Shown here: in pieces, positions 1-64,000 of the stretch
Layout: each line of letters begins with the position of its first letter
Position numbering within the stretch: position 1 is the first letter of the stretch
Assembly: GCF_008195825.1 (NCBI RefSeq)
Contig: NZ_CP043329.1
Location: 1,364,001-1,428,000, forward strand
Direction of reading: 5' to 3'
DNA length: 64,000 nucleotides
Source of the DNA: Pedobacter aquae
GTDB lineage: Bacteria > Bacteroidota > Bacteroidia > Sphingobacteriales > Sphingobacteriaceae
The notes under the pieces: model-generated
Databases searched by the model: none
What the model saw: only the letters and a program-made list of their open reading frames with translations
Told to the model about the DNA's origin: nothing
Position numbers and translations under genes: made by a program

Positions 1-1007
1 CACCACACCATTAGAACCTCTAGAACCATAAATAGCTGTTGCTGATGCATCCTTTAAAACCTGAATATTATCAATATCCGCCGGGTTAATGGTATTTAAA
101 GGATTATTTCTTTGGTTATAATCATTAGTAACCGGGAAACCATCTACTACATATAAAGGCTCGTTTCCTGCACTTAAAGAACCAGCACCTCTAATTCTTA
201 CTGTAGAACCACCACCCGGTGCACCTGTTGCTTGCGTAACTTGTACACCCGCCATTTGTGCCGCCATAGCATTGTCTAAACTTACTACAGGTTGGTCTTT
301 AATTCTCTGTGCATTTATAGAACTGATAGAACCCGTAACATCTTTACGTTGTTGGGTTCCATAACCTACTACCACAACGGTATTTAAATTTTGGCTATCT
401 TCTACCAAGCTTACGCTGATGTTATTTTTACCAGCTACTGCAATTTCTTGTACCACAAAACCTGTATAGGTTATCACAATAACCGCATTATCTGCCAAGC
501 CATTTAAACTAAAATTACCGTTTACATCAGTTTGGGTAACTTTATCAGAACCTTTAACTTTTATGGTAGCACCTGGTAAAGGCTGACCAGATTTATCTGT
601 AACCTTTCCTTTTAAATCAACCGGTAATTTAGGTTGAGGCTTAATTTCAATTTTATTAACTACTATAGTTTTATTATCAATAGAATAGCTAAAAGGTTGT
701 CCTTTAAAACTCTCTTGTAAAGCTTTTTCAAGACTTGCTCCTTTTAAATTTAAGGTAACAGGCTTAGCATTTACCAACTCGTTATATTTATAAAAAAGAA
801 ATAGCCACTTTGCTCACCAATGGTAGTAAGTGCTTTTTCTAAAGAAATATTTTTGCCTGTAATACTTATGCTTTGCGAAAAACTTTTTGCGCTAAGCTGT
901 AAACATCCAAGGGTTAATAAGATGACCGTCAGTTTCATAATACGAAACGTTTTCGAAGGGAATAATCCGGATACCTTCCGGATTTTACCGTAAACATTTA
1001 ATTGCAT
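1..1007 (-). CDS. SusC/RagA-type TonB-dependent outer membrane receptor, N-terminal part (cut by window edge, frame broken)
   Basis: The product is an outer-membrane receptor that imports an oligosaccharide or other ligand using TonB energy. In order, the translation shows a signal peptide ending near LSAKSFSQ, an STN domain (SISITGKNISLEKAL), a carboxypeptidase-regulatory-like domain (DLKGKVTDKSGQPLPGA) and the start of the TonB plug (VRIRGAGSL, YVVDGFPV), then runs off position 1. The frame is lost at an A6 run, 792-797. One extra A restores the continuous reading FFFYKYNELVNAKPV. The STN domain and the upstream ECF sigma and FecR genes mark it as a transducing receptor that should signal ligand occupancy to its own sigma factor. 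The break is probably a sequence error, because seven other genes here show the same defect. The ligand cannot be told. Confidence 0.85.
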
Positions 1008-1104
1008 ACTTTTGTAAAGTTTGGGTTAATAGATTAAGTTCCTTCCACAGAATTTTTTAAGGGTTAATCCAAACCGGAATAGCTTTTTATAAAGCTTCCT
1101 TAAG

Positions 1105-1137
1105 ACCGGTTGTGTTGGTAGCACATCCGGTTTTTTT
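1105..1137 (+). terminator. Hairpin plus T-run in the leader of the SusC gene
   Basis: Arms ACCGGTTGTG (1105-1114) and CACATCCGGT (1122-1131) pair with one mismatch around a 7-nt loop and are followed on the plus strand by seven T. No plus-strand gene lies upstream, so a terminator role in that direction is odd. On the minus strand the same hairpin would sit in the 5' leader of the SusC transcript. Confidence 0.4.
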
Positions 1138-1200
1138 GTTGGATTAGATATACAGTACTTATGTCTTCATATCTTATCTTTTTATTAGGTTAAACATTAT

Positions 1201-2370
1201 TTAATTGGTTATGATAATTTTATCACCTTTAATGGTGGTATTTATTTTACTCAGTTGTAAGATTCTTAAAACCTCAGATACGTTTTCACTTCTGTTGATT
1301 TTCCCTACAAATAAATCTTCAGATATTTTTCCACGATACTCTACATCAACATTATACCATCTGGAAACTTGTCTCATAATGGTTTGGATATTATCTCTAT
1401 TAAACTTAAAATATCCGTTTTTCCAGGCTACAGCAGCTTCTTCATCTGCTGTAGATACTTTGAAAACTTTAGCGTTTGCAGCCAGTATAGCTTGCTGACC
1501 AGGTTTTAAAATGGTAGAGATATTTTCTTCTTTACCCTCTGTATTGAGTTTATGAATTTTAACACTTCCTTCTAAAAGTGTGGTTTTATCTGCACTTTCA
1601 TCATCATAAGTATTGATATTGAAATGAGTACCTAATACCTCTATAACTTGATGAGCTGAACTAACTTTGAAAGGCATATTTCTATTTTTAGCAACTTCAA
1701 AATAAACCTCACCAGTAATTTCTACTTTACGCTCTGCTCCGGTAAAAACCGTTGGAAATTTGATAGATGAAGATGCGTTTAACCAAACTTTGGTGCCATC
1801 GGCTAAGGTTAATTGATATTGCCCGCCACGAGGAGTGCTTATCATATTTAAAGCAGCGTTTTGTGCAGATTGCTTGCTGCGATAAACAATTTGTCCATCT
1901 TTTGTTTTTACAATCTCTGCTCCTGCATCTTGCGTGATAAGACCATTCTCTTTATCATTTAAAATGATAGAAGAGCCGTTGGCAAGTGTTAAAACAGCTT
2001 TATTACCCCCTGGTGAGATATCTAGCTGGGCAACTTGTTCTTCTGGTTTGCTTGCAAGGTTTGTTGTAGTTTGTTTAGTAAAGAGGTATGAAGCAAAGCC
2101 TATAAATAATAAAGCAGCCGCTGCAGCAGCCCATTTCTTTATCCAAATTACTTTGGAAGAGCTTTTACGCTCTTCCGCAGCAATCTGTTCACTCAAACCA
2201 ACTTTTATAGTGTTTTTTAATTGGGCTTTCGCCTTATCTTCCATCCCGTCTAGCACATTCTCTTCAACCTCAAAAAGGTCATAATAAGCTTCAAGAAAAG
2301 CTATTTCTTCTGGTGTAGCTATTCCCTCTCTATATTTACGAAGAATGGTATAAAATTCTTTTTGATCCAT
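1201..2370 (-). CDS. FecR-family anti-sigma factor
   Basis: This inner-membrane regulator holds the neighbouring ECF sigma factor and releases it when the SusC-type receptor is loaded. It has an N-terminal cytoplasmic sigma-binding region of about 85 residues, one membrane helix (WAAAAAALLFIGFASYLF), a FecR domain (TPRGGQYQLTLADGTKVWLN, GEVYFEVAKN) and a C-terminal DUF4974 domain facing the receptor STN domain. I start it at the ATG giving MDQKEFYTILRKY (2370) rather than at a TTG five codons upstream. Its length of 389 aa is normal for Bacteroidota FecR proteins. It sits between the sigma gene and the receptor gene, the usual order of such signalling sets. A lone CDF, csp and peroxiredoxin group follows on the other side of the sigma gene. 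Confidence 0.93.
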   Translation of the reverse strand: MDQKEFYTILRKYREGIATPEEIAFLEAYYDLFEVEENVLDGMEDKAKAQLKNTIKVGLSEQIAAEERKSSSKVIWIKKWAAAAAALLFIGFASYLFTKQTTTNLASKPEEQVAQLDISPGGNKAVLTLANGSSIILNDKENGLITQDAGAEIVKTKDGQIVYRSKQSAQNAALNMISTPRGGQYQLTLADGTKVWLNASSSIKFPTVFTGAERKVEITGEVYFEVAKNRNMPFKVSSAHQVIEVLGTHFNINTYDDESADKTTLLEGSVKIHKLNTEGKEENISTILKPGQQAILAANAKVFKVSTADEEAAVAWKNGYFKFNRDNIQTIMRQVSRWYNVDVEYRGKISEDLFVGKINRSENVSEVLRILQLSKINTTIKGDKIIITN

Positions 2371-2450
2371 CTTTAGTAGACTCAATATTATGAGCCTTTA
2401 TAAACATGACCGCCGAGGAACGAAAAGTCCCACAGGAAATAAAAAATATT

Positions 2451-3026
2451 TTAAAAATTTTGTAACAAGAACACCAAATATAAAGGACCTAAAGACTCTC
2501 TTAATTGGGCCATACTCTTTCCTAATTGGTTTTGTACAGTTTTTCTGCTGATTTGCAGTTTATCAGCTATTTGTTGTGTAGTTAAATCTTCGTGATAACG
2601 CATCCTAAAGATTTCTTGTTGAGACGGAGTTAGAGAATTTATTAAACGTTCATATTTAATTAAAAACTCTTTCCTAAGTATTTCAGCATCAGCTTGGTCT
2701 TTAGCAATACCCAGTTGAGCTAAAACTTCAGGAATTGGTGTATATTTTTGTTCCTTTTCTATCCATTTAAAGACATTATTTCTTACAGATGTATGCAAAT
2801 AAGAAACTAAATTATCTATAGAAAGCTCTTTGCGACGAAGCCATAATTGAAGAAAAATATCTTGGGTAATATCTTTTGCGTAATCTGCATCCTTAAGTCG
2901 TTTATAAGCTGCATTATAAATTTGCTCCCAATATTTATCATAAAGCGTATCAAATGCTAGGTTATCATCATCTTCCTGCATTTGCAATAAAAGCAACTTA
3001 TCTTCCTCTTTATGGCTAATAAACAT
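2451..3026 (-). CDS. ECF-type RNA polymerase sigma-70 factor
   Basis: This is an extracytoplasmic-function sigma factor of the Bacteroidetes family 1 type, 191 aa. Region 2 is visible around DTLYDKYWEQIYNAAYKRL and DITQDIFLQLWLRR. Region 4 with its helix-turn-helix is around RMRYHEDLTTQQIADKLQIS and KTVQNQLGKSM. It is transcribed in the same direction as the FecR gene, 80 bases upstream of it, which makes a sigma / anti-sigma / receptor set. By family knowledge it drives the receptor gene and linked polysaccharide-utilisation genes. Those targets lie beyond the left edge and are not visible. Confidence 0.95.
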   Translation of the reverse strand: MFISHKEEDKLLLLQMQEDDDNLAFDTLYDKYWEQIYNAAYKRLKDADYAKDITQDIFLQLWLRRKELSIDNLVSYLHTSVRNNVFKWIEKEQKYTPIPEVLAQLGIAKDQADAEILRKEFLIKYERLINSLTPSQQEIFRMRYHEDLTTQQIADKLQISRKTVQNQLGKSMAQLRESLGPLYLVFLLQNF

Positions 3027-3207
3027 CTTAAAATGAGATCAGATTTACTCAAATTTATTGAATATTTTTAATAATACAACCCAACTTCATTAAAAGCTTT
3101 ATTACAAAGGGCAGATTTTAAATTTATTAATTAACCTTTTAAAAACTATTCATCGTTAAGCTTAATCTACTTAACTTGTTCGTTTATCCTCAAAATCGAT
3201 TTTTTTC

Positions 3208-4005
3208 TTAGGCTTTAGATAAGTTTAAGATTCTAAAAGCACCTCTGGCTACAATAATAAAAACTATGGCGCCAATAATTAAATCTGGATAAGGAGATTG
3301 TGTAAAATAAACCATCAGCGCAGCTAGGATAACACCTATATTAACCACTACATCGTTTGAAGTAAAAATCATACTGGCTTGCATATGTGCTTCTTTACTC
3401 CTACTTTTTTGTAAAACATATAAACAAGCTGCATTACCCAATAATGCCAACAAAGAAATTAATATCATGGTATGAACATGAGGTAGGTTTTCTAAACCAT
3501 AAAAACGTTTAATAACTTCTACAAAGCCCCATATAGCTAATAGTAATTGTAAATAACCACTTGTTTTGGCTATGTTTTTCTTGAAGATGATAGATTTACC
3601 AATAGCAAAAAGAGCTAAGCTATAAACTAAACTATCTGCTAACATATCTAAGCTATCGGCCAATAAGCCCATAGAATCTGCTATTAAACCCGCAATAATT
3701 TCTATCAGAAATAATGCAAAATTTATCAGAAGTACTATCCAAAGCAGTTTTTTATCTACTTCTTGCGCTAAAGGTAAAACAAGCTCTTCTGCAACTGTAG
3801 TTTCTATAAGTGATGTATTAAAATGAAGGCTATCTAGTTGCTGATGAATATCTATGGCATCATCTTCATGATAAACGACCAATTTCCTGTTTGGGATATC
3901 AAAATTTAAAGATTTGATAGTAGGAAAACCTTCTAATTTCATTCTGATGATTTGCTCCTCAGAAGGGCAATCCATTTTTTCTATATAGAAGCTTGATTTA
4001 TTCAT
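3208..4005 (-). CDS. Cation diffusion facilitator-like transporter with N-terminal HMA-like domain
   Basis: This is a membrane cation transporter of 265 aa. Residues 1-70 form a small ferredoxin-like domain with the motif MDCPSEEQ, resembling heavy-metal-associated domains. Residues from about 85 onward form six membrane helices of a CDF exporter (IADSMGLLADSLDMLADSL). The first metal site reads D-xxx-D where zinc exporters usually have H-xxx-D, and helix 5 reads SNDVVVNIG, so the metal may not be zinc. The usual C-terminal cytoplasmic CDF domain is absent. The start is set at ATG 4005 because the longer frame to 4059 would run through the terminator of the cold-shock gene. The substrate is unknown. 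Confidence 0.85.
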   Translation of the reverse strand: MNKSSFYIEKMDCPSEEQIIRMKLEGFPTIKSLNFDIPNRKLVVYHEDDAIDIHQQLDSLHFNTSLIETTVAEELVLPLAQEVDKKLLWIVLLINFALFLIEIIAGLIADSMGLLADSLDMLADSLVYSLALFAIGKSIIFKKNIAKTSGYLQLLLAIWGFVEVIKRFYGLENLPHVHTMILISLLALLGNAACLYVLQKSRSKEAHMQASMIFTSNDVVVNIGVILAALMVYFTQSPYPDLIIGAIVFIIVARGAFRILNLSKA

Positions 4006-4040
4006 CACCAAAAGGGAATTTGTATAAGATTGTCTGAAAA

Positions 4041-4074
4041 ATAAAAAAGTCCTGAACATTGTTCAAGACTTTTA
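4041..4074 (-). terminator. Terminator of the cold-shock gene
   Basis: Arms at 4046-4057 and 4061-4072 (AAAGTC-c-TGAAC / GTTCA-a-GACTTT) enclose a 3-nt loop, and on the minus strand are followed by TTTTTTATT. It ends the csp transcript and argues for the downstream transporter start at 4005. Confidence 0.75.
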
Positions 4075-4095
4075 AAATTTAAGCTTCTATGTTTT

Positions 4096-4290
4096 TTAAA
4101 CTTTTTTTACATTAACAGCTTGAGGACCTTTTTTGCCATCAGCAATCTCAAATTCTACATCATCATTGTCTGAAATAGCATTTACGCCTCCGATAACATC
4201 TTTAAAGTGAACAAAAATGTCTTTTCCATCGCAAATAATGAAGCCAAAACCTTTTTGAGCATTAAACCATTTTACTTTACCCGTTTTCAT
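4096..4290 (-). CDS. Cold-shock protein (CspA family)
   Basis: This 64-residue single cold-shock domain is a cytoplasmic nucleic-acid chaperone that melts RNA structure. Both RNA-binding motifs are present: RNP1 as KGFGFI (residues 13-18) and RNP2 as IFVHF (25-29). The length and the opening [18 protein letters not shown] are typical of the family. The gene stands alone, with its own terminator at 4041-4074 and a 143-base AT-rich upstream gap that could hold a long 5' UTR, as is common for csp genes. I cannot tell whether this copy is cold-inducible. Confidence 0.96.
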
Positions 4291-4433
4291 AATTAATTTA
4301 AGTGTTTTAATAATAATCAGACCTAAATTTCTTACTGAAGGGGGTAAAATAATTTAAGAAAGATTGTAATTCTATTTATTTCTTAATCTCTAAAATATAA
4401 AATTTATTCTAAAAACAACAGATTTTATAAAAA

Positions 4434-5066
4434 TTACTTGTTGGGCTGTGGTGTTGTTCTTAAGTAAGGTTTAATTTCTTTAAATCCTTTTGGAAACTTA
4501 GCCGGAATATCCTCTGTTTTAATAGCTGGCGCAACAACTACATCTTCCCCATCTTTCCAATCTGCTGGAGTAGCAACACTATGGTAAGCGGTTAACTGTA
4601 AAGAGTCTATTACCCTTAAAATTTCTTGAAAATTTCTACCTGTTGATGCAGGATAAGAAATAATCAACTTAACGGTTTTATCTGGCGCTATAATAAATAA
4701 AGATCTTACTGTAAAAGTTGTGGATGCGTTTGGATGCAACATGCCATAAGCCTCAGAAATGCTTTTATCTTCATCGGCAATGATAGGGAAATTAACTTCC
4801 ACGCCTTGCGTTTCATTAATATCACTTATCCAACCTTTATGAGATTCTACAGAATCAACACTTAAAGCCATTACTTTTACATTTCTCTTAACAAACTCAT
4901 CGTTTAAAGCTGCTGTACGACCTAATTCTGTTGTACAAACTGGTGTATAATCTGCCGGATGCGAAAATAAAACACCCCAGCTATCACCTAAATATTCATA
5001 AAAATCAATTTCTCCCTCAGAGGTCTTTGCCTTGAAATTTGGAGCTACATCACCTAATCTTAACAT
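4434..5066 (-). CDS. 1-Cys peroxiredoxin (Prx6-type)
   Basis: This thiol peroxidase, 210 aa, reduces hydrogen peroxide and organic hydroperoxides in the cytosol. The peroxidatic cysteine is C44 in HPADYTPVCTTELG. The PVCTTE signature and the long C-terminal domain (residues 160-210) place it in the Prx6 group, which works with one active cysteine and an external thiol reductant. The start ATG at 5066 gives the standard opening MLRLGDVAPNFKAKTSEG. It is a single-gene unit between csp and hemN. A YpdA-like thiol reductase lies 8 kb away, and bacillithiol could be its reductant, but that is inference. Confidence 0.94.
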   Translation of the reverse strand: MLRLGDVAPNFKAKTSEGEIDFYEYLGDSWGVLFSHPADYTPVCTTELGRTAALNDEFVKRNVKVMALSVDSVESHKGWISDINETQGVEVNFPIIADEDKSISEAYGMLHPNASTTFTVRSLFIIAPDKTVKLIISYPASTGRNFQEILRVIDSLQLTAYHSVATPADWKDGEDVVVAPAIKTEDIPAKFPKGFKEIKPYLRTTPQPNK

Positions 5067-5174
5067 AATTTGAAATTTTTAATTCCCTACTAATTTAGTA
5101 GACATATTTTTAATAAACAAGAAACCACAATCATGCCATTTATTATATGACATTCAAATTTGATTTCTAAGACC

Positions 5175-6536
5175 TTAACCTATGCTAAATAATTGCTTTT
5201 CTGGCTTAGTAGCTTGTAAACGAGCATCAAAAACGGCACAAACATTACGCAGAAAGCGTTTCCCTGTTTTGGTAACTTTTAAAGATTGTGGCTCTTGAAT
5301 AATTAAACCATCTTCTACCAGCTCTGGCAATCCTGATAAATTTTCTCTAAAAGCATCGTTTTGTAAATCTTCATCTGTCCAGGTGGTTACACCTTTACAC
5401 ATGATATTTAAAATATGCCTCCTGATTAATAAATCCTCATCATTTAACACATGTCCTTTTACCACAGGTAATTCTCCGGCATTTATCAAATCCAAATACT
5501 CTTCTTCGCTTTTTACATTTTGCGCAAAAGCATCCCAAGTATCGCTAATAGAAGAAACACCCAAACCAACCAATAAACGGGTGTATTGGTGTGTATAACC
5601 CATAAAATTACGGTGTAACTTTTTACTTTGTGCAGCTACATTTAGGCTATCATAAGCAAAAGCAAAATGATCCATCCCGATATCTAAATAGCCGGCAGCT
5701 AAAAGCATTTCTCTACCTTTTTCGTACAATTCTTGTCTTAAATGGGTATCAGGTAAATCGGCCTCGGTAAACTTACGCTGACCAGATTTTACCCAAGGCA
5801 CATGAGCATAGCTATAAAAGGCTATTCTATCTGGCTTTAAGCCGATAACCTTTTCTACCGTAGCAGTAAGACTATTAACCGTTTGTAATGGTAAGCCATA
5901 AATTAAATCGAAATTTATGGAAGTATAACCTATTGCTCTGGCTTGTTTACTTACTATATCTACCTCTTCTACAGATTGTATTCTGTTAATCATGATTTGC
6001 ACTTGCTCATCAAAATCCTGAATGCCTAGACTTAATCTTTTAAAACCTAAAGCATACAATACTTCAAGGTGAGCTAAAGTGGTATTTGCCGGATGAGCTT
6101 CAAAACTAAATTCTGCATCGTCATGAATTAAACAATCTTCTAAAATACCTTTGATTAAAAGCGCTAAGTTTTCAGGAGAGAAAAATGTTGGTGTACCACC
6201 GCCCAAGTGTATTTCTTTTAACTGCGGTTGAGCACTAAAAACCGCTTTATATAATTTCCATTCTTTTATAACGGCTTGTAAATAGGGCTCTTCTACCCCA
6301 TGGTTTTTAGTAATGCGTTTATTACAAGCACAATAAGTACATAAACTTTCGCAATAAGGTAAATGGATATAAACACTTATACCATCTTTATGATTACTAA
6401 TATCAAAAGATTGCTTCACTTTTTGCAACCATAAAGACTTGTTAAAAGTACTTTCATCCCAAAACGGAACTGTAGGATAACTGGTATACCTTGGTACAGG
6501 TACCGTATATTTAGTAATAATATTTTGGGTAAGCAT
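5175..6536 (-). CDS. hemN: Oxygen-independent coproporphyrinogen III oxidase
   Basis: This radical-SAM enzyme converts coproporphyrinogen III to protoporphyrinogen IX without oxygen, in haem biosynthesis. The cluster motif C-xxx-C-xx-C-x-C is visible as C62, C66, C69 and C71 (YCESLCTYCAC), followed by the GGGTPTF glycine loop. The C-terminal HemN domain is present. I start it at ATG 6536 (MLTQNIITKYTVPVPRY), one base past the stop codon of the D-lactate dehydrogenase gene, so the two are very likely co-transcribed. The longer frame upstream only reads through the ldhA tail. Placement behind an FNR-like box and next to an oxygen-sensing kinase fits induction at low oxygen. Confidence 0.95.
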   Translation of the reverse strand: MLTQNIITKYTVPVPRYTSYPTVPFWDESTFNKSLWLQKVKQSFDISNHKDGISVYIHLPYCESLCTYCACNKRITKNHGVEEPYLQAVIKEWKLYKAVFSAQPQLKEIHLGGGTPTFFSPENLALLIKGILEDCLIHDDAEFSFEAHPANTTLAHLEVLYALGFKRLSLGIQDFDEQVQIMINRIQSVEEVDIVSKQARAIGYTSINFDLIYGLPLQTVNSLTATVEKVIGLKPDRIAFYSYAHVPWVKSGQRKFTEADLPDTHLRQELYEKGREMLLAAGYLDIGMDHFAFAYDSLNVAAQSKKLHRNFMGYTHQYTRLLVGLGVSSISDTWDAFAQNVKSEEEYLDLINAGELPVVKGHVLNDEDLLIRRHILNIMCKGVTTWTDEDLQNDAFRENLSGLPELVEDGLIIQEPQSLKVTKTGKRFLRNVCAVFDARLQATKPEKQLFSIG

Positions 6537-6537
6537 A

Positions 6538-7575
6538 CTATAATTGATGAGGTAGTAATTGTTTTTCTTTGATAGTTTCTTTTTGGCAATTCTTAGCACA
6601 AGCACAAGCCTTACCCACACATTTATTTTCTTGCCAAAGGTCTAAGCTTTTAATGGTAAGCTGTGCTATTTCTTGTAAAGCCTCTGTAGTTAAAAAAGCC
6701 TGGTGTGGTGTTATCATCACATTTGAAAAAGCTAATAACTGCTGCAATAAACAATCTTTTTCTTTGTCTTGATGATGATTTTCAAAAAATAAACCATGCT
6801 CATATTCATAAACATCGGCACCTAAAGCACCAATTTTACCAGATTTTAGGGCTTGTAGAACATCATTAGTATTTAACAACCCTCCTCTTCCGGTATTGAT
6901 GAGCATTACCCCAGGTTTCATTTTAGCAAGATTCTCTGCGTTAATGATGTGTCTGGTTGCATCATTTAAAGGGACATGTAAAGAAATGATATCTGATTTA
7001 GCATAAAGCTCTTCTAAACCAACTTGCTGTATACCTGTATGCTGATATTTTACTTGGTTATAAGCCAAAACTTTACAACCAAAACCATTAAATATTTTTG
7101 CTGTGATAAGACCAATCTCGCCTAAACCTATTATACCAACGGTTTTACCGTACAAAGTAAAACCTACTAAACCATCTAACCTAAAATCGAAGTTTTTACT
7201 TCTTTGTGTTGATAATAAAATTTTACGATTTAAAGCTAAAACAAGCGTTAACACATGTTCTGCTATGCTATGCGGTGAGTAAGAAGGAATATTGGCTATT
7301 TTGATATTGGCTGCCGCAGCGGCTTTTTTATCAATATGATCTGTACCTACAGAGCGTGTGGCAATATATTTAACCCCATAATGAGCCAACTTTTGAATAA
7401 CAGATGCCGAGACATCATCACTTGTAAAAACTACAACAGCATCTTTACCTTCTGCATAAGATGTAGTTTCATCAGTCAGAGGGTTAGATATTAAAGTAAT
7501 ATCATGCTTTTTTTGATTGGCCTTTGCCAGCAATTCCTTCTCAAAAGACCTCGTACTGTAAACTACAACTTTCAT
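6538..7575 (-). CDS. ldhA: Fermentative D-lactate dehydrogenase (2-hydroxyacid dehydrogenase family)
   Basis: This NAD-dependent enzyme reduces pyruvate to D-lactate and regenerates NAD during oxygen limitation. The catalytic domain starts MKVVVYSTRSFEKELL. The Rossmann loop is VGIIGLGEIGL and the C-terminal catalytic part contains NTGRGGL and TPHQAF. The start is ATG 7575; a GTG three codons upstream is less likely. The enzyme core is followed by a short tail with four clustered cysteines (CVGKACACAKNC), which I do not know as a family feature. It is the first gene of a unit with hemN and is preceded by an FNR-like palindrome at 7647-7660, about 78 bases from the start codon. Confidence 0.9.
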   Translation of the reverse strand: MKVVVYSTRSFEKELLAKANQKKHDITLISNPLTDETTSYAEGKDAVVVFTSDDVSASVIQKLAHYGVKYIATRSVGTDHIDKKAAAAANIKIANIPSYSPHSIAEHVLTLVLALNRKILLSTQRSKNFDFRLDGLVGFTLYGKTVGIIGLGEIGLITAKIFNGFGCKVLAYNQVKYQHTGIQQVGLEELYAKSDIISLHVPLNDATRHIINAENLAKMKPGVMLINTGRGGLLNTNDVLQALKSGKIGALGADVYEYEHGLFFENHHQDKEKDCLLQQLLAFSNVMITPHQAFLTTEALQEIAQLTIKSLDLWQENKCVGKACACAKNCQKETIKEKQLLPHQL

Positions 7576-7646
7576 TTGCTTCACTTTATGTAAGCAAAGC
7601 TAGCAGCTATAATCCTATTGTAACATGAGTATAGTCAGCAAGAAAA

Positions 7647-7660
7647 GTGATTAAAATCAA
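7647..7660 (-). promoter_or_regulatory. FNR/CRP-type operator upstream of ldhA-hemN
   Basis: On the minus strand the sequence reads TTGATTTTAATCAC, which matches the FNR consensus TTGAT-N4-ATCAA at nine of ten positions. It overlaps the stop codon of the REC-Crp regulator and lies about 78 bases before the ldhA start. The likely binding protein is the adjacent Crp-domain regulator. This is inference from motif and position. Confidence 0.55.
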
Positions 7661-8706
7661 TTTTTCATGTTTTTTAATCGGTTCACATCTAAGATGTGTA
7701 TCTCGCCTCCTTTTTTCTCAATCAGTTTCTCTTCTTTAAAATCACTTAGTGTACGACTAACTGTTTCTGTTGCCATACCAGCCATTGCGGCTAAATCATC
7801 TCTAGAAATTTTAAAAATATCTTGGTTTTTATTCACCTCTCTAATACGCATTAAAGTTTCTGCCAAACGCTTTCTTACTGAGTGATAAGCTAATTGAACC
7901 AACTGTTCTTCTTTCTGATGGATATGGGCAGAAAGCAGCTGAATAAATTGCATAGCAACCGCTGTATTGTTGTTTAGCAGGGCATTTACTTGGTCTTTAT
8001 GTAACATACAAATACTGCTATTCTCCATAGCCTCTGCCGTTTCTGTATGCAATTGACTTATCAAAGCATCATGTACACCAAAATATTCATCAGTATGGTA
8101 AATTCCTGTTAAAAGTTCTCTACCATCTTCACTTAATTTAACCGTTTTAATTTTACCCTCTAAAACCAAATAAATACCTTGTGCATGGTCTTGGTCGTAA
8201 TAAATAATCTGACCTTTTTTAACCTGTCTTATTTTCTTTTGCGAGATTAAAGATTTTAAATCTTGCTTATCTTCTACCTGTGAGGCAAAATCTTCTAGAT
8301 TTTTTAATCCCTTAGTGTAAAACTCTTCTTGTTTTTGCTTTTTATTAAGCCTGCTTTCTATAGCATTTAAAAGCTCCATATCGTCAAAAGGCTTAATCAG
8401 GTAATCATCTGCACCCATCTCCATACCTTTGCGCATATCTGCTCTTTCTGCCTTTGCGGTTAAGAAAATAAAAGGAATATTAGCCGTTTCCGGATTTTTA
8501 TTCAGCAAATACAAAACACCATAACCATCAAGTTCTGGCATCATAATATCGCAAATAATTAAATCTGGAAGGTATTTCTGAGCCTTATCAGCCCCAAGTT
8601 TGCCATTAACTGCAGTTTCTACTTCGTAACCAGCCAAACCTAATATTTCAGCCGTTCCTTCTCTAATATCCTCGTTATCTTCTATAATCAGGATTTTCTT
8701 TTTCAT
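7657..8706 (-). CDS. Response regulator with C-terminal Crp/Fnr domains (REC-CNB-HTH fusion)
   Basis: This is a 349-aa transcription factor. Residues 1-125 form a receiver domain with phospho-acceptor D53 (DIMMPELDG). Residues about 155-265 form a cyclic-nucleotide-binding fold (KKGQIIYYDQDHAQGIYLVL). Residues about 275-345 form a Crp-type winged helix (MAGMATETVSRTLSDFKEEK). It therefore couples a phosphorelay to a Crp/Fnr-type DNA reader. It lies one base after the haem-PAS kinase gene, so the two should be partners. Targets are probably the FNR-like boxes before ldhA-hemN and in the 11235-11384 gap. No N-terminal Fnr cysteines are seen, so oxygen would be sensed by the kinase rather than by the regulator. 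Confidence 0.92.
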   Translation of the reverse strand: MKKKILIIEDNEDIREGTAEILGLAGYEVETAVNGKLGADKAQKYLPDLIICDIMMPELDGYGVLYLLNKNPETANIPFIFLTAKAERADMRKGMEMGADDYLIKPFDDMELLNAIESRLNKKQKQEEFYTKGLKNLEDFASQVEDKQDLKSLISQKKIRQVKKGQIIYYDQDHAQGIYLVLEGKIKTVKLSEDGRELLTGIYHTDEYFGVHDALISQLHTETAEAMENSSICMLHKDQVNALLNNNTAVAMQFIQLLSAHIHQKEEQLVQLAYHSVRKRLAETLMRIREVNKNQDIFKISRDDLAAMAGMATETVSRTLSDFKEEKLIEKKGGEIHILDVNRLKNMKN

Positions 8707-8707
8707 A

Positions 8708-9891
8708 CTAAAGATTAAAAATCAGGGTAAATTTAGCGCCTTTATTTTCAGAACTCTCAAACTCCACCTCGCCATTCATGAGTTTAATATAACGATTAAC
8801 AATATTTAATCCTAAGCCAGTACCAGGTATACTCCCTGTATTATTAGCTCTAAAGAAAGGTTCAAATAAATGCTTTTGATCATTCACAGGGATACCAATA
8901 CCATCATCCTTAATGATAACCATACAGCGTTTTTCATCAAGCTCGGTATTAAACTCTATAAAAGTGTTTTCACCAGAGTATTTAATGGCATTAGCAATCA
9001 GGTTGATGATACAATTTTTCAATAATGCAGCATCTAAAGTAACCAAACTACTTTTTCCGGTATGTTGATAAATGATGTTTTGATTTTGCTTGGCTATCAA
9101 TTGCATTTCTTCGGTAATTTCTTCTGCAAGCTTTACCAAATCAAATGGTGCTGCCTGCGGATTAATTTTACCAGCTTCTAGCCTTTCTAGGGATAAGAAA
9201 TCATTAAGAATGTTGGTGAGGTTGCCCACACCAACTTTTATTTTACCTACGTGTTTACTAATGTTAGGATTTTGATACTCTTGAGCATATTTTTCTATCA
9301 ATGATGCCGAGAGCTGTATAGAACTTAAAGGCGTTCTAAACTCATGCGATGCCATAGAAACAAAACGACTTTTCAATTGGTTAAGTTCCTTCTCTTTTTC
9401 TAGAGATAAGCTTACTTCTTCTTTAGCATCTTGCAATTGCGAAACAATAGATTGTAAAGCTTCTGTACGCTCTTCAACTAAATGCTCAAGCCTGAATGTA
9501 TATTTTTTAATTGCTCTTCGGCATCCTTTTCTCTACTTAAATCATGTATAAAGCCGGTATAAACTATCCTGCCTTCATACTGCACCTTACTTACCGCAAG
9601 TCTAAATGGAAATTGGCTTTTATCTTTTCTTAAACCTGTAACTTCTCTTCCAATACCAATAATGTGTGCTTCGCCCGTTTGGTTGTAACGATGAATATAA
9701 CCATCATGCTGAGACCTGTAAGGCTCTGGCATTAACATCGATATATTCTTCCCTACTACTTCACTTACCTGATAACCAAACAGTTCACACGCCGATGGAT
9801 TTATAGATTCAATTAATCCTTTTATATCTATAGTGATGATACCATCAATGGCATTATTAATAATTGCTTCAAGTAAAGCCTCTTTATCCAT
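8708..9891 (-). CDS. FixL-like haem-PAS oxygen-sensing histidine kinase (frame broken once)
   Basis: The N-terminal PAS domain carries the four residues that define the FixL haem pocket, at exact spacing. H62, R68, H76 and R82 correspond to H200, R206, H214 and R220 of Bradyrhizobium FixL (stretches HDGYIHRY and HIIGIGR). After a coiled-coil linker come the HisKA box (SHEFRTPLSS) and the ATPase motifs DDGIGIP and GTGLGL. In this sequence the PAS part stops at 9478 and the kinase part has its own frame from 9436. One extra base in the T6 run 9503-9508 joins them as EEQLKKYTFRLEHLVEERT, giving 394 aa. The full protein should be a soluble oxygen sensor that phosphorylates the REC-Crp regulator one base downstream. 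Confidence 0.88.
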
Positions 9892-9939
9892 TCGGCTAAT
9901 TTATCTTAAAAGTATTATTAATAAAAATACTAATGAAGA

Positions 9940-11213
9940 TTATTTATATCGCTCATCAAATGCTTTTTCTAAAGCTTCTCTATGGTCTGGATGCGCTATC
10001 TCAATTAAAGCTCTTCCTCTTTGTTTCAGGCTTTTTCCGTACAAGTTTACAATTCCATATTCGGTTACTACCCATTGTACGTGTCCTCTGGTAGTTACTA
10101 CACCTGCACCTTCTTTTAAGAAAGGAACAATTCTGGAAATACCTTTATTAGTGGTTGATGGTAGGGCTATAATAGGCTTACCACCTTGTGATAAAGATGC
10201 TCCTCTGATAAAATCCATTTGGCCACCAATACCAGAGAATTGATATGTTCCGATAGAATCTGCACAAACCTGACCTGTTAAATCTAATTCTATAGCACTG
10301 TTGATAGCAATTACTTTAGGGTTTTGACGGATTATACTCGTATCATTCACGTAATTAATATTCATTACCCTTACGGATGTATTATCATCAACAAAATCAT
10401 ATAATTTTCTGGTACCCACCATAAAAGAAGTCACGTTTTGCCTCTGTTAAGCTTCTTCATGCTATTATCAATCACACCGCTTTCTATTAAGGGGATGACA
10501 CCATCAGACAACATTTCTGTATGCAAACCTAAGTTTTTATGGTTCACTAAATTTTTTAAAACTTGATCTGGAATACTTCCAATTCCTAATTGTAAGGTAG
10601 AACCATCCTCTATTAAAGACGCCACATTTTTACCAATTTGTACCACCACATCGCTAGCTTTGGCAGAATAATCTACCTCAGGAAGCTCTGCCTTTTGCCA
10701 AACCAAAGCATTTATTTTATTGACATGGATAAATCCGTCTCCGTGTGTTCTTGGCATAAAAGGATTAACCTGAGCGATGACATATTTTGCATTTTCTATA
10801 GCCGCCCTAGCAATATCTACCGATGTACCTAAAGAACAATAACCATGTTTATCTGGTACTGATACATGAATTATAGCTACATCAATAGGTAAATAGTTTT
10901 CGTTAAAAAGAATAGGAATCTCACTTAAAAATACAGGCACATAATCTCCAAATTGGCTATTTGCTACCGATCTAGAATTTGCCGATACAAATAGAGAATT
11001 AAAGAAGAAACTCTCTCTATATTTCTCATCATTAAAATTTACATCTCCTAAAGTTGTAATACTTACCAACTCCACATTTTTCAATTCCTCGTATCTATGT
11101 TGTAAGGCTTTTATAATATGTACTGGTGTTGCAGCACTTCCATGTAAAAATACCCTATCACCTGATTTTATTGCTTTTACGGCCTCTGCGGCGCTTATAT
11201 AATTAACATCCAT
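9940..11213 (-). CDS. Acetyl-CoA hydrolase/transferase family protein (frame broken once)
   Basis: This enzyme moves or hydrolyses CoA on short acyl groups (acetate, succinate or 4-hydroxybutyrate), as in fermentative acid production. Both halves of the CoA-transferase fold are visible. The N half contains GDRVFLHGSAATPVH and QLGIGSIPD. The C half contains INSAIELDLTGQVCADS and SGIGGQMDFIRGA. The frame breaks at T4, 10436-10439; adding one base gives NRGKNVTSFMVGTRKLYDF and a 424-aa protein of normal family length. ATG 11213 is chosen as start over a TTG at 11234. It sits next to the oxygen-sensing kinase and diverges from the 596-aa gene. The substrate cannot be told from sequence. Confidence 0.88.
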
Positions 11214-11262
11214 CTCGTTTGTTTTTATGCTCAAAATAGCTGCATTTTAAGACTTTAAAAAA

Positions 11263-11274
11263 TGACAATCGTCA
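11263..11274. promoter_or_regulatory. CRP/FNR-like palindrome between divergent genes
   Basis: TGACAATCGTCA is a TGAC-N4-GTCA palindrome with the half-site spacing of Crp/Fnr family operators. It lies 50 bases before the CoA-transferase start and 110 bases before the 596-aa gene. It could serve the nearby REC-Crp regulator. Binding is inferred. Confidence 0.45.
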
Positions 11275-11384
11275 TCAAAAAAGGTTTCTCTTATCTCTAA
11301 AAATTATCAAAAAATAAAGCTTTAGTGACTTAAATCATATTCTAAAACAATTATTAATCGGTATTTCGTAAAAAAATTAATTTA

Positions 11385-13175
11385 ATGAGTCATACATTTC
11401 ATATTCCTGTTTTAGGTTTAGCATATTCTGTTGATACGCCGCTAAAAGTGGGCCGTTATGGTATCTCTTCTGTAGCATCTATTGTTGATGATAATTTAAT
11501 AGAAAGAATGCGAGAATACCACGCAACGCAAAACCAGGAAAATTATACTCCAATTCAAGATAACAAAGCAAACTTTAGAGCGAAAAGAATAACTGCCTAT
11601 TTAAATTTGATGCAAGACTTGCTTGATAAACAATTTGAAGCTTTAAAAGAACAAGCCTTTGAACCTGGTACAGATTTAACAAGATATTTTGATTTACAAC
11701 CAGACCACTCTGCCCTTAAAAAAGCTTATTTACAAATGCTTAATATTCAAGATGATGAATTAAAAGCGATTGTCCAAAAGCAATTAAAAGATAAAATGCA
11801 AAAAGGAGCCATAGATGTAAATATTATGGCTAAAGTAGATAAACTAAATAGCCCCATCAATGGCGAAGAGCAATTAAGCGATGCGCTAGCTTCTTTACAA
11901 GGTTTTGCAGAAAGTAAATTAAATGCTGGCGTAGTTTTATCTGCCGGGATGAACCCTAGATTATACGCCCACCTAGAAAACTTTAAAGATTTTTATCCTG
12001 ATGAAAATCATAAACTTCAAAAGACTATTATTTTAAAAGTTTCTGATTTTAGATCGGCCTTGATACAAGCTAAATTCTTAGCAAAAAAAGGTTTATGGGT
12101 TTCAGAATTTAGGATAGAATCTGGCTTAAATTGTGGCGGACATGCCTTTGCTACTGATGGTTATTTACTGGGTCCTATTCTAGAAGAGTTTAAAGTAAAA
12201 AGACAAGAAATGCTTGCCGAACTTTTTGGGATGTACAAAAATGCTTTGACACAAAAAGGTTATACTGGTAATTTAGAAACACCTTTAATGAAGATAAGTG
12301 TACAAGGTGGTATAGGTACAGCAGAGGAAGACAACTTTTTATTGCAACATTATCAATTAGATGCAACGGGTTGGGGCAGTCCGTTTTTATTGGTTCCAGA
12401 AGCTACCAATGTTGATGAAGAAACGCTTAATAATTTAGCTGAAGCAACCAGAGAAGATTTTTACATCAGCGGCTCATCGCCTTTAGGTGTACCCTTTAAT
12501 AATTTCAGAAAAACTACAGCAGAAAAACTTCGTTTAGAGCGTATTGCGAAAGGAAAACCAGGCAGTCCCTGTACCAAAAAATATTTAGTTTCTAATACCG
12601 AGTTTACCAAAGAACCTATTTGTACGGCATCCAGAAAATATCAAAACTTAAAAATAAAATCGCTTCAAAACAGTGATTTAGGCGAGCAAGAGTTACAAAC
12701 CAAAATAAACGAAGTAACAGAGAAGATTTGTCTTTGCGAAGGTTTAGTAACATCTGCTTATTTAAAGAATGATATGATAAAACCAAAAGAAAATAAAGCG
12801 GTTACCATTTGCCCCGGACCTAACATTGCTTATTTTTCTGGTAAGTTTTCTTTAGATGAGATGGTAAAACACATTTACGGCAAAATCAACTTATTGGCAG
12901 GTGCAGAACGTTCTAATATTTTTATTAACGAGCTTAATTTATATATCGAGCATCTTAAAAAAGATATCAGCATGAGTTGGCAAGATTTATCTGATAAAAA
13001 AATTAAATACTATACCAAGTTTAGAGAGCAGTTAGAACAGGGCATCAATTACTATAAACAGCTTATTCCAGAGATTCAAAACCAAACGGATGTATATAAA
13101 AACAAGATGCTTAAAGAGCTACAAGAAGCAGAGGAAAGACTTAAAATGATGATTTTCTCTACAGAAAATGCATAA
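11385..13175 (+). CDS. Conserved protein of unknown function, possible FMN-type TIM barrel with Cys-rich C-terminus
   Basis: I do not recognise a characterised function for this 596-aa soluble protein. Parts recall nitronate-monooxygenase/FabK-type flavin barrels: an opening IPVLGLAYSVDTPLKVGRYG, a central GLNCGGHAFATDG (C250, H253) and a phosphate-loop-like GGIGTAEE (309-316). The C-terminal half holds further cysteines at 396, 413, 449, 451 and 476 (EKICLCEG, VTICPGP), which could bind a metal or Fe-S cluster. No signal peptide or membrane helix is seen. It is divergent from the CoA-transferase and shares the intergenic palindrome 11263-11274, so it probably belongs to the low-oxygen regulon. 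The flavin and metal assignments are inference. Confidence 0.85.
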   Translation: MSHTFHIPVLGLAYSVDTPLKVGRYGISSVASIVDDNLIERMREYHATQNQENYTPIQDNKANFRAKRITAYLNLMQDLLDKQFEALKEQAFEPGTDLTRYFDLQPDHSALKKAYLQMLNIQDDELKAIVQKQLKDKMQKGAIDVNIMAKVDKLNSPINGEEQLSDALASLQGFAESKLNAGVVLSAGMNPRLYAHLENFKDFYPDENHKLQKTIILKVSDFRSALIQAKFLAKKGLWVSEFRIESGLNCGGHAFATDGYLLGPILEEFKVKRQEMLAELFGMYKNALTQKGYTGNLETPLMKISVQGGIGTAEEDNFLLQHYQLDATGWGSPFLLVPEATNVDEETLNNLAEATREDFYISGSSPLGVPFNNFRKTTAEKLRLERIAKGKPGSPCTKKYLVSNTEFTKEPICTASRKYQNLKIKSLQNSDLGEQELQTKINEVTEKICLCEGLVTSAYLKNDMIKPKENKAVTICPGPNIAYFSGKFSLDEMVKHIYGKINLLAGAERSNIFINELNLYIEHLKKDISMSWQDLSDKKIKYYTKFREQLEQGINYYKQLIPEIQNQTDVYKNKMLKELQEAEERLKMMIFSTENA

Positions 13176-13178
13176 TAT

Positions 13179-13213
13179 AAAAATCAGTTGTTCGATTAAA
13201 CAACTGATTTTTT
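13179..13213. terminator. Bidirectional terminator between convergent genes
   Basis: Arms AAAAATCAGTTGTT (13179-13192) and AACAACTGATTTTTT (13199-13213) form a stem of about 13 bp flanked by A and T runs. It terminates the 596-aa gene. The ypdA-like stop codon lies within its loop. Confidence 0.8.
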
Positions 13214-14176
13214 GCTTTTAGCCAATATGGAAGTAATAATCATATCGGCATGTATTCTAGAATTTTCTATAAACCAAAGGTGCGTATCCATACCCCCACA
13301 AATAACACCGGCTAAGTAAATACCTTCCCTATTTGTCTCCATGGTATCTGGGTTATGTTGCGGATATTTTTTATCATCCTCGCTCATGGCGACCCCCATT
13401 TTATTTAAAAACTCAAAATTTGGTTGGTAGCCTGTTAAAGCCAAAACAAAATCATTTGCTAAACTTAACTCTCCTTCCGGAGTATCAACAATAACCTCTT
13501 TTGCTTTTATTTCTTTAATAGCTGATTTGAAATAAGCTTTTATAGCGCCCTCTGCTATCCTATTCTGAATATCGGGTCTAACCCAATATTTAACGCGTTC
13601 GCCAATATCTTCCGCCCTGATTATCATGGTAACATCTGCTCCTTTTCTGTAACATTCTAAAGCAGCATCTACCGATGAATTGCTAGCACCTACAACAATT
13701 ACCTTTTGTAAGGCAAAATAATGCGGGTCTTTATAATAATGATAGACTTTGGGTAAATCCTCACCAGGCACATTTAGCAAAGCAGGTAAATCATAAAAAC
13801 CGGTAGATAAGATAATATTCTTGCCTTTGTATGTATTTTTTGAGGTGATGATTTCATAATCATCCTTTTTATCTAAAGTTTGCACCTTCTCAAAAAGCTT
13901 GATGTTGAGTTTAAATTTTAAGGCTACCCTACGGTAATATTCTAGCGCTTCAGAACGAGTTGGTTTTGGATTATTAGAAACAAAAGGGACATCTCCAATC
14001 TCTAACTTTTCTGATGTAGAAAAGAAGGTCATGTTTTGCGGATAATTATAAATAGAGTTTACTAAACATCCTTTTTCTATGATAACATAGCTAAGCCCTG
14101 CTTGCTTTGCTTTAATACCACAAGCTAAACCAATGGGGCCTCCACCAATAATGATGATGTCATAAACTTCTTCCAT
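13196..14176 (-). CDS. ypdA: YpdA-family FAD/NAD(P)-dependent disulfide reductase
   Basis: This 326-aa flavoprotein resembles YpdA, the putative bacillithiol-disulfide reductase. It has an N-terminal FAD loop (IIIIGGGPIGLACG), the family stretch SIYNYPQNMTFFST, a second dinucleotide loop (VIVVGASNSSVDAALE) and a C-terminal LAGVICGG. In Staphylococcus YpdA a cysteine sits in the GGGPCG loop. Here that position is Ile15 and the nearest cysteine is C19, so the redox mechanism may differ. Bacteroidota are known to make bacillithiol, which supports the family call. It is convergent with the 596-aa gene. The transaldolase gene upstream has its own terminator, so this gene is probably transcribed alone. 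Confidence 0.85.
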   Translation of the reverse strand: MEEVYDIIIIGGGPIGLACGIKAKQAGLSYVIIEKGCLVNSIYNYPQNMTFFSTSEKLEIGDVPFVSNNPKPTRSEALEYYRRVALKFKLNIKLFEKVQTLDKKDDYEIITSKNTYKGKNIILSTGFYDLPALLNVPGEDLPKVYHYYKDPHYFALQKVIVVGASNSSVDAALECYRKGADVTMIIRAEDIGERVKYWVRPDIQNRIAEGAIKAYFKSAIKEIKAKEVIVDTPEGELSLANDFVLALTGYQPNFEFLNKMGVAMSEDDKKYPQHNPDTMETNREGIYLAGVICGGMDTHLWFIENSRIHADMIITSILAKSKKSVV

Positions 14177-14214
14177 AAATTGCTTTGTTTCTTGTACGAA
14201 TATCGGTAAAACAA

Positions 14215-14241
14215 AAAAGCTTCCAAACTATGGAAGCTTTT
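14215..14241 (-). terminator. Terminator of the transaldolase gene
   Basis: An 11-bp perfect stem, AAAAGCTTCCA / TGGAAGCTTTT, encloses a 5-nt loop and has A/T runs on both sides. It lies 23 bases after the transaldolase stop. Confidence 0.85.
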
Positions 14242-14263
14242 AAAATTTTATTTCAATTTGATA

Positions 14264-14923
14264 TTATTTACCTGCTGCTTTAGCGTGGTCTGCTAAAAAC
14301 TGAGCTAAACCGTTATCTGTTAATGGGTGTTTTAATAAGCCCATGATAGAAGATAAAGGTCCTGTCATTACATCAGCGCCAATTTTAGCACACTCTACAA
14401 TATGTACAGAGTTTCTGATAGATGCAGCTAAAATTTCTGTTTCGTATCCGTAATTATCAAAAATTAAACGGATATCCTCAATTAAACCGAAGCTATCTGC
14501 ACCAATATCATCTAAACGACCTAAGAAAGGAGATACATAACTTGCACCTGCTTTAGCAGCTAAAAGTGCTTGTCCGGCAGAGAAAATTAAAGTACAATTG
14601 GTTCTAATTCCTTTGCTGCTGAAGTATTTTAAAGCTTTAATACCATCTTTAATCATAGGGATTTTTACTACAATTTTAGGGTTTAAAGCAGCTAAAGCTT
14701 CACCTTCTTTTACCATACCTTCAAAATCTGTAGAAATTACTTCCGCACTTACGTTATCGTCTACTAAATCGCAAATAGCTCTGTAGTGGTTTAAAACGTT
14801 TTCTTCTCCGGTAATACCTTCTTTAGCCATTAAACTTGGGTTGGTAGTTACGCCATCTAATACACCTAAATCTTGTGCTTCTTTAATTTGTGCAAGGTTT
14901 GCGGTATCTATGAAAAATTTCAT
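14264..14923 (-). CDS. Transaldolase (small TalC/fructose-6-phosphate aldolase type)
   Basis: This cytosolic enzyme of the non-oxidative pentose phosphate pathway transfers dihydroxyacetone units between sugar phosphates. The 219-aa length and single barrel domain match the small transaldolase subfamily. Key parts are MKFFIDTANL, GVTTNPSLMAKEG and the Schiff-base lysine K87 in IVVKIPM, followed by NCTLIFSAGQALLAAKAGA. Whether it acts as a true transaldolase or as a fructose-6-phosphate aldolase cannot be settled by eye. The gene is monocistronic, ends in a strong hairpin and starts at ATG 14923. The 179-base gap upstream contains only AT-rich sequence before the SRP RNA. Confidence 0.95.
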   Translation of the reverse strand: MKFFIDTANLAQIKEAQDLGVLDGVTTNPSLMAKEGITGEENVLNHYRAICDLVDDNVSAEVISTDFEGMVKEGEALAALNPKIVVKIPMIKDGIKALKYFSSKGIRTNCTLIFSAGQALLAAKAGASYVSPFLGRLDDIGADSFGLIEDIRLIFDNYGYETEILAASIRNSVHIVECAKIGADVMTGPLSSIMGLLKHPLTDNGLAQFLADHAKAAGK

Positions 14924-15102
14924 GTTGTTTAAAATTGAAAAATGTGAATATGTATATGGTTAATTTTTTGATTAAATATTATTGATGTATCAATATTGAT
15001 GCAAATCTATTAAAATAATCCTTTTTTAATCATTTAAATCGATTGTTTTAACAGAAAATAACAGAAAAATTAGAAATGGGTAGAAATAAAGAAAGAAAAA
15101 AA

Positions 15103-15204
15103 GTGGGCTAGCACCTTCTATCGCACCGCTACAACCTCTTACCCTTGCTGCGTTCCCACCCTGGGGGAGTTCAGAAGGAGCTGGTCGTAGAAGACTAACC
15201 CGGC
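15103..15204 (-). ncRNA. ffs: Signal recognition particle RNA (4.5S, small bacterial type)
   Basis: The minus strand contains the conserved SRP domain IV core GGGTGGGAACGCAGCAAGGG. The outer helix forms between CGGGTTAG at the 5' end and CTAGCCC at the 3' end. A T-run follows directly (CACTTTTTTTC) and acts as terminator. A Bacteroidota promoter with a perfect TACCTTTG box ends two bases before the 5' end. Ends are given to within a few bases. Confidence 0.93.
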
Positions 15205-15205
15205 A

Positions 15206-15238
15206 CAAAGGTATAATTTTTATGCGTTTTAAAGCAAA
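15206..15238 (-). promoter_or_regulatory. Promoter of the SRP RNA
   Basis: On the minus strand TTTG (15238-15235) and TACCTTTG (15213-15206) are separated by 21 bases, matching the Bacteroidota sigma-A pattern TTG-N19-21-TAnnTTTG. Confidence 0.75.
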
Positions 15239-15281
15239 TTTTCTTGTTTTATAAACAAGTGACTGATTATCAAAAAGAAAA

Positions 15282-16511
15282 TTATTTTTTCTTCCTCTTT
15301 TTAAGTGGTTCTTGGGCTGCTTCTTTCAATAAACTCTTCCAATCATGAGGGTTATCTTCAGAAATAGCCAAAGTTTCTTCATATTCTGTATGGCGTATTT
15401 CCATTGTTTTAATAGGATTGGTTAAGTAAGTTTCTATTTCGGCAAGTATCGTTTTTTCTTCTTCACTACAAAATGAAATAGCTTTACCCCTGCTTACCCC
15501 TCTACCTGTACGCCCAATTCTATGAACATAATTTTCTGCTACATCAGGCAAATCGTAATTAATAACATAGTCTACACCTTTAACATCAATCCCTCTAGAA
15601 CTTACATCAGTAGCTATTAACACCTTTATTTTTCCTATTCTAAAATCATCTAAAACATCAAATCTATCTTGTTGCTCTTTGTCGCCATGTATGGTTGCCG
15701 TTGCAATAGCCACCCTTTCCATAGCTTTTGCCACACGCTCTGCCCTAACTTTGGTTCTTACAAAAACCATCATTTTCGTTTCCGGATGTTCCTTTATTAA
15801 CCTTTCTAAAAAGAACCTTTTATCATCCATTTCAACATAAATAACCGCATGGTCTACATTTTTAGAAACAGGGTCTTTAGGCGATAATTGAATCCTTACC
15901 GGCTTACTTACCAAAGCATAAGCTAAATCTTTAATGGTTTCATTAATGGTAGCAGAAAAAAACATGGTTTGTCTTCTTCTAGGTAAAAAGGTAATGAGTT
16001 TTTGTATATCGGCATAAAAACCTTTCGCCAGCATATGATCAGCCTCGTCTAAAACCAAATAGTCTATTTTTTTCAGGTTAAGGATACTTTTATGTACCAA
16101 ATCCATAATACGGCCAGGCGTAGCAATTAAAATATCAACGCCAGCTTTTATTTCTTGAAGTTGAGGGTCTATATCTACACCACCAATTATAGCGGCAGTT
16201 TTAATGCTTGTATATTTAGCTAATTCAATAAACACATCTTGTATTTGTAAAGCTAGTTCTCTGGTTGGCACCATCACTACAGCCTTTACATGTTGTTCTT
16301 GCTGGTAGCGTTTCTTCTCTTGCAACATGCTAATTAAGGGTATGGCAAAAGCGGCAGTTTTTCCTGTTCCGGTTTGTGCTATAGCTAAAATATCTTGTCC
16401 AGATAAGATTTGAGGTATAGATTTGAATTGTATATCCGTAGGTTTTTTGAAACCTAATTCTTCTAAGCTTCTTTTTAACTCTGGTGAAATATGGTATTTA
16501 TTGAATTTCAT
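15282..16511 (-). CDS. DEAD-box ATP-dependent RNA helicase
   Basis: This RNA helicase of about 409 aa is probably involved in ribosome assembly or RNA turnover. Its motifs occur in order: Q motif (GFKKPTDIQFKSIP), Walker A (AQTGTGKT), PTRELALQ, TPGRIMD, DEAD box (VLDEADHM), SAT (FFSATI), ATDVSSRGID and HRIGRTGR. A short basic tail (KKRKKK) follows. I start it at ATG 16511 (MKFNKYHISPELKRS) rather than at a TTG six codons earlier. It resembles RhlE/DbpA-type enzymes, but no specific member can be named. It diverges from the patatin gene, with about 48 bases between start codons. Confidence 0.93.
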   Translation of the reverse strand: MKFNKYHISPELKRSLEELGFKKPTDIQFKSIPQILSGQDILAIAQTGTGKTAAFAIPLISMLQEKKRYQQEQHVKAVVMVPTRELALQIQDVFIELAKYTSIKTAAIIGGVDIDPQLQEIKAGVDILIATPGRIMDLVHKSILNLKKIDYLVLDEADHMLAKGFYADIQKLITFLPRRRQTMFFSATINETIKDLAYALVSKPVRIQLSPKDPVSKNVDHAVIYVEMDDKRFFLERLIKEHPETKMMVFVRTKVRAERVAKAMERVAIATATIHGDKEQQDRFDVLDDFRIGKIKVLIATDVSSRGIDVKGVDYVINYDLPDVAENYVHRIGRTGRGVSRGKAISFCSEEEKTILAEIETYLTNPIKTMEIRHTEYEETLAISEDNPHDWKSLLKEAAQEPLKKRKKK

Positions 16512-16559
16512 GCTGTCCAAAGGTAGCAATCTTTAAACTAATTGATTATTTTTAGCTAC

Positions 16560-18872
16560 GTGAAAAATATAATCCTACTAATCTTTATTGTTTGCATTAA
16601 AAGTACTTATGCCCAAAAAGTAGGATTAGTTTTTAGTGGTGGTGGCGCTAAGGGTCTAGCTCATATTGGTGTTTTAAAAGCTTTAGAAGAAAATAATATC
16701 CCGATAGATTATATTACCGGGACATCTATGGGTGCTGTAGTTGGCGCTATGTACGCTGCCGGATATTCGCCAGAAGAAATAGAATATATAGCTTTAAGCG
16801 ATGAATTTCAGAATTGGGTAAGTGGTAAATACAGTAGCAATTACAGCTTTTTTTATCAGAAAAAACCAGAAAATCCCTCTTTTTTTACTGCTAAAATTCA
16901 AATTGATTCTGGTTTTAATTTAAAACTACGCTCTAACCTTATCAATGATATTCCTTTAAACTTTGCTTTGATAGAACTGCTATCTCAGGCATCTGCCAAT
17001 GCGAAAGATAACTTTGATAACTTATTTATCCCTTACCGTTGCATGGTTTCTGATGTGCTTTCGCAAGAAATGATTGCACTTAAAAAAGGAAATCTCGCGG
17101 AAGCTGTAAGAGGTAGTATGACAGTTCCTTTGGTTTATCGTCCAATAAAAATAGATGGTAAATATGTTTTTGATGGCGGTTTGTACAATAATTTCCCGGT
17201 TGATGTAATGAAGAAAGATTTTAACCCCGATGTGATTATTGGTGCTAATGTATCTTCAAAAAACTTTACAGATTACCCCAAAGACAATGATGATAAATTG
17301 ATGAACCGTTTATTGGTTTACCTCTTTTTAAGTAAAACAGATTCTAGTGCAATTGGTAAAAACGGCATTTATATAGAGCCAGAAATGGCCAATTTTAGCG
17401 CAACTAATTTTAAACCTGTTAAAGCCATTATACAAGCTGGGTATTTACAAACACTAGCTAATATGGAAGAAATTAAGGCTAAAATTACTCAAAGAACATC
17501 ATCAGAAGAACTTATTGCCAAACGTAAAGCTTTTACCAATAAAAACCCCTACTTAACTTTCAACCAAGTAAATGTTTATGGGGTAAATTCTAAAAAGCGC
17601 TCTTACATTAAAAACACCTTTAATTATGATAATAAGCAGCTATCGCTTTTAGAAATTAAAGAAGGTTATTATAAGCTTTTAGGCGATGATAATTTTGAAA
17701 CCGTTTACCCAAGCTTAAAATTTAAACCAGAAACAAACAATTACGAATTTGATGTTCAGGTACAATCTGAAACCAATTTTAAGGTTGATTTAGGTGGTAA
17801 TATTTCTAACAGACCCATCAGTAATATTTATTTGGGTTTGCAATACAACTACTTAAATAAACGGGCTTATACTTTTAATAGTAATTTTTATTCAGGCCGA
17901 TTTTACCAATCGGCACAAAGCGCCATAAGGGTTGATTTTCCTTTTAAAACTCCAGTCTTTTTAGAAACCGAGTTTGTGTATAACAATTGGGATTATTTTA
18001 GCTCGGGCGAGTTATTTGCCATTAACAACCGCCCACCAGCTTTCATCAAACAATCTGATAAAAGAGCGGGCTTGAAATTTGGCATCCCCATAAGGAATAA
18101 TACGATGTTAACTTTACAGGGAGCTTATTTTCATAACCGAGATAATTACAGCCCTACGGATAATTTTAACGTTGGTGATGTCTTAGATCAATCAACTTTT
18201 GATGGCTTTTTATCTTCTATCAGATACACCAAAAACAAACTTAATTATAAGCAATACGCTAATACAGGCTCATATTTAAGCTATGGTTTATCTTATTATG
18301 CCGGTACAGAAAACTATAACCCCGGCAATATTTTACGAAACACCCCCGAATTTAGCCTCATCACTTCATCTGCCAATAACAGACAATGGTTTAAATTTGA
18401 TGTTAAAGCAGAGAAGTTTTACCGCATATCGCCACATTACCATTTAGCTTATGTTACTGATAATGTTTACTCTAACCGACCAACCTTTACCACTTTCAAA
18501 AGTAATTTATTAAGCACAGCTGCATTTTATCCTCTACAAGACTCTCGTTCTATATTTCTAGATAATTTAAGAGCCGATAAATATTTGAGTTTAGGAATGA
18601 AGCATATCTTTTTATTAAAAAGAAACTTAGATTTGCGCTTTGAAGGATATGTTTTTCAACCTTTTAACGAGGTTAATTTGAAAGGCTTACAACAAACAAA
18701 ATTTGGGACTCTTTTTTCAGACAGACACCTCATAGGTGCAAGTTCTGTGGTGTATCATAGTCCGGTTGGGCCAATTGCATTAAATTTAAACTATTATCAA
18801 AATCAACCTCGTCCGTTTGGGATTTTATTCCATATTGGATATTTACTTTACAACAAAAGAGCTATAGAATGA
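16560..18872 (+). CDS. Patatin-like phospholipase with C-terminal outer-membrane barrel
   Basis: This exported protein of about 770 aa resembles Pseudomonas PlpD. A signal peptide (MKNIILLIFIVCIKSTYAQ) is followed by a patatin lipase domain with the oxyanion loop GGGAKGLAH, the nucleophile serine in GTSMG and the catalytic aspartate in FDGGLYNN. The C-terminal half carries repeated aromatic beta-strands typical of a BamA/TamA-like barrel and ends in HIGYLLYNKRAIE. GTG 16560 is preferred because it places the signal peptide at the N-terminus; a TTG six codons upstream is the alternative. The last four bases overlap the start of the next gene. The lipid substrate is unknown. Confidence 0.9.
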   Translation: MKNIILLIFIVCIKSTYAQKVGLVFSGGGAKGLAHIGVLKALEENNIPIDYITGTSMGAVVGAMYAAGYSPEEIEYIALSDEFQNWVSGKYSSNYSFFYQKKPENPSFFTAKIQIDSGFNLKLRSNLINDIPLNFALIELLSQASANAKDNFDNLFIPYRCMVSDVLSQEMIALKKGNLAEAVRGSMTVPLVYRPIKIDGKYVFDGGLYNNFPVDVMKKDFNPDVIIGANVSSKNFTDYPKDNDDKLMNRLLVYLFLSKTDSSAIGKNGIYIEPEMANFSATNFKPVKAIIQAGYLQTLANMEEIKAKITQRTSSEELIAKRKAFTNKNPYLTFNQVNVYGVNSKKRSYIKNTFNYDNKQLSLLEIKEGYYKLLGDDNFETVYPSLKFKPETNNYEFDVQVQSETNFKVDLGGNISNRPISNIYLGLQYNYLNKRAYTFNSNFYSGRFYQSAQSAIRVDFPFKTPVFLETEFVYNNWDYFSSGELFAINNRPPAFIKQSDKRAGLKFGIPIRNNTMLTLQGAYFHNRDNYSPTDNFNVGDVLDQSTFDGFLSSIRYTKNKLNYKQYANTGSYLSYGLSYYAGTENYNPGNILRNTPEFSLITSSANNRQWFKFDVKAEKFYRISPHYHLAYVTDNVYSNRPTFTTFKSNLLSTAAFYPLQDSRSIFLDNLRADKYLSLGMKHIFLLKRNLDLRFEGYVFQPFNEVNLKGLQQTKFGTLFSDRHLIGASSVVYHSPVGPIALNLNYYQNQPRPFGILFHIGYLLYNKRAIE

Positions 18873-19411
18873 TAAAAAAAAATACCCTATTTCTTTTCTT
18901 ATTATTTGGTATAACAAGGGCTTTTTCACAAACGCCAGAGAACTTCACCATCAAAAACTTCATCATTAAAGAAAGCTTTTTAAAAGCTGATAAAATAGCT
19001 GTTATAGTTACAGATTCCCTTAAAAACCCAAGAACATCTATCAACGGAACTTATAAATTTGACATTAACGGTTTTAGTAAAGATTTGATTTTTCAGGATG
19101 GTGTAGCTAATTGCGATATGCCTATAGAAAAATCTACTTTCATGTACATTAAACATGAAAACGATGAAACTGATGTTTCTAATTTGTATTACATCTATAA
19201 ATCAAGCGAAAGCTTAACCCCTATGAGTATAAGTTGGTATTTTTTATTAGCCATACCTATTGGTTTAATCTTGCTAGGCTATATGTTTAGAAAATTAATA
19301 GGCTTAATGGTTTTTATCTTGATGGCTTATATCTACTTTAATTACAGTAAAGGTTTATCTATCGGTACTTTTGTAGAAAGTATTTTTGATGGCTTAAAAA
19401 ACCTGTTTTAG
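18869..19411 (+). CDS. Hypothetical exported membrane protein
   Basis: I do not recognise this 180-aa protein. It begins with a signal peptide (MIKKNTLFLFLLFGITRAFSQ), then a predicted extracytoplasmic region of about 110 residues, and ends with two membrane helices around WYFLLAIPIGLILLGYMF and KLIGLMVFILMAYIYF. Its ATG overlaps the patatin stop codon (ATGA), so the two are translationally coupled and probably work together at the envelope. It is convergent with tamL, only three bases away. Confidence 0.75.
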   Translation: MIKKNTLFLFLLFGITRAFSQTPENFTIKNFIIKESFLKADKIAVIVTDSLKNPRTSINGTYKFDINGFSKDLIFQDGVANCDMPIEKSTFMYIKHENDETDVSNLYYIYKSSESLTPMSISWYFLLAIPIGLILLGYMFRKLIGLMVFILMAYIYFNYSKGLSIGTFVESIFDGLKNLF

Positions 19412-19414
19412 GTG

Positions 19415-21742
19415 TTAGAAAGGCATCCCTATACCAAACTGAATTTGTGTAGTTGAAAACCTATCGGGATTGTTGGTGATGGCGTATCTGGCCTTTAAAT
19501 CTTTCTTAGCTTCTCTATCAAAATAATATTGAGTTATCCATTGGTCTGAGCCTCTAAACTGTGGGTCTTTAACTTTAAAACCAGCATCTAACCTAAACAC
19601 AAAGAAAGAAACATCAAAACGCAAACCTACACCTGTTCCTATTGCCATTTGCTGCCATAATTTATCGAGTTTTATTTGTGCGCCCTCAAAGCCATTATCT
19701 CTCAGTTGCCAAATATTTCCAAAATCAACAAATGTGGCACCTTTTACTTTTGTACCAAAGAAATTATCTAGAATTTTAAAACGATACTCTAAATTTCCTT
19801 CAAACTTTAAATCTCCTAATTGGTCAATATTTCTTAAATTTAAACGTGTAGAATCACTCTCTAAAGAGCTTCTGTTATAATTACCCGGACCTAAAGTACG
19901 AGCCTGCCAACCTCTAATGCCGCTAGAACCACCTGCAAAAAACTGCTTATCGAAAGGTAAAGCCTTTACATTACCATAAGAATAGCCAATACCAGGGTTT
20001 AACCTCACTACAAACTGTTTGTCTTGACCAAGATATCGGTAAAATCTAATATCGGTTTCTAGTTTAGCAAATTGGTAATATGGCACACCTAATAAGGTTT
20101 TTTGTCCTCTACTATTGTCTTTACCTATAAGCTGTGCCGCCAAAGCAGCGGTATTACCACCAACTTCAACTATTCCGTTAAAAAAGGTAAAATTACTAAG
20201 GGTTGATAGTTTGGCTAGATTTAATGTATAGTTATAAATAGAACTTGATACCAATTGCGAGCGTAAAGTATTTAAGAAAAACGCATACCCTCTATTAATT
20301 AAATCTTGTTCAACAACAGGGTCTATCATACCCAAAGCATATTGAACATTTATGGGGGTTAAAGAGTGTAACTTGTATTTAGTTTCTAACCAATCGTGGG
20401 TAAAATTGGCACCCACTGCCCTTCTTAAGTACCTATCTTTTAACTCGTATATCTGAAAACTTGCTCCTAATCTTGTTCTTGGTATACCACTATAACCAAT
20501 AAAAGGCAGGTTAAAAGGCGTTACCAATCTAGGGAAAGTTAAACTTGCTCCTACTTGGTAATCTCTACTTAAAAGTCTGTCGTTTAAACCGCCTGTAAGA
20601 TTTTTATCAAACTGTAAACCGCCCCTTAATTTAATCTCTAAAATTTCTGCTCCACCAAAAATATTTCTGTTTTGATAAGTTAAGCCCAAGTTGGCTCCGG
20701 TAATGCTAGAGTTAAAGGTATAATCTCCATCTATTCGGTTTGATTTCTTTTTTAATGGAATGATATCAATTAAGCCTATTAATTCGGTAGAATTTGGTCT
20801 TTTTCTAAAATCAATAGATACGCTTTTAAACACATTAAGCTCAAATAAGCGTTGGTTGGTCAATTCTACATTTTCTATAGAATATTGCTCTCCTTTATTT
20901 AAGAAAATATAAGGAGCTACTTTTTTAGCCTTAAAAAATCTTGAATAATCATAAAAACGATATTGAGAGTCTATTACAGCGGTATCTCTTTCTGCACCTT
21001 GTTTTATAATACCCGTACTAGGCTGTATCCTGATATAAGTATTGGCTATAGAATATTGCTGATGCGGTATAGAATCTGGATTTAAAATCTCTATAGTAAC
21101 GTTACCCTGACTATTATTTAGGTTAGTATCTATTTCTGCTCTTACATACTGCCTGATAAAATCATAATAACCATTTTTTTTCATCAGGGTATAAATCTGA
21201 TCTCTCTCATAAGCGATACTATCTTCATCTAACCTTTCGCCAGGTGTTATACGGGTAAATTTACCTCTGGTAGATAAATAAAGGTCTTTAATTTCTTGAT
21301 CTTTAATATCGAAGCTTACATCTTTGAATTTAAAAGACGGACCTTGAGTTGCTGTGAAACTAATGCTAGCTCTTTTTTTCTTTACCTCGATAGCGCTCTC
21401 AACTTTAGCATTTAAAAAGCCTTTGGTGTTTAAGAATTTCTGAATTTGCCCTCTTGATACTTCTACCAAAGAACTATCTAAAATATGCGGTGCCTCGCCC
21501 AAATTTTTCTTCCCTTTTTTATTAAAAGTATTGTAAACCCATAAATTAAAGGGAGAGTTAGGTCTAATATCTAAAGAAACATAAGATTCTGCCTGTTCTT
21601 CAAATACCTTATCTACCCCATTGATGCTAAGCTTTGTAATTAAGGCTTCATTTTCTTTTAATCTTTTAGTAGACCTACAAGCACCTAAAATTAAAGTGAA
21701 AAGAAGTAATATTGTAACAGGATAAATAATATATGCTTTCAA
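19415..21742 (-). CDS. tamL: TamL: BamA/TamA-family outer-membrane lipoprotein
   Basis: This 775-aa outer-membrane assembly protein is the Bacteroidota lipoprotein version of TamA. It starts with a lipoprotein signal (lipobox LGAC, cysteine at about residue 22). POTRA-like domains follow (ITKLSINGVDKVFEEQ, GPSFKFKDVSFDI), then a 16-strand Omp85 barrel with the conserved FAGGSSGIRGWQARTLGPG. By family knowledge it acts with TamB in moving lipids or inserting proteins at the outer membrane. No tamB is visible in the window, which is unusual since the two are often adjacent. The start is a TTG at 21742, overlapping the divergent methyltransferase start. Confidence 0.9.
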   Translation of the reverse strand: MKAYIIYPVTILLLFTLILGACRSTKRLKENEALITKLSINGVDKVFEEQAESYVSLDIRPNSPFNLWVYNTFNKKGKKNLGEAPHILDSSLVEVSRGQIQKFLNTKGFLNAKVESAIEVKKKRASISFTATQGPSFKFKDVSFDIKDQEIKDLYLSTRGKFTRITPGERLDEDSIAYERDQIYTLMKKNGYYDFIRQYVRAEIDTNLNNSQGNVTIEILNPDSIPHQQYSIANTYIRIQPSTGIIKQGAERDTAVIDSQYRFYDYSRFFKAKKVAPYIFLNKGEQYSIENVELTNQRLFELNVFKSVSIDFRKRPNSTELIGLIDIIPLKKKSNRIDGDYTFNSSITGANLGLTYQNRNIFGGAEILEIKLRGGLQFDKNLTGGLNDRLLSRDYQVGASLTFPRLVTPFNLPFIGYSGIPRTRLGASFQIYELKDRYLRRAVGANFTHDWLETKYKLHSLTPINVQYALGMIDPVVEQDLINRGYAFFLNTLRSQLVSSSIYNYTLNLAKLSTLSNFTFFNGIVEVGGNTAALAAQLIGKDNSRGQKTLLGVPYYQFAKLETDIRFYRYLGQDKQFVVRLNPGIGYSYGNVKALPFDKQFFAGGSSGIRGWQARTLGPGNYNRSSLESDSTRLNLRNIDQLGDLKFEGNLEYRFKILDNFFGTKVKGATFVDFGNIWQLRDNGFEGAQIKLDKLWQQMAIGTGVGLRFDVSFFVFRLDAGFKVKDPQFRGSDQWITQYYFDREAKKDLKARYAITNNPDRFSTTQIQFGIGMPF

Positions 21743-22487
21743 AATCTCAAATAAGTTTTATCAAATCCTTACACCAAAAAAATACCGTAAAGAAAGCGGC
21801 CTTTTTTTGGTTGAAGGTATGAAATCTATAACTGAATTTTTAAACTCTCAGTATAGTGTCCAAAGTATTTATTGTTTGGCTGCTCATATTCCAAAATTGC
21901 CTAAATTATCTCAAAAACAAAAAGTTTTTGAGGTGAGTGAACAAGATTTAATTAAAATAAGCACTTTAAAAACACCTCAAGAGGCTTTAGCAATTTTAGA
22001 AATCCCTAAAGAAGATGATTTTACTAGGCTAAAAGCTAAAGAAGAACTTGTTTTTGTACTAGATGGCGTACAAGACCCAGGAAATTTAGGTACAATTATT
22101 AGAACTTTAGATTGGTTTGGTTTTGGTAAAATCATTTGTTCACCAGATACTGTAGAAGTTTATAACCCCAAAGTAGTACAAGCTACTATGGGTTCTTTAG
22201 CAAGGGTGAAAGTAGCTTACGCAGATTTAAAAGAACTTTTAAGCGAAGAAAAATTACCAATTTATGGAACTTTATTAGATGGCAAAAATATTTTTGAAGT
22301 GAAATGGCCCTCTTCTGGATATGTTGTTTTAGGAAGCGAGGGAAATGGTATCTCTAAGGAAATCAAAGCTTTAGTAACAGAAGCTGTTACCATACCAGGA
22401 GCCGGACATACAGAATCTTTAAATGTTGCCATTTCTGCGGCTATTTGCTGTACAGAAATAAAGAGAATTAATTACATTAAAAATTGA
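21733..22487 (+). CDS. TrmH/SpoU-family RNA 2'-O-methyltransferase (frame broken once)
   Basis: This SPOUT methyltransferase acts on rRNA or tRNA ribose. The C-terminal knot shows the three family motifs: VLDGVQDPGNLGTIIRT, VLGSEGNGIS and IPGAGHTESLNVAISAA. As written, the frame from MVEGMKS lacks the usual N-terminal substrate-binding start. Adding one base to the A7 run 21776-21782 restores MLSKSQISFIKSLHQKKYRK and a 251-aa protein, the normal length. The restored ATG at 21733 overlaps the divergent tamL start by ten bases. The target nucleotide cannot be named. Confidence 0.9.
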
Positions 22488-22513
22488 CTTGTATTAAAAT
22501 TTTACTATTTTTG
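22484..22513 (+). promoter_or_regulatory. Promoter of tRNA-Cys
   Basis: TTG at 22484-22486 and TATTTTTG at 22506-22513 are spaced by 19 bases, an exact match to the Bacteroidota housekeeping promoter. The tRNA begins 18 bases downstream. Confidence 0.75.
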
Positions 22514-22530
22514 CAGTCCTTAAAAGAAAA

Positions 22531-22601
22531 GGTCGAGTGGCCGAGTGGCTAGGCAGAGGTCTGCAAAACCTTGTACAGCGGTTCGAATCCGCTCTCGACC
22601 T
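22531..22601 (+). tRNA. tRNA-Cys (GCA)
   Basis: The cloverleaf can be drawn from acceptor GGTCGAG / CTCGACC, T-loop GGTTCGAATCC and anticodon GCA at 22563-22565 in the loop CTGCAAA. The 3' CCA is not encoded. A small basic protein gene follows 30 bases later. Confidence 0.95.
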
Positions 22602-22631
22602 CGTTTAAAGTTTTATATATATAAAAAAGTC

Positions 22632-22805
22632 ATGGCAGTAACGCGTTTAAAAAGAAAAGACAGAAGAAATAAGACCGTTTCACGTCTTGAAGTTCAGTTT
22701 CTTAAGAATGCTTCTAACATTGAAGTAGGAAGTCGTTCTAAAGAAGGAAGAAGTCAAGTTGTAAAAAATAATGAAGTATTAGCTTCATTAAACGCATCTA
22801 AATAA
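22632..22805 (+). CDS. Small basic conserved protein (57 aa)
   Basis: This is a 57-aa lysine/arginine-rich protein beginning MAVTRLKRKDRRNKTVSRLE. A longer frame from 22545 reads through the tRNA and is not real. The composition suggests binding to nucleic acid or ribosome, but I know no characterised homologue. The gene lies right after tRNA-Cys, probably on the same transcript, and ends at a strong terminator. Confidence 0.75.
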   Translation: MAVTRLKRKDRRNKTVSRLEVQFLKNASNIEVGSRSKEGRSQVVKNNEVLASLNASK

Positions 22806-22832
22806 TTCGATAGAATTAATCTTCTAAGATTT

Positions 22833-22866
22833 AACCTATATATCGGCCGGTATATAGGTTTTTTTA
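22833..22866 (+). terminator. Terminator after tRNA-Cys and the small basic protein gene
   Basis: Arms AACCTATATA (22833-22842) and TATATAGGTT (22851-22860) form a perfect 10-bp stem with a GC-rich loop, followed by seven T. Confidence 0.85.
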
Positions 22867-22901
22867 TGGATTTTTTTTAAGGGATGATTGATTGAGAAAA
22901 A

Positions 22902-23153
22902 TCAATCGTTATCATTTAATAATTGAGAAACTTGCTCTTTCAATAATATTAAGTCTTTAGTAATTATTCCCCAAATAATCATGTTATCAACATTATCATA
23001 AGCATGTATTACCCAGTTTCTAAGGCTAATAATTCTTTTTGCGTTAGAGATATTAATAGAATTATCAATTTTAAGAATTCTGTTTGTTGCTTCTCCAATA
23101 ATCTCTAATTCTCTTTCAATCGCTCTACGAAGTAATTTATTTGATTCATATTT
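22902..23153 (-). pseudogene. hepT: HepT-family toxin gene, C-terminal part (split by the insertion sequence)
   Basis: This is the distal 83 codons of a HepT (DUF86) toxin, a HEPN-fold ribonuclease. It keeps the R-xxxx-H-x-Y motif as RNWVIHAY. The first 30 codons are at 24622-24711, on the other side of the insertion sequence. Removing the element and one target repeat rejoins the gene precisely as EDRDF-NKYESNKLL and yields 113 aa, the normal HepT length. In this state the catalytic part has no native start and is probably not made, though a fused start from inside the element end is conceivable. Confidence 0.85.
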
Positions 23154-23161
23154 ATTGAAAT
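23154..23161. repeat. Target-site duplication, left copy
   Basis: ATTGAAAT directly abuts the outer inverted repeat. The same eight bases abut the other end at 24622-24629. Eight bases is the usual duplication of ISL3-family elements. Confidence 0.85.
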
Positions 23162-23255
23162 GGATCAAGCGTAAAAGTTGGGGAGGAGACATTAAGCGTA
23201 TATTTTAGGGATCAAGCGTAAAAGTTGGGGAGGAGACATTAAGCGTATATTTTAG
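23162..23255. repeat. Tandem 47-bp duplication of the IS end
   Basis: Two identical 47-bp units, 23162-23208 and 23209-23255, each run from GGATCAAGCG to TATATTTTAG. The outer copy abuts the target duplication. The inner copy carries the transposase stop codon. Confidence 0.9.
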
Positions 23256-24559
23256 CTAGTCTAAAGAGGAAGAACTTCACATTTCTTACGCCTCTGAACT
23301 GCGATCGGAAAGCTTTTATCTTGGCATTGAAAGATTCTGCGGATGCATTTGTGCTTCTGTTATCAAAATAGTTCAATATGGTTTCATAATTGTTCTGAAT
23401 GGTTCTAGCTATGGTATTGAAGGGTTTATAACCTAGTTTTTCTATCTTATTATACCATATTGCCAACTTTTTGAAAGCTATTCTTCTGTCTTTTGAACGG
23501 CTAAATATAGAGGACAACTCCTGGGAGATTTCATAGGCTTTCTGTAAATCTGGATATCGTTTAAACAACAGTTCTGCTCTATGATTTTGGGACGATGTCC
23601 AATTCACCTCTTTCTTAAACAGTAAATACCTGCTCCTTGCCAATAATTGCTTTAAGGTATCTCCATTTTCTAATAATTCTGGAATCCAAGGCTTCTTTAT
23701 TTCTTTAGCAAGATCCATTTCCTTGTTTTCCTGTTCAATAGCATCCCATCTATGTTTTATCCTGATTTCCTGAACAGCTTCGCTGGCTAGCTGTTGCACA
23801 TGGAATCTATCGGAGACAAGCTTTGCTTTTGGAAAGCTCCTTCGTACGATCTTAGCCATGGTGGGAGCTAGATCAAGAGTGACCTCTTTTACCTTTTTTC
23901 TCGCCCATTCTTTTATACGGCACAGAACTTTTATAACCGTTTCACTTTCTGTGCCTTTTACAATAGCAACCAAAGCACCTTTTTTGCCTTTTGCTGCTTT
24001 ATTGGTAACAATGGTATATAGTTCCCCTTGTGAAAGGCTGGTCTCATCAATAGATAGATATTCACCAAGGTTGTCTGGAAAAAGCAACCAGTCCTGAGCA
24101 TGTTCAGCTTGATCCCAACTCATAAAGTCACTCAAATGGCTTACATACTGTTCTTGCAGTCGTTTACCCTCAACTCCAAAGAATCTTCCAAGTGTTTTAC
24201 AGCTTATTGGGCTTGAATCCAAATAGTCTCTCAAAAAAAAAGGCAAACTCCTGAGTCATTTTTGTCCCTTCTGCTACCAAATTCCAATCTCTAAATACGA
24301 TTTCTCCTGTCTCTACGATCATCCATTTCCGCCTTTTAAGCTTTAAAAAACAAGGTTTTCCGCGTAAGGGAAAGTCTCTGACAGAAATCTCTTCGAAAAA
24401 ACCCTTAGAAATTAACTTTTGAGCGGTGAACTCTTTGGGTTGTATATTCCTTTCTTTAAGATAGATGTAATAAGAATCCGATACAGTCTCTACTTTGTCC
24501 AGTTCAAAGTATTCGCTAAGACCTTCGGGTAAGATTAATGATAGTAAGGTAGAATCCAA
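23239..24559 (-). CDS. Transposase of the ISL3-type element, two overlapping frames
   Basis: Frame A (24197-24559, TTG start, 120 aa) gives the N-terminal region. Frame B (23239-24246) gives the DDE catalytic part with LSIDETSLSQGELYT, the aspartate in LDLAPTMAKIV, SDRFHVQQL and the terminal glutamate region ASAESFNAKIKAFR. They overlap at a T9 tract (24233-24241), where loss of one base or a +1 shift joins FAFFLRDYLDSSPIS. Such a long T tract inside a transposase suggests programmed frameshifting or transcript slippage rather than decay. By family knowledge frame A carries DNA-binding and zinc-ribbon functions. The element may still be active. Confidence 0.85.
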
Positions 24560-24621
24560 AACATTGATTTTCTACAAAAATAATCAAATCTGTAATCCTC
24601 CCCAACTTTTACGCTTGATCC

Positions 24622-24629
24622 ATTGAAAT
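24622..24629. repeat. Target-site duplication, right copy
   Basis: ATTGAAAT adjoins the right inverted repeat and is identical to 23154-23161. Confidence 0.85.
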
Positions 24630-24711
24630 CTCTATCTTCCCCCAAATACTCTTCAATAGAATTAATTGAATTTAGGATATCAAACAAATACATATCAACT
24701 TTATGCTGCAT
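24622..24711 (-). pseudogene. hepT: HepT-family toxin gene, N-terminal part
   Basis: Thirty codons read MQHKVDMYLFDILNSINSIE and onward, up to the insertion point. The ATG overlaps the end of the mntA-like gene by 11 bases, the normal arrangement of this toxin-antitoxin pair. Read-through into the element end would produce a truncated HepT lacking the RNase motif. Confidence 0.85.
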
Positions 24712-25006
24712 ATAATAGATGTTTTGTCTTCTCTACACTTTCAATAAAGTAGGGGTTTGAAAGAGACCTATCAGTTAGTAAATCTACCTTTCTTTCAAAC
24801 AATTTTTCTAGTTTTTCATGCAAGTCGAAATAGTTGTCGGTATATTTTTCTATTGGGATTTGCTTAAAGGAAATCAAAATATCAATATCACTAAACTCAT
24901 TAAATTCCGAGGTAATGGCAGAACCAAAAATATGCATTGTCTTTACATCAAACTTCTCGCAAAGCTGATTAATTTGCGTTTTATGATTTTCTATAAAGCT
25001 TAACAT
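24701..25006 (-). CDS. mntA: MntA-family antitoxin nucleotidyltransferase
   Basis: This 101-aa minimal nucleotidyltransferase contains the GS-X10-DXD motif (G28, S29, D40, D42; HIFGSAITSEFNEFSDID). In the MntA/HepT family the antitoxin adds AMP to a tyrosine of the toxin and inactivates it. The gene appears complete (start ATG 25006) and overlaps hepT by 11 bases. Since hepT is broken by the insertion sequence, this antitoxin is now probably an orphan. Confidence 0.88.
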   Translation of the reverse strand: MLSFIENHKTQINQLCEKFDVKTMHIFGSAITSEFNEFSDIDILISFKQIPIEKYTDNYFDLHEKLEKLFERKVDLLTDRSLSNPYFIESVEKTKHLLYAA

Positions 25007-25043
25007 TTTGTTTTTATTTCAAATATAGTCATTCACAATTCAA

Positions 25044-26066
25044 TCACCTTACCAATCCCTTCAAAATACGCTTTACTAAACCAGGTCCTTCATAAACAAA
25101 ACCTGTATAAACTTGTACCAAGCTTGCACCAGCTTCTAATTTTTCTTTGGCGTCTTTAGAGCTATGTATACCCCCCACTCCAATAATAGGAAAAGCTTTA
25201 TTAGATTTTTCTGATAAATATCTAATTACCTCGGTAGATCTTTTCCCTACCGGCTTACCACTTACACCACCCATTTCATTTTTTAAAGATGCTGGTGCTT
25301 GTAAACCATCTCTAGAAATGGTGGTATTGGTAGCTATAATACCCGCAATTTTTGTTTCTTGGACAATTTCTATGATATCATCTAACTGAGAATCTGTTAA
25401 ATCAGGAGCTATTTTTAATAGTATAGGTTTAGAAAGGCCATCCTTAAGATTTCTTTGCTGTAAAGTATTTAGAATATGCTTTAAAGGTTCTTTTTCTTGT
25501 AATGCTCTCAAATTTGGTGTATTGGGAGAACTTACATTCACCACAAAATAATCAACCACATTAAACAGTCTATCAAAACATTTGATATAATCGTTTACGG
25601 CTTCTTCATTGGGTGTGTTTTTATTTTTGCCAATATTACCACCTATGATTAAGCCATTGCGTTTAACGCTTTCTAATTTTCTGGCTAAAACATCAACACC
25701 TTTATTGTTAAAACCCATTCTATTGATTAAGGCTGCATCTTCTTGCAGTCTAAACATTCTAGGTTTATCATTACCCGGCTGTGGCAAAGGTGTTACCGTA
25801 CCTACCTCAATAAAACCAAAACCAAAATTTGCAAGCTCTTCTATGTACTCACCATTTTTATCAAAACCTGCGGCCAAACCAACCGGATTTTTAAATTTCA
25901 AGCCAAAAAGTTCTCTTTCTAAACTAGGATGATCAAAACCATAAACTTTTTTAAGTAAAGCTGCTAAGCCCCAAATTTTTTGAGCATTTTTTAAACTTCC
26001 GGTAACGAAATAGTGAATTTTCTCTGGGTCGAATTGAAAAAATAACGGTTTAATAAGTTTGTACAT
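25044..26066 (-). CDS. pyrD: Dihydroorotate dehydrogenase (quinone), class 2
   Basis: This membrane-associated FMN enzyme oxidises dihydroorotate to orotate in pyrimidine synthesis and passes electrons to quinone. Diagnostic stretches are the N-terminal membrane-binding helix region ([20 protein letters not shown]), [32 protein letters not shown] with the class-2 catalytic serine region, IATNTT and [19 protein letters not shown]. Its 340 aa is the usual length. It is a single gene with about 40 bases to mntA and 130 bases to the DUF892 gene. No specific control site is seen. Confidence 0.96.
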
Positions 26067-26138
26067 GCTAGCAAATCTACAAATTTTTAAATCCTAATAC
26101 GAAGTGAACCTTTGTATAAAGCAAAAATCTTAAAACAA

Positions 26139-26174
26139 AAAAGGATTGCCTACTTGATGTAAAACAATCCTTTT
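26139..26174 (-). terminator. Terminator of the DUF892 gene
   Basis: AAAAGGATTG (26139-26148) and CAATCCTTTT (26165-26174) form a 10-bp stem with A/T runs, 22 bases after the stop codon. Confidence 0.75.
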
Positions 26175-26196
26175 CCTTGAATTAAGCAAGCGAGAA

Positions 26197-26754
26197 TTAT
26201 TCAGCGCTAGCTTCTTCATTAATAGAGTTTTCTGCAAGTTCTGTCAGTAAAACATCTGTTTCTTTCTCTTCGTTTAAAGTTTCTTCTAACAAAGCTTGTG
26301 CTTCTGTAAAACCAAGTGTTCCGGCTAGAGATCTTAAAGTGCCATAAGTAGCTATTTCATAATGCTCTACTTTCTGAGCTGCTGCAATTAAGGCTACATC
26401 TCTCACTTCTGTACCATCTTCGGTTTCTTCTATCAGCTCTTCGGCTTCTTTAATTAAGCCTTCCATAGCATCGCATTTTTTTGCTGTAGCTTTTTCTCCA
26501 ATAGACTCAAAAACACTTTCTAAACGTGTAATTTGATTTTCTGTTTGGGTTAAATGCTCTTCAAAAGCTGTTTTTAATTGTTCTGAAGTAGCAGCTTTAG
26601 CCATTTTTTTCAGGCTTTTTGTGAGATGCTTCTCGGCCCAAAGGATGTCTTTTAGAGAATCAACAAATAATTCTTTTAAAGCTCCTGATTCTTTTTCTGT
26701 TCTTGCCTTTGCAGCACCTTGTGCTTTTGAGGCTTTTGTTTTTGTAGTAGGCAT
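26197..26754 (-). CDS. DUF892 ferritin-like protein (YciE/YciF family)
   Basis: This 185-aa four-helix-bundle protein of the YciF type is often induced by general or osmotic stress. After a lysine/alanine-rich leader (residues 1-25) come LFVDSLKDILWAEKHLTKSL, EEHLTQTENQITRLESVF, DVALIAAAQKVEHYEIATYG and NEEKETDVLLTELAE. The spaced Glu/His residues fit a ferritin-like di-metal site. The function in cells is not established. The gene is monocistronic with its own terminator. It belongs by type with the stress cluster at 44-50 kb but is not adjacent to it. Confidence 0.9.
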   Translation of the reverse strand: MPTTKTKASKAQGAAKARTEKESGALKELFVDSLKDILWAEKHLTKSLKKMAKAATSEQLKTAFEEHLTQTENQITRLESVFESIGEKATAKKCDAMEGLIKEAEELIEETEDGTEVRDVALIAAAQKVEHYEIATYGTLRSLAGTLGFTEAQALLEETLNEEKETDVLLTELAENSINEEASAE

Positions 26755-26865
26755 GTTATTTCTTAGGATATTTTAATTTCTATAAACTAACCAATAACGA
26801 TGCCATTAAAAACAATCTCACACTAAAAAATCTAAATATACGACGCGTTTAAAGCGCTATCATTT

Positions 26866-27573
26866 TTAGAAGTTTGGCTTAAGAACGTATTTCTCGTAAA
26901 ATCTAAAAATATGCTCTGCAGCTTCTTCAGCGGTATCTACCAGCCTAAAAAGATTCAAATCTTCCGGACTGATATTTCTTTCTTGCTCTAGCATGGTGTT
27001 TTTTATCCAATCTATAAGGCCTGTCCAGTAATCCTTACCGACTAAAACTATTGGGAAACGAGCTATTTTTCCTGTTTGTATTAAAGTCATGGCTTCAAAA
27101 AGCTCATCCATAGTACCAAAACCACCAGGTAAAACAATATAGCCTTGAGAATACTTCATAAACATCACCTTCCTGATAAAGAAGTAATCAAACTCTAATA
27201 TTTTATCTCTATCGATATATCTGTTATGAAATTGCTCAAAAGGTAGTTCTATATTTAAACCTACAGACTTCCCTCCTGCCTCAAAAGCACCTTTATTACC
27301 GGCTTCCATAATACCAGGGCCACCACCAGTAATTACACCATAACCACGTTCTGTTAATAGTTTACCAGTTTCTACAGCTATTTGGTAGTACTTATTTTCT
27401 GTTGGTGTTCTGGCAGAACCAAAAATAGATACACAAGGACCTATTTTAGCCAACTTCTCAAAACCATCAACAAACTCGGCCATGATTTTAAATATCTGCC
27501 AAGAGTCTGTTACTTTTATTTCTTGCCAAGTTTTGTTCTCAAACGCACTTCTTATTTTCTCATCATTTGTCAT
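26866..27573 (-). CDS. LOG family protein (TIGR00730-type Rossmann fold)
   Basis: The 235-aa protein carries both family motifs, GGGPGIMEAGNKGAFEAGG and PGGFGTMDELFE. Members hydrolyse nucleoside 5'-monophosphates such as cytokinin ribotides, releasing the base and ribose phosphate. Older annotations call them lysine decarboxylases, which is not supported. The start ATG 27573 overlaps the stop of the upstream sodium:solute symporter by four bases, so they form one unit. The physiological substrate in this organism is unknown. Confidence 0.92.
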   Translation of the reverse strand: MTNDEKIRSAFENKTWQEIKVTDSWQIFKIMAEFVDGFEKLAKIGPCVSIFGSARTPTENKYYQIAVETGKLLTERGYGVITGGGPGIMEAGNKGAFEAGGKSVGLNIELPFEQFHNRYIDRDKILEFDYFFIRKVMFMKYSQGYIVLPGGFGTMDELFEAMTLIQTGKIARFPIVLVGKDYWTGLIDWIKNTMLEQERNISPEDLNLFRLVDTAEEAAEHIFRFYEKYVLKPNF

Positions 27574-29087
27574 AAACTTCTGTTATATAGTTTCTCTTCG
27601 GCTGTAGTTTTGGTAGATATTAAATACAAGCCTAAAAATGTTATCAATCCGTTAATTACTATCAATTCATTATCAAAAACATAACCACCCAAAATTGTTT
27701 TAGAATTTATGTTTAAAACGTAACATATTGCGGGTGCTGCTAAACAAATAAGAGGCACCCATTTATCTTTTACGCCTTTATGCGCAAATAAACCAAAAGC
27801 ATATAAACCTAATAAAGGGCCATAGGTATAAGATGCTACCGTAAAAATAGCACTCACCACCGCTTTGTTATTGACTTGGTTAAACAAAATCACAACCAAA
27901 AACATCAATACCGAAAAGCCAACATGTACGGCATGCCTTATTTTAATGTATTTAGCATCATTGATATTTTCTTTCTTATCAAAATTTAAAAAATCTACAC
28001 AAAAAGAGGTAGTTAAAGCGGTTAATGCCGAGTCTGTTGTGGCAAAAGTAGCCGCCGTTAAACCCAACATAAATACAATGGCAGGTATAACTGTTAAATG
28101 GTTAAGGGCTATCTCTGGAAAAAGAAAATCTGTTCTGATGTTACCCGCATCATCAACCGGAATGGCAATACCATTTTTGCTTGCATACACATAAAGTAAA
28201 GCCCCAACACTTAAAAAGAAAAGATTTATCAATACAAAAATCCCTGTAAAGGTAAACATGTTCTTTTGTGCCTCTTTGATGTTTTTACAACTTAGATTCT
28301 TTTGCATTAAATCTTGGTCTAAACCTATCATGGCAATGGTAACAAACATCCCTCCTAGTATTTGCTTAGCAACGTGAAACTTGCTATCCATAAAATTCTC
28401 AAAGAAAAATATTTGGGAGTAGCCGCTATATTTAATGGTTTCAAAAGCCTCAAATATATTTAGGTTTAAGCTATTGCAGATGAAATAAATGGTTAAAAGT
28501 ACTGATAATACTAAAAAGGTAGTCTGTAAAGTATCTGTAATGATGATGGTTTTTAAGCCTCCTTTATAAGTATAAAGCCAAATTAAAGCCAGTGAAAGCA
28601 AAACCGTTAACCAAAACGGAATACCAAAAGCATCAAAAATGAAACGTTGCATCACAATAACAACCAAATACAACCTAAAAGCCGAGCCTATGGTACGGCT
28701 CATTAAAAATATGGCGGCTGCGGTTTTATAACTTACAATACCCAGCCTTTTTTCTATATAACCATAAATGGATGTTAGGTTTAAACGATAATATAAAGGC
28801 AATAACATTGTAGCTACAATGATAAAACCTAAGGCATTACCCAAAACAAACTGAAAATATTGAAACTGATTGCCTGCTGGTGCACCCACCTGCCCCGGTA
28901 CAGAGATAAAGGTTACGCCACTTAAAGCTGTTCCTATCATCCCGAAAGCCACTAAATACCATGTAGAATTTCTATTGGCTATGAAAAAAGTTGAATTGTC
29001 TGACGATTTTTTTGAGGTGATAAAGGATATCAATACCAACACAAAAAAATAAGACAGAATAAAGAGTAATAAAGTTATGGGCGACAT
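27570..29087 (-). CDS. Sodium:solute symporter (SSS family)
   Basis: This 505-aa inner-membrane transporter has about 13-14 hydrophobic helices. The N-terminal part (NSTWYLVAFGMIGTALSG, GQVGAPAG) and the central LDQDLMQKNLSC and TFATTDSALTALTTSFC stretches are typical of SSS sodium-coupled carriers. It starts at ATG 29087 and overlaps the LOG gene by four bases. The substrate cannot be told; relatives carry sugars, sialic acid, proline or pantothenate. It diverges from recR across a 53-base gap that must hold both promoters. Confidence 0.93.
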   Translation of the reverse strand: MSPITLLLFILSYFFVLVLISFITSKKSSDNSTFFIANRNSTWYLVAFGMIGTALSGVTFISVPGQVGAPAGNQFQYFQFVLGNALGFIIVATMLLPLYYRLNLTSIYGYIEKRLGIVSYKTAAAIFLMSRTIGSAFRLYLVVIVMQRFIFDAFGIPFWLTVLLSLALIWLYTYKGGLKTIIITDTLQTTFLVLSVLLTIYFICNSLNLNIFEAFETIKYSGYSQIFFFENFMDSKFHVAKQILGGMFVTIAMIGLDQDLMQKNLSCKNIKEAQKNMFTFTGIFVLINLFFLSVGALLYVYASKNGIAIPVDDAGNIRTDFLFPEIALNHLTVIPAIVFMLGLTAATFATTDSALTALTTSFCVDFLNFDKKENINDAKYIKIRHAVHVGFSVLMFLVVILFNQVNNKAVVSAIFTVASYTYGPLLGLYAFGLFAHKGVKDKWVPLICLAAPAICYVLNINSKTILGGYVFDNELIVINGLITFLGLYLISTKTTAEEKLYNRSL

Positions 29088-29140
29088 TTTAAGCTTGTTA
29101 TATCAATCGCTATTTAACATTTAATTTTTAATTTAGCAAA

Positions 29141-29758
29141 ATGAATTTCTCCTCTAAATTATTAGAGAATGCCGTTAACGAGTTTGGTAACTTACCAGGA
29201 ATAGGTAAAAAAACTGCATTAAGATTAGTTTTACATCTTTTAAAAGAAAGCAAAGAAGACGTAGATACCTTTGCTAGCAGCATTATTACCTTAAAAAACA
29301 ACATCAAATACTGCAAAACCTGCCACAATATTTCCGACTTTGATATTTGCGAGATTTGTAACTCTTTTAAAAGAGACCATTCTTTAATTTGTGTGGTTGA
29401 GGATACCAGAGATGTGATGGCTATTGAAAACACCAACCAGTACAACGGTTTATATCACGTTTTAAACGGATTGATATCTCCTATGGATGGTGTTGGCCCT
29501 GCCGATTTAATGATTGATTCTTTAGTAGAGCGTATTAAAAATCAAGAGGTTAAAGAAATCATATTTGCTCTTAGCGCTACAATGGAGGGCGATACCACCA
29601 TATTTTACCTGCATAAAAAACTTAAAGACTTTAACCTTAAGATTAGTACCCTAGCTAGAGGTATTGCCTTTGGCGGAGAAATAGAATATGCCGATGAAAT
29701 TACTTTAGGAAGATCTATCACCACCCGTGTTCCTTATGAAAACACTTTAAATAAATAA
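29141..29758 (+). CDS. recR: Recombination mediator protein RecR
   Basis: RecR works with RecO to load RecA on gapped DNA. The 205-aa protein has the N-terminal helix-hairpin-helix ([17 protein letters not shown]), the zinc-binding C4 finger ([16 protein letters not shown]) and a Toprim domain ([30 protein letters not shown]). The length and domain order are standard. A glycosyltransferase gene starts two bases after the stop and an SDR gene follows, suggesting a three-gene unit. Confidence 0.96.
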
Positions 29759-29760
29759 GC

Positions 29761-30537
29761 TTGAAACTGTCTATCGTTATTGTAAACTATAATGTAAGGG
29801 ATTTGCTACAACAAGCAATTGATTCATTATTAGATGCATGTAAGGAGATAGAATACGAGTTTTTTGTGGTAGATAATGCCTCTGATGATCAAAGTGTGGA
29901 GATGCTACAAAGTCATTATCCAACAATAAAAGTCATCAGTAACAACATAAATATTGGTTTTTCTAAGGCTAATAATCAGGCGATAAAGCAGGCCAAGGGA
30001 GAATATATTTTAGTCATTAACCCAGACACCATCACCAGCAAAGATACGCTAAGTAAAACCATCGCTTTTATGGATGAACACCCTGAAGCTGGTGGTTTAG
30101 GATTGCGAATGATAAACGGACAAGGAGAATTCTTACAAGAATCTAAAAGACAAATTCCTGGTATTTCAACGGTGTTATTCCATTTTTCTGGTTTAAGCAA
30201 ACTGCTACCTCAATCAAAGTTTTTTAGCAGCTATTACGCACATCAAGTTGGCGAATTTGAAACTGCCGAAGTAGATATTTTAGCTGGTGCTTTTATGTTA
30301 TTGAGGAAAAAAGCTTTAGATAAGGCAGGTTTGTTTGATGAAAATTTCTTTATGTATGGCGAGGATATAGACCTTTCTTACCGTTTAAAACTTAGTGGTT
30401 ATCAAAACTACTATTACGGTAATACCTATATCATTCATTTTAAAGGGCAAAGCACCAAAAAGTATAATTGGCGATATATCAAGAATTTTTACGGAGCAAT
30501 GCTGATATTTGCCCGTAAGTATTTTTTTAAATTTTAA
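29761..30537 (+). CDS. Family 2 glycosyltransferase
   Basis: This 258-aa GT-A glycosyltransferase opens with LSIVIVNYNVRDLLQQAIDS and has the nucleotide-sugar DXD-like region (ILVINPDTI) and the acceptor-side GEDIDLSYRLKLSGY. The layout resembles rhamnosyl/WbbL-type enzymes that build cell-surface glycans. The start is a TTG at 29761, two bases after recR. No membrane segments are evident. Donor and acceptor are unknown. The gene is followed three bases later by an SDR gene. Confidence 0.9.
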   Translation: MKLSIVIVNYNVRDLLQQAIDSLLDACKEIEYEFFVVDNASDDQSVEMLQSHYPTIKVISNNINIGFSKANNQAIKQAKGEYILVINPDTITSKDTLSKTIAFMDEHPEAGGLGLRMINGQGEFLQESKRQIPGISTVLFHFSGLSKLLPQSKFFSSYYAHQVGEFETAEVDILAGAFMLLRKKALDKAGLFDENFFMYGEDIDLSYRLKLSGYQNYYYGNTYIIHFKGQSTKKYNWRYIKNFYGAMLIFARKYFFKF

Positions 30538-30540
30538 ATC

Positions 30541-31356
30541 ATGGATTTTCAAAACAAAGTTGTAGTTATTACAGGCGCATCTAGCGGTATTGGCAAAGCA
30601 TTGGCAGAGGAATTTGCTAAAAAAGGAGCCCATATTGCTATAGCTGCAAGACAGTATGTTAAACTTTGCGAAATTACCAATGAAATTCAGGAAAAATACA
30701 AAGTAAAATCCTTAGCCATTCAGGCTGATGTAACGCAGGAAGAGGATTGTAAAAACATCATCAACCAAACTTTATATACCATGGGCCGCATTGATATTTT
30801 AATTAATAATGCGGGTATTTCTATGCGAGCCTTGTTTAGAGATTTAGATTTAGAAGTCTTAAAACAAGTAATGGATATTAATTTTTGGGGCGCTGTTTAT
30901 TGTACCAAATATGCTTTACCAGAATTAATCAATAATAATGGCTCTGTAGTTGCCATATCCTCTATTGCAGGTTATAAAGGTTTACCAGGCAGAACGGGCT
31001 ACTCGGCTTCAAAATTTGCTATGAATGGTTTCTTTGAAGCTTTAAGAGTAGAAAATTTAAAAACAGGTTTACATGTAATGGTAGCTTGCCCTGGTTTCAC
31101 CGCATCTAACATCAGAAATGTAGCTTTAAACAGCGAAGCTCGTCCGCAAGGAGAAACCAGTATGGATGAAGGTAAAATGATGACTGCCGAAGAAGTAGCT
31201 CATAAAATTATTGGCGGCATAGCTAGCAGAAAAAACACTTTAATTATGACGGCCCAAGGAAAACTAACCGTTTTCTTACAAAAGATAGCCCCTAGCTTCT
31301 TAAATAAATTGGTTTACAACCATTTTACTAAAGAAAAAGACCCTTTAATTAGGTAA
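30541..31356 (+). CDS. Short-chain dehydrogenase/reductase
   Basis: This is a 271-aa Rossmann oxidoreductase with the cofactor loop TGASSGIGKALAEEF, NNAGIS, the catalytic serine in AISSIAGYKG and the YSASKFA active-site motif. A hydrophobic C-terminal stretch (LTVFLQKIAPSFLNKLVY) suggests membrane association, as in DhrS7-like enzymes. Substrate and cofactor preference cannot be read from sequence. It is the last gene of the recR / GT2 / SDR group. The trp leader begins 80 bases downstream. Confidence 0.92.
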   Translation: MDFQNKVVVITGASSGIGKALAEEFAKKGAHIAIAARQYVKLCEITNEIQEKYKVKSLAIQADVTQEEDCKNIINQTLYTMGRIDILINNAGISMRALFRDLDLEVLKQVMDINFWGAVYCTKYALPELINNNGSVVAISSIAGYKGLPGRTGYSASKFAMNGFFEALRVENLKTGLHVMVACPGFTASNIRNVALNSEARPQGETSMDEGKMMTAEEVAHKIIGGIASRKNTLIMTAQGKLTVFLQKIAPSFLNKLVYNHFTKEKDPLIR

Positions 31357-31439
31357 ATTATAATCTGCTTGTCTGTTTTTTAAGATAATCGGTTTTTTTA
31401 TTTTTTAATTTTTAAAAAAATATCATATTTGCTTTTGCA

Positions 31440-31493
31440 ATGAGACATACAAGCGTAAATACAATTTGGTGGTGGCATTACGAACAATCGTAA
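31440..31493 (+). CDS. trpL: trp leader peptide (17 aa, three consecutive Trp)
   Basis: The short frame reads MRHTSVNTIWWWHYEQS, with three tandem TGG codons at 31467-31475. It lies 94 bases before trpD and is followed by a terminator. Stalling at the Trp codons when charged tRNA-Trp is scarce is the classical trp attenuation mechanism. A small hairpin (TTACGA / TCGTAA, 31478-31493) covers the end of the frame and could be the 1:2 stem. Confidence 0.85.
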   Translation: MRHTSVNTIWWWHYEQS

Positions 31494-31531
31494 GGCAAAA
31501 CCTATTTGTATATACCTGATAAGATACTGTT

Positions 31532-31562
31532 AAGGGGCTGCCGTTGAGGATGCCCCTTTTTT
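31532..31562 (+). terminator. trp attenuator terminator
   Basis: AAGGGGC (31532-31538) pairs with GCCCCTT (31552-31558), followed by a run of T up to 31562. It lies between the leader peptide and trpD. I could not draw a fully convincing competing antiterminator by eye. Confidence 0.8.
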
Positions 31563-31587
31563 ATTTGATTTTTTTGAGCATATTTTG

Positions 31588-32589
31588 ATGAAAGAAATTC
31601 TAAACCATTTATTTGAACATAAGACTTTTAGCACCGCAGAGTCTAAAGAGATATTAAAGAAAATTACCTTAGGCAATTATAATAACTCGCAAATGGCGGC
31701 TTTTATGACAGCCTATTGCATGCGTTCTATTACCGTAGATGAGTTACAAGGCTTTAAAGATGCTATGCTAGAGCTTTGCCTACCTGTTAAACTTAACCAA
31801 AACTTCAACCTGATAGATTTATGCGGTACCGGTGGCGATGGTAAAGACACTTTTAATATTTCTACATTAGCTTCTTTTGTAGTTGCTGGTGCTGGTTATC
31901 ATGTTGCAAAACATGGTAATTACGGTGTTTCATCTGGTTGTGGCTCATCAAACGTGATGGAATATTTAGGCTATCAATTCACCAATCAAGAAGATAAACT
32001 ATTAAAAAGTTTAGACCAGGCCGGAATTTGCTTTTTACATGCTCCTTTGTTTCATCCGGCTATGAAACATATTGCTCCTCTTCGTAAAGAACTTGGGGTA
32101 AAAACATTTTTCAATATGTTGGGGCCTATGGTTAATCCGGCGCAACCGCAAAACCAAATTGTTGGTGTATTTAGTTTAGAGCTAGCCCGTTTATATGCTT
32201 ATATCTATCAAAAATCAAATTTAAACTATACCATTTTACACGCTTTAGAAGGTTATGATGAGGTATCTCTAACCTGCGATTTTAAAACTTTCTCTAACCA
32301 AGGCGAACAATTGTATGCCATTAAAGACATAGGTTTTGATAAAATTGATGCTGAAACCATTACAGGTGGCTCAACTGTTGAAGATTCAGCTAAAATATTT
32401 TTAAGTGTTTTAAACAACCAAGCGAGTACAGAACAAAGCAGCGTTGTTTTGGTAAATGCAGCCTTAGCTATCAAAACCATAGAGAATGATTTAAGCTTTT
32501 CAGATTGCTTTTATAAAGCAGAAACGGCCTTGCTCAATGGCAGTGCATTAAAATCTTTTCAAAAACTTATAGCAATTAGCAAGAATTAA
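31588..32589 (+). CDS. trpD: Anthranilate phosphoribosyltransferase
   Basis: This enzyme joins anthranilate to PRPP, the second step of tryptophan synthesis. The 333-aa protein contains the PRPP-binding GTGGDGKDTFNIST, the anthranilate-site KHGNYGVSSGCGSSNVMEYLG and FLHAPLFHPAMKHIAPLRKELG. It is the first structural gene after the attenuator. I use ATG 31588 rather than the TTG one codon upstream. No trpE, trpG or trpC is present in front of or behind it, so the early steps must be encoded elsewhere. Confidence 0.96.
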   Translation: MKEILNHLFEHKTFSTAESKEILKKITLGNYNNSQMAAFMTAYCMRSITVDELQGFKDAMLELCLPVKLNQNFNLIDLCGTGGDGKDTFNISTLASFVVAGAGYHVAKHGNYGVSSGCGSSNVMEYLGYQFTNQEDKLLKSLDQAGICFLHAPLFHPAMKHIAPLRKELGVKTFFNMLGPMVNPAQPQNQIVGVFSLELARLYAYIYQKSNLNYTILHALEGYDEVSLTCDFKTFSNQGEQLYAIKDIGFDKIDAETITGGSTVEDSAKIFLSVLNNQASTEQSSVVLVNAALAIKTIENDLSFSDCFYKAETALLNGSALKSFQKLIAISKN

Positions 32590-32590
32590 G

Positions 32591-33181
32591 ATGAGCTTAA
32601 AAATAAAAGTTTGCGGAATGAAATATGAGGCTAATATCAACGAATTAGGCTCTTTAGAACCAGATTTTATGGGTTTTATATTTTACCCTAAATCTGCCCG
32701 ATTTATTGGTGTTGATTTTGACCGTCAGGACGTGTTAAAGCTTCCTAAACATATTATCAAAACTGCTGTTTACGTTAATGCACTAGCGCATGAGATTGTA
32801 GAGTTTAGTAGAATTTATGGCATAGGCACAGTGCAACTTCACGGAGAGGAAAGTCCAGAGCTTTGCCTAAACCTAAAAAAAGAAGGTTTTAAAGTAATCA
32901 AAGCATTTGGTATTCATCCTGATTTTAATTTTGATGAATTAACAGCTTACGCAGATGTTGTTGATTTATTTTTATTTGATACAAAAATTGATTCCTACGG
33001 CGGTTCTGGTAAAACTTTTGACTGGAATATCTTAAATCAATATCAATTAAACATACCGTTTATGTTAAGTGGAGGTTTATCTTTAAAAAACCTCGAAAAA
33101 GTTAAAAAACTAACGCACCCACAGCTATATGGTGTCGATTTAAATTCTAAATTTGAAGTTGAACCTGGTGTTAAAATATAG
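32591..33181 (+). CDS. trpF: Phosphoribosylanthranilate isomerase
   Basis: This single-barrel isomerase, third step of tryptophan synthesis, is 196 aa, slightly shorter than the common 200-210. Key parts are KVCGMKYEANINEL with the catalytic cysteine, FYPKSARFIG, VQLHGEESPELC and the C-terminal LSGGLSLKNLEKV and GVDLNSKFEVEPGVK. It starts one base after trpD and so is co-transcribed. The gap to trpB is 40 bases. The catalytic aspartate region LFDTKIDSYGGSGKTFDW is intact. Confidence 0.95.
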   Translation: MSLKIKVCGMKYEANINELGSLEPDFMGFIFYPKSARFIGVDFDRQDVLKLPKHIIKTAVYVNALAHEIVEFSRIYGIGTVQLHGEESPELCLNLKKEGFKVIKAFGIHPDFNFDELTAYADVVDLFLFDTKIDSYGGSGKTFDWNILNQYQLNIPFMLSGGLSLKNLEKVKKLTHPQLYGVDLNSKFEVEPGVKI

Positions 33182-33221
33182 CATTATTAGAAGAGGCATT
33201 TAAAATTATCAGATCATAGTT

Positions 33222-34412
33222 ATGGCACATACAAACTATAGAGTAACAGAGAAAGGATATTACGGAGATTTTGGCGGGGCTTATATCCCAGAAATGTTAT
33301 ACCCTAATATTGAGGAGCTTAGAAATAATTATTTAAATATTATAGCGCAGCCAGATTTCCAAGCCGAGTTTCAATCGCTATTGAAAGACTATGTAGGCAG
33401 GCCTTCTCCTTTATATCTCGCTAAAAGATTATCAGAAAAATATGGTGCTACCATTTTCTTAAAACGCGAAGATTTAAACCATACTGGTGCTCATAAAATT
33501 AACAATACTGTTGGGCAAATTCTTTTAGCCGAGAAATTAGGCAAAAAAAGAATCATTGCGGAGACAGGTGCCGGGCAACATGGTGTAGCAACCGCTACAG
33601 TTTGTGCATTAAAAGGTTTAGAGTGCATTATATATATGGGTGAGGTTGATATAGAAAGACAAGCACCAAACGTTGCCCGTATGAAAATGATGGGCGCAAC
33701 AGTTATACCTGCAACTTCTGGAAGTAAAACACTTAAAGATGCTACCAACGAAGCTATGAGAGACTGGATTAACAACCCGGTTGATACGCATTATATCATT
33801 GGTTCTGTAGTTGGGCCACACCCCTATCCAGAAATGGTTTCTCGTTTTCAATCTATCATTTCTGAGGAAACAAAAAAACAATTGGTAGAACATACAGGCT
33901 CACCATCTCCAGATTATGTATTGGCTTGTGTGGGCGGCGGTAGTAATGCTATGGGTATGTTTTACCATTTTTTGGATGATGAGCATGTAAGACTTATTGC
34001 TGCAGAAGCCGCTGGTTTAGGTGTAAACTCTGGCCACTCGGCAGCAACTTCTGTATTAGGAAAAGAAGGCGTACTGCATGGTTCAAGAACTATTTTAATG
34101 CAAACAGAAGATGGTCAAGTGATAGAACCTTATTCTATCTCTGCTGGTTTAGATTACCCTGGTATTGGTCCTCAGCATGCGCATTTACATAAAACCAAGC
34201 GAGTAGAATATGTAAGTATTACCGATGCTGAAGCTATGGATGCTAGTTTATTGCTTTCTCAGTTGGAAGGTATTATACCAGCTATAGAATCGGCACATGC
34301 CTTAGCACAATTAGAGAAAATGACCTTTAAAGGTGATGAAATTGTGGTGATTTGCTTATCAGGCCGTGGCGATAAGGATTTAAATACCTTTATGAAATAT
34401 TTCAACCTTTAA
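33222..34412 (+). CDS. trpB: Tryptophan synthase beta chain
   Basis: This PLP enzyme condenses indole with serine in the alpha2-beta2 tryptophan synthase complex. The 396-aa protein has the PLP-lysine motif [13 protein letters not shown], the tunnel and COMM-domain stretch [14 protein letters not shown], the phosphate-binding [10 protein letters not shown] and the C-terminal CLSGRGDKD. It is a standard TrpB1-type sequence with nothing missing. It lies between trpF and trpA in the attenuated operon. Confidence 0.97.
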
Positions 34413-34463
34413 ATATTAGATAAACAACCTTTAAAGCTTGTTTAAAGCTTTTATATTTTATAC

Positions 34464-35237
34464 ATGAACCGACTTAAACAACTATTCGATAAAAAAGACA
34501 AAGATATTTTATCGGTATATTTTACAGCAGGATACCCTACTTTAGATGCTACACTTAAAATTGCTGAGGAGCTTCAAAATGCCGGAGCAGATTTTTTAGA
34601 GATAGGTTTCCCCTACTCGGACCCCTTAGCAGATGGCCCTGTTATTCAAAAAAGTTCTGAAGTGGCTATAGAAAATGGTATGACATTAAAAGTACTGTTT
34701 GAGCAATTGAAATCTTTGAGAGAAAAAATTCATATCCCTGTTTTACTGATGGGCTATGCCAACCCCATGATACAATATGGTGTAAAAGAATTCTGTAAAA
34801 AAGCCGCAGAAGTTGGTGTAGATGGTGTTATTGTACCAGATTTACCGATGTACGAATATGAAGAACTGTATAAAAATGATTTCATAGATAACGGTTTAAG
34901 TAATGTTTTCTTGGTTACACCACAAACTTCAGAAGAAAGAATCAGAAAAATTGATGGTTTATCTCATGGTTTTATTTATTTATTATCATCATCATCAACC
35001 ACAGGTAAAGCCTTAAACGTATCAGATGAAATTGGTATTTACTACCAAAGGGTAAAAGACATGAAACTTAACAACCCTTTGATTATTGGTTTTGGTATAT
35101 CAGATCAAAAAAGCTTTGAAAGAGCTAACCAATATGCAAACGGAGCTATTGTAGGTAGCGCATTCGTTAAAACTCTTGCCGATAAGGATGATTATTTAGC
35201 TCATATTCCTGCTTTTGTTAAGGGGATTAAAGGGTAG
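34464..35237 (+). CDS. trpA: Tryptophan synthase alpha chain
   Basis: This barrel enzyme cleaves indole-3-glycerol phosphate and channels indole to TrpB. The 257-aa protein shows the catalytic glutamate and aspartate in DFLEIGFPYSDPLADGP, PVLLMGYANPM and GVDGVIVPDLP, and the phosphate loop GFGISDQKSF. It is the last gene of the operon. A weak hairpin with T8 follows at about 35427-35459, after an unusual GC-richer repeat stretch. Confidence 0.97.
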   Translation: MNRLKQLFDKKDKDILSVYFTAGYPTLDATLKIAEELQNAGADFLEIGFPYSDPLADGPVIQKSSEVAIENGMTLKVLFEQLKSLREKIHIPVLLMGYANPMIQYGVKEFCKKAAEVGVDGVIVPDLPMYEYEELYKNDFIDNGLSNVFLVTPQTSEERIRKIDGLSHGFIYLLSSSSTTGKALNVSDEIGIYYQRVKDMKLNNPLIIGFGISDQKSFERANQYANGAIVGSAFVKTLADKDDYLAHIPAFVKGIKG

Positions 35238-35274
35238 AGTTAGGGTGGAAAGTTTAAAGTTGGAGGTCTGGGAA

Positions 35275-35343
35275 GTCGGATGTCCGATGACCGCGGTCCG
35301 AAGGTTGGTGTTATAAGTTTAGAGTCGGATGACCGATGACCGC
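35275..35343 (+). repeat. Two near-identical GC-rich direct repeats downstream of trpA
   Basis: GTCGGATGTCCGATGACCGC (35275-35294) recurs as GTCGGATGACCGATGACCGC (35324-35343), with one difference and a start-to-start spacing of 49 bases. Around them are GGAAAGT and GGTTGG-type short repeats. The stretch 35238-35400 is clearly richer in G than its surroundings and contains no gene. Confidence 0.75.
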
Positions 35344-35426
35344 AGGCTGGGTGCTGAGAGTGGAAAGTGCTGGGTGGTGAATGATGAAATACCTTTTTTA
35401 TTAAAACATAACTGATAAAGAGAAAG

Positions 35427-35459
35427 AAGCGGATTTTTTAGAAATTTCGCTTTTTTTTG
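35427..35459 (+). terminator. Possible trp operon terminator
   Basis: A short stem, AAGCG / CGCTT (35427-35431 and 35448-35452), encloses a 16-nt AT-rich loop and is followed by eight T. The stem is short, so the call is tentative. Confidence 0.4.
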
Positions 35460-35480
35460 TTTTAGGGATTTCATCAAAAT

Positions 35481-36142
35481 TCAATATTTACTCATATCGA
35501 TATCATCAAAATCTTTAATTTCTGAAAGTTTAGCTAATTGTTTCACATCAATTTTCTTCCAAGTTTCTTTGTAAATCTCTTTCCCTTTAGGGGATACTTT
35601 TACAACCTCTTTAATTAATTTTTTCTTTGTCAAAAATTGATGCTTGTTTCATCAAATGTAATTCCATCAAAAACATAATTACTTCTATAAACGCTTTCAT
35701 AACCAATAAGCTTAAAATCAGTATTTATAGCTTTGAAAACATACATCCAAGAACCATATCTACCATGTTCATAAGAAATATTAAGATTTCCATTTTTAAT
35801 ACTAATAGCTAGTTCTGGAGCATAATAAACGCCTCCATCTTCATGCTCAGAAGAAAAGCAATCGAGGTTTTTTAAAGCCAATTCAAAGGAATCTTTTTTG
35901 TCAAATAAAATGATTATCCCTCTTCGGTTTCGGTCTAATTTTCCACGATATTCATCTACAACAAATTGCTCTTTATCAGTAGCTTTTATAAGCAAAACAA
36001 CATCTTCTATTCCATCCCTATTTAAGTCGCCTTTTATTTCTTCATGAATAATGAAACCTTTAGGCAAAAAATTGCTTACACTCTTAGTTTTTATTTGGCT
36101 AAAAGTTATTAACGTTAAAAAAATAGCAAGTGTAGATTTCAT
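35481..36142 (-). CDS. Exported protein of unknown function, VCBS/FG-GAP-like (frame broken once)
   Basis: The protein has a signal peptide (MKSTLAIFLTLITFSQIKTK) and a stretch GDLNRDGIEDVVLLIKATD resembling the calcium-binding repeat of VCBS/integrin-like proteins. As written, it stops after ETSINF at 35630. Adding one base to the A5 run 35632-35636 continues it for 50 residues (LTKKKLIKEVVKVSPKGKEI to DFDDIDMSKY), a tail I associate with Bacteroidota relatives of this protein. The restored length is 220 aa. It is probably periplasmic or surface-located. It lies next to a small lipocalin-like gene in the same direction. Confidence 0.75.
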
Positions 36143-36159
36143 AGTTTTAGATAAAAATT

Positions 36160-36525
36160 CTAGATTTTTGACATCAAAAATATACCCAAACCAATCTTTA
36201 ATATAAGCTCTGTTTCTGTTAGTTTAAGAATTTCAAATTCCATTTTTTCACCAGATGCATTTAAAATTAAGGCTTTAGAATCTTTAGAAAGCGCCCATTT
36301 ACCTACCATATTTTGTCCTAGAATATAACCTGTAAAAGCGCTATTACTTTTAAATTCTAGAGACATTTTATCGATAACATGAGCATTCAAATCTTTACGC
36401 CCTCTCGCATCTATTCCTTTATTCAAAGCTTTTTTAAAAATCCATTTACCTTTTAAAACATCAGCAGTCTGAGCATTTAAAGAGAAACTTATGATTAAAA
36501 AAACAAAAACTGTAAAAATTTTCAT
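36160..36525 (-). CDS. Small exported lipocalin-like protein
   Basis: The 121-aa protein has a signal peptide (MKIFTVFVFLIISFSLNAQ), followed by a domain with alternating strands containing LKGKWIFKKAL and VGKWALSKDSKALILN. The GKW motifs recall the lipocalin-like domain found in many Bacteroidota secreted proteins. No specific ligand or partner is known. It is followed by the VCBS-like gene 17 bases later, so the two may share a transcript. Confidence 0.7.
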   Translation of the reverse strand: MKIFTVFVFLIISFSLNAQTADVLKGKWIFKKALNKGIDARGRKDLNAHVIDKMSLEFKSNSAFTGYILGQNMVGKWALSKDSKALILNASGEKMEFEILKLTETELILKIGLGIFLMSKI

Positions 36526-36605
36526 CTTGTTTTATTTAAACTTTATAATTTTAACTATCCGTATTTAAGAATTTAAGTCTTGAATTTTTAGTGCTAGAAA
36601 TAATC

Positions 36606-37070
36606 TTAATTCTTCATTTCAATATTTAATTGCCTTCCTTCTGCTACAGCTTTTTTATCCATTGAGGAGCCAATTGCATAGCCTATAACAAAACCAAATG
36701 GTAAGCCTATACCTAAATAACCAATATTTCCTAAACTTAAACCTATGGCTACTCCTATTGGCAAACCAAAAGATGTAAAACCAAATATCATCCAAAGGTT
36801 TCTGTAATAGTTTATAGGAACAATTTTAAGTTCTTTTTCAATTTGCTTTAAAATTGAGGTTTGTTTTTGCCTTATTAGTTTAAAGAGCTGACTTCCTGTT
36901 AAAGAAGAAGAGTTTATTTCATCTATGGCATCGTTAATTAATTTTTCAATATCTTCTGGTAATTCTCTTTTTCTTAACTCATTTAAAAGCGCAGCAAATT
37001 GAGTGTAAACTTTATACTGTTTATCCTCGGTAGAAATATCTTGTCTTTGGTTTAATTCTTTAATGTTCAT
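36606..37070 (-). CDS. Hypothetical membrane protein
   Basis: I do not recognise this 154-aa protein. Residues 1-85 are charged and helical (NELRKRELPEDIEKLINDAIDE). Residues about 88-140 form two glycine-rich membrane helices (MIFGFTSFGLPIGVAIGL, GIGLPFGFVIGYAIGSSM), which resemble glycine-zipper segments. It starts at ATG 37070. The 187 bases upstream hold the long palindromic element described separately. Its function is unknown. Confidence 0.7.
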   Translation of the reverse strand: MNIKELNQRQDISTEDKQYKVYTQFAALLNELRKRELPEDIEKLINDAIDEINSSSLTGSQLFKLIRQKQTSILKQIEKELKIVPINYYRNLWMIFGFTSFGLPIGVAIGLSLGNIGYLGIGLPFGFVIGYAIGSSMDKKAVAEGRQLNIEMKN

Positions 37071-37129
37071 GTTTTTATTGGGGATAAGAGATTGATTTTG
37101 AGTTGGGTTAGGTTAATTTTTAACGTTTT

Positions 37130-37240
37130 GCGTATATGACTTGTGGCGGTTTTCGAAGTGCTTTCTTGTCGGTTTGCAACAAACTTACTTAAAAGCACAA
37201 AACTAGAATTTACCACTTACCCGCCATAAGTTATATACGC
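37130..37240. repeat. 111-bp nested palindromic element
   Basis: The outer arms GCGTATATGACTTGTGGCGG (37130-37149) and CCGCCATAAGTTATATACGC (37221-37240) are inverted repeats with two mismatches. Inside are GTGCTTT / AAAGCAC (37158-37164, 37192-37198) and an inner hairpin GTTTG-CAA-CAAAC (37172-37184). The whole would fold into one long bulged hairpin. It lies between two genes and has no coding content. Its layout recalls folded recombination sites or small non-autonomous elements, but it does not match the canonical attC ends. Confidence 0.75.
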
Positions 37241-37257
37241 TGTTGTGGTGTCGTTTT

Positions 37258-37995
37258 TTATTTTCCTTTCAGTCGAAACGAAGTATGATTTTCTATTATA
37301 ACTGTGTCGTTCTGAACATCATTACATTTTTTAACTCGCTTCATTTTATTCGCTTCAACATAATTGTCAATATGAACGATAAGCTTGTTGTCTGTAGTCC
37401 ATTCCACAACTGTTCCTTCAATTTTTGTCTTCATTCCAAGGTCAAGTAGTCTGCATTGATAGCCTAGATAACCAACGACCTTTTTTCCTTTTGTCCATTC
37501 AGCTTTTTTCTGCTCAAAACGAACTTGTTTGAGAGAGTCTTGTTTTGCTTGAATCATTTTTTGATAGGCGGTGTCAGTCTTAAGTCTTTGGAAATGCTCA
37601 TTTGACTTCTTCCAATAGTCTTGATAGTACTTAACTTGTTCATCTACTTTCCATTCTTGGTCATGAAGTTCTCTGTAATAAGAAGTCAGAATAATTCCCA
37701 ACATGTCGTCTGGGTGATAAATGCCGATGGAATTAAAATAGTCCGCAAGTTCTTTGCCTTTCCACAGTCCCCAATTGTTTCTCATCCACATTCCGAGTCC
37801 CATATGAGCACCACCCATATATTCGTCTTCCGTCATTTCGAGAATTTTCTGCTTGGTCGTGTCGTGATGGATAATTTTTAGTTGTTCAACAGCTTCTTCT
37901 AAGTTGAGAGGCTTGTAATTCTCTTTCTTCGATTCTGTCTGTCCAAAAATGGATGAAGAGGCAAAAAGTAATATGATTAGAATACTGTTTCTCAT
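37258..37995 (-). CDS. Exported protein of unknown function (DUF6794-like)
   Basis: The 245-aa protein has a signal peptide (MRNSILIILLFASSSIFGQ), then LNLEEAVEQLKIIHHDT and TEDEYMGGAHMGLGMWMRNN, WGLWKGKELADYFNSIGI and HPDDMLGIILTSYYREL. These stretches fit the DUF6794 family, which has no known function. A C-terminal beta-rich part (GMKTKIEGTVVEWTTDNK) follows. The start is ATG 37995; the longer frame to 38052 only adds non-conserved residues before the signal peptide. It is flanked by the 111-bp palindrome on one side and a 16-bp perfect hairpin on the other, as if carried as a single-gene cassette. Confidence 0.75.
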   Translation of the reverse strand: MRNSILIILLFASSSIFGQTESKKENYKPLNLEEAVEQLKIIHHDTTKQKILEMTEDEYMGGAHMGLGMWMRNNWGLWKGKELADYFNSIGIYHPDDMLGIILTSYYRELHDQEWKVDEQVKYYQDYWKKSNEHFQRLKTDTAYQKMIQAKQDSLKQVRFEQKKAEWTKGKKVVGYLGYQCRLLDLGMKTKIEGTVVEWTTDNKLIVHIDNYVEANKMKRVKKCNDVQNDTVIIENHTSFRLKGK

Positions 37996-38037
37996 GTTCG
38001 TTTTAATGCACCACAACTTATATATATGTATAGTTTT

Positions 38038-38077
38038 ACTTCCGTAATACACCCAAAACTTGGTGTATTACGGAAGT
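38038..38077 (+). terminator. Perfect 16-bp hairpin with T-run
   Basis: ACTTCCGTAATACACC (38038-38053) and GGTGTATTACGGAAGT (38062-38077) form a perfect 16-bp stem with an 8-nt loop and TTTT beyond on the plus strand. No plus-strand gene lies upstream, so it may be a leftover or mobile terminator rather than a working one. Confidence 0.6.
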
Positions 38078-38204
38078 TTTTATTATTTAAAAAATCAAAT
38101 CCTTGCTATAAAATAACAGGTAGCTACAAATTTCATTAGGCAATTAAATATTTCCATCTAAGAAAATTAATATTTCTTAAAAGTCAAAATTTAACAGCTT
38201 TTAT

Positions 38205-39386
38205 CTAAACAGATTTTGCTCCTCGCTTCGCTATGGTATTTAAAACCAAATAGCCTAAAATACCAGCCAGTACAGATGCTATCAAGATAGAAAACTTAGC
38301 TTGCAATTGGTTCTCGTACTCGCTAAAAGATAAGAGCGCAATAAAGATAGACATGGTAAACCCTATGCCAGCTAGTAAGCCTAAACCTAAAACTTGTTTC
38401 CATTTTACGCCGCTTGGTAAAGTACTTATTTTAAGTTTTACTGCTAAATAAGACATTAGCGTAATACCTAAAGGCTTCCCTATTATCAAACCTAAAATAA
38501 TACCTAAGCTTAAAGGGCTAGTTAAGCCATTTAACATGGCAGATTCAAATTTGATATTGGTATTGGCTAAGGCAAAAACAGGCATAATGAAGAAGTTTAC
38601 TGGTTTCACCAACAGGTGTTCTAATTTCTCTAACGGAGATTCTTGGTCGTCTTCAGTAGTAGGTAAGAAAAATGCTGTTAAAACCCCTGCTATAGTAGCA
38701 TGTACACCAAAACCATGTACAAAATACCATAAGCATAATCCCGGGATGATGTACATCCAAATTCTTTTTACATTGAAATAATTGAGTGCAAACAATAAAG
38801 CTAAACAAACCAAAATATAAGGCAAGTAGGCTAAATGTAGCTCCTCGGTATAAAAAAACGCAATCACGAGGATAGCACCCAAATCATCTACAATAGCTAA
38901 GGCGGTTAAAAATATTTTTAAGGATAATGGAACTTTATCTCCTAATAAAGAAATTACGGCTATTGCAAAAGCTATATCTGTGGCCATAGGTATGCCCCAA
39001 CCATGTAAAGTTGGTGAAGAAAGATTAACCAAAGCATAAATTAATGCCGGAGCCAACATACCTCCTATGGCTGCAAATATGGGTAAACTGGCTTGTTTTA
39101 TAGATGATAACTCGCCCTCTACCAACTCTCTTTTAATTTCTAAACCTACTAAGAGGAAAAATATAGCCATTAAGCCATCGTTTATCCATAACAATACCGG
39201 GTAACGCAAATGCAAGGCATCGCTATGGTAACCAACTTCTTTGTTTAAAAAATTTTCTAAGGCGGGGCCTAAACTGGTATTGGCAATGGTTAAAGAAATG
39301 ATAACACATATCATCAATAAAATACCACCAGCAGATTGCGACTGGAAGAAATCTTTAAATACTTTTAAATTGATAAGTTTCGGCAT
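38205..39386 (-). CDS. nhaA: Na+/H+ antiporter NhaA
   Basis: This 393-aa inner-membrane antiporter exchanges sodium for protons and sets cytoplasmic pH and salt tolerance. It has 12 hydrophobic segments. The ion-binding aspartate pair is in TALAIVDDLGAI, with the helix IV motif MATDIAFAIAVISLLG. The N-terminal part (FFQSQSAGGILLMICVIISL) is standard. The start is ATG 39386, 23 bases after the Sua5-type gene, so the two may be co-transcribed. Confidence 0.96.
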   Translation of the reverse strand: MPKLINLKVFKDFFQSQSAGGILLMICVIISLTIANTSLGPALENFLNKEVGYHSDALHLRYPVLLWINDGLMAIFFLLVGLEIKRELVEGELSSIKQASLPIFAAIGGMLAPALIYALVNLSSPTLHGWGIPMATDIAFAIAVISLLGDKVPLSLKIFLTALAIVDDLGAILVIAFFYTEELHLAYLPYILVCLALLFALNYFNVKRIWMYIIPGLCLWYFVHGFGVHATIAGVLTAFFLPTTEDDQESPLEKLEHLLVKPVNFFIMPVFALANTNIKFESAMLNGLTSPLSLGIILGLIIGKPLGITLMSYLAVKLKISTLPSGVKWKQVLGLGLLAGIGFTMSIFIALLSFSEYENQLQAKFSILIASVLAGILGYLVLNTIAKRGAKSV

Positions 39387-39409
39387 AGAAATAAGGATTT
39401 TGGGGTTTG

Positions 39410-40030
39410 TTATAAATATTCAGATAAGTCGCCTTTTCCTTCACGGATGATGTCAAATTCACCATCAAAACAGCTTACTACGGTAGAGGCTACGTTATCT
39501 CCATAGCCACCATCAATAACCAAATCAACCTGGTCTTTATATTTCTCGTAGATTAATTCTGGATCTGTAGAGTATTCGATAATATCATCATCATCATGGA
39601 TAGAGGTAGAAACAATAGGGTTACCCAACTCTTTTACAATACAACGGGCTATATTATTATCTGGAACACGGATACCAACCGTTTTCTTTTGACTAGATAA
39701 AAGCTTTGGAACTTTATTGCTAGCATTAAAAATAAAAGTAAAAGGACCTGGCAAAGCTTTCTTTAAAACTCTGAAAGTGGTATTGTCTATGGGTTTGATA
39801 TAATCTGAGATATGGCTTAAATCGTAACAAATGAAAGAAAAATTGGCTTTCTCTGGTTTTATTCCTCTTAAACGAGCTATCTTTTCTATGGCCTTGCTGT
39901 TGGTAATATCGCAACCCAAACCATATACCGTATCTGTTGGGTAAATGATGATACCCCCCTTTCTTAATACCTGTACTACTTGTTCAATAGCTTTCTCGTT
40001 TGGATTCTCTTCGTATATACGTAACAGCAT
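39410..40030 (-). CDS. L-threonylcarbamoyladenylate synthase family protein (Sua5/YciO/YrdC)
   Basis: The 206-aa protein has the YrdC fold with GGIIIYPTDTVYGLGCDITN, KPEKANFSFICYDLSHIS and LPGPFTFIFNA, then SQKKTVGIRVPDN and NPIVSTSIHDDDD. TsaC/Sua5 members make threonylcarbamoyl-AMP for the t6A modification of tRNA. The sequence is closer to the YciO branch, whose role is less certain. It is preceded by a TGTATAG / CTATACA palindrome at 40068-40085. It lies upstream of nhaA in the same direction. Confidence 0.9.
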   Translation of the reverse strand: MLLRIYEENPNEKAIEQVVQVLRKGGIIIYPTDTVYGLGCDITNSKAIEKIARLRGIKPEKANFSFICYDLSHISDYIKPIDNTTFRVLKKALPGPFTFIFNASNKVPKLLSSQKKTVGIRVPDNNIARCIVKELGNPIVSTSIHDDDDIIEYSTDPELIYEKYKDQVDLVIDGGYGDNVASTVVSCFDGEFDIIREGKGDLSEYL

Positions 40031-40067
40031 TATATTTCTCTTTTTTTACCTTTAAACTAACCTAAAC

Positions 40068-40085
40068 TGTATAGTATGCTATACA
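40068..40085. promoter_or_regulatory. Inverted repeat upstream of the Sua5-type gene
   Basis: TGTATAG-TATG-CTATACA is a perfect 7-bp inverted repeat, 38 bases before the start codon. It could be an operator overlapping the promoter. No regulator is known. Confidence 0.35.
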
Positions 40086-40238
40086 ATTTTCATGCCTTAA
40101 TTTTCATAAAATATGCTTTTATGGATACAAAAAGCCATTTTTCCATTAAAGAAGCTTTAATATTCACCCATTAGGCTCTTATAAAAGCGATAATGGCATA
40201 ATATTCGTATTTCTATTAATAAATCTAATATTAAAATT

Positions 40239-40463
40239 ATGAAAACTATGATAACGGAAGCAGCTAAAGACATGATAAGGAAGTTTGACCAAGAATTGTT
40301 CTCGATTTTAAGAGAGGATGTTAAAAAATTCCGTCAAAGTCATCAAGATAACATGATAAACTTCAATACCAAGAGGTTTGATATGGAGCTAAAACAAATT
40401 TTAGCTGCCGAATTAGAACAGTTTAGAAAACAAAGTGCTACCCCATTAGTTAAGGTAGGATAA
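40239..40463 (+). CDS. Small hypothetical protein (74 aa)
   Basis: I do not recognise this protein. It is charged and probably all-helical (MITEAAKDMIRKFDQELFSI, FDMELKQILAAELEQFRKQS), with no signal peptide or membrane segment. Start and stop are clean and a terminator follows 70 bases later. The upstream 208-base gap would hold its promoter and that of the divergent Sua5-type gene. Confidence 0.6.
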   Translation: MKTMITEAAKDMIRKFDQELFSILREDVKKFRQSHQDNMINFNTKRFDMELKQILAAELEQFRKQSATPLVKVG

Positions 40464-40535
40464 TTAAGCTACACTCTATCATATAATATATCAAGTAATC
40501 ATATCATCCTAAAAAATGATTACTTAACGTGAAAC

Positions 40536-40567
40536 AAAAAAGGCCAGATTTTCATCCGGCCTTTTTT
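40536..40567. terminator. Bidirectional terminator between the 74-aa gene and asnS
   Basis: AAAAAAGGCC-a-GAT / ATC-c-GGCCTTTTTT form a stem with a 4-nt loop and A/T runs on both sides. It serves the plus-strand small gene and, just past the restored asnS stop at 40569, the minus-strand gene. Confidence 0.85.
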
Positions 40568-40568
40568 A

Positions 40569-42016
40569 TTAAAATTCTGCATTTTTTGGAAAACGTGGGA
40601 AAGGTATCACATCGCGGATATTGGTCATACCGGTTACAAAAGTACTAACCTCTCAAAACCTAAACCAAAACCAGCATGTGGTGCGCTACCAAAACGACGT
40701 GTATCTAAATACCAGTATAATTCATCTTGCGGAATACCCAGTTCTTGCATGCGCTGGGTAAGTTTATCTAATCTTTCTTCTCTTTGCGAGCCACCAACAA
40801 TCTCCCCTATTCCTGGGAATAAAATATCCATAGCAGCAACCGTTTTTTGTCCGTTTACTTCTTCTTCATTTTGTCTCATGTAAAATGATTTGATATCTGC
40901 CGGATAATTGGTTAAGATCACTGGTTTTTTGAAATGCTTTTCTACCAAATATCTTTCGTGTTCGCTCTGTAAATCGGCACCCCACTCATCAATAATATAA
41001 TTGAATTGCTTTTTCTGATTAGGCTTAGAGCGTTTTAAAATCTCTATGGCTTCTGTATAAGTTAAGCGCTCAAAATTGTTATCTAAGCAAAAATGTAATT
41101 TCTCTAATAAGTTAAGCTCGCTACGTTCTGCTTGAGGCTTATTTTTCTCTTCTTCTAATAAACGGTTTTTTAAGAACTCTAATTCATCTTTACAGTTTTC
41201 TAAAGCATGTTTGATAACATATTTAAGAAGATCTTCCGCTAAGTTCATATTGTCTTCTATATCAGCGAAAGCTACTTCTGGCTCTATCATCCAAAACTCT
41301 GCTAAGTGTCTGGTGGTGTTTGAGTTTTCTGCTCTAAAGGTTGGCCCAAAAGTATAAATCTCACCTAAAGCCATAGCGCCAAGCTCGCCCTCTAGCTGAC
41401 CAGAAACGGTTAAATTAGCAGAACGACCGAAGAAATCTTCTTTGAAGTTTACTTCTCCAGTTTCTGTACGTGGGGTTTTATCAAAATCTAAAGTAGTTAC
41501 TCTAAACATCTCACCAGCGCCTTCTGCATCAGAAGCGGTGATGATTGGCGTATGTAAATAAACAAAGCCTCTTTCATGAAAGAATTGGTGTACCGCAAAA
41601 GCTAAATGATGTCTGATTTTGAAAACCGCATTAAAAGTATTGGTACGAAAACGTAAGTGTGCTATTTCTCTTAAGAACTCTAAGCTGTGCTTTTTAGGCT
41701 GTAGCGGGAATTTCTCAGCATCACTTTCGCCTAAAATTTCTACCGAGCTTGCCTTCACTTCTACCGTTTGGCCTTTCCCTAAAGACTCTACTAGTTTACC
41801 TGTAATCTTTAAGGCTGCACCTGTAGTTATTTTTTTTAATATTTCATCCGGAGTTTGCTCAAAATCAACCACTACCTGTAAATTGGCCATGCAAGAACCA
41901 TCATTTAAAGCGATGAATTGGTTATTTCTAAACGTTTTTACCCAACCCATTACTATTACTTCTTTGCCAAATGTGGTAGCTACCAGCAGATCTTTAACTT
42001 TTTCTCTCTTAATCAT
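40569..42016 (-). CDS. asnS: Asparaginyl-tRNA synthetase (frame broken near the C-terminus)
   Basis: This class II synthetase charges tRNA-Asn. It has an N-terminal OB anticodon-binding domain (VIVMGWVKTFRNNQFIALND), motif 2 (TFRAENSNTTRHLAEFWMIE) and motif 3 (APHAGFGLGFERLV). As written, it ends LVLL at 40634. One extra base in the A4 run 40638-40641 restores LVLFVTGMTNIRDVIPFPR and a proper end at 40569, giving 482 aa. The missing tail is strongly conserved and the gene is normally essential, so a sequence error is the best explanation. The start is ATG 42016 (MIKREKVKDLLV). Confidence 0.95.
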
Positions 42017-42202
42017 ATTCAATCGGATGTTTTTGATAAAGGCCAAAAATACAAACCTTTCTGTTAATTAAAACAAGAAATAGAACTAATAAGACAATTA
42101 AAGCAGGCAGGTGTTAATTTTTGTTAAAATTGTTTTGATGTAGATGATGTTATTAAACCATTATCATAATTTGTGTTCTTACTTATATAAAATTCAAACC
42201 AC

Positions 42203-42679
42203 ATGATGATGAAAAAATTAATTCAAAAAATTTCTATGGTTGGTATGTTGGTGCTAGCTGTAGCTATGAGTGCGCAAGCACAAGAAGGTCCAAAAAGAAA
42301 AGGTCCACAAGGTGGGGGCCCAGGCAGACCAGATGCGCCAGGAAGAGAAATGGTTGCTAACATGACCGAAGAGCAAAAAGCTTTGGCTAAAGCAAATATG
42401 GAGCAACAAAAGGCAGACCGTGAAGCTTTAAGAGCTACTTTTACCGAAGAGCAAAAAGCTATTATGGCAGACCAAGGTAAGGATATGTTAGAAAAGAGAA
42501 AAGCCTTAGAAGCTAGCTACTCTGCTGCACAAAAAGAATTGGTTGCTAAGCAAAGAGAAAAAGCTAAAGCGATGAGAGAGAAACTAGAGGCTACTTATAC
42601 TGCAGAGCAAAAAGCAGCTATGAAAGAAAGAAGAGCGCAAATGGGTGAAATGATGAAAGAAAAGAAAAAAGCTGAGTAA
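42203..42679 (+). CDS. Exported Glu/Lys/Ala-rich protein, Spy/LTXXQ-like
   Basis: The 158-aa protein has a signal peptide ending AMSAQAQ, then a Gly/Pro-rich linker (KRKGPQGGGPGRPDAP). Three spaced T-x-EQKA motifs follow (MTEEQKALAK, FTEEQKAIMA, YTAEQKAAMK) in a long helical region. The motifs resemble LTXXQ repeats of periplasmic chaperones such as Spy and CpxP, but the match is loose. The start is the first of three ATG codons. It is followed by a terminator at 42701-42739. Confidence 0.75.
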   Translation: MMMKKLIQKISMVGMLVLAVAMSAQAQEGPKRKGPQGGGPGRPDAPGREMVANMTEEQKALAKANMEQQKADREALRATFTEEQKAIMADQGKDMLEKRKALEASYSAAQKELVAKQREKAKAMREKLEATYTAEQKAAMKERRAQMGEMMKEKKKAE

Positions 42680-42700
42680 TATTTCTTTCCATTGATGAAG

Positions 42701-42739
42701 ACCGATGATATGATTTATTTAGAAACATCATCGGTTTTT
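42701..42739 (+). terminator. Terminator of the Spy-like gene
   Basis: ACCGATGAT (42701-42709) pairs with ATCATCGGT (42727-42735), followed by five T. Confidence 0.75.
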
Positions 42740-42809
42740 ATTTTTATAGGTTGATAAATTATTAAGAATGAAAGCTTTGTAATGTTTTTTAATAATTTTT
42801 AAAGAAATA

Positions 42810-42840
42810 TTGCAGAATATGATTTGTAAGCCTATATTTG
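42810..42840 (+). promoter_or_regulatory. Promoter of tRNA-Arg
   Basis: TTG (42810-42812) and TATATTTG (42833-42840) are 20 bases apart, an exact Bacteroidota promoter. The tRNA starts 25 bases later. Confidence 0.75.
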
Positions 42841-42864
42841 CACCACTTAAGCAATTTAAGTGAT

Positions 42865-42938
42865 GGTTGCATAGCTCAGCTGGATAGAGCAACTGCCTTC
42901 TAAGCAGTAGGTCTTTGGTTCGAATCCAAATGCGACCA
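42865..42938 (+). tRNA. tRNA-Arg (TCT)
   Basis: The cloverleaf has acceptor GGTTGCA / TGCGACC, D-arm GCTCAGCTGGATAGAGC, anticodon stem ACTGC / GCAGT with loop CTTCTAA (anticodon TCT at 42899-42901) and T-loop GGTTCGAATCC. CCA is not encoded. Confidence 0.95.
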
Positions 42939-42940
42939 CT

Positions 42941-42968
42941 AAAAGCCGACGAAATGTCGGCTTTTTTT
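42941..42968 (+). terminator. Terminator of tRNA-Arg
   Basis: AAAAGCCGAC and GTCGGCTTTT form a 10-bp stem with a GAAAT loop and seven T. Confidence 0.9.
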
Positions 42969-42969
42969 G

Positions 42970-44043
42970 TTTCTAAAAAAATGATTTTTAGAGTATAAAG
43001 AATCCTCTTGCGCTCGTTTGCAACGAGCCGCTTAAAATGGCTTTTCGATTATATCGATGACTTATAAGGTCGGAGATACTTGTGCAAAAATGTCATTTCC
43101 AAAAGCTTCACTTAGCTCAGTAATCTTTAATGATAATAATTATCCGCCTGAAGAGCCGGCGGGGTCCATTACTTTTTAGAGGAAAAAATAATCAAAATGA
43201 GCCTATGCGAATTCATGAATACCTTTAAAAATCAATAAAAACTAATGAATAAATCCTTTAACAATCCCGCTGGAGCCTTTGCCGCACAAATCTCACCCAC
43301 ACTCAAAAACAATAAGCTCTTATTTTTGCTAGCAAGTGGTTTATAAATGTTTTTACAAACTCGAACGCAAAACCGCATTCGCTATAGGCTTTATTTAAGT
43401 AAAAAGTCAAAAGTAAAAAGTCAAAAGATGCCTAAATATTGGATATTTCGGCCTAACAACCTCATCAACTAGTAACGAATAAACTAATTGTTGCTCATGC
43501 GCTTCGGGATAGTCTGTTCTTTATGAATGGTTGCTCTTTTCTGGGAGTAAAAAGTACAGAGTAGAAAGACTTAAAAAAGTAAAAAATCAAAAGTAAAAAT
43601 TAAAAAGCCCCTAAAGAACGGATATTTTAAAGTATAAAGTACAGAGTAGAAAGTATAAAGGCACCTAAAGAGCTGACATTTTGAGCTGTCTTTAATAATT
43701 AAATCAAACTTTCCTAAGAACGAGGACGGCCTATGAAGATTTGGAAGTGTAGGCAAATAAATCTTTTGCAAAAACTTTCGTAGAGAACTATCTGAAAACA
43801 ATCCGACGGGTGTTGTAGAAACTGTCATCAAGCAAAAACCATTCACACCACTCAGGATTGTGGCTAAAGATTTATTTAGACGAAACGACAAATATTCATG
43901 AGCCTTGAATTTTTGGGTACTTTTTTTTCAAGAAAAAAGTGCCTAGGGTTGGCCGCCTATGAGGCCGGAAAGCCTTGTGCGAAAGCAAAAAAAAGACTTA
44001 TACGAAAAGACCAATAAATAAATAAAACTAACTAACTAACTAA
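42970..44043. other. 1.07-kb non-coding, repeat-rich stretch
   Basis: I see no credible gene here. The region holds AT-rich degenerate repeats built on AGTAAAAAGTCAAA (43399-43425, 43548-43604) and on AAAGTACAGAGTAGAAAG (seen at about 43551 and again near 43625). It also holds small GC-rich hairpins (CCGCC...GGCGG near 43147, GGCC...GGCC near 43950) and an imperfect palindrome GGTACTTTTTTTTCAAG... at 43916-43943. It ends in five AACT units (44026-44045). A 106-aa frame on the minus strand (43571-43891) crosses these repeats and is probably spurious. The stretch may be a remnant of repeat elements or a rearrangement point. Confidence 0.6.
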
Positions 44044-44406
44044 CTAACCCCTCAAAACCTTCTCCATCTTCTTCCCTTTTGCTAATTCATCAACCAATTT
44101 ATCTAAATACCGAACATTTTTAGTTAGCGGATTTTCTATCTCTTCTATTTTATAACCGCAAATACTACCTTTTATCAAACTTGCTAAAGGGTTTAAATGG
44201 GCTTTATCAAAAAAATCTTTAAAAGTTAGACCATCAGCTATAAAAGCTTCAATTTCGGCATCATGAAAACCTGTTAGCCAGGTAATCACTTGATGAAGTT
44301 CTTCTTTTGTTCTCCCTTTACGCTCTACTTTTGCTAAATAATGAGGATAAACAGATGCAAAAGTTATTTTTACCATGCGCTCATCGTGTTCAGGAGTAGT
44401 ATTCAT
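44044..44406 (-). CDS. DUF2200 family protein
   Basis: The 120-aa soluble protein matches DUF2200: MVKITFASVYPHYLAKVERKG, TGFHDAEIEAFIADGLTF, NPLASLIKGSICGYKIEEIE and the C-terminal YLDKLVDELAKGKKMEKVLR. The role of the family is unknown. The stop codon lies within a tetranucleotide tandem repeat (AACT)n, which does not affect the coding part. An MmcQ/YjbR-like gene lies directly upstream in the same direction, 18 bases away. Confidence 0.88.
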   Translation of the reverse strand: MNTTPEHDERMVKITFASVYPHYLAKVERKGRTKEELHQVITWLTGFHDAEIEAFIADGLTFKDFFDKAHLNPLASLIKGSICGYKIEEIENPLTKNVRYLDKLVDELAKGKKMEKVLRG

Positions 44407-44424
44407 ATTTAAAAAAACAAAAAA

Positions 44425-44775
44425 TCAGGCAAGATTATGAGCAATTACCAAAGCACTTAATTTAGGAGGTGCTACATGGCAATAAGCAACATGAAGAAGG
44501 TCTTTTAAAATATCAGCTTGTATGTGGGTATATTGAACTAATGTCCACCCATGACCGCCAAATTTATTAGGTACGGCATAAACAACATTAGGAAATAACC
44601 TGCTAAAAACATCCTGATCAACCAAATTAAACTTTAAGCAGCAGCGATTGGCTTCATGATTAAAAGTAGCAAATATCTTCCCTTTAACTTTAAATGCAGT
44701 TTTTTGATGATGTGGCGCTTCTTTAACTTCTGGCAGTGCCAAAGCAAAATTCCTGAATGTCTCAAAGTTTACCAT
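44425..44775 (-). CDS. MmcQ/YjbR family protein
   Basis: The 116-aa protein has the YjbR fold: FRNFALALPEVKEAPHHQKTAFKVKGKIF, CCLKFNLVDQDVFSRLF and GHGWTLVQY. Members bind DNA in some cases, but the cellular role is not established. It is probably co-transcribed with the DUF2200 gene. It starts at ATG 44775. Downstream neighbours differ in type, so no pathway is suggested. Confidence 0.88.
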   Translation of the reverse strand: MVNFETFRNFALALPEVKEAPHHQKTAFKVKGKIFATFNHEANRCCLKFNLVDQDVFSRLFPNVVYAVPNKFGGHGWTLVQYTHIQADILKDLLHVAYCHVAPPKLSALVIAHNLA

Positions 44776-44812
44776 AAGCTTTTATTTAAGCTAAGATAAT
44801 GATTTGGCGTAT

Positions 44813-45352
44813 TTATAAATGTCCGCCCGACTTAAAGTCGCTTTTCCCTTGCTTGGTTCTACATTCGGCAGGTAAAAACACAAAAGATTTTCCAGTATAA
44901 TCTACCAAGGCTTTGTTTATATTGTTAGATGATTTGCTTGGTAGCTCCTCTATCTTTTGGCCTTGTATAATTTGTTCTTCTCTTATTAAAAAAGTGATTT
45001 CTTGCATTTGTTCTGTTGAAATATCTCTTACCTCAATGGTTAAAGTATCACCTTGTATTTTCCCGGTAAAAGCCCCATACATAGGTTTTCTATCATCATT
45101 ATATTGATATAAAATTTTACCATCAAGCTTTTTATCATGCTGCTTGATTTCTAAAAAAGCAGAGTCTTTACCAATAGTGGCCAAATAACAAGGTTCTAAA
45201 TTAATTTCTGCTTTTCGTACGGTATCTGTGCCAACACTACCTAAAGAATCTACCTCATCTAAAGAAACATCAGTGTTTTTAGGGTTGTTACAAGCATAAA
45301 TCCCTAAGCTTACACTTAGGATAATAAAGGGTAAAAAGTTTAGTTTTTTCAT
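44813..45352 (-). CDS. Hypothetical lipoprotein
   Basis: The 179-aa protein has a lipoprotein signal (MKKLNFLPFIILSVSLGIYAC, cysteine 21 as lipid site) followed by an acidic spacer and a beta-rich domain (ATIGKDSAFLEIKQHDKKLD, GAFTGKIQGDTLTIEVRDIS). I do not recognise the family, although the layout is common in Bacteroidota periplasmic lipoproteins. It is a single gene, with a terminator of the next minus-strand gene upstream at 45364-45400. Confidence 0.75.
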   Translation of the reverse strand: MKKLNFLPFIILSVSLGIYACNNPKNTDVSLDEVDSLGSVGTDTVRKAEINLEPCYLATIGKDSAFLEIKQHDKKLDGKILYQYNDDRKPMYGAFTGKIQGDTLTIEVRDISTEQMQEITFLIREEQIIQGQKIEELPSKSSNNINKALVDYTGKSFVFLPAECRTKQGKSDFKSGGHL

Positions 45353-45363
45353 ATCCTTAAAAT

Positions 45364-45400
45364 AAAAAAAGAGCCTGCCTAAAATATTTCAGACAAGCTC
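45364..45400 (-). terminator. Terminator of the stress cluster (3' end)
   Basis: GAGCcTGcCT (45371-45380) pairs with AGaCAaGCTC (45391-45400), with two mismatches. On the minus strand it is followed by seven T. Confidence 0.65.
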
Positions 45401-45414
45401 CAAACGCAACGAGG

Positions 45415-45648
45415 TTAATCGTGACCTTCTGTTTTCACAATTTTATTATAAATGCCAAATAGTAAAAAAGGCGCTACCCACTGCCCTATAAATAAAGCAG
45501 TATGTTTTTTACCCATAAGTTTTAAGGTTAAAGAAGTACCCATAGCCGCCACTGCAACCCATAAATAAGCATCTGATGGCACTTGAGCGGTTTTATCTTC
45601 TATAGTTTTTGCAACTTTACCTTCTTGATATTGATTTTGATTTTCCAT
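45415..45648 (-). CDS. Small membrane protein of the stress cluster
   Basis: I do not recognise a named family for this 77-aa protein. It has an acidic/polar N-terminus (MENQNQYQEGKVAKTIEDKT) and two short hydrophobic segments (AYLWVAVAAMGTSLTLKLMG, ALFIGQWVAPFLLFGIY). Its start overlaps the end of the SPW-repeat gene by 32 bases, so the two are coupled. It is the last gene of the cluster before the terminator. Confidence 0.75.
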   Translation of the reverse strand: MENQNQYQEGKVAKTIEDKTAQVPSDAYLWVAVAAMGTSLTLKLMGKKHTALFIGQWVAPFLLFGIYNKIVKTEGHD

Positions 45649-46033
45649 AACGGTATTTTTTTAAAATTAAAGTTTGCTGTTCTTTTTCTTCTTGTGAATT
45701 TTTATCTGTAAAAAGCCCAAATAAAATGGCTAAACCACCAATAAGTACATGTGGAATAGTGACTTCTTGATAAAAATTAAATAACCAAGGAGAGGCAGCC
45801 AGAAATATCCCAGTAAAAACATCTACATACAAGTGAGTTTTCATGCTGATAATTTTTTGAAAGCCACCTTCATACCTGGTTAATAAAGACATCATAAGAA
45901 TCATTAATCCAACTATAATGGCTATTAATCTGGCTGATGCCACATGTTCAAACTGAAATAGCCATGGTGCTAACAACAGGAATACACCTGATAAATAATC
46001 AGCAACAGCGTGTAATAACCTACTTATTTTCAT
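45617..46033 (-). CDS. SPW-repeat membrane protein
   Basis: The 138-aa protein has four membrane helices in two repeats, each with a proline-tryptophan motif (LLAPWLFQF near residue 20, AASPWLFNFY near 85). This is typical of the SPW repeat family, whose role is unknown. The C-terminal tail is polar and basic (KKYRYGKSKSISRR) and overlaps the next gene. It lies between a small lipoprotein and the 77-aa membrane protein in a run of stress-type genes. Confidence 0.8.
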   Translation of the reverse strand: MKISRLLHAVADYLSGVFLLLAPWLFQFEHVASARLIAIIVGLMILMMSLLTRYEGGFQKIISMKTHLYVDVFTGIFLAASPWLFNFYQEVTIPHVLIGGLAILFGLFTDKNSQEEKEQQTLILKKYRYGKSKSISRR

Positions 46034-46038
46034 GATGT

Positions 46039-46269
46039 TTAGCGTGTTGTTGTGTTGGTATCAGAATTATCATTCAGCATGGTATCAGCATTATTATCTA
46101 AGGTATCTTGATAGCTGTTACCGCCAGAAGGTGCTGTTCCCATACCATCTTCTTGGTCATGCTGGTCTGAATTTGCAGGAGATTTATCTCTGTCGTTACC
46201 ACCACAGGCGGTTAATAAACTGCCTACAATTAACATAGATGCAGCTAAGGTTAAAAATGACTTTTTCAT
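46039..46269 (-). CDS. Small lipoprotein, acidic
   Basis: This is a 76-aa lipoprotein: signal MKKSFLTLAASMLIVGSLLTAC, lipobox cysteine at residue 22, then an Asp/Asn/Ser-rich tail without clear structure (NSDQHDQEDGMGTAPSGGNS). ATG 46269 is chosen because it places the signal at the N-terminus. The longer frame to 46368 overlaps the catalase end. The function is unknown. The position suggests an envelope part of the stress cluster. Confidence 0.75.
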   Translation of the reverse strand: MKKSFLTLAASMLIVGSLLTACGGNDRDKSPANSDQHDQEDGMGTAPSGGNSYQDTLDNNADTMLNDNSDTNTTTR

Positions 46270-46312
46270 AATGTTTTTATTTAATAGATAGATGTTTTGA
46301 TAAAGAGCTTTA

Positions 46313-47161
46313 TTAAAATTGCTCATTGGGTTTAATTTTTTGTTCTGTTTGTGCGTAAGCTTCATCAATGGGAGGTGCTAAATTAGGTTCATTACCTTCA
46401 GGAACGCCATTTACAAACTCAAAACTACCTTTACCGTCTGGAGATTGTCCCATAGTCCAACGTTCTCCCGGGTCTTCCGGATTATTGATATTGGTAGAAA
46501 CAAAAGCATAGTTAAAGGCAAGATTTTCTTTATCCTGAGGGAAGCTATTAGGAATAGGATGAACACCTTTTAAGCCACCTAAATCTTCCAATACGGCTAA
46601 CCATTGGTTTTGGTGCATGGTATCTCTGGCAATTAAGAATGATAACATATCTTTCATACCAGGGTCTTCTGTAGATTTCCATAAGCGGGTAGCTAACAAC
46701 CTACCTGTAGATTCTGCCATAACATTGGCATACATATCGGCAGCTAAATTACCACTAGCTACTACCCACGAACCATTAAATGGCACTCCGTTGCTATCTG
46801 CTGCCATAGCTGCTAAGCCTGCTGACAGGTAATGACGAGGATCCATACCACCCATAATTTGTTTAACCACCGGGTTGCTAGATACTACTTCATCAATAAT
46901 ATTACCTTTTGCACCTTCAAGGTTTAAGGCCACTGCGGTACATAGCATCTCTATATGAGAAATTTCTTCTGTACCAGTTTCTAATAACATATCTCTGTAT
47001 TTCTGCGGGCCACGGTTGCCCCAAGCCTGAAAAAGATATTGTAAACAAACCCTTATTTCGCCTTCTATACCGCCTATGGCTTGTTGTAGTAAACGAGCAA
47101 ATTGTGGGTCTGGCTTATCAACCTTTACTGTGTACTGTAATTTTTTGTCGTGAAAAAACAT
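46313..47161 (-). CDS. Manganese catalase
   Basis: This 282-aa di-manganese catalase disproportionates hydrogen peroxide in the cytosol. The metal ligands fit the Lactobacillus enzyme: E35, E66 and H69 (GEIRVCLQY, GTEEISHIEM), E150 (YANVMAES) and H183 (RDTMHQNQW). The C-terminal tail (FEFVNGVPEGNEPNLAPP) is typical of the family. It starts at ATG 47161. A composite motif with ACCGTAT lies about 75 bases upstream and is shared with two other promoters in the window. It anchors the stress character of this cluster. Confidence 0.94.
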   Translation of the reverse strand: MFFHDKKLQYTVKVDKPDPQFARLLQQAIGGIEGEIRVCLQYLFQAWGNRGPQKYRDMLLETGTEEISHIEMLCTAVALNLEGAKGNIIDEVVSSNPVVKQIMGGMDPRHYLSAGLAAMAADSNGVPFNGSWVVASGNLAADMYANVMAESTGRLLATRLWKSTEDPGMKDMLSFLIARDTMHQNQWLAVLEDLGGLKGVHPIPNSFPQDKENLAFNYAFVSTNINNPEDPGERWTMGQSPDGKGSFEFVNGVPEGNEPNLAPPIDEAYAQTEQKIKPNEQF

Positions 47162-47227
47162 AATTCTAATTTTTAATGGTAGATGATTCTTGAATTATTA
47201 TTGCCAAGCAAGTGCCATAAGTACAGT

Positions 47228-47259
47228 TATTTATACGGTTTTTGATGTGATAAATACTT
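47228..47259 (-). promoter_or_regulatory. Candidate shared operator upstream of Mn-catalase
   Basis: On the minus strand AAGTATTTA (47259-47251) is followed 11 bases later by ACCGTAT (47239-47233). The same pair, with 12 bases between, occurs at 50285-50312, and a palindromic version of ACCGTAT lies at 62230-62247. Confidence 0.4.
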
Positions 47260-47264
47260 AAATA

Positions 47265-47516
47265 TTAGGTGGCTTTACCCTTATGTTCCCAATGATCTTT
47301 TATCATATTACCGGATGTATCTTCTTTTAAACGACGAGCAAACCTTTCCCCTTTGATATTCCCTTTTTCATCAAGTCTACCTAAAAACAATAAGATTGGT
47401 CTGCCCTTTTCATCGGTTTTAAAAACCAAATCATACTGTTGGTAACGTGTATGTATTTTAGAAGATGCCTCGTAATTTTTATTTAATATTTTAAGAATTT
47501 GTTCGCCAATTTTCAT
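47265..47516 (-). CDS. Small hypothetical protein (83 aa)
   Basis: This soluble basic protein, MKIGEQILKILNKNYEASSK..., contains YQQYDLVFKTDEKGRPILLF and ERFARRLKEDTSG. I do not know the family. Its start overlaps the DUF2243 gene end by 26 bases, so translation is probably coupled. There is no signal peptide. It lies upstream of the Mn-catalase gene, separated by the candidate operator. Confidence 0.7.
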   Translation of the reverse strand: MKIGEQILKILNKNYEASSKIHTRYQQYDLVFKTDEKGRPILLFLGRLDEKGNIKGERFARRLKEDTSGNMIKDHWEHKGKAT

Positions 47517-48159
47517 GATGTATGTTTTTGATTTTATAGATGAGAAAATACCCTAAGACAATAATGAGTATAGAAAAAGCTAGGAAAGATATATTCCAGA
47601 TTTGCGGATTTAAATCAAAATCTTTAACCGTATGAAACTTAAATACATGATGATTGAATAGCCCTTCTATAAGGTTAAAAAGTCCCCATCCCATAAGTAA
47701 GCCACCTATAAATAAATTCCGATGTTTTAGAACTTGATTTTGTTGTAACAGCTTATACAAGAGCAGGATACCAAAAAATGTAATAAGTAAAGTAAAAGCA
47801 TGAAAAATACCATCCCAAAACATATTGATGCTTTTTGAAGTAAAATCTAGCGGGATAATTTTTGCCGAAACCATTTCATGCCATTGTAATATTTGATGAA
47901 AAACAATGCCATCAATAAAGCCACCCAAACCAATGCCCAAAACGCAGGCTGCTGCCACCAATGGACTTTGGCTTAACAACGCTTGAGGCTTATTTTTAAA
48001 AGCCAAAGCTTTATATCCCACAAAGGCGGTTAACAAGCCTAAAAGTATAAAAGGGATAAATAGCTGTAGCATTTCTATTTCTGTTAGGCTAGCGCTTATA
48101 GCCTTTTGTAAGGGTCTGTTGCAGGTAACACAAAAAATCAACATCCATAAATTATTCAT
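47491..48159 (-). CDS. DUF2243 membrane protein
   Basis: This 222-aa protein has several membrane helices and the DUF2243 signatures GIGLGGFIDGIVFHQILQWHE and GWGLFNLIEGLFNHHVFKFH. The conserved histidines could bind haem or metal, but the family role is unknown. The N-terminus contains CVTCN in a first hydrophobic segment. A later ATG (MLQLFIPFILLG) is an alternative start. It is part of the minus-strand stress run, 17 bases after the alcohol dehydrogenase gene. Confidence 0.85.
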   Translation of the reverse strand: MNNLWMLIFCVTCNRPLQKAISASLTEIEMLQLFIPFILLGLLTAFVGYKALAFKNKPQALLSQSPLVAAACVLGIGLGGFIDGIVFHQILQWHEMVSAKIIPLDFTSKSINMFWDGIFHAFTLLITFFGILLLYKLLQQNQVLKHRNLFIGGLLMGWGLFNLIEGLFNHHVFKFHTVKDFDLNPQIWNISFLAFSILIIVLGYFLIYKIKNIHHENWRTNS

Positions 48160-48176
48160 AGCTAGCTAATTATATA

Positions 48177-49352
48177 TTAATTAAATGGTTTAAAAACAGC
48201 CCGCATACATTTATTGGTTTTGTTATTAAACATTTCATAAGCATTTTGTCCTACCTCTAAAGAAACAGGGTGTGTTAGTAAAAACTCGGGGTTGATGATT
48301 TCTCTCCTGATTAAATCAAACAACATGGGTACATACCTTTGTCCATGCATTTGCCCGCCTCTTATGGTTAAGCCTTTGTTCATGAAAAGCCCCATCGGAA
48401 TTTTATCTACCAAACCAGCATAAACCCCAACAACAGAAACCGTCCCTCCTTTTCTACAAGCCATAATAGCTTGTCTTAAAACGGCTGCTCTATCAGACTC
48501 TAGTCGTAATAACTGTTTTGTTTTATCGTAAATATGCTCTATACCAGTAGTATGTGCTTCCATACCTACAGCATCAATACAACAATCTGGACCTCTACCG
48601 CCTGTTGCCTCTTTAAGCTCTTCTAAAACATCGGTATCTTCATAATTTAAAATATCAGCTCCGCTATATCTTGCGGCATAAGCTAAACGGTAATCTATCC
48701 TATCTATAGCAATTACGCGTTCTGCACCCATCGCATAAGCGCATTGTATAGCCATTTGACCAACACCACCAGCGCCCCAAACGGCTACAATATCTCCAGG
48801 TTTAACAGCTGCCATTTCTGCGGCCATATATCCAGTAGGCACTCCATCAGAAACAAAAACAGCTTTTTCATCTGATATATCTTCGGGGATTTTAAAAGCC
48901 CCGTGGTCTGCAAAAGGAACACGAATATACTCGGCATGACTACCCGCATAACCACCAAAAAGATGCGAATAACCAAAAATACCTGCTGTTGGGTATTGGT
49001 AAATTTTCTCTTGTAATAATCCGTTGGGGTTAGAATTATCACATAAAGACCATGTTTCTTCCTTACAGTGTTGGCACTCGCCACAACCAATTACAGAAAC
49101 CACAACCACACGGTCTCCTTTCTTTAGGTTTTTAACTCCAACTCCAGTTTCAACCACTTCGCCAATAAACTCATGACCAATAATATCACCAGCCCGCATA
49201 GAGGGTACAAAGCCATTAATCAGATGCAAATCTGAGCCGCAAACCGAACTCATGGTAACTTTTATAATGGCATCTTTAGGATTTAAAATTTCAGGATCTG
49301 GTACGCGTTCAACTCTTAAATCGCGTACGCCATTCCAACATAAAGCTCTCAT
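48177..49352 (-). CDS. Zinc-dependent alcohol dehydrogenase (formaldehyde-dehydrogenase-like)
   Basis: The 391-aa medium-chain dehydrogenase has the catalytic zinc site CGSDLH and GHEFIGEV, the structural zinc lobe GCGECQHCKEETWSLCDN and the NAD loop GDIVAVWGAGGVGQMAI. The insertion and the DCCIDAVGMEAHTTG stretch resemble glutathione-independent formaldehyde dehydrogenases. The substrate is uncertain. Enzymes of this type often appear in Bacteroidota stress clusters with Mn-catalase, as here. It starts at ATG 49352, 23 bases after the SRPBCC gene. Confidence 0.9.
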   Translation of the reverse strand: MRALCWNGVRDLRVERVPDPEILNPKDAIIKVTMSSVCGSDLHLINGFVPSMRAGDIIGHEFIGEVVETGVGVKNLKKGDRVVVVSVIGCGECQHCKEETWSLCDNSNPNGLLQEKIYQYPTAGIFGYSHLFGGYAGSHAEYIRVPFADHGAFKIPEDISDEKAVFVSDGVPTGYMAAEMAAVKPGDIVAVWGAGGVGQMAIQCAYAMGAERVIAIDRIDYRLAYAARYSGADILNYEDTDVLEELKEATGGRGPDCCIDAVGMEAHTTGIEHIYDKTKQLLRLESDRAAVLRQAIMACRKGGTVSVVGVYAGLVDKIPMGLFMNKGLTIRGGQMHGQRYVPMLFDLIRREIINPEFLLTHPVSLEVGQNAYEMFNNKTNKCMRAVFKPFN

Positions 49353-49375
49353 AAATAATGTTTTTAGGTATGATA

Positions 49376-50098
49376 TTATTTTCTTCCAGACGCTTGTCCT
49401 TTAGTGGTAGCCACTTCACCAGCTTCTATAACTTGTTTAAACGCTCTGATATCCTCTTTTAAAAGTGTTTTAAAAAGTGGGTTAAAAAGTTTTGCTACCC
49501 CCTCGCCTAAAGCACCTGCCGGCGGATGGTAACTAAAAATAACTTTCAGAACGGTGCCTTGACCTCTTGGAGCATCGTAAAACTCTACCTTACCAGCATT
49601 ATCAATGGTAGAATTTTCTACAGATTGCCAGCCTATCAACTCGTTAGGTATTTCCTTTACAATCTCAGCATTCCATTTAATAGTACCCACGCCACCTGGT
49701 ATTTTAGCTATCCATTCAGATGTGGTATCGTTTTTTTGTTCAACACGTTGTAAATGGCTCATAAAAAATGGTAAATTTTCTAACTGTCGCCAATATTTAT
49801 ACACCTCTTCCCGGGGTTTATTTACAGTAAAAATCACCCTCGTGTTAATGGCATTTGTTTCATTACTATTTTTATCTAAGCCGGTATATAAAGGGCAGTT
49901 ACCACTTATACCTCTGTAAACTAAAAAAGCCCCGGTTAGTACTTTAAGAGGGCTTGCTAAAGGATGTTTGTAATGTTTGGCCAACAAAATGCCCCCAGCA
50001 GCAAGAGAAAGTAGGCGTTCTGCCATATTCACATTATTAAATTCTTTTTTCCACTTACGCTGATGTTTGCCTGAATGTGTTACTTGTTCTGTTTTCAT
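49376..50098 (-). CDS. SRPBCC-family protein with N-terminal DUF2892-like membrane part
   Basis: The 240-aa protein has an N-terminal segment of two short hydrophobic helices (ERLLSLAAGGILLAKHYKHP, LTGAFLVYRGISGNCPLYTG) like DUF2892. A START/cyclase-type SRPBCC domain follows (TVNKPREEVYKYWRQLENLP, GTIKWNAEIVKEIPNELIGW). Such proteins bind hydrophobic ligands; the ligand here is unknown. The start is ATG 50098 (MKTEQVTHSGKH). It is the first gene of the minus-strand stress cluster, facing the 417-base divergent gap. Confidence 0.85.
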   Translation of the reverse strand: MKTEQVTHSGKHQRKWKKEFNNVNMAERLLSLAAGGILLAKHYKHPLASPLKVLTGAFLVYRGISGNCPLYTGLDKNSNETNAINTRVIFTVNKPREEVYKYWRQLENLPFFMSHLQRVEQKNDTTSEWIAKIPGGVGTIKWNAEIVKEIPNELIGWQSVENSTIDNAGKVEFYDAPRGQGTVLKVIFSYHPPAGALGEGVAKLFNPLFKTLLKEDIRAFKQVIEAGEVATTKGQASGRK

Positions 50099-50515
50099 GA
50101 TAGTGTTTTTAGGTAATGAGTAAAAGTCCAAAGTTTATGCCGCAGAAAGCCCATAAACATGAAAACAGTATTAATACGCTTTACAGGATATTAACCAAAG
50201 AAGCACTAAAACAATTAAAACCACCATAATTAACAGAAACTAATTTTCTTAAAAACAAGCAAAATTAGAGGGAAACAAAAATTCAAGTATTTACACCCTA
50301 AAAAAACCGTATTTACCGGTTCTACTTCTGCATCATATTTGTTTTTACCTATAAGGATTAGCCAAAGCTATAAAAAGAGGAGTTTTATAGATTTTAAAAA
50401 GCCCTACATCTACCTATTCTCATAAAGCTTGTATGGCGAAAAGCCATACAAGTTTTATAGAGATGATGAAATAGCAGCAGACTATCCAAAGTTTATCTAC
50501 CAAATTGAAACATTT
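50099..50515. promoter_or_regulatory. 417-base divergent control region
   Basis: No gene is visible. The region must carry the promoters of the minus-strand stress cluster and the plus-strand glycan operon. Notable sites are AAGTATTTA (50285-50293) followed by the imperfect palindrome ACCGTATTTACCGGT (50306-50320), a CATATTTG box at about 50334, and a terminator-like hairpin at 50428-50456. Confidence 0.5.
50428..50456 (+). terminator. Hairpin with T-run in the leader of the glycan operon
   Basis: CTTGTATGGC (50428-50437) and GCCATACAAG (50443-50452) form a perfect 10-bp stem with loop GAAAA, then TTTT. It lies 60 bases before the first start codon of the operon and could act as an attenuator. 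Confidence 0.5.
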
Positions 50516-51631
50516 ATGAAAAAAATTCTCATAACTGGCGGAGCCGGTTTTATAGGTTCGCACCTATGCGATGAATTAATTGCTAAAGGTTATGATGTAA
50601 CCGTTTACGACAATCTTTTACCACAAGTACATGGCCACCAAGCGCAAAGACCAGATTATTTAAATAAGAAGGTGCGTTTAATTATAGGCGATGTTAGAGA
50701 TAAAGACCATTTAAAAGATGCTTTACAAGATATAGATGTAGTATTTCATTTTGCTGCCCGTGTAGGTGTTGGACAAAGTATGTACGAAATTAACGAGTAT
50801 ACGGATGTTAACAACCGTGGTACAGCTGTTTTAATGGAGCTATTAGCAGAAAAACCCATCCAAAAATTAATTGTGGCTTCTAGTATGAGTATTTACGGAG
50901 AAGGCTTATATGTATCAGAAAATGGAGAGCGCCACTGCAACATTTCAAGAACTAAAGAACAGTTAAAAAACGGCCATTGGGAGCCTTTAGATAAAGAAAA
51001 TCAGATATTAATTCCCATACCTACTCCAGAAGATAAAACTCCAGATCTAGCATCGGTTTACGCCTTGTCTAAATACGACCAAGAGAAGCTTTGCTTAATT
51101 ACCGGGCAAGCTTACCATATCCCAACGGTTGCTTTAAGATTTTTTAATGTTTACGGTACCAGACAAGCGCTTTCTAACCCGTATACCGGTGTATTAGCCA
51201 TTTTCGCATCCAGATACCTCAATAATAAAGCCCCTATGATTTTTGAAGATGGCTTACAGGAAAGAGATTTTATCCATGTGAAAGATGTATGTAAAGCTTG
51301 TATTCTGGCTATGGAGAAGCCAGAAGCCACTCATCAGGTTTTTAACATTGGTAGCGGCCATAAGTATAACGTTAGGGAAATTGCCCTTCAAATGGCAGAA
51401 GCTTTAGACAAGGCGCATATTATGCCCATCATTAACGGAAAATATCGCGTAGGCGATATCAGGCATTGTTTTGCCGATATCCAAAAGGCAAAAACAGTTT
51501 TAGGTTTTACCCCATCGGTATCTTTTAAATATGGCTTGCAAGAGCTGGCAGCATGGTTAGAAGAGCAGGTTGCTATAGACGAAGTTGATAAAGCTACCCT
51601 AGAGTTAGAGACCCGCGGTTTAACGGTTTAA
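50516..51631 (+). CDS. NAD-dependent sugar epimerase/dehydratase
   Basis: The 371-aa extended SDR has the cofactor loop ITGGAGFIGSHLCDEL, the active-site serine region SSMSIYGEG, the catalytic YALSKYDQEK, RFFNVYGTRQALSNPYTG and the sugar-side QERDFIHVKDVCKA. It resembles UDP-glucose or dTDP-rhamnose 4-epimerases. The exact sugar is unknown. ATG 50516 is used because the longer frame adds non-conserved residues through the leader hairpin. It is the first gene of a nine-gene unit of sugar enzymes. The next gene starts nine bases later. Confidence 0.92.
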   Translation: MKKILITGGAGFIGSHLCDELIAKGYDVTVYDNLLPQVHGHQAQRPDYLNKKVRLIIGDVRDKDHLKDALQDIDVVFHFAARVGVGQSMYEINEYTDVNNRGTAVLMELLAEKPIQKLIVASSMSIYGEGLYVSENGERHCNISRTKEQLKNGHWEPLDKENQILIPIPTPEDKTPDLASVYALSKYDQEKLCLITGQAYHIPTVALRFFNVYGTRQALSNPYTGVLAIFASRYLNNKAPMIFEDGLQERDFIHVKDVCKACILAMEKPEATHQVFNIGSGHKYNVREIALQMAEALDKAHIMPIINGKYRVGDIRHCFADIQKAKTVLGFTPSVSFKYGLQELAAWLEEQVAIDEVDKATLELETRGLTV

Positions 51632-51640
51632 TAAAATAAC

Positions 51641-52552
51641 ATGAGTACAAACGGAATCATAAAACCACAAATAGGCTTACTAGAGTGGTTTCATATTGGC
51701 GAATATGAGCGTGTTGAAAACAGTATAGAACGCTTTCAACAATTAGGTATTAAACACCTAAGAACAGGAATTTCTTGGGCAGATTATTATAGCGAAGAAG
51801 GTGTAAAATGGTATAATTGGCTTATCCCTCGTTTAGCTAAAGAGGTAGAAATTTTACCTTGTTTTTTATATACGCCACCATCAGAAGGCTTATTGCCTAA
51901 AACATCATCGCCACCTAAAAACCCTAAAGCTTTCGCTGATTTTTTAGACACCATAGTAAGCAGCCATGGGAAACATTTTGAATGGGTAGAGCTATGGAAC
52001 GAGCCTAATAACCAAAGCGAATACGATTATACTTTAGACAGGCATTGGTCGGTTTTTACCGATATGATAGGCAAAGCCGCCTATTGGATGAAACAGCTCC
52101 ACAAAAAAACATTATTAGGCGGCATGAGCCCTGTAGACCCCAACTGGTTGCAACTTTTGTTCAACCGCGAAGTGATGAATTATATTGATGTAATTGGTAT
52201 ACATCACTTTCCTCATGTTTTTGATGATAAATGGTACGGCTGGGAGCATCTCATCAATCAAGTAAAAGAAATTATACAGCAAAACAACGGACAGCAAAAA
52301 ATATGGATAACAGAAACGGGCTACTCTACTTGGCAACATGATGAAAGAAAGCAACTTGAAGTGTTTCTTGAAGCCAGCAAAGCCCCTGTAGAGCGTATTT
52401 ATTGGTATGGTTTAAATGATTTAGACCAAAAATACCCTACCGTAGATGGTTTCCATAAAGATGAACGTGAATATACTTTTGGTTTGGTTAAAACCGATGG
52501 AACAGAGAAATTGCTTTATCGCTTATTGGCAGAAAAAAAGCTACTGATTTAG
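51641..52552 (+). CDS. Cytosolic clan GH-A glycosidase-like domain, probably fused to the following epimerase
   Basis: The 303-aa TIM-barrel protein has no signal peptide. The acid/base glutamate is E121 (ELWNEPN) and the nucleophile is E225 (WITETGYST), the clan GH-A pattern resembling GH39/GH5-type glycosidases. Near its end the frame reads GAA AAA AAG CTA CTG ATT TAG. One more A in the A7 run 52533-52539, or a -1 shift at the slippery heptamer A-AAA-AAG, continues without stop into the epimerase frame and gives a 671-aa fusion. A glycosidase inside the cytosol within a glycosyltransferase operon could trim or transfer sugars on an intermediate. Confidence 0.82.
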   Translation: MSTNGIIKPQIGLLEWFHIGEYERVENSIERFQQLGIKHLRTGISWADYYSEEGVKWYNWLIPRLAKEVEILPCFLYTPPSEGLLPKTSSPPKNPKAFADFLDTIVSSHGKHFEWVELWNEPNNQSEYDYTLDRHWSVFTDMIGKAAYWMKQLHKKTLLGGMSPVDPNWLQLLFNREVMNYIDVIGIHHFPHVFDDKWYGWEHLINQVKEIIQQNNGQQKIWITETGYSTWQHDERKQLEVFLEASKAPVERIYWYGLNDLDQKYPTVDGFHKDEREYTFGLVKTDGTEKLLYRLLAEKKLLI

Positions 52553-53655
52553 GAACCGATAAATGGTTATCCTCTAGCTATAAAACCTTCCACAATAAAA
52601 AGAGTAATCTCATTTTTGGTGGCGCAGGCTTTATAGGAACCAATATGGCTAAAACCTTACTCGATAAAGGCGAATATGTAACCATCTTTGATAACCTCAG
52701 CAGACCCGGAGTAGAAAGAAATTTACGCTGGTTAAAAGAGCAATATCCAGAAAAACTCAATATTGAAATTGCCGATATTAGAAATAAATACGCTGTTCAT
52801 CAAGCGGTAGCTCAGGCAGATTTTGTTTTTCATTTTGCAGCTCAAGTGGCTGTAACCACCAGTTGCGAGTATCCTGAAACAGATTTTGACATCAATGCTA
52901 AGGGTACTTTAAACATTTTAGAAGCTATTAAAAATAGCCAGCACCAACCTCCTATCCTATTTACCTCTACCAATAAAGTTTATGGTGCTTTAGATGATAT
53001 AGATTTAGTTTTAGAAAATAACAGATACCAACCTGCTGATGACCATATTCTTGAACATGGCGTTGCAGAAAGCAGAAAGCTTGATTTTCATAGTCCTTAT
53101 GGCTGTTCTAAAGGTATTGCCGATAGCTATATCCAAGACTATATCAGAACATTTGGTATTAAAGGCACCATTTTTAGGATGAGCTGTATTTACGGCCCGC
53201 ATCAATTTGGTACAGAAGACCAAGGTTGGGTTGCCCATTTCTTACTTAAAGCTATGCGAAATGAGCCTTTAACCATTTATGGCGATGGTAAACAGGTAAG
53301 AGACATTTTATTTGTGGAAGATTTAATTGAAGCCATGTTAATAGCTAAAAACCAAATAGATAAGGTTAACGGAATGGCCTTTAATATGGGTGGTGGTGCA
53401 TCTAACAGCATCAGCTTATTAGAATTGGTTGCTAAGATTAATGATTTACAAGACACTAAAATCCCTTTAAAATTTAGCGAATGGCGCCCAGGCGACCAAA
53501 AATATTACGTTTCTGATACCCGCCTTTTTAAAAATTTAAGCAGTTGGGAGGCACAAACATCAGCTCATGAGGGTATTAAAAAGCTGTACTACTGGCTCTT
53601 GAATGTGCAAGACAAAGCCACCCTACAACAAAAAGCTAAAAAAGTAATTGTATGA
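52540..53655 (+). CDS. NAD-dependent epimerase, CDP-paratose 2-epimerase-like (no own start codon visible)
   Basis: This extended SDR has the cofactor loop NLIFGGAGFIGTNMAKTL, FTSTNKVYG, HGVAESRKLDFHSPYGCSKG and MSCIYGPHQFGTEDQGWVAH, close to CDP-paratose/tyvelose 2-epimerases. The first in-frame ATG (52645) comes after the glycine loop, and no ATG, GTG or TTG lies between the previous stop in this frame and that loop. The domain is therefore best explained as the C-terminal half of a glycosidase-epimerase fusion. The end overlaps the next gene by four bases. The sugar substrate is unknown. Confidence 0.82.
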   Translation, partial: ATDLGTDKWLSSSYKTFHNKKSNLIFGGAGFIGTNMAKTLLDKGEYVTIFDNLSRPGVERNLRWLKEQYPEKLNIEIADIRNKYAVHQAVAQADFVFHFAAQVAVTTSCEYPETDFDINAKGTLNILEAIKNSQHQPPILFTSTNKVYGALDDIDLVLENNRYQPADDHILEHGVAESRKLDFHSPYGCSKGIADSYIQDYIRTFGIKGTIFRMSCIYGPHQFGTEDQGWVAHFLLKAMRNEPLTIYGDGKQVRDILFVEDLIEAMLIAKNQIDKVNGMAFNMGGGASNSISLLELVAKINDLQDTKIPLKFSEWRPGDQKYYVSDTRLFKNLSSWEAQTSAHEGIKKLYYWLLNVQDKATLQQKAKKVIV

Positions 53656-54659
53656 TAGCACCATCTATAGCCAAAGAAGAAGAAATTAAAGATATAACAC
53701 TTTATCAGGCTGCTGTTTTAGAACATCCTAGGCATTTTACCCTTCGTGATGAACAACTAAGAGAGCCACAAGATGATGAAGTTTGTGTGAAGCTACAAGG
53801 TTGCGGCCTTTGCGCATCCAGCATACCTTTATGGCAGGGGCGCCAGTGGTTCACTTATCCCGCAGAGGCTGGTGCCCCAGGCCATGAGGCTTGGGGAATT
53901 GTTCATGCAGTAGGTAAAAACATCCATCCCGATTTAATTGGAAAACGTGTGGCTTTATTATCTCATCATGGTTTTGCTCATTATGATTATGTTACCGAAA
54001 ATCAATTACTCATCATCCCAAATGAGTTGGCAAACATACCTTTCCCTGGTGAACCATTAGCGTGTGCCGTTAATATTTTTAGACGTAGTAATATCCAAAA
54101 AGACCAAACAGTTGCTATAATAGGTATGGGCTTTTTAGGGCTTTTACTTTTACAATTAGCCAAGCACAAAGGAGCTAAAGTTATGGCACTTTCTAGAAGA
54201 AGCTTTGCTTTAGAATTAGCTAAAGAAATGTCTGCTGATGAGCAAATTATCTTAGATGATCATTACCAAATTATAGAACAGGTAAGAGGTTTAACTGATG
54301 GCCAATTTTGCGACCATGTCATAGAATGTACAGGTAAAGAATGGCCCCTAAACCTAGCTGGCGAACTTTGTAAAGAAAGAGGACAAATCACCATTGCGGG
54401 CTATCATCAAGATGGAATGCGACAAGTAAATATCCAGCAATGGAACTGGAAAGGTTTAGATGTGATTAACGCCCATGAAAGAGACCCACAACAATACATG
54501 AAAGGTATGCAAGAGGCTTTAGATTTGGTAAGTAATGCTACGCTAAAACCCCATAAATTATACACTCACCACTTTCCTTTGGCGCAAATAAACGATGCTT
54601 TTGCTTTACAAGAAGATGCGCCAGAAGGTTATGTCAAAGCTTATATAGAATTTAATTGA
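53652..54659 (+). CDS. Medium-chain alcohol dehydrogenase-like oxidoreductase
   Basis: The 335-aa MDR protein has the catalytic-zinc-like GCGLCASSIPLWQG and GAPGHEAWGIVHAVG, and the nucleotide loop VAIIGMGFLGLLLLQLA. The four-cysteine structural zinc lobe is absent. It may oxidise or reduce a sugar or polyol intermediate in the operon pathway; this is inference. Its start overlaps the epimerase stop by four bases and its stop overlaps the next ATG by one base, so translation is tightly coupled. Confidence 0.88.
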   Translation: MIAPSIAKEEEIKDITLYQAAVLEHPRHFTLRDEQLREPQDDEVCVKLQGCGLCASSIPLWQGRQWFTYPAEAGAPGHEAWGIVHAVGKNIHPDLIGKRVALLSHHGFAHYDYVTENQLLIIPNELANIPFPGEPLACAVNIFRRSNIQKDQTVAIIGMGFLGLLLLQLAKHKGAKVMALSRRSFALELAKEMSADEQIILDDHYQIIEQVRGLTDGQFCDHVIECTGKEWPLNLAGELCKERGQITIAGYHQDGMRQVNIQQWNWKGLDVINAHERDPQQYMKGMQEALDLVSNATLKPHKLYTHHFPLAQINDAFALQEDAPEGYVKAYIEFN

Positions 54660-55651
54660 TGATGGAGAATTATAAACCAAGTTTAGGATTTTTAGGCGTT
54701 GGCTGGATAGGTAAAAACAGAATGAAGGCTGTAGCACAAGCCAACATTGCTGAAATTACGGTTATTGCAGACCAATCTGTAGAAATATTATCTGCTGTAA
54801 ACCTTGATAAACAAGTATTTAAAGCCAATAATCTTAATGGTTTATTAAGTTACCAACCAGACGCTGTAGTTATTGCTACGCCTAGTGCTATGCATACGCA
54901 GCAATGTTTAGAGGCTTTAAATCATCAAACAGCAGTATTTTGCCAGAAACCTTTAGGCAGAAATGCCCTAGAAACTGCTGAAATTATAGAAACAGCGAAA
55001 AAGCAAAATCGCTTATTAGGGGTTGATTTTTCTTACCGATTTACTTGTTTTAAAGCCTTGCACCACCTTATAAGTGAAGGCCAATTAGGTAAAATACATG
55101 CTATAGAAATGTGTTTTCATAATGCCTACGGACCAGATAAAGGATGGTTTTACCAAAAGCAGCTTTCTGGTGGTGGTTGTGTAATAGATCTAGGCGTACA
55201 CCTGATAGACCTCGCCTTTTGGTGTTTGGGAAACCAAGCTATTAGCGTTAAAAATTCGCTTTTATATGCTAAAGGAAAAAGATTAAAATACCCGGTGCAG
55301 GAAGTAGAAGACTATGCTGTAGCTATTATGGAGGCAGAAGACGGCACTGCCTTACAGCTTAATTGCTCGTGGAATTTACCTGCCGGGAAAGAAGCAGAAA
55401 TATATTTTAAAGTTTACGGCGAGTATGGTGGCGCTGCTTTCCAAAATAAAAATGGCTCTTTTTATGATTTTGAAGTCTTGAAGTTTGAAGGTACAAAAAC
55501 CACTGTTTTAGAAAGCGGCAAGGCAAACTGGGGCGGTAAAGCACTTATTCATTGGTGTAAACAATTGGCTGTTAGTAAAGCCTATCATCCAGAAATAGAG
55601 GGCGCCTTAAAAGTTTCTCAAGTAATTGATGCTATTTATGAAAAAGCCTAA
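54659..55651 (+). CDS. Gfo/Idh/MocA-family oxidoreductase
   Basis: The 330-aa NAD(P)-dependent sugar oxidoreductase has the N-terminal loop GFLGVGWIGKNRMKAVA, the family EKP-like motif as CQKPLGRNALE and the C-terminal GGGCVIDLGVHLIDLAFW catalytic region. Such enzymes oxidise or reduce hydroxyl groups on sugars, inositols or nucleotide sugars. Two successive oxidoreductases and two epimerases in the operon imply production of a modified sugar. It overlaps both neighbours (1 and 14 bases). Confidence 0.9.
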   Translation: MMENYKPSLGFLGVGWIGKNRMKAVAQANIAEITVIADQSVEILSAVNLDKQVFKANNLNGLLSYQPDAVVIATPSAMHTQQCLEALNHQTAVFCQKPLGRNALETAEIIETAKKQNRLLGVDFSYRFTCFKALHHLISEGQLGKIHAIEMCFHNAYGPDKGWFYQKQLSGGGCVIDLGVHLIDLAFWCLGNQAISVKNSLLYAKGKRLKYPVQEVEDYAVAIMEAEDGTALQLNCSWNLPAGKEAEIYFKVYGEYGGAAFQNKNGSFYDFEVLKFEGTKTTVLESGKANWGGKALIHWCKQLAVSKAYHPEIEGALKVSQVIDAIYEKA

Positions 55652-56732
55652 TAAAATACTCATGACAGCAGATACCATTGGCGGTGTTTGGACTTATGCC
55701 ATAGACCTTGCAGACTGTCTTAGTAAAAAAGGCATTCGTGTGCATTTAGCTACTATGGGGGCTTTCGCCGATGAAGACCAGGTTGAACAAGCAAAAAAAA
55801 TCAAAAACTTAAAACTTTACCAAAGCAATTATAAACTAGAGTGGATGGATAACCCTTGGCATGATGTTGATGCTGCTGGCCATTGGTTATTAGAACTTCA
55901 GGAAAACATAAAACCCAATTTAATTCATTTAAACAATTACTGTCATGGTCATTTACCATGGAAAGCCCCTGTTTTAATGGTTTGCCATTCTTGTGTTTTA
56001 TCTTGGTGGCAGGCGGTTAAAAATGAGGATGCTCCGCCCTATTTTCAAGAATATCAGCAAAGAGTACAAGCAGGTTTGCAAGCTGCAGATTTGGTAATTG
56101 CTCCTACACAAGCTATGCTCAATAGCATTTGTCATATTTACGGCGATTTATCGCTTAAAAAAACAATTCCTAATGGTTCTTCCATACAGCATCAAGATCC
56201 TAAAAAAGAAGATTTTATCTTTTGCATGGGGCGTATTTGGGATGAAGCTAAAAACATCAGTTTGCTGAATAAAATTACCCATTTGGTGAAATGGCCTATT
56301 TTAACGGCCGGCGATCAGCAGCTGGAAAATAAAGCATCAACATCATTTACAGGCTTAGAAAGTTTAGGAAGGTTATCATCGGCTTTAGCTATAAAAACAT
56401 TAGAAAAAGCAGCTATTTACGTTTTACCTGCTAAGTACGAACCTTTTGGACTCTCTGTTTTAGAAGCCGCACAGGCTTCTTGTGTATTAGTTTTGGGCGA
56501 TATCCCAAGCTTAAAAGAAAACTGGCAAGACGCTGCATTTTTTGTTGATACGGATGATGCTCTGGCTTTAGCCATGCTTCTGAATATGTTGATAGAAGAC
56601 CCAGAACTGAGAGAAATTTATAGCAAAAAGGCTTATGAACGAGCGCAAGAATTTAAAAGCAGTCAAACAGCCCATCATTACCAAATGGCTTACCACCAAT
56701 TATTAAATGAAACCACATCTACCTCTATCTAA
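55638..56732 (+). CDS. Family 4 glycosyltransferase
   Basis: The 364-aa GT-B enzyme starts KILMTADTIGGVWTYAIDLA (ADP/UDP-glucose-type opening). It has the C-terminal donor-binding EX7E-like stretch AKYEPFGLSVLEAAQASC preceded by FCMGRIWDEAKN. ATG 55638 is chosen; the gene overlaps the previous one by 14 bases. It is likely to transfer the first or a core sugar in the pathway, while the three CgeB-like genes that follow add others. No membrane segments are seen. Confidence 0.9.
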   Translation: MKKPNKILMTADTIGGVWTYAIDLADCLSKKGIRVHLATMGAFADEDQVEQAKKIKNLKLYQSNYKLEWMDNPWHDVDAAGHWLLELQENIKPNLIHLNNYCHGHLPWKAPVLMVCHSCVLSWWQAVKNEDAPPYFQEYQQRVQAGLQAADLVIAPTQAMLNSICHIYGDLSLKKTIPNGSSIQHQDPKKEDFIFCMGRIWDEAKNISLLNKITHLVKWPILTAGDQQLENKASTSFTGLESLGRLSSALAIKTLEKAAIYVLPAKYEPFGLSVLEAAQASCVLVLGDIPSLKENWQDAAFFVDTDDALALAMLLNMLIEDPELREIYSKKAYERAQEFKSSQTAHHYQMAYHQLLNETTSTSI

Positions 56733-56733
56733 T

Positions 56734-57834
56734 ATGAAAATTATACTTTTTTATCACTCTTTAATATCTGATTGGAACCACGGAAACGCCCATTTCTTAC
56801 GTGGCATTTGTACAGAGCTTATCAGATGCGGGCATGAAGTTACCGTAATGGAACCAGAAGATAACTGGAGCTTAAAAAACTTATTAGAAACACGTGGAGA
56901 TGTGATTTGGGATGAGTTCGAACACTTTTATCCGAAACTTAAAACTAGATTTTATAATCCTCAAAACCCAGATTTTTCTGAAGCGCTTTTATTTGCAGAT
57001 TTGGTTTTGGTACACGAGTGGAATGAGCATCATATCGTAAAAATATTAGGCACTTTAAAGCAGCAATTTGGTTATAAACTACTTTTTCATGATACCCACC
57101 ACAGGGCTGTTACAGATAAAGATGGTATTGCAGATTACGATTTAAGTAAATACGATGGCGTTTTGGCTTTTGGCAATGTGATAAGAGATTTATACCTGCA
57201 AAATAAGTGGGCAAAAAAAGCTTGGACATGGCATGAAGCCGCTGATACAGAAATTTTTAAACCCTTAGCGGGGATAGCAAAAACAGGCGATTTGGTGTGG
57301 GTTGGTAATTGGGGCGATGATGAACGAACCGAAGAATTGATTGAGTTTTTGATAAAACCTGTTCAAACTTTAGGATTAAAAGCTACCATGTATGGCGTAC
57401 GTTATCCAGAGCATGCACTAAAATTATTACAAGAAGCAGGTATACATTATGGCGGTTATATTCCATCTTACCAGGTACCACAAGTGTTTGCTCAGCATCG
57501 TTTTACAGTACATATTCCTAGAAGACCTTATACCCAATTTTTGCCTGGCATACCTACCATTAGGCCATTTGAGGCTTTGGCTTGCGGTATTCCGCTGATT
57601 TCTGCCCCTTGGCAGGATACGGAAAATTTATTTCAAGTAGGAGATGATTTCCTCATGGTTAAAAACGGCGAAGAAATGATACAAACCATGCAGCAATTAT
57701 TAGCCAATGAAAACTTACAAAAAAAACTCAGCAAACAAGGTTTAGAAACCATTGCGAAAAAGCATAATTGCCAGCAAAGGGTTAAAGAACTTATCAATAT
57801 TTACGATCAGATAAACGAAAAAATCATCATCTAA
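56734..57834 (+). CDS. CgeB-like glycosyltransferase 1
   Basis: The 366-aa protein has the CgeB/DUF3880 layout. The N-terminal half reads ILFYHSLISDWNHGNAHFLRG and CGHEVTVMEPEDNW. The C-terminal Glyco_trans_1_2 domain contains LVWVGNWGDDERTEELIEF, AGIHYGGYIPSYQVPQVF and IRPFEALACGIPLISAPW. CgeB is a spore-crust glycosyltransferase in Bacillus; relatives in non-spore-formers are uncharacterised. It starts one base after the GT4 gene. The paralogues downstream share the N-terminal pattern, so the three arose by duplication. Confidence 0.88.
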   Translation: MKIILFYHSLISDWNHGNAHFLRGICTELIRCGHEVTVMEPEDNWSLKNLLETRGDVIWDEFEHFYPKLKTRFYNPQNPDFSEALLFADLVLVHEWNEHHIVKILGTLKQQFGYKLLFHDTHHRAVTDKDGIADYDLSKYDGVLAFGNVIRDLYLQNKWAKKAWTWHEAADTEIFKPLAGIAKTGDLVWVGNWGDDERTEELIEFLIKPVQTLGLKATMYGVRYPEHALKLLQEAGIHYGGYIPSYQVPQVFAQHRFTVHIPRRPYTQFLPGIPTIRPFEALACGIPLISAPWQDTENLFQVGDDFLMVKNGEEMIQTMQQLLANENLQKKLSKQGLETIAKKHNCQQRVKELINIYDQINEKIII

Positions 57835-57837
57835 AAC

Positions 57838-58929
57838 ATGGAAAACACTTATAAAATAGCTTTTTTAGGATCTAGTTTGCTTTCTGCCTATTGGAACGGA
57901 GCTGCTACTTATTACCGTGGAATTATTAAAGAACTGTATAAACTGGGGCATGAGGTTACTTTTTTTGAACCCGATATTTATGATAGGCAACAACACCGAG
58001 ATTTACCAGATGTAGATTGGGCAACATCAGTGGTTTACGATGCACATTTAAACGAAGTAGAAAAACTTGTAAGTAATTTAAATGATTTTGATATCATCAT
58101 TAAAACCAGCGGAATTGGCGCTTTTGATAATTTTTTCGAGCAAAAACTGCCTGATTATAAGCAAGAACATCAATTACTAATATTTTGGGATGTTGATGCG
58201 CCAGCAACTTTAGATAGGATGCGCCAAAACCCGAAAGATGCTTTCAGAGAAAATCTGCAAAAGTTTGATTTGATACTTACTTACGGTGGCGGACAACCTG
58301 TTATTGATGCTTACCTTTCTTTTGGCGCTAAAGCTTGTATACCCGTTTACAATGCGCTAGACCCAGAAACGCATTTCCCAACCGCTACAAACCCAGCCTT
58401 TGAATGTGATTTGGCTTTTCTAGGTAACCGCTTACCTGATAGGGAAACTAGGGTTGAAGATTTTTTTATTAATGCTGCGCAACAATTGCCTCAAAAGCAG
58501 TTTCTTTTAGGTGGCAGCGGATGGGAAAATAAAGACCTTCCGCAAAACATCAAATTGGCTGGTCATGTCTATACCAAAGACCATAACGCTTTAAATTGTA
58601 CTGCTCTTGCTGTGCTTAACATCAGTAGAGATAGCATGGCGGCTTATGGCTTTTCGCCCGCTACAAGGGTGTTTGAAGCAGCTGGTGCTGGTGCTTGTAT
58701 CATTACCGATGATTGGCTGGGTATAGATTATTTTTTTGAACCCGATATTGAAATATTGGTTGCCAAAAACGGACAAGAAGTAGCCGATATTTTAGCTAAC
58801 CTTACACCAGAGCGAGCTAAACTTATTGGCTCAGCTGCTTTAAAACGAGTTTTAAGAGACCACACATATACTTTAAGAGCTGAAGAAGTGCAAGCTATTT
58901 TTAAACAATACATCACACATAAAAATTAA
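57838..58929 (+). CDS. CgeB-like glycosyltransferase 2
   Basis: This 363-aa paralogue of the preceding gene has IAFLGSSLLSAYWNGAATYY, LGHEVTFFEPDIYD and the donor-domain FECDLAFLGNRLPDRETRVE, SPATRVFEAAGAGACIITDD. It starts three bases after the previous stop. It is closer to the third copy than to the first (shared HEVTFFE and RVFEAA-type blocks). It is presumably cytosolic. Donor and acceptor are unknown. Confidence 0.88.
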   Translation: MENTYKIAFLGSSLLSAYWNGAATYYRGIIKELYKLGHEVTFFEPDIYDRQQHRDLPDVDWATSVVYDAHLNEVEKLVSNLNDFDIIIKTSGIGAFDNFFEQKLPDYKQEHQLLIFWDVDAPATLDRMRQNPKDAFRENLQKFDLILTYGGGQPVIDAYLSFGAKACIPVYNALDPETHFPTATNPAFECDLAFLGNRLPDRETRVEDFFINAAQQLPQKQFLLGGSGWENKDLPQNIKLAGHVYTKDHNALNCTALAVLNISRDSMAAYGFSPATRVFEAAGAGACIITDDWLGIDYFFEPDIEILVAKNGQEVADILANLTPERAKLIGSAALKRVLRDHTYTLRAEEVQAIFKQYITHKN

Positions 58930-58933
58930 GATT

Positions 58934-60012
58934 ATGAATATTTGTATTTTAGGTTTATCTATTACATCATCTTGGGGAAATGGCCATGCTACTACTTTTA
59001 GGGCATTGGTAAAACAACTTTATTTACAAGGCCATGAGGTTACATTTTTTGAGCGAGATGTACCTTGGTATGCCTCGCAAAGAGATTTGCCCCAACCACC
59101 CTATTGCAAATTGGTATTATATAAAGATTTAGAAGAATTAACCGCTAACTATACACCATTTATAACGCAGGCAGATTTGGTAATGGTAGGTTCTTACGTA
59201 CCGGAAGGCGTAGCCGTTGCCAGTTGGGTATTTAGTTTTGCCAGTGGGATAAAAGCTTTTTATGATATAGATACCCCAGTTACCTTAGCTAAAATAGAAC
59301 GAGAAGATTACGAATATTTGCACCCAGATGATATAGCTCTTTTTGATCTTTATTTATCTTTTACGGGCGGCCCAATCCTTTCCTTATTGATGCAAAAATA
59401 TGGTTCACCAATGGCTAAACCATTATATTGTTCTGTAGATACCGAATTATACTTCCCTACCAAAACTCCTAAAATTTACGATTTAGCTTATTTAGGAACT
59501 TACAGTATAGACAGGCAAGCGCCTTTAGATAAACTTTTAACAGAGGCTGCCCAGCAATGGTCAGAAGGTAATTTTGCGGTTATGGGCCCACAATATCCAG
59601 AACATATCACTTGGCCAAAAAACGTTATTAGGAAAGAGCATTTAGCACCGTCACAACATAATTTATTTTACAACCAGCAAAGGTTTACCTTAAATATCAC
59701 CCGGGCGGATATGGTAAAATGGGGATATGCACCAAGTGTAAGATTATTTGAAGCCGCCGCCGCTGGTACACCTATTATTTCTGATTATTGGGAAGGTTTA
59801 GATTCTTTTTTGCTTTAAATGATGAAATATTGATCGCCCAAAACGCACAGGATACACTATCCTATTTGCTAGACATGAGCGATTCTAAAAGGCTAGACAT
59901 TGCCCACCGAGCTTTACAAAAAGTATTGAAAAACCATTCATCTGCCGTAAGGGCCAAAGAACTTATCAGCTATACACAAGAAGCTATTAACAAACAAAGC
60001 ATTTCTAACTAA
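58934..60012 (+). CDS. CgeB-like glycosyltransferase 3 (frame broken once)
   Basis: This third paralogue has ICILGLSITSSWGNGHATTF, GHEVTFFERDVPWYASQRDL, YDLAYLGTYSIDRQAPLDKL and SVRLFEAAAAGTPIISDYWE. As written, it stops after GLDSFLL at 59818. One extra base in the T6 run 59806-59811 continues it as GLDSFFALNDEILIAQNAQD to 60012, giving 359 aa, the same length as its two neighbours. It starts four bases after copy 2. A small charged protein follows ten bases later. Confidence 0.88.
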
Positions 60013-60022
60013 TAAATACACC

Positions 60023-60208
60023 ATGAAAAACAAAGCTAAAGACCAACAAAAAACAGAGATTAAAGTAAGAGAAACAGACATCATCAAAGGTGCTAAGCAA
60101 GAAGACCAATTAGAAAAACTAGCACCTAAAAACGATGAAGAACGCAACCAAAAAGAGAAACAAACAGGCGCAACACCAACCAAACATGTGGATGATGGTG
60201 GTGGATAA
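60023..60208 (+). CDS. Small charged protein at the end of the glycan operon (61 aa)
   Basis: This 61-aa Lys/Glu/Gln-rich protein is likely disordered (MKNKAKDQQKTEIKVRETDI, ending HVDDGGG). It has no signal peptide or hydrophobic stretch. It starts ten bases after the third CgeB gene and is probably translated from the same message. I do not recognise it. Its composition resembles small stress-type hydrophilic proteins of Bacteroidota. Confidence 0.6.
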   Translation: MKNKAKDQQKTEIKVRETDIIKGAKQEDQLEKLAPKNDEERNQKEKQTGATPTKHVDDGGG

Positions 60209-60313
60209 GGGTTTGTTGGTCACCAGTTTTTGTTGGTTGTCAGTATATCAGTTCTGTTTTAAGTAAGCTTTTCAGTAGTTTAAACGCTTATACTTACAAC
60301 TATAAACTCCATT

Positions 60314-61789
60314 TCAACCCAACAAAGGCAGGCTAAACCAAAATTCTGAGCCTTGGCCTTCATCGCTTTCTACGCCTATTTTACCATGATGTTTGAGGAT
60401 GATTTCTGCGGCTATGTACAGGCCCAATCCTAAACCCATAAAGGTATTTTTGGGTAAAGTATCTACACGGTAAAAACGGTCGAAAACAGCTTGTTGTTTC
60501 TCTTTGGGGATGCCAATACCAAAATCTTTAACGCTTACTTTAACTTCATTAGCCTGTTTTTCCATGCTAATTTGAACTTCGAATTTGTCTGGCGAATATT
60601 TAATGGCATTGGTTAAAAAGTTGATGATAACTTGGCCAATACGGTCTTTATCCCCTTCTATTAATATAGTTTCATCATCAATAAGCTCACATTTAAATTG
60701 ATGTTGAGGGTTTGCTGTTTTTATACCTTCTACGCAGTCTCTCACACAATTTGTTAAGTTAAATAAAGCAAAATGATAGTTTAACTCTCCGGCTTTAATA
60801 TGTGTAGACTCTAGCATATCAGTAATTAAACCTAATAGCTTATTGAGCTGGCCATCCATCTTATACAACATTTGTAGAAAATCAAAATAAAGGCTTTTAT
60901 CTATGCTCATTTTATGTATCAGCAATTGTAAATAACCTTTTAGTACCGTTACCGGAGATTTTAGCTCATGTGTTGCCATATGAATAAAATCTTCCTGCTG
61001 TTTTTCTTTCACCACTCTTTCCGTAACATTATTAAAGTGAAGTACCAGTGCTTCTATGTTAGATTCTTGCAAAAGGTTAGCTACACTTAGCTCGGCCCAT
61101 ACTTGATTTCCATCGGCTGCAATAAATTGGTGCTGTTTATTTTTAAAGCTGCCTTTATGGGCTACAAGTTTCATCAGTGATAAAGTAAAATTGTCTACCT
61201 CTTGTTGGTGCAGCAGTGCTGTTAAAGCTTTACCCTTAAGCTCTTTTTCCTGAAAGCCTAAGAATTTACTTACAGACGGACTGCTGTAAAGAATAACACC
61301 TTCTCTATCTAGCATAAAAAAACCTTCATCTGTTTGTTCTACCATGCCTCGGTATTTTTCTTTACTGCTAAGCAACTTTCGTTGGATAACCTGAATATGC
61401 CTTACCAAAATGCTGATGAGGAAACCATTGATGAGGAAAACTACCGCTTGAAATGCGGCAATTTTAAAATGCTCTTCTAACAATGATGAACCAAAAAACA
61501 ATAAATATAAAGTGAAGCCAAAAGTGATGATGGTAGCATAAAAGGCTGATTTGCTACCTCCATAAGATGCGCTTACCAAGATAACAGATACAAACATTAA
61601 ATAAGGCACCACAAAAAAATCATGGTTAAAAAAACTAAACTTAAACCAAATGGCTATTAGCGCCAAAGCCAGAGGAACCAAAAACATTTTTAAATTGCTC
61701 CTTCGAGCCATTTTCTGGGTGTTAAAAATATAGGTATACCATATTTTCTGCATGTCAAAGTTCATCATGATGGGTAAGATTTTTAACAT
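60314..61789 (-). CDS. Membrane PAS-domain sensor histidine kinase
   Basis: The 491-aa kinase has four to five N-terminal membrane helices (FLVPLALALIAIWFKFSFF to AVVFLINGFLISILVRHI), a PAS domain (YRGMVEQTDEGFFMLDREGV), a HisKA box (MATHELKSPVTVLKGYLQLL) and an ATPase domain (NFLTNAIKYSPD, DFGIGIP, GLGLGLYIA). The gene starts within the end of the upstream CheY-like gene; ATG 61789 overlaps it by 35 bases and a later ATG is possible. The input signal is unknown. The pair is preceded by the palindrome at 62230-62247. Confidence 0.93.
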   Translation of the reverse strand: MLKILPIMMNFDMQKIWYTYIFNTQKMARRSNLKMFLVPLALALIAIWFKFSFFNHDFFVVPYLMFVSVILVSASYGGSKSAFYATIITFGFTLYLLFFGSSLLEEHFKIAAFQAVVFLINGFLISILVRHIQVIQRKLLSSKEKYRGMVEQTDEGFFMLDREGVILYSSPSVSKFLGFQEKELKGKALTALLHQQEVDNFTLSLMKLVAHKGSFKNKQHQFIAADGNQVWAELSVANLLQESNIEALVLHFNNVTERVVKEKQQEDFIHMATHELKSPVTVLKGYLQLLIHKMSIDKSLYFDFLQMLYKMDGQLNKLLGLITDMLESTHIKAGELNYHFALFNLTNCVRDCVEGIKTANPQHQFKCELIDDETILIEGDKDRIGQVIINFLTNAIKYSPDKFEVQISMEKQANEVKVSVKDFGIGIPKEKQQAVFDRFYRVDTLPKNTFMGLGLGLYIAAEIILKHHGKIGVESDEGQGSEFWFSLPLLG

Positions 61790-62153
61790 GAATTAATATA
61801 GTAGTTAAATCAAAGGGTTTAGATAAGAAGACATCATAGCCATAATTACCTAAAGAATAAATGAGCTTATCAAAAGCAGACATGAGTATAACAGGTATTG
61901 CTACTGTTTGTGGATTTTTCTTAATGACCGAACAAATTTCACCACCGTTAAGTCCGTTAATGAGAAAATCAAGAATAATAAGCCGGGGCTGATGTTCTTG
62001 AATGAGGATAAAAATATCAGCAGTATAGGAAGCGGTTACAACTTCAAAACCATGGTTTTGAAGATAAGATTTTAAAATGTCCAGAAACTCCTGATCATCA
62101 TCTAAGATTAATATTAAAGGCATAAACTCCAAATAGGTAGCCTGCAACCTCAT
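61755..62153 (-). CDS. Single-domain response regulator (CheY-like)
   Basis: This 132-aa receiver-only protein has the acidic pair in LILDDDQEF, the phospho-acceptor aspartate in LIILDFLINGLNGGE, ILMSAFD and the lysine in FLSKPFD. It has no output domain, so it may act by protein contact or as a phosphate relay. It is co-transcribed with the membrane PAS kinase, overlapping it by 35 bases. The candidate start is ATG 62153; MPLILILDDD a little downstream is an alternative. Confidence 0.9.
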   Translation of the reverse strand: MRLQATYLEFMPLILILDDDQEFLDILKSYLQNHGFEVVTASYTADIFILIQEHQPRLIILDFLINGLNGGEICSVIKKNPQTVAIPVILMSAFDKLIYSLGNYGYDVFLSKPFDLTTILIHVKNLTHHDEL

Positions 62154-62229
62154 GGTAGATGAAGAGTTACAGGAAGCACTAAATTACATAGGTAAATTAA
62201 CTCTTTAACAAGTTTAAATACCCATTATA

Positions 62230-62247
62230 TACCGTATAAATACGGTA
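62230..62247. promoter_or_regulatory. Perfect palindrome upstream of the CheY/PAS-kinase pair
   Basis: TACCGTATAAATACGGTA is a 7-bp inverted repeat with a 4-nt centre, preceded by TAAATAC at 62215-62221. It lies about 85 bases before the CheY-like gene and 4 bases after the LuxR-type regulator gene. It shares ACCGTAT with sites at 47233 and 50306. Confidence 0.5.
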
Positions 62248-62250
62248 AAA

Positions 62251-62898
62251 CTACTCTATAATTCCGTTTAAAACAGCGTATTTTATTAATGCTGCAGTAT
62301 TTTTAACCTTGGTTTTATCAATAAGATTTTGCCTATAACCTTCTATAGTTCTTTTACTGATGAAAAGCTTATCAGACATTTCATTATTGGTATAGCCTTC
62401 AGACATAAGATGTAAAATTTCTATTTCCCGGGCAGAAAAATCATGATGTAAAGCCCAATTTTTTCTTTGTGATGGTAAATTCATCAACCTATCTAACAAC
62501 CTTAAAGAAAGCTCTGTACAGATATACCTATTGCCAGTATGAACATGTTTTAAAGCAAAAATTAATTCATCTGCACTGATGTTTTTGAACAAATAGCCCG
62601 ATGCCCCTTCTTTAAAAGCTTCAATAATGTATTGCTCATTATCTAGCATAGAAAGAATAATAATGGGTACATCAGGATATTTTTGTTTCATCTGTTTTAA
62701 AAGACTAATCCCATCCATATCAGGCATATTGATATCAGCTAAAATGATACTGGCTTCTATACCTGTTTGCAATAAATTTAATACTTCTTTACCGTTTTCT
62801 GTTTCAGCTACTACCTTTAAATCTGCATCTCTCTCTAATAATATTTTAACGCCGTTTCTAACAATATTGTGGTCTTCGGCAAGTATAATGTTTATCAT
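62251..62898 (-). CDS. NarL/LuxR-type response regulator
   Basis: This 215-aa transcription factor has a receiver domain with aspartate in ILADINMPDMDGISLL and lysine in YLFKNISADE. It also has a C-terminal LuxR helix-turn-helix (FSAREIEILHLMSEGYTNNE, LFISKRTIEGYRQNLIDKTK). It overlaps the upstream kinase gene by four bases (ATGA), so they form a two-component pair. The targets are not known; the neighbouring palindrome at 62230-62247 is a candidate site. Confidence 0.94.
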   Translation of the reverse strand: MINIILAEDHNIVRNGVKILLERDADLKVVAETENGKEVLNLLQTGIEASIILADINMPDMDGISLLKQMKQKYPDVPIIILSMLDNEQYIIEAFKEGASGYLFKNISADELIFALKHVHTGNRYICTELSLRLLDRLMNLPSQRKNWALHHDFSAREIEILHLMSEGYTNNEMSDKLFISKRTIEGYRQNLIDKTKVKNTAALIKYAVLNGIIE

Positions 62899-64000
62899 GA
62901 TAGGTGTTTTATATTTAAAATAACAGACAATGCTGCTATAGCATCCGCTATCCTGAACCTGATAGCAATATGTGTACCTTTTCCCTTTTTAGATTGAATA
63001 TTGAGCGTTCCATTCAATAAAAACACCTTGTTTTTTATCTCTCTAATACCAGAACCTCTTAAAATTTCTGGATGCTTGGCATCAAAACCTTTACCATTAT
63101 CATGTACTGATAAATCTACCTTTTCATCATCAGTGAAAACAATAATTTCTGATGCTGTGGCTTGGGCATGTTTGATGATATTATTAAGTAACTCTTGAAT
63201 AATTCTGAAGAGAGACAACTGAACCTCGGGATGAAGCTTATCTGATAGCGTGTTTACATAAGCCTTAATATTAAAATTTGCGGTACTTAAACGCTCTGCC
63301 AGTTCTTTAACGCCAGTAACAAAACCAAAATCTATTAAAATAGAAGGCTTTAAATCGTAAGCAATGGCTCTGGTTTCTTTTACTGCTTGGTCTAGCAAGC
63401 GATTGATATTCACAAAAGCCTCATTTTTAAAGCCAGAAAGTTGTAAGCCCTGTATATTAAGCCTTATACCGTAAAGTAACTGACTAACACTATCATGTAA
63501 AACCTCACTTATTTTCTTTCGCTCTTTCTCCTGTGCCCAATAAGTAGCATCTAAAATAACACGCTGCTGGTTTAAGCGTAAATTTTCTGCTTGCTTTTGC
63601 AGGTTTTTCTTTTCTGTAACATCAATTAAAATACCAGCTAAATAATGTTTATCAGCATTATGCTTAAGCATATGCCCTCGCATAGCTAAATAAACTGGGT
63701 AATTTTGCTGGTTTAAAACCCTAAATTCTATATCTAATTCCGTATGCTTTTCTGCAGCTTCTAATATGGCTTTTTGTACTCTTTCTATATCTTCTTGGTA
63801 GATAAGCTTTGTGAAATCTTCTATGAGATAAAAAATGGCTGTTTTAGTTTTAGGGAACAGCATCTTACTAAAATTATTGATTTTGAAGGTTAAATCATCT
63901 AAATTAAAAACCCAAGTAGCTATTAAAGAAGATTTTAGAATCATACTTAATTCTTGCTCTTTCACAAAATTAGCATCTAGCTGTTGCTGCACCAAGTTTA
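62895..64000 (-). CDS. PAS-domain histidine kinase, NarX/DegS type (N-terminus beyond window)
   Basis: At least 368 residues are visible, and the frame is open to the right edge, so the start is missing. The visible order is a PAS/PAC region (FRVLNQQNYPVYLAMRGHML, LAGILIDVTEKKNLQKQAEN), a HisKA_3 dimerisation domain (KERKKISEVLHDSVSQLLYG) and an ATPase domain (LFRIIQELLNNIIKHAQATA, DNGKGFD). No membrane helix is seen in this part. It partners the LuxR-type regulator it overlaps. The signal is unknown. Confidence 0.93.
   Translation of the reverse strand, partial: NLVQQQLDANFVKEQELSMILKSSLIATWVFNLDDLTFKINNFSKMLFPKTKTAIFYLIEDFTKLIYQEDIERVQKAILEAAEKHTELDIEFRVLNQQNYPVYLAMRGHMLKHNADKHYLAGILIDVTEKKNLQKQAENLRLNQQRVILDATYWAQEKERKKISEVLHDSVSQLLYGIRLNIQGLQLSGFKNEAFVNINRLLDQAVKETRAIAYDLKPSILIDFGFVTGVKELAERLSTANFNIKAYVNTLSDKLHPEVQLSLFRIIQELLNNIIKHAQATASEIIVFTDDEKVDLSVHDNGKGFDAKHPEILRGSGIREIKNKVFLLNGTLNIQSKKGKGTHIAIRFRIADAIAALSVILNIKHLS

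Follow-up and report, generated by a model that had tools for sequence, protein, structure and literature searches.

The locus analyzed here raises the question of whether a bacterium of the phylum Bacteroidota senses oxygen with a haem kinase of the FixL type and passes the signal to a regulator able to act on low-oxygen genes directly. The locus belongs to Pedobacter aquae and was analyzed within a 64,000-nucleotide stretch of its genome, referred to below as the window. The genes are located on the minus strand in the order CoA-transferase, PAS, HisKA/HATPase_c, receiver-Crp regulator, dehydrogenase and hemN. The CoA-transferase / acetyl-CoA hydrolase gene (9940–11234), upstream of the kinase, consists of two ORFs (10431–11234 and 9940–10434) and contains the second of two frame breaks. 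The PAS ORF (9478–9891, 137 aa) encodes the N-terminal part of a sensor kinase, with its final few residues lying beyond the first frame break, and domain matches assigned 8708–9475, in a different frame of the assembly, to the remaining half of this kinase (HisKA and HATPase_c). The response regulator (7657–8706) was found through domain matches to contain a receiver domain (Asp53), cNMP_binding and HTH_Crp_2 with the recognition helix ATETVSRTLSDF. Downstream of it are genes for a D-2-hydroxyacid (D-lactate-type) dehydrogenase (6538–7584; family matches) and for HemN, an oxygen-independent coproporphyrinogen III oxidase (5175–6620; TIGR00538, 423 bits against a cut-off of 325), whose listed GTG start implies an overlap with the preceding gene. 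A divergent ORF of 596 aa on the plus strand (11385–13175) is uncharacterised and had no Pfam or NCBIfam match. The sequence-only reading had assigned the kinase to 8708–9891, one base ahead of a receiver-Crp fusion, and both statements were borne out: this region comprises the PAS and HisKA/HATPase ORFs on the minus strand, and base 8707 alone lies between the stop codon of the kinase and the start of the regulator (ATG at 8706). Promoter, terminator and TAnnTTTG scans gave results no better than chance.

The kinase frame break was located within 9487–9529 (minus strand), where comparison with three close relatives shows a net deficit of one base in an A-run of the window. In these relatives, namely two Pedobacter glucosidilyticus genomes and P. 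puniceum, the kinase is an intact ORF of 394 aa, the length that had been proposed for the restored protein. PAS, HisKA and HATPase_c also stand in one protein in a relative (L004) and in two frames in the window. Judging by this comparison, the two halves represent a single gene split by a one-base deficit near 9500. The CoA-transferase gene is split as well, at window positions 10434–10440 (near 10437), and a sequencing error is a likelier cause of the frame breaks than a real lesion. An odd tail was also observed at the end of a receiver ORF near G000:C1:3191742 (L201). Single-base losses, such as the CoA-transferase break and this tail, may be common in the assembly.

The PAS domain was compared with proteins of known structure. 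A phmmer search of PDB chains gave BjFixL as the top match (E 6e-31, ungapped), followed by DosP (E 4e-19); the motif 'HIIGIGR' is common to the window PAS and BjFixL, and 'HDGY' of the former corresponds to 'HDSY' of the latter. An AlphaFold2 model of the domain, built from 41 sequences and without haem, had a mean pLDDT of 92.3. Using this model, Foldseek ranked FixL chains first (E 1.5e-15) and DosP as the second family (6e-11). In VIA-align, the 13 top entries were all FixL with various ligands, the best being BjFixL (Z 19.4, rmsd 1.5, 114 residues), and DosP (Z 15.7) was tied with the PAS domain of PpsR. Since PpsR, LOV and other PAS domains rank level with or slightly under DosP, the fold by itself is no proof of haem. 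Model residues 16–129 map to FixL 154–267 with a constant offset of 138, and therefore H62, R68, H76 and R82 correspond exactly to H200, R206, H214 and R220. The FixL spacing of these four residues, noticed previously in the sequence, was thus confirmed by both the ungapped sequence alignment and the structural alignment. The rhizobial FixL model NF041777 gave 131.5 bits for the PAS half alone, against a whole-protein cut-off of 850 for a protein that is split here by the frame break. The genome contains one such PAS, and the sole further match was weak (E 3.6e-4).

Like FixL of Bradyrhizobium and Sinorhizobium, the kinase combines the PAS fold and the equivalents of H200 and R220 with HisKA and HATPase_c behind the PAS; it differs in that the identity of the PAS domains is 41–47% (structural alignment) and the partner is not a FixJ-type regulator. 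DosP of E. coli, which ranks second among the solved families in both the sequence search and Foldseek, is likewise a haem PAS protein, but its PAS is joined to a c-di-GMP phosphodiesterase and not to a kinase. The H-box His is residue 44 of the HisKA/HATPase_c half, and the N, G1 and G2 boxes are present. The Kyte–Doolittle mean is at most 1.51 in every 19-residue segment of the kinase, so no transmembrane helix is indicated, in agreement with the earlier description of a soluble protein. The regulator shares with FixJ a receiver domain paired with a kinase; however, the output of FixJ is an HTH of the LuxR/GerE type, whereas here it is cNMP_binding and HTH_Crp_2. The HTH_Crp domain has an E-x-x-S-R helix, which is the signature of the FNR/FixK recognition helix, and the FNR and FixK models match the protein, both below their cut-offs. 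Unlike FixK and FNR, the regulator carries a receiver. Iron–sulfur FNR has four cysteines for its [4Fe-4S] cluster. The regulator has two cysteine residues in 349, which makes a four-cysteine cluster of the FNR type impossible, and it would therefore rely on the kinase for the oxygen signal.

Of 395 Bacteroidota genomes, 56 contain a receiver-Crp protein (E 1e-45 or better), and all 56 belong to the class of the window, which we take to be Bacteroidia. In 53 of the 60 fetched places (the window's own left out), a co-oriented kinase adjoins the receiver-Crp gene. Taking E below 1e-30 against the window PAS as the criterion, 18 of these 53 kinases have a PAS of the FixL type and 35 one of another type. 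The seven places without a co-oriented neighbour kinase (L136, L140, L145, L147, L149, L150 and L152) were dropped from the sets of pair loci and kept in the calculation of palindrome density, which uses all 60. A further 80 loci were taken from genome contigs and the 27 with a pair were used, L021 having a regulator truncated by the contig end. The total of 81 pair loci thus comprises 46 of the FixL type, including the window, and 35 others. The pair can be split, as in L147 (G064) and L149 (G158), where about 14–18 kb of one contig was observed between the receiver-Crp gene and the FixL-type kinase.

To interpret the pocket residues, the pair kinases were compared with 20 other Bacteroidota PAS domains, which are earlier matches of the window PAS (E about 6e-24 to 7e-17) and so form a control biased towards likeness. 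Of the 81 loci, two failed the gap rule, two of the other type had no PAS alignment and the window served as the query, which leaves 44 FixL-type orthologues and 32 other partners. In the control, H62 occurs in 20/20 domains, R68 in 13/20, H76 in 5/20, I77 in 3/20, and R82 and Y65 in 1/20 each. Among the orthologues, H62, Y65, I77, R82 and L98 are each kept in 43/44, and R68 and H76 in only 21/44 each. All four of H62, R68, H76 and R82 occur together in 14 of the 76 kinases counted, all 14 of the FixL type. It is R82, Y65 and I77 that mark the FixL type. Because ordinary PAS domains all have H62, the proximal His alone says little, and the claim of a haem pocket for oxygen rests on R82, Y65 and I77 together with the overall likeness, and not on the His. 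The argument that four conserved residues prove haem was rejected, as H62, R68 and H76 occur in control domains too. The overall similarity of the PAS to FixL is nevertheless far beyond chance, although of the four residues named, three have no diagnostic value. The sequence-only reading of a haem-based oxygen switch and not a generic PAS is retained as regards the FixL type, on sequence, fold and tree, and its four-residue argument was overstated.

The one exception among the 44 is a locus placed among Flavobacterium rows in the regulator tree (L119; G335, kinase 3152–4372 on the minus strand), in which Tyr replaces H62 and Lys replaces R82 and the pair is intact. Its sequence suggests a natural change of sensor, in which the haem-pocket His and Arg were lost and the pair was kept. 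The partner kinases of the other type resemble the FixL-type ones in having the pair, a related regulator, the palindrome described below and cbb3 neighbours; they differ in that their PAS is outside the FixL group, with I77 in 1/32 and Y65 in 5/32. In the same pairwise alignments, R82 was found in 20/32 and H62 in 31/32. The latter count depends on the alignment, being 26/35 in a multiple alignment (five gaps, four F); the FixL-type rows had H62 in 17/18 there, which agrees with the pairwise result. The F-helix His is mostly kept, and R82 often, in the non-FixL PAS partners (L126–L168).

Phylogenetic analysis of the PAS domains placed the 31 FixL-type rows from pairs in one group with a support of 98 (starred). 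This group is nested in a 50-row set that includes the Bj and Sm FixL, with a support of 92 (not starred) obtained from few columns; neither the 20 control PAS domains nor the 31 from other partners fall within this set. The regulator tree unites 37 FixL-type rows in a group with a support of 99 (starred), and those of Saprospiraceae and a few others stand apart. The tree requires five changes of PAS type, two of which are forced by starred branches. The AU test did not reject a single clade of FixL-type rows (p 0.44, or 0.14 after removal of four long rows); exchange of PAS domains between kinases was considered, and a single clade is compatible with the regulator tree. A FixL-type sensor is thus well supported by sequence, fold, the PAS tree and the conservation of H62, Y65, I77 and R82. 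A second set of Bacteroidota kinases with FixL-type PAS (L099, L103, L104, L105 and L109) was also observed, in which HisKA_3 replaces HisKA and some members carry several PAS domains; a receiver-Crp partner was not seen in the short flanks of these five loci.

At least one of FixI, CcoG, FixH, CcoP and CcoNO was found in the flanks (about 6–9 kb, less at contig ends) of 30 of the 81 pair loci, namely 18/46 of the FixL type and 12/35 of the other, and with HemN added these numbers rise to 25/46 and 14/35. CcoG and CcoNO passed the NCBIfam cut-offs and FixH the Pfam cut-off, and CcoP was below its model cut-off; the label FixI is our own assignment for a P-type ATPase with PF12156 in a cbb3 setting. 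In a set of 53 pair-free loci that have a FixL-type PAS, mostly from other phyla, the reference proteins were found in 0–3 loci each and Usp in 4, a rough control since tblastn is less sensitive across phyla. According to a study of Bradyrhizobium (PMC6515984), FixLJ induces fixK2, FixK2 controls fixNOQP (cbb3), and HemN and FixG/FixI are treated among the microoxia proteins.

In order to find a candidate operator, all 4-mer palindromes with spacers of 4–8 were counted in the intergenic DNA of the pair loci and compared with Markov shuffles. TGAT-N4-ATCA was first in both sets, with 71 occurrences against 3.6 expected (FixL-type) and 47 against 2.2 (other), and the runners-up were ATGA-N6-TCAT and TGAC-N4-GTCA. 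These three palindromes lead to the consensus ATGAY-N4-RTCAT, which has 76 sites in the 81 loci, 70 of them in the intergenic DNA that makes up 18.6% of the total. The reversed pattern gave 6 sites, none intergenic, and the forms with G and C as the first base gave 12 and 17 sites (10 and 12 intergenic). Of the 68 sites that have a start codon no more than 300 bp away, 24 have one at 50–62 bp, compared with 167 of 2359 random intergenic points (7.1%); the p value of 2e-11, like the other p value for the palindrome below, is too small because sites were counted over related genomes. Such a spacing fits an activator site near -41. In 40/81 loci no exact site lies within 300 bp of a start, and in 12/81 the palindrome stands ahead of the kinase gene. 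The operator differs from TTGAY-N4-RTCAA of FNR and FixK, which has 12 sites in the 81 loci with 4 intergenic (76 and 70 for ATGAY-N4-RTCAT). This E. coli-type FNR/FixK box was tried in the window and discarded, with 0 matches, as was the looser TTGA-N6-TCAA (2 matches, 2.1 expected).

The lone exact match in the window, ATGACAATCGTCAT (11262–11275), is centred 55.5 bp upstream of the first ATG in the CoA-transferase ORF and is kept in the three close relatives. One match against 0.22 expected is no surprise alone, as at least one occurred in 19 of 100 shuffles, and the weight of the site comes from the comparison between genomes. A second palindrome with one mismatch, GTGACTTAAATCAT (11325–11338), is centred about 53 bp upstream of the start (ATG) of the 596-aa ORF, as calculated from coordinates; it is weak alone, since the window has 13 matches with at most one mismatch against 7.35 expected. 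Relatives of the 596-aa ORF were observed in 8 of the 46 FixL-type pair loci (window included) and 0 of the 35 others, and in 6 of those 8 a palindrome lies within 300 bp upstream. No exact palindrome was found directly before the kinase gene of the window. The whole genome contains 22 exact sites against 13 of the reversed pattern, a small excess, with 16 sites inside ORFs and 6 intergenic. Three of the six lie 40–64 bp before the ATG of the CoA-transferase, a FixI-like ATPase (63.5 bp; the ORF is followed by ccoN, about 2.8 kb from this site) and a nitrite-reductase-like (NirB-type) ORF. The remaining three are 212–264 bp before ORFs for a class II (B12-dependent) ribonucleotide reductase and for proteins of 954 and 945 aa, which presumably resemble SusC-type receptors.

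The first base of the operator was compared with the recognition helix, six rows being left out in which the letter was missing or a different one. With the E-x-x-S-R helix, the first base is A in 43 of 50 intergenic sites, G in 7 and C in 0; with Ile in place of Ser, it is A in 26 of 41 and C in 11. A is thus commonest with both helices, and the contrast between Ser and Ile in the use of C has a p value of 7e-5. Shared ancestry could be the source of this link, as related genomes share both features.

Three alternatives were weighed against an oxygen-sensing pair that acts through this palindrome. It is very unlikely that the kinase is a true pseudogene in this P. aquae strain and the system inactive there: the A-run deficit does break the kinase, and the adjoining CoA-transferase gene is broken as well, but we infer that a pair of such breaks about 1 kb apart is more like read errors, and the identity to the three relatives is 97.7–99.4% for the regulator and still 90–96% for the kinase halves. 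Also unlikely is that the domain, despite its FixL fold, is haem-free in vivo or responds to another gas (NO or CO) or to redox state, with the pair still governing low-oxygen genes. The pockets of the other partner kinases differ, notably at I77 and R82, so the circuit can run on another sensor pocket, and the exceptional locus L119 retains the pair with neither the pocket His nor the Arg. According to Xing et al. (PMC10468136), FixL and DosP share PAS cluster 3, in which the His is the primary determinant of haem binding and is invariable in 60% of sequences, with no conserved His in the other 40%. Against a haem-free domain stand the five residues kept in nearly all FixL-type orthologues and the fact that the top structural matches are FixL proteins with various ligands.

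The third alternative, which we regard as rather unlikely, is that the palindromes around the pairs are sites of a different Crp/Fnr regulator with common targets and that the receiver-Crp protein binds elsewhere. Genome-wide, the palindrome has 7.33 sites per Mb in the 56 pair-bearing genomes and 7.09 in 22 genomes without the pair, which were chosen among listed members of the family or class of the window. These equal densities led us to reject the palindrome as a marker of genomes with the pair; it is not exclusive, and other Crp/Fnr proteins may use it. The P. aquae genome itself encodes two further HTH_Crp proteins above the cut-off, one of them about 5 kb from the nitrite-reductase site. 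However, the density rises to 52 sites per Mb in the surroundings of the 60 receiver-Crp genes and to 84 in the 27 named pair loci, and both the sites ahead of kinase genes and the different use of C as the first base with the Ser and Ile helices argue for the receiver-Crp protein itself.

A soluble oxygen sensor kinase of the FixL type feeding an FNR-like response regulator is the best reading of the locus, and we consider it quite likely. The computations on which it is based gave the domain make-up, fold, residue correspondence, orthology, neighbourhood and palindrome enrichment. In FixL, oxygen on the haem holds the kinase off, and oxygen-free haem leaves it active. By analogy, we infer that a haem b in the PAS, with His62 proximal and Arg82 distal, would take up oxygen and in this state keep the kinase off. 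A drop in oxygen would allow the kinase to phosphorylate Asp53 of the adjacent receiver–cNMP–HTH_Crp regulator, and the phosphorylated protein would occupy ATGAY-N4-RTCAT sites located about 55 bp upstream of start codons and directly activate low-oxygen genes. The predicted targets are the CoA-transferase gene at the locus and the cbb3-oxidase cluster elsewhere in the genome, and in relatives they may include cbb3 genes, hemN, universal stress proteins and the kinase-regulator pair. The roles of FixL, FixJ and FixK would in this way be merged in two proteins, as had been suggested; the make-up of the regulator, the cbb3/hemN surroundings and the FNR-like palindrome fit this suggestion, but the frameshift breaks the window copy.

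For the whole class, the chances appear balanced that a two-protein low-oxygen relay of Bacteroidia replaces FixL-FixJ-FixK, with a PAS kinase and a receiver-FNR regulator acting via ATGAY-N4-RTCAT on genes for cbb3 oxidase, haem synthesis and fermentation. In such a relay, the FixL-type haem PAS would serve in Sphingobacteriaceae, Flavobacterium, Saprospiraceae and others and another PAS elsewhere, and the first base of the operator would track the recognition-helix residue. Among the matches listed from open-licence literature, no oxygen sensor of the FixL-kinase/receiver-FNR kind was found for Bacteroidota, and the words Bacteroidota and Bacteroidetes are absent from PMC10468136 and PMC8510549. 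Each module is known, and it is the combination of a FixL-type kinase, a receiver-FNR regulator and an operator of its own that was not seen among those matches.

Thus, from its sequence, the P. aquae locus probably places a haem oxygen-sensing kinase beside a regulator able to switch on low-oxygen genes directly, which would be a shorter form of the FixL-FixJ-FixK relay of nitrogen-fixing rhizobia. That one regulator family is served by both FixL-type and other PAS sensors constitutes a natural experiment in the change of sensor input. If the proposed relay is true, its sensor, regulator and operator are now all predicted, and FixL sensing would be no speciality of rhizobia or proteobacteria, with a large phylum using a shorter form.

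Follow-up and report, generated by a model that had tools for sequence, protein, structure and literature searches.

A 64,000 nucleotide stretch of the Pedobacter aquae genome (RefSeq accession number NZ_CP043329.1; coordinates 1364001 to 1428000), here called the window and numbered from its first base, includes a glycosidase-like domain of clan GH-A and an epimerase-like domain that are encoded in adjacent reading frames and meet at a run of seven adenines. This arrangement raises the question of whether the locus is a fixed fusion gene from which a base is missing, or a gene in which a programmed -1 shift would give rise to both a short and a long product, as the first-pass annotation had allowed. 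The features of the locus are as follows.

51641 to 52552, plus strand: GH-A half of the fusion gene (TIM barrel, PslG/GH39-like), with an ORF, an AlphaFold model, a match to PslG (5bx9) and a putative catalytic Glu
52533 to 52539, plus strand: A7 homopolymer, site of the frame break; the alignment of the joined frames with Telluribacter is gap-free here
52540 to 53655, plus strand: CDP-tyvelose-2-epimerase-like half, in frame 1 and without a start codon before GGAGFIG (phmmer matches to 9rl0 and 1orr; PF01370, E=1.5e-47)

The ORF at 51641–52552 encodes 303 aa, of which those encoded beyond the A7 run are read in the wrong frame. The epimerase frame lies one base back from that of the GH-A ORF and extends to 53655. 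In the epimerase frame, the closest stop on the upstream side lies at 52489 and the first ATG, GTG or TTG is the ATG at 52645, right behind the GGAGFIG loop (52624–52644), in agreement with the earlier observation that the epimerase has no start ahead of its cofactor loop. The sequence at 52529–52540 is GCA GAA AAA AAG, in which the A7 run is read as A_AAA_AAG in the zero frame. A zero-frame stop (TAG) is found three codons past this heptamer, and a -1 reading at the run joins the GH-A and epimerase domains in a protein of 671 aa; the first-pass description of the junction could thus be read directly in the sequence.

The GH and epimerase domains were found in one uninterrupted frame in 51 of 52 related loci from Cytophagales, Verrucomicrobiota, Proteobacteria and others, and the remaining locus (L056) stops at the end of its contig. 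In each of the 51 complete loci, a single open frame of ~660–1020 codons from stop to stop spans both domains. These single-frame fusions share their domain order and operon neighbours with the fusion in the window. The alignment of the -1-joined window protein with the Telluribacter fusion, which shares 75% identity in the GH half and 64% in the epimerase half, has no gap at the junction (TEKLLYRLLAEKKATDLGTDKW versus TEKLLYRLLCEKSPRELESDKW). As the fusion occupies a single frame in 51 of 52 loci and the junction is free of gaps, the fusion is normal among the relatives and the break is peculiar to the window sequence; the gene is intact in all complete relatives and split only in the Pedobacter aquae assembly. 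Two separate genes in close relatives, which the first-pass annotation had set against a fusion, were not found among the 52 loci, and its proposal that a missing base hides a fixed 671-aa fusion is borne out by the 51 complete loci and by the Telluribacter junction.

Homologues of the GH half are present in Telluribacter, Pontibacter, Rufibacter, Hymenobacter, Adhaeribacter, Verrucomicrobiota, Proteobacteria and others, and this half was also matched in 149 plasmid records. In public records, the fusion appears as one CDS of ~2 kb with the name 'NAD-dependent epimerase/dehydratase family protein'. It is annotated as a CDS in Rhizobium, Tistrella, Geminicoccaceae and Xanthomonas sacchari, and unannotated homologues occur in Telluribacter, Pontibacter, Rufibacter and Hymenobacter. 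A literature search for the fusion found nothing. The expectation that either form would be new holds weakly, because the fusion was already on record as a single CDS.

A programmed -1 shift at A_AAA_AAG would yield a 303-aa glycosidase alongside the 671-aa fusion and, as in dnaX, the window has the heptamer in phase and a zero-frame stop close by. However, no shift is needed to produce the fusion in any of the complete relatives; the two-frame layout was conserved in none of the 51 complete loci, and an in-phase slippery heptamer was located near the junction in only one of them. The 61 nt 3' of the run folded no better than shuffled sequences (z -0.60; 45 of 200 shuffles folded at least as well), and an internal Shine-Dalgarno-like sequence ~10 nt upstream was not seen, by eye, in ...TTGCTTTATCGCTTATTGGCAG before the run. 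The three further dnaX-type marks beyond the heptamer, namely an internal Shine-Dalgarno sequence, an above-chance hairpin and conservation, were thus all missing at this site, and programmed shifting is not supported by them. The heptamer is itself weak evidence, because A_AAA_AAG is frequent in this AT-rich genome, occurring in phase 63 times in 444 ORFs of at least 250 aa (which contain 2437 in-phase X_XXY_YYZ heptamers), and because roughly one in three breaks in A7G runs would look in phase. Given also that single bases are lost at homopolymers throughout the assembly, including in single-copy housekeeping genes (see below), a programmed shift is extremely improbable.

About 860 kb of the Pedobacter aquae genome, made up of 40 stretches and the window, was set against the genes of G013, a close congener. 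A raw count of DNA gaps relative to the relatives was uninformative, as it mixes intergenic and diverged sequence, and reading frames were compared gene by gene instead. Frameshifts in the Pedobacter aquae assembly were found in 20 of the 314 genes matched to G013 (~6%), and the reverse comparison found none in 310 genes. DNA alignment revealed that each of the 20 genes is short by a net one base at the break, which in nearly every case falls within a homopolymer or next to one, with an A8-to-A7 difference in one of the 20 genes. Broken genes include uvrA, hemE, rimO, metF and fba; a whole-genome search recovered hemE and fba only as two fragments each, with no intact copy, and the two uvrA copies are likewise split.

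G000:C1 2045743-2048456, 2050359-2051368, 659760-660805 and 2339230-2341976: split uvrA (both copies), hemE and fba, each in two frames

Breaks of this kind in genes for heme synthesis and glycolysis would not be expected in a living cell, and they therefore indicate a systematic loss of bases in the assembly. Deletions at homopolymers of 2–8 bases, which fragment genes, are the typical error in long-read assemblies (PMC12007338), and we infer that long-read error may be the source here. The sequence comparisons make it highly likely that the locus encodes a fixed two-domain fusion of ~671 aa, and that the break at the A7 run is a one-base assembly error and not a programmed event.

A further gene in the window, at 35481–36142 on the minus strand, is split into ORFs of 170 aa and 50 aa. 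Its homologue in a congener is a single ORF of 224 aa (L160:6547-7218:-) with no Pfam match.

The genetic context of the fusion was also examined. The fusion occupies second place in an eight-gene glycan or nucleotide-sugar cluster that is conserved among relatives, and 34 of the 52 loci share the gene order E1-GH/EP-ADH-GFO-GT-GT-GT-GT. The other genes of the operon in the window are as follows.

50516 to 51631, plus strand: NAD-dependent sugar epimerase/dehydratase, first gene of the operon (PF01370, E=2e-52; 72% identity to the Telluribacter homologue)
53652 to 54659, plus strand: zinc-binding alcohol-dehydrogenase-like protein (PF00107; syntenic in relatives)
54656 to 55651, plus strand: Gfo/Idh/MocA oxidoreductase (PF01408, PF22725; syntenic in relatives)
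55638 to 56732, plus strand: GT4-like glycosyltransferase (PF00534, PF13439; syntenic in relatives)
56734 to 57834, plus strand: glycosyltransferase (PF13524; syntenic in relatives)
57838 to 58929, plus strand: glycosyltransferase (PF13524; syntenic in relatives)
58934 to 60012, plus strand: last glycosyltransferase (PF13524), frame-broken, with a T6 run near 59812 and the remainder in frame 1

The Telluribacter homologue of the last glycosyltransferase is one ORF of 365 aa, and relatives have a single ORF of about this length. The match in the window stops at 59812 and the rest of the C-terminal region is read one frame back as far as 60012, a break in the same direction as that in the fusion gene. 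It could be argued that these are real one-base deletions in a horizontally acquired operon undergoing decay. Breaks affect two of the eight operon genes where ~0.6 would be expected (P ~0.12), a slight excess that decay would also give, and the operon is judged to be accessory as a search of 59 relatives, including 17 congeners, did not recover the GH half. However, the remaining operon genes are intact, as are the GH and epimerase ORFs apart from the break, and the finding of like breaks, always a base loss, across the genome and in single-copy hemE and fba makes a cause specific to the operon unnecessary. True decay is therefore very unlikely, and assembly error remains the preferred explanation for the break in the fusion gene.

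Some relatives have additional genes at this locus. In plasmids of the alphaproteobacterial Tistrella (L060) and Geminicoccaceae (L174), a TIGR04295 B12 radical SAM protein is encoded directly after the fusion gene. A TIGR04290 methyltransferase is encoded near the fusion in Geminicoccaceae and Xanthomonas sacchari, and closes the cluster in L174. A literature search for TIGR04290 and TIGR04295 found nothing.

The N-terminal domain of the fusion was modelled as a confident TIM barrel (AlphaFold pLDDT 92.5), and its best fold match in the PDB is PslG (5bx9; E=1.5e-17, TM 0.80 by query), a glycosidase of the GH39 type that belongs to the Psl polysaccharide cluster in Pseudomonas aeruginosa. The setting in a polysaccharide-type gene cluster is a further likeness to PslG. 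However, the window barrel shares 19% identity with PslG, is ~110 residues shorter and is fused to an epimerase. No significant sequence match of the GH half was found in the PDB, and searches of curated families returned only a sub-threshold match to GH1 (18.7 versus 22.6 bits) and none to GH39; NCBIfam gave no match for this half. Putative catalytic Glu residues in the window were assigned by motif, in WNEPN (acid/base, NEP) and WITETG (nucleophile). The acid/base Glu is replaced by K or Q in L045, L050, L054, L055 and L057, and the nucleophile Glu by A in L044, these members belonging to Verrucomicrobiota and Hymenobacter. Replacement of the Glu residues suggests that the barrel is non-hydrolytic in some lineages.

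The C-terminal domain matched solved CDP-tyvelose 2-epimerases by phmmer (9rl0, E=1.2e-86; 1orr, E=1.1e-79), with a match to the full domain in both sequence and fold that includes the GxxGxxG motif of the NAD loop and the YxxxK region. The solved enzymes are stand-alone proteins, whereas the candidate epimerase of the window is fused to a GH-A barrel. One CDP-tyvelose 2-epimerase is described as turning CDP-glucose into CDP-mannose (PMC13098431). When the Telluribacter fusion was modelled at full length, both domains were folded (pLDDT 83).

The conservation of the fusion and the artefact rest on sequence, and the biochemical role is one that we infer. The epimerase half would remodel a sugar nucleotide, probably a CDP-sugar, from which the neighbouring dehydrogenases and four glycosyltransferases would build a glycan, and the PslG-like barrel may trim, transfer or hold the resulting glycan. 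The cluster would most likely make a glycan for the cell surface or for storage, or a glycoside; the fusion would provide both an epimerised sugar nucleotide and a barrel that acts on the product. We tentatively raise the possibility that this fusion, conserved but uncharacterised, is a bifunctional enzyme of a widespread eight-gene glycan cluster, in which a PslG-like barrel works together with a CDP-sugar 2-epimerase. In lineages that have lost the catalytic Glu residues, the barrel may serve for binding and not for hydrolysis.

These findings remove one false case of programmed frameshifting, and other claims of frameshifts, pseudogenes or split genes made from the Pedobacter aquae assembly deserve distrust. 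The real biology at this locus is a widespread GH/epimerase fusion, for which the database name covers the epimerase half alone.
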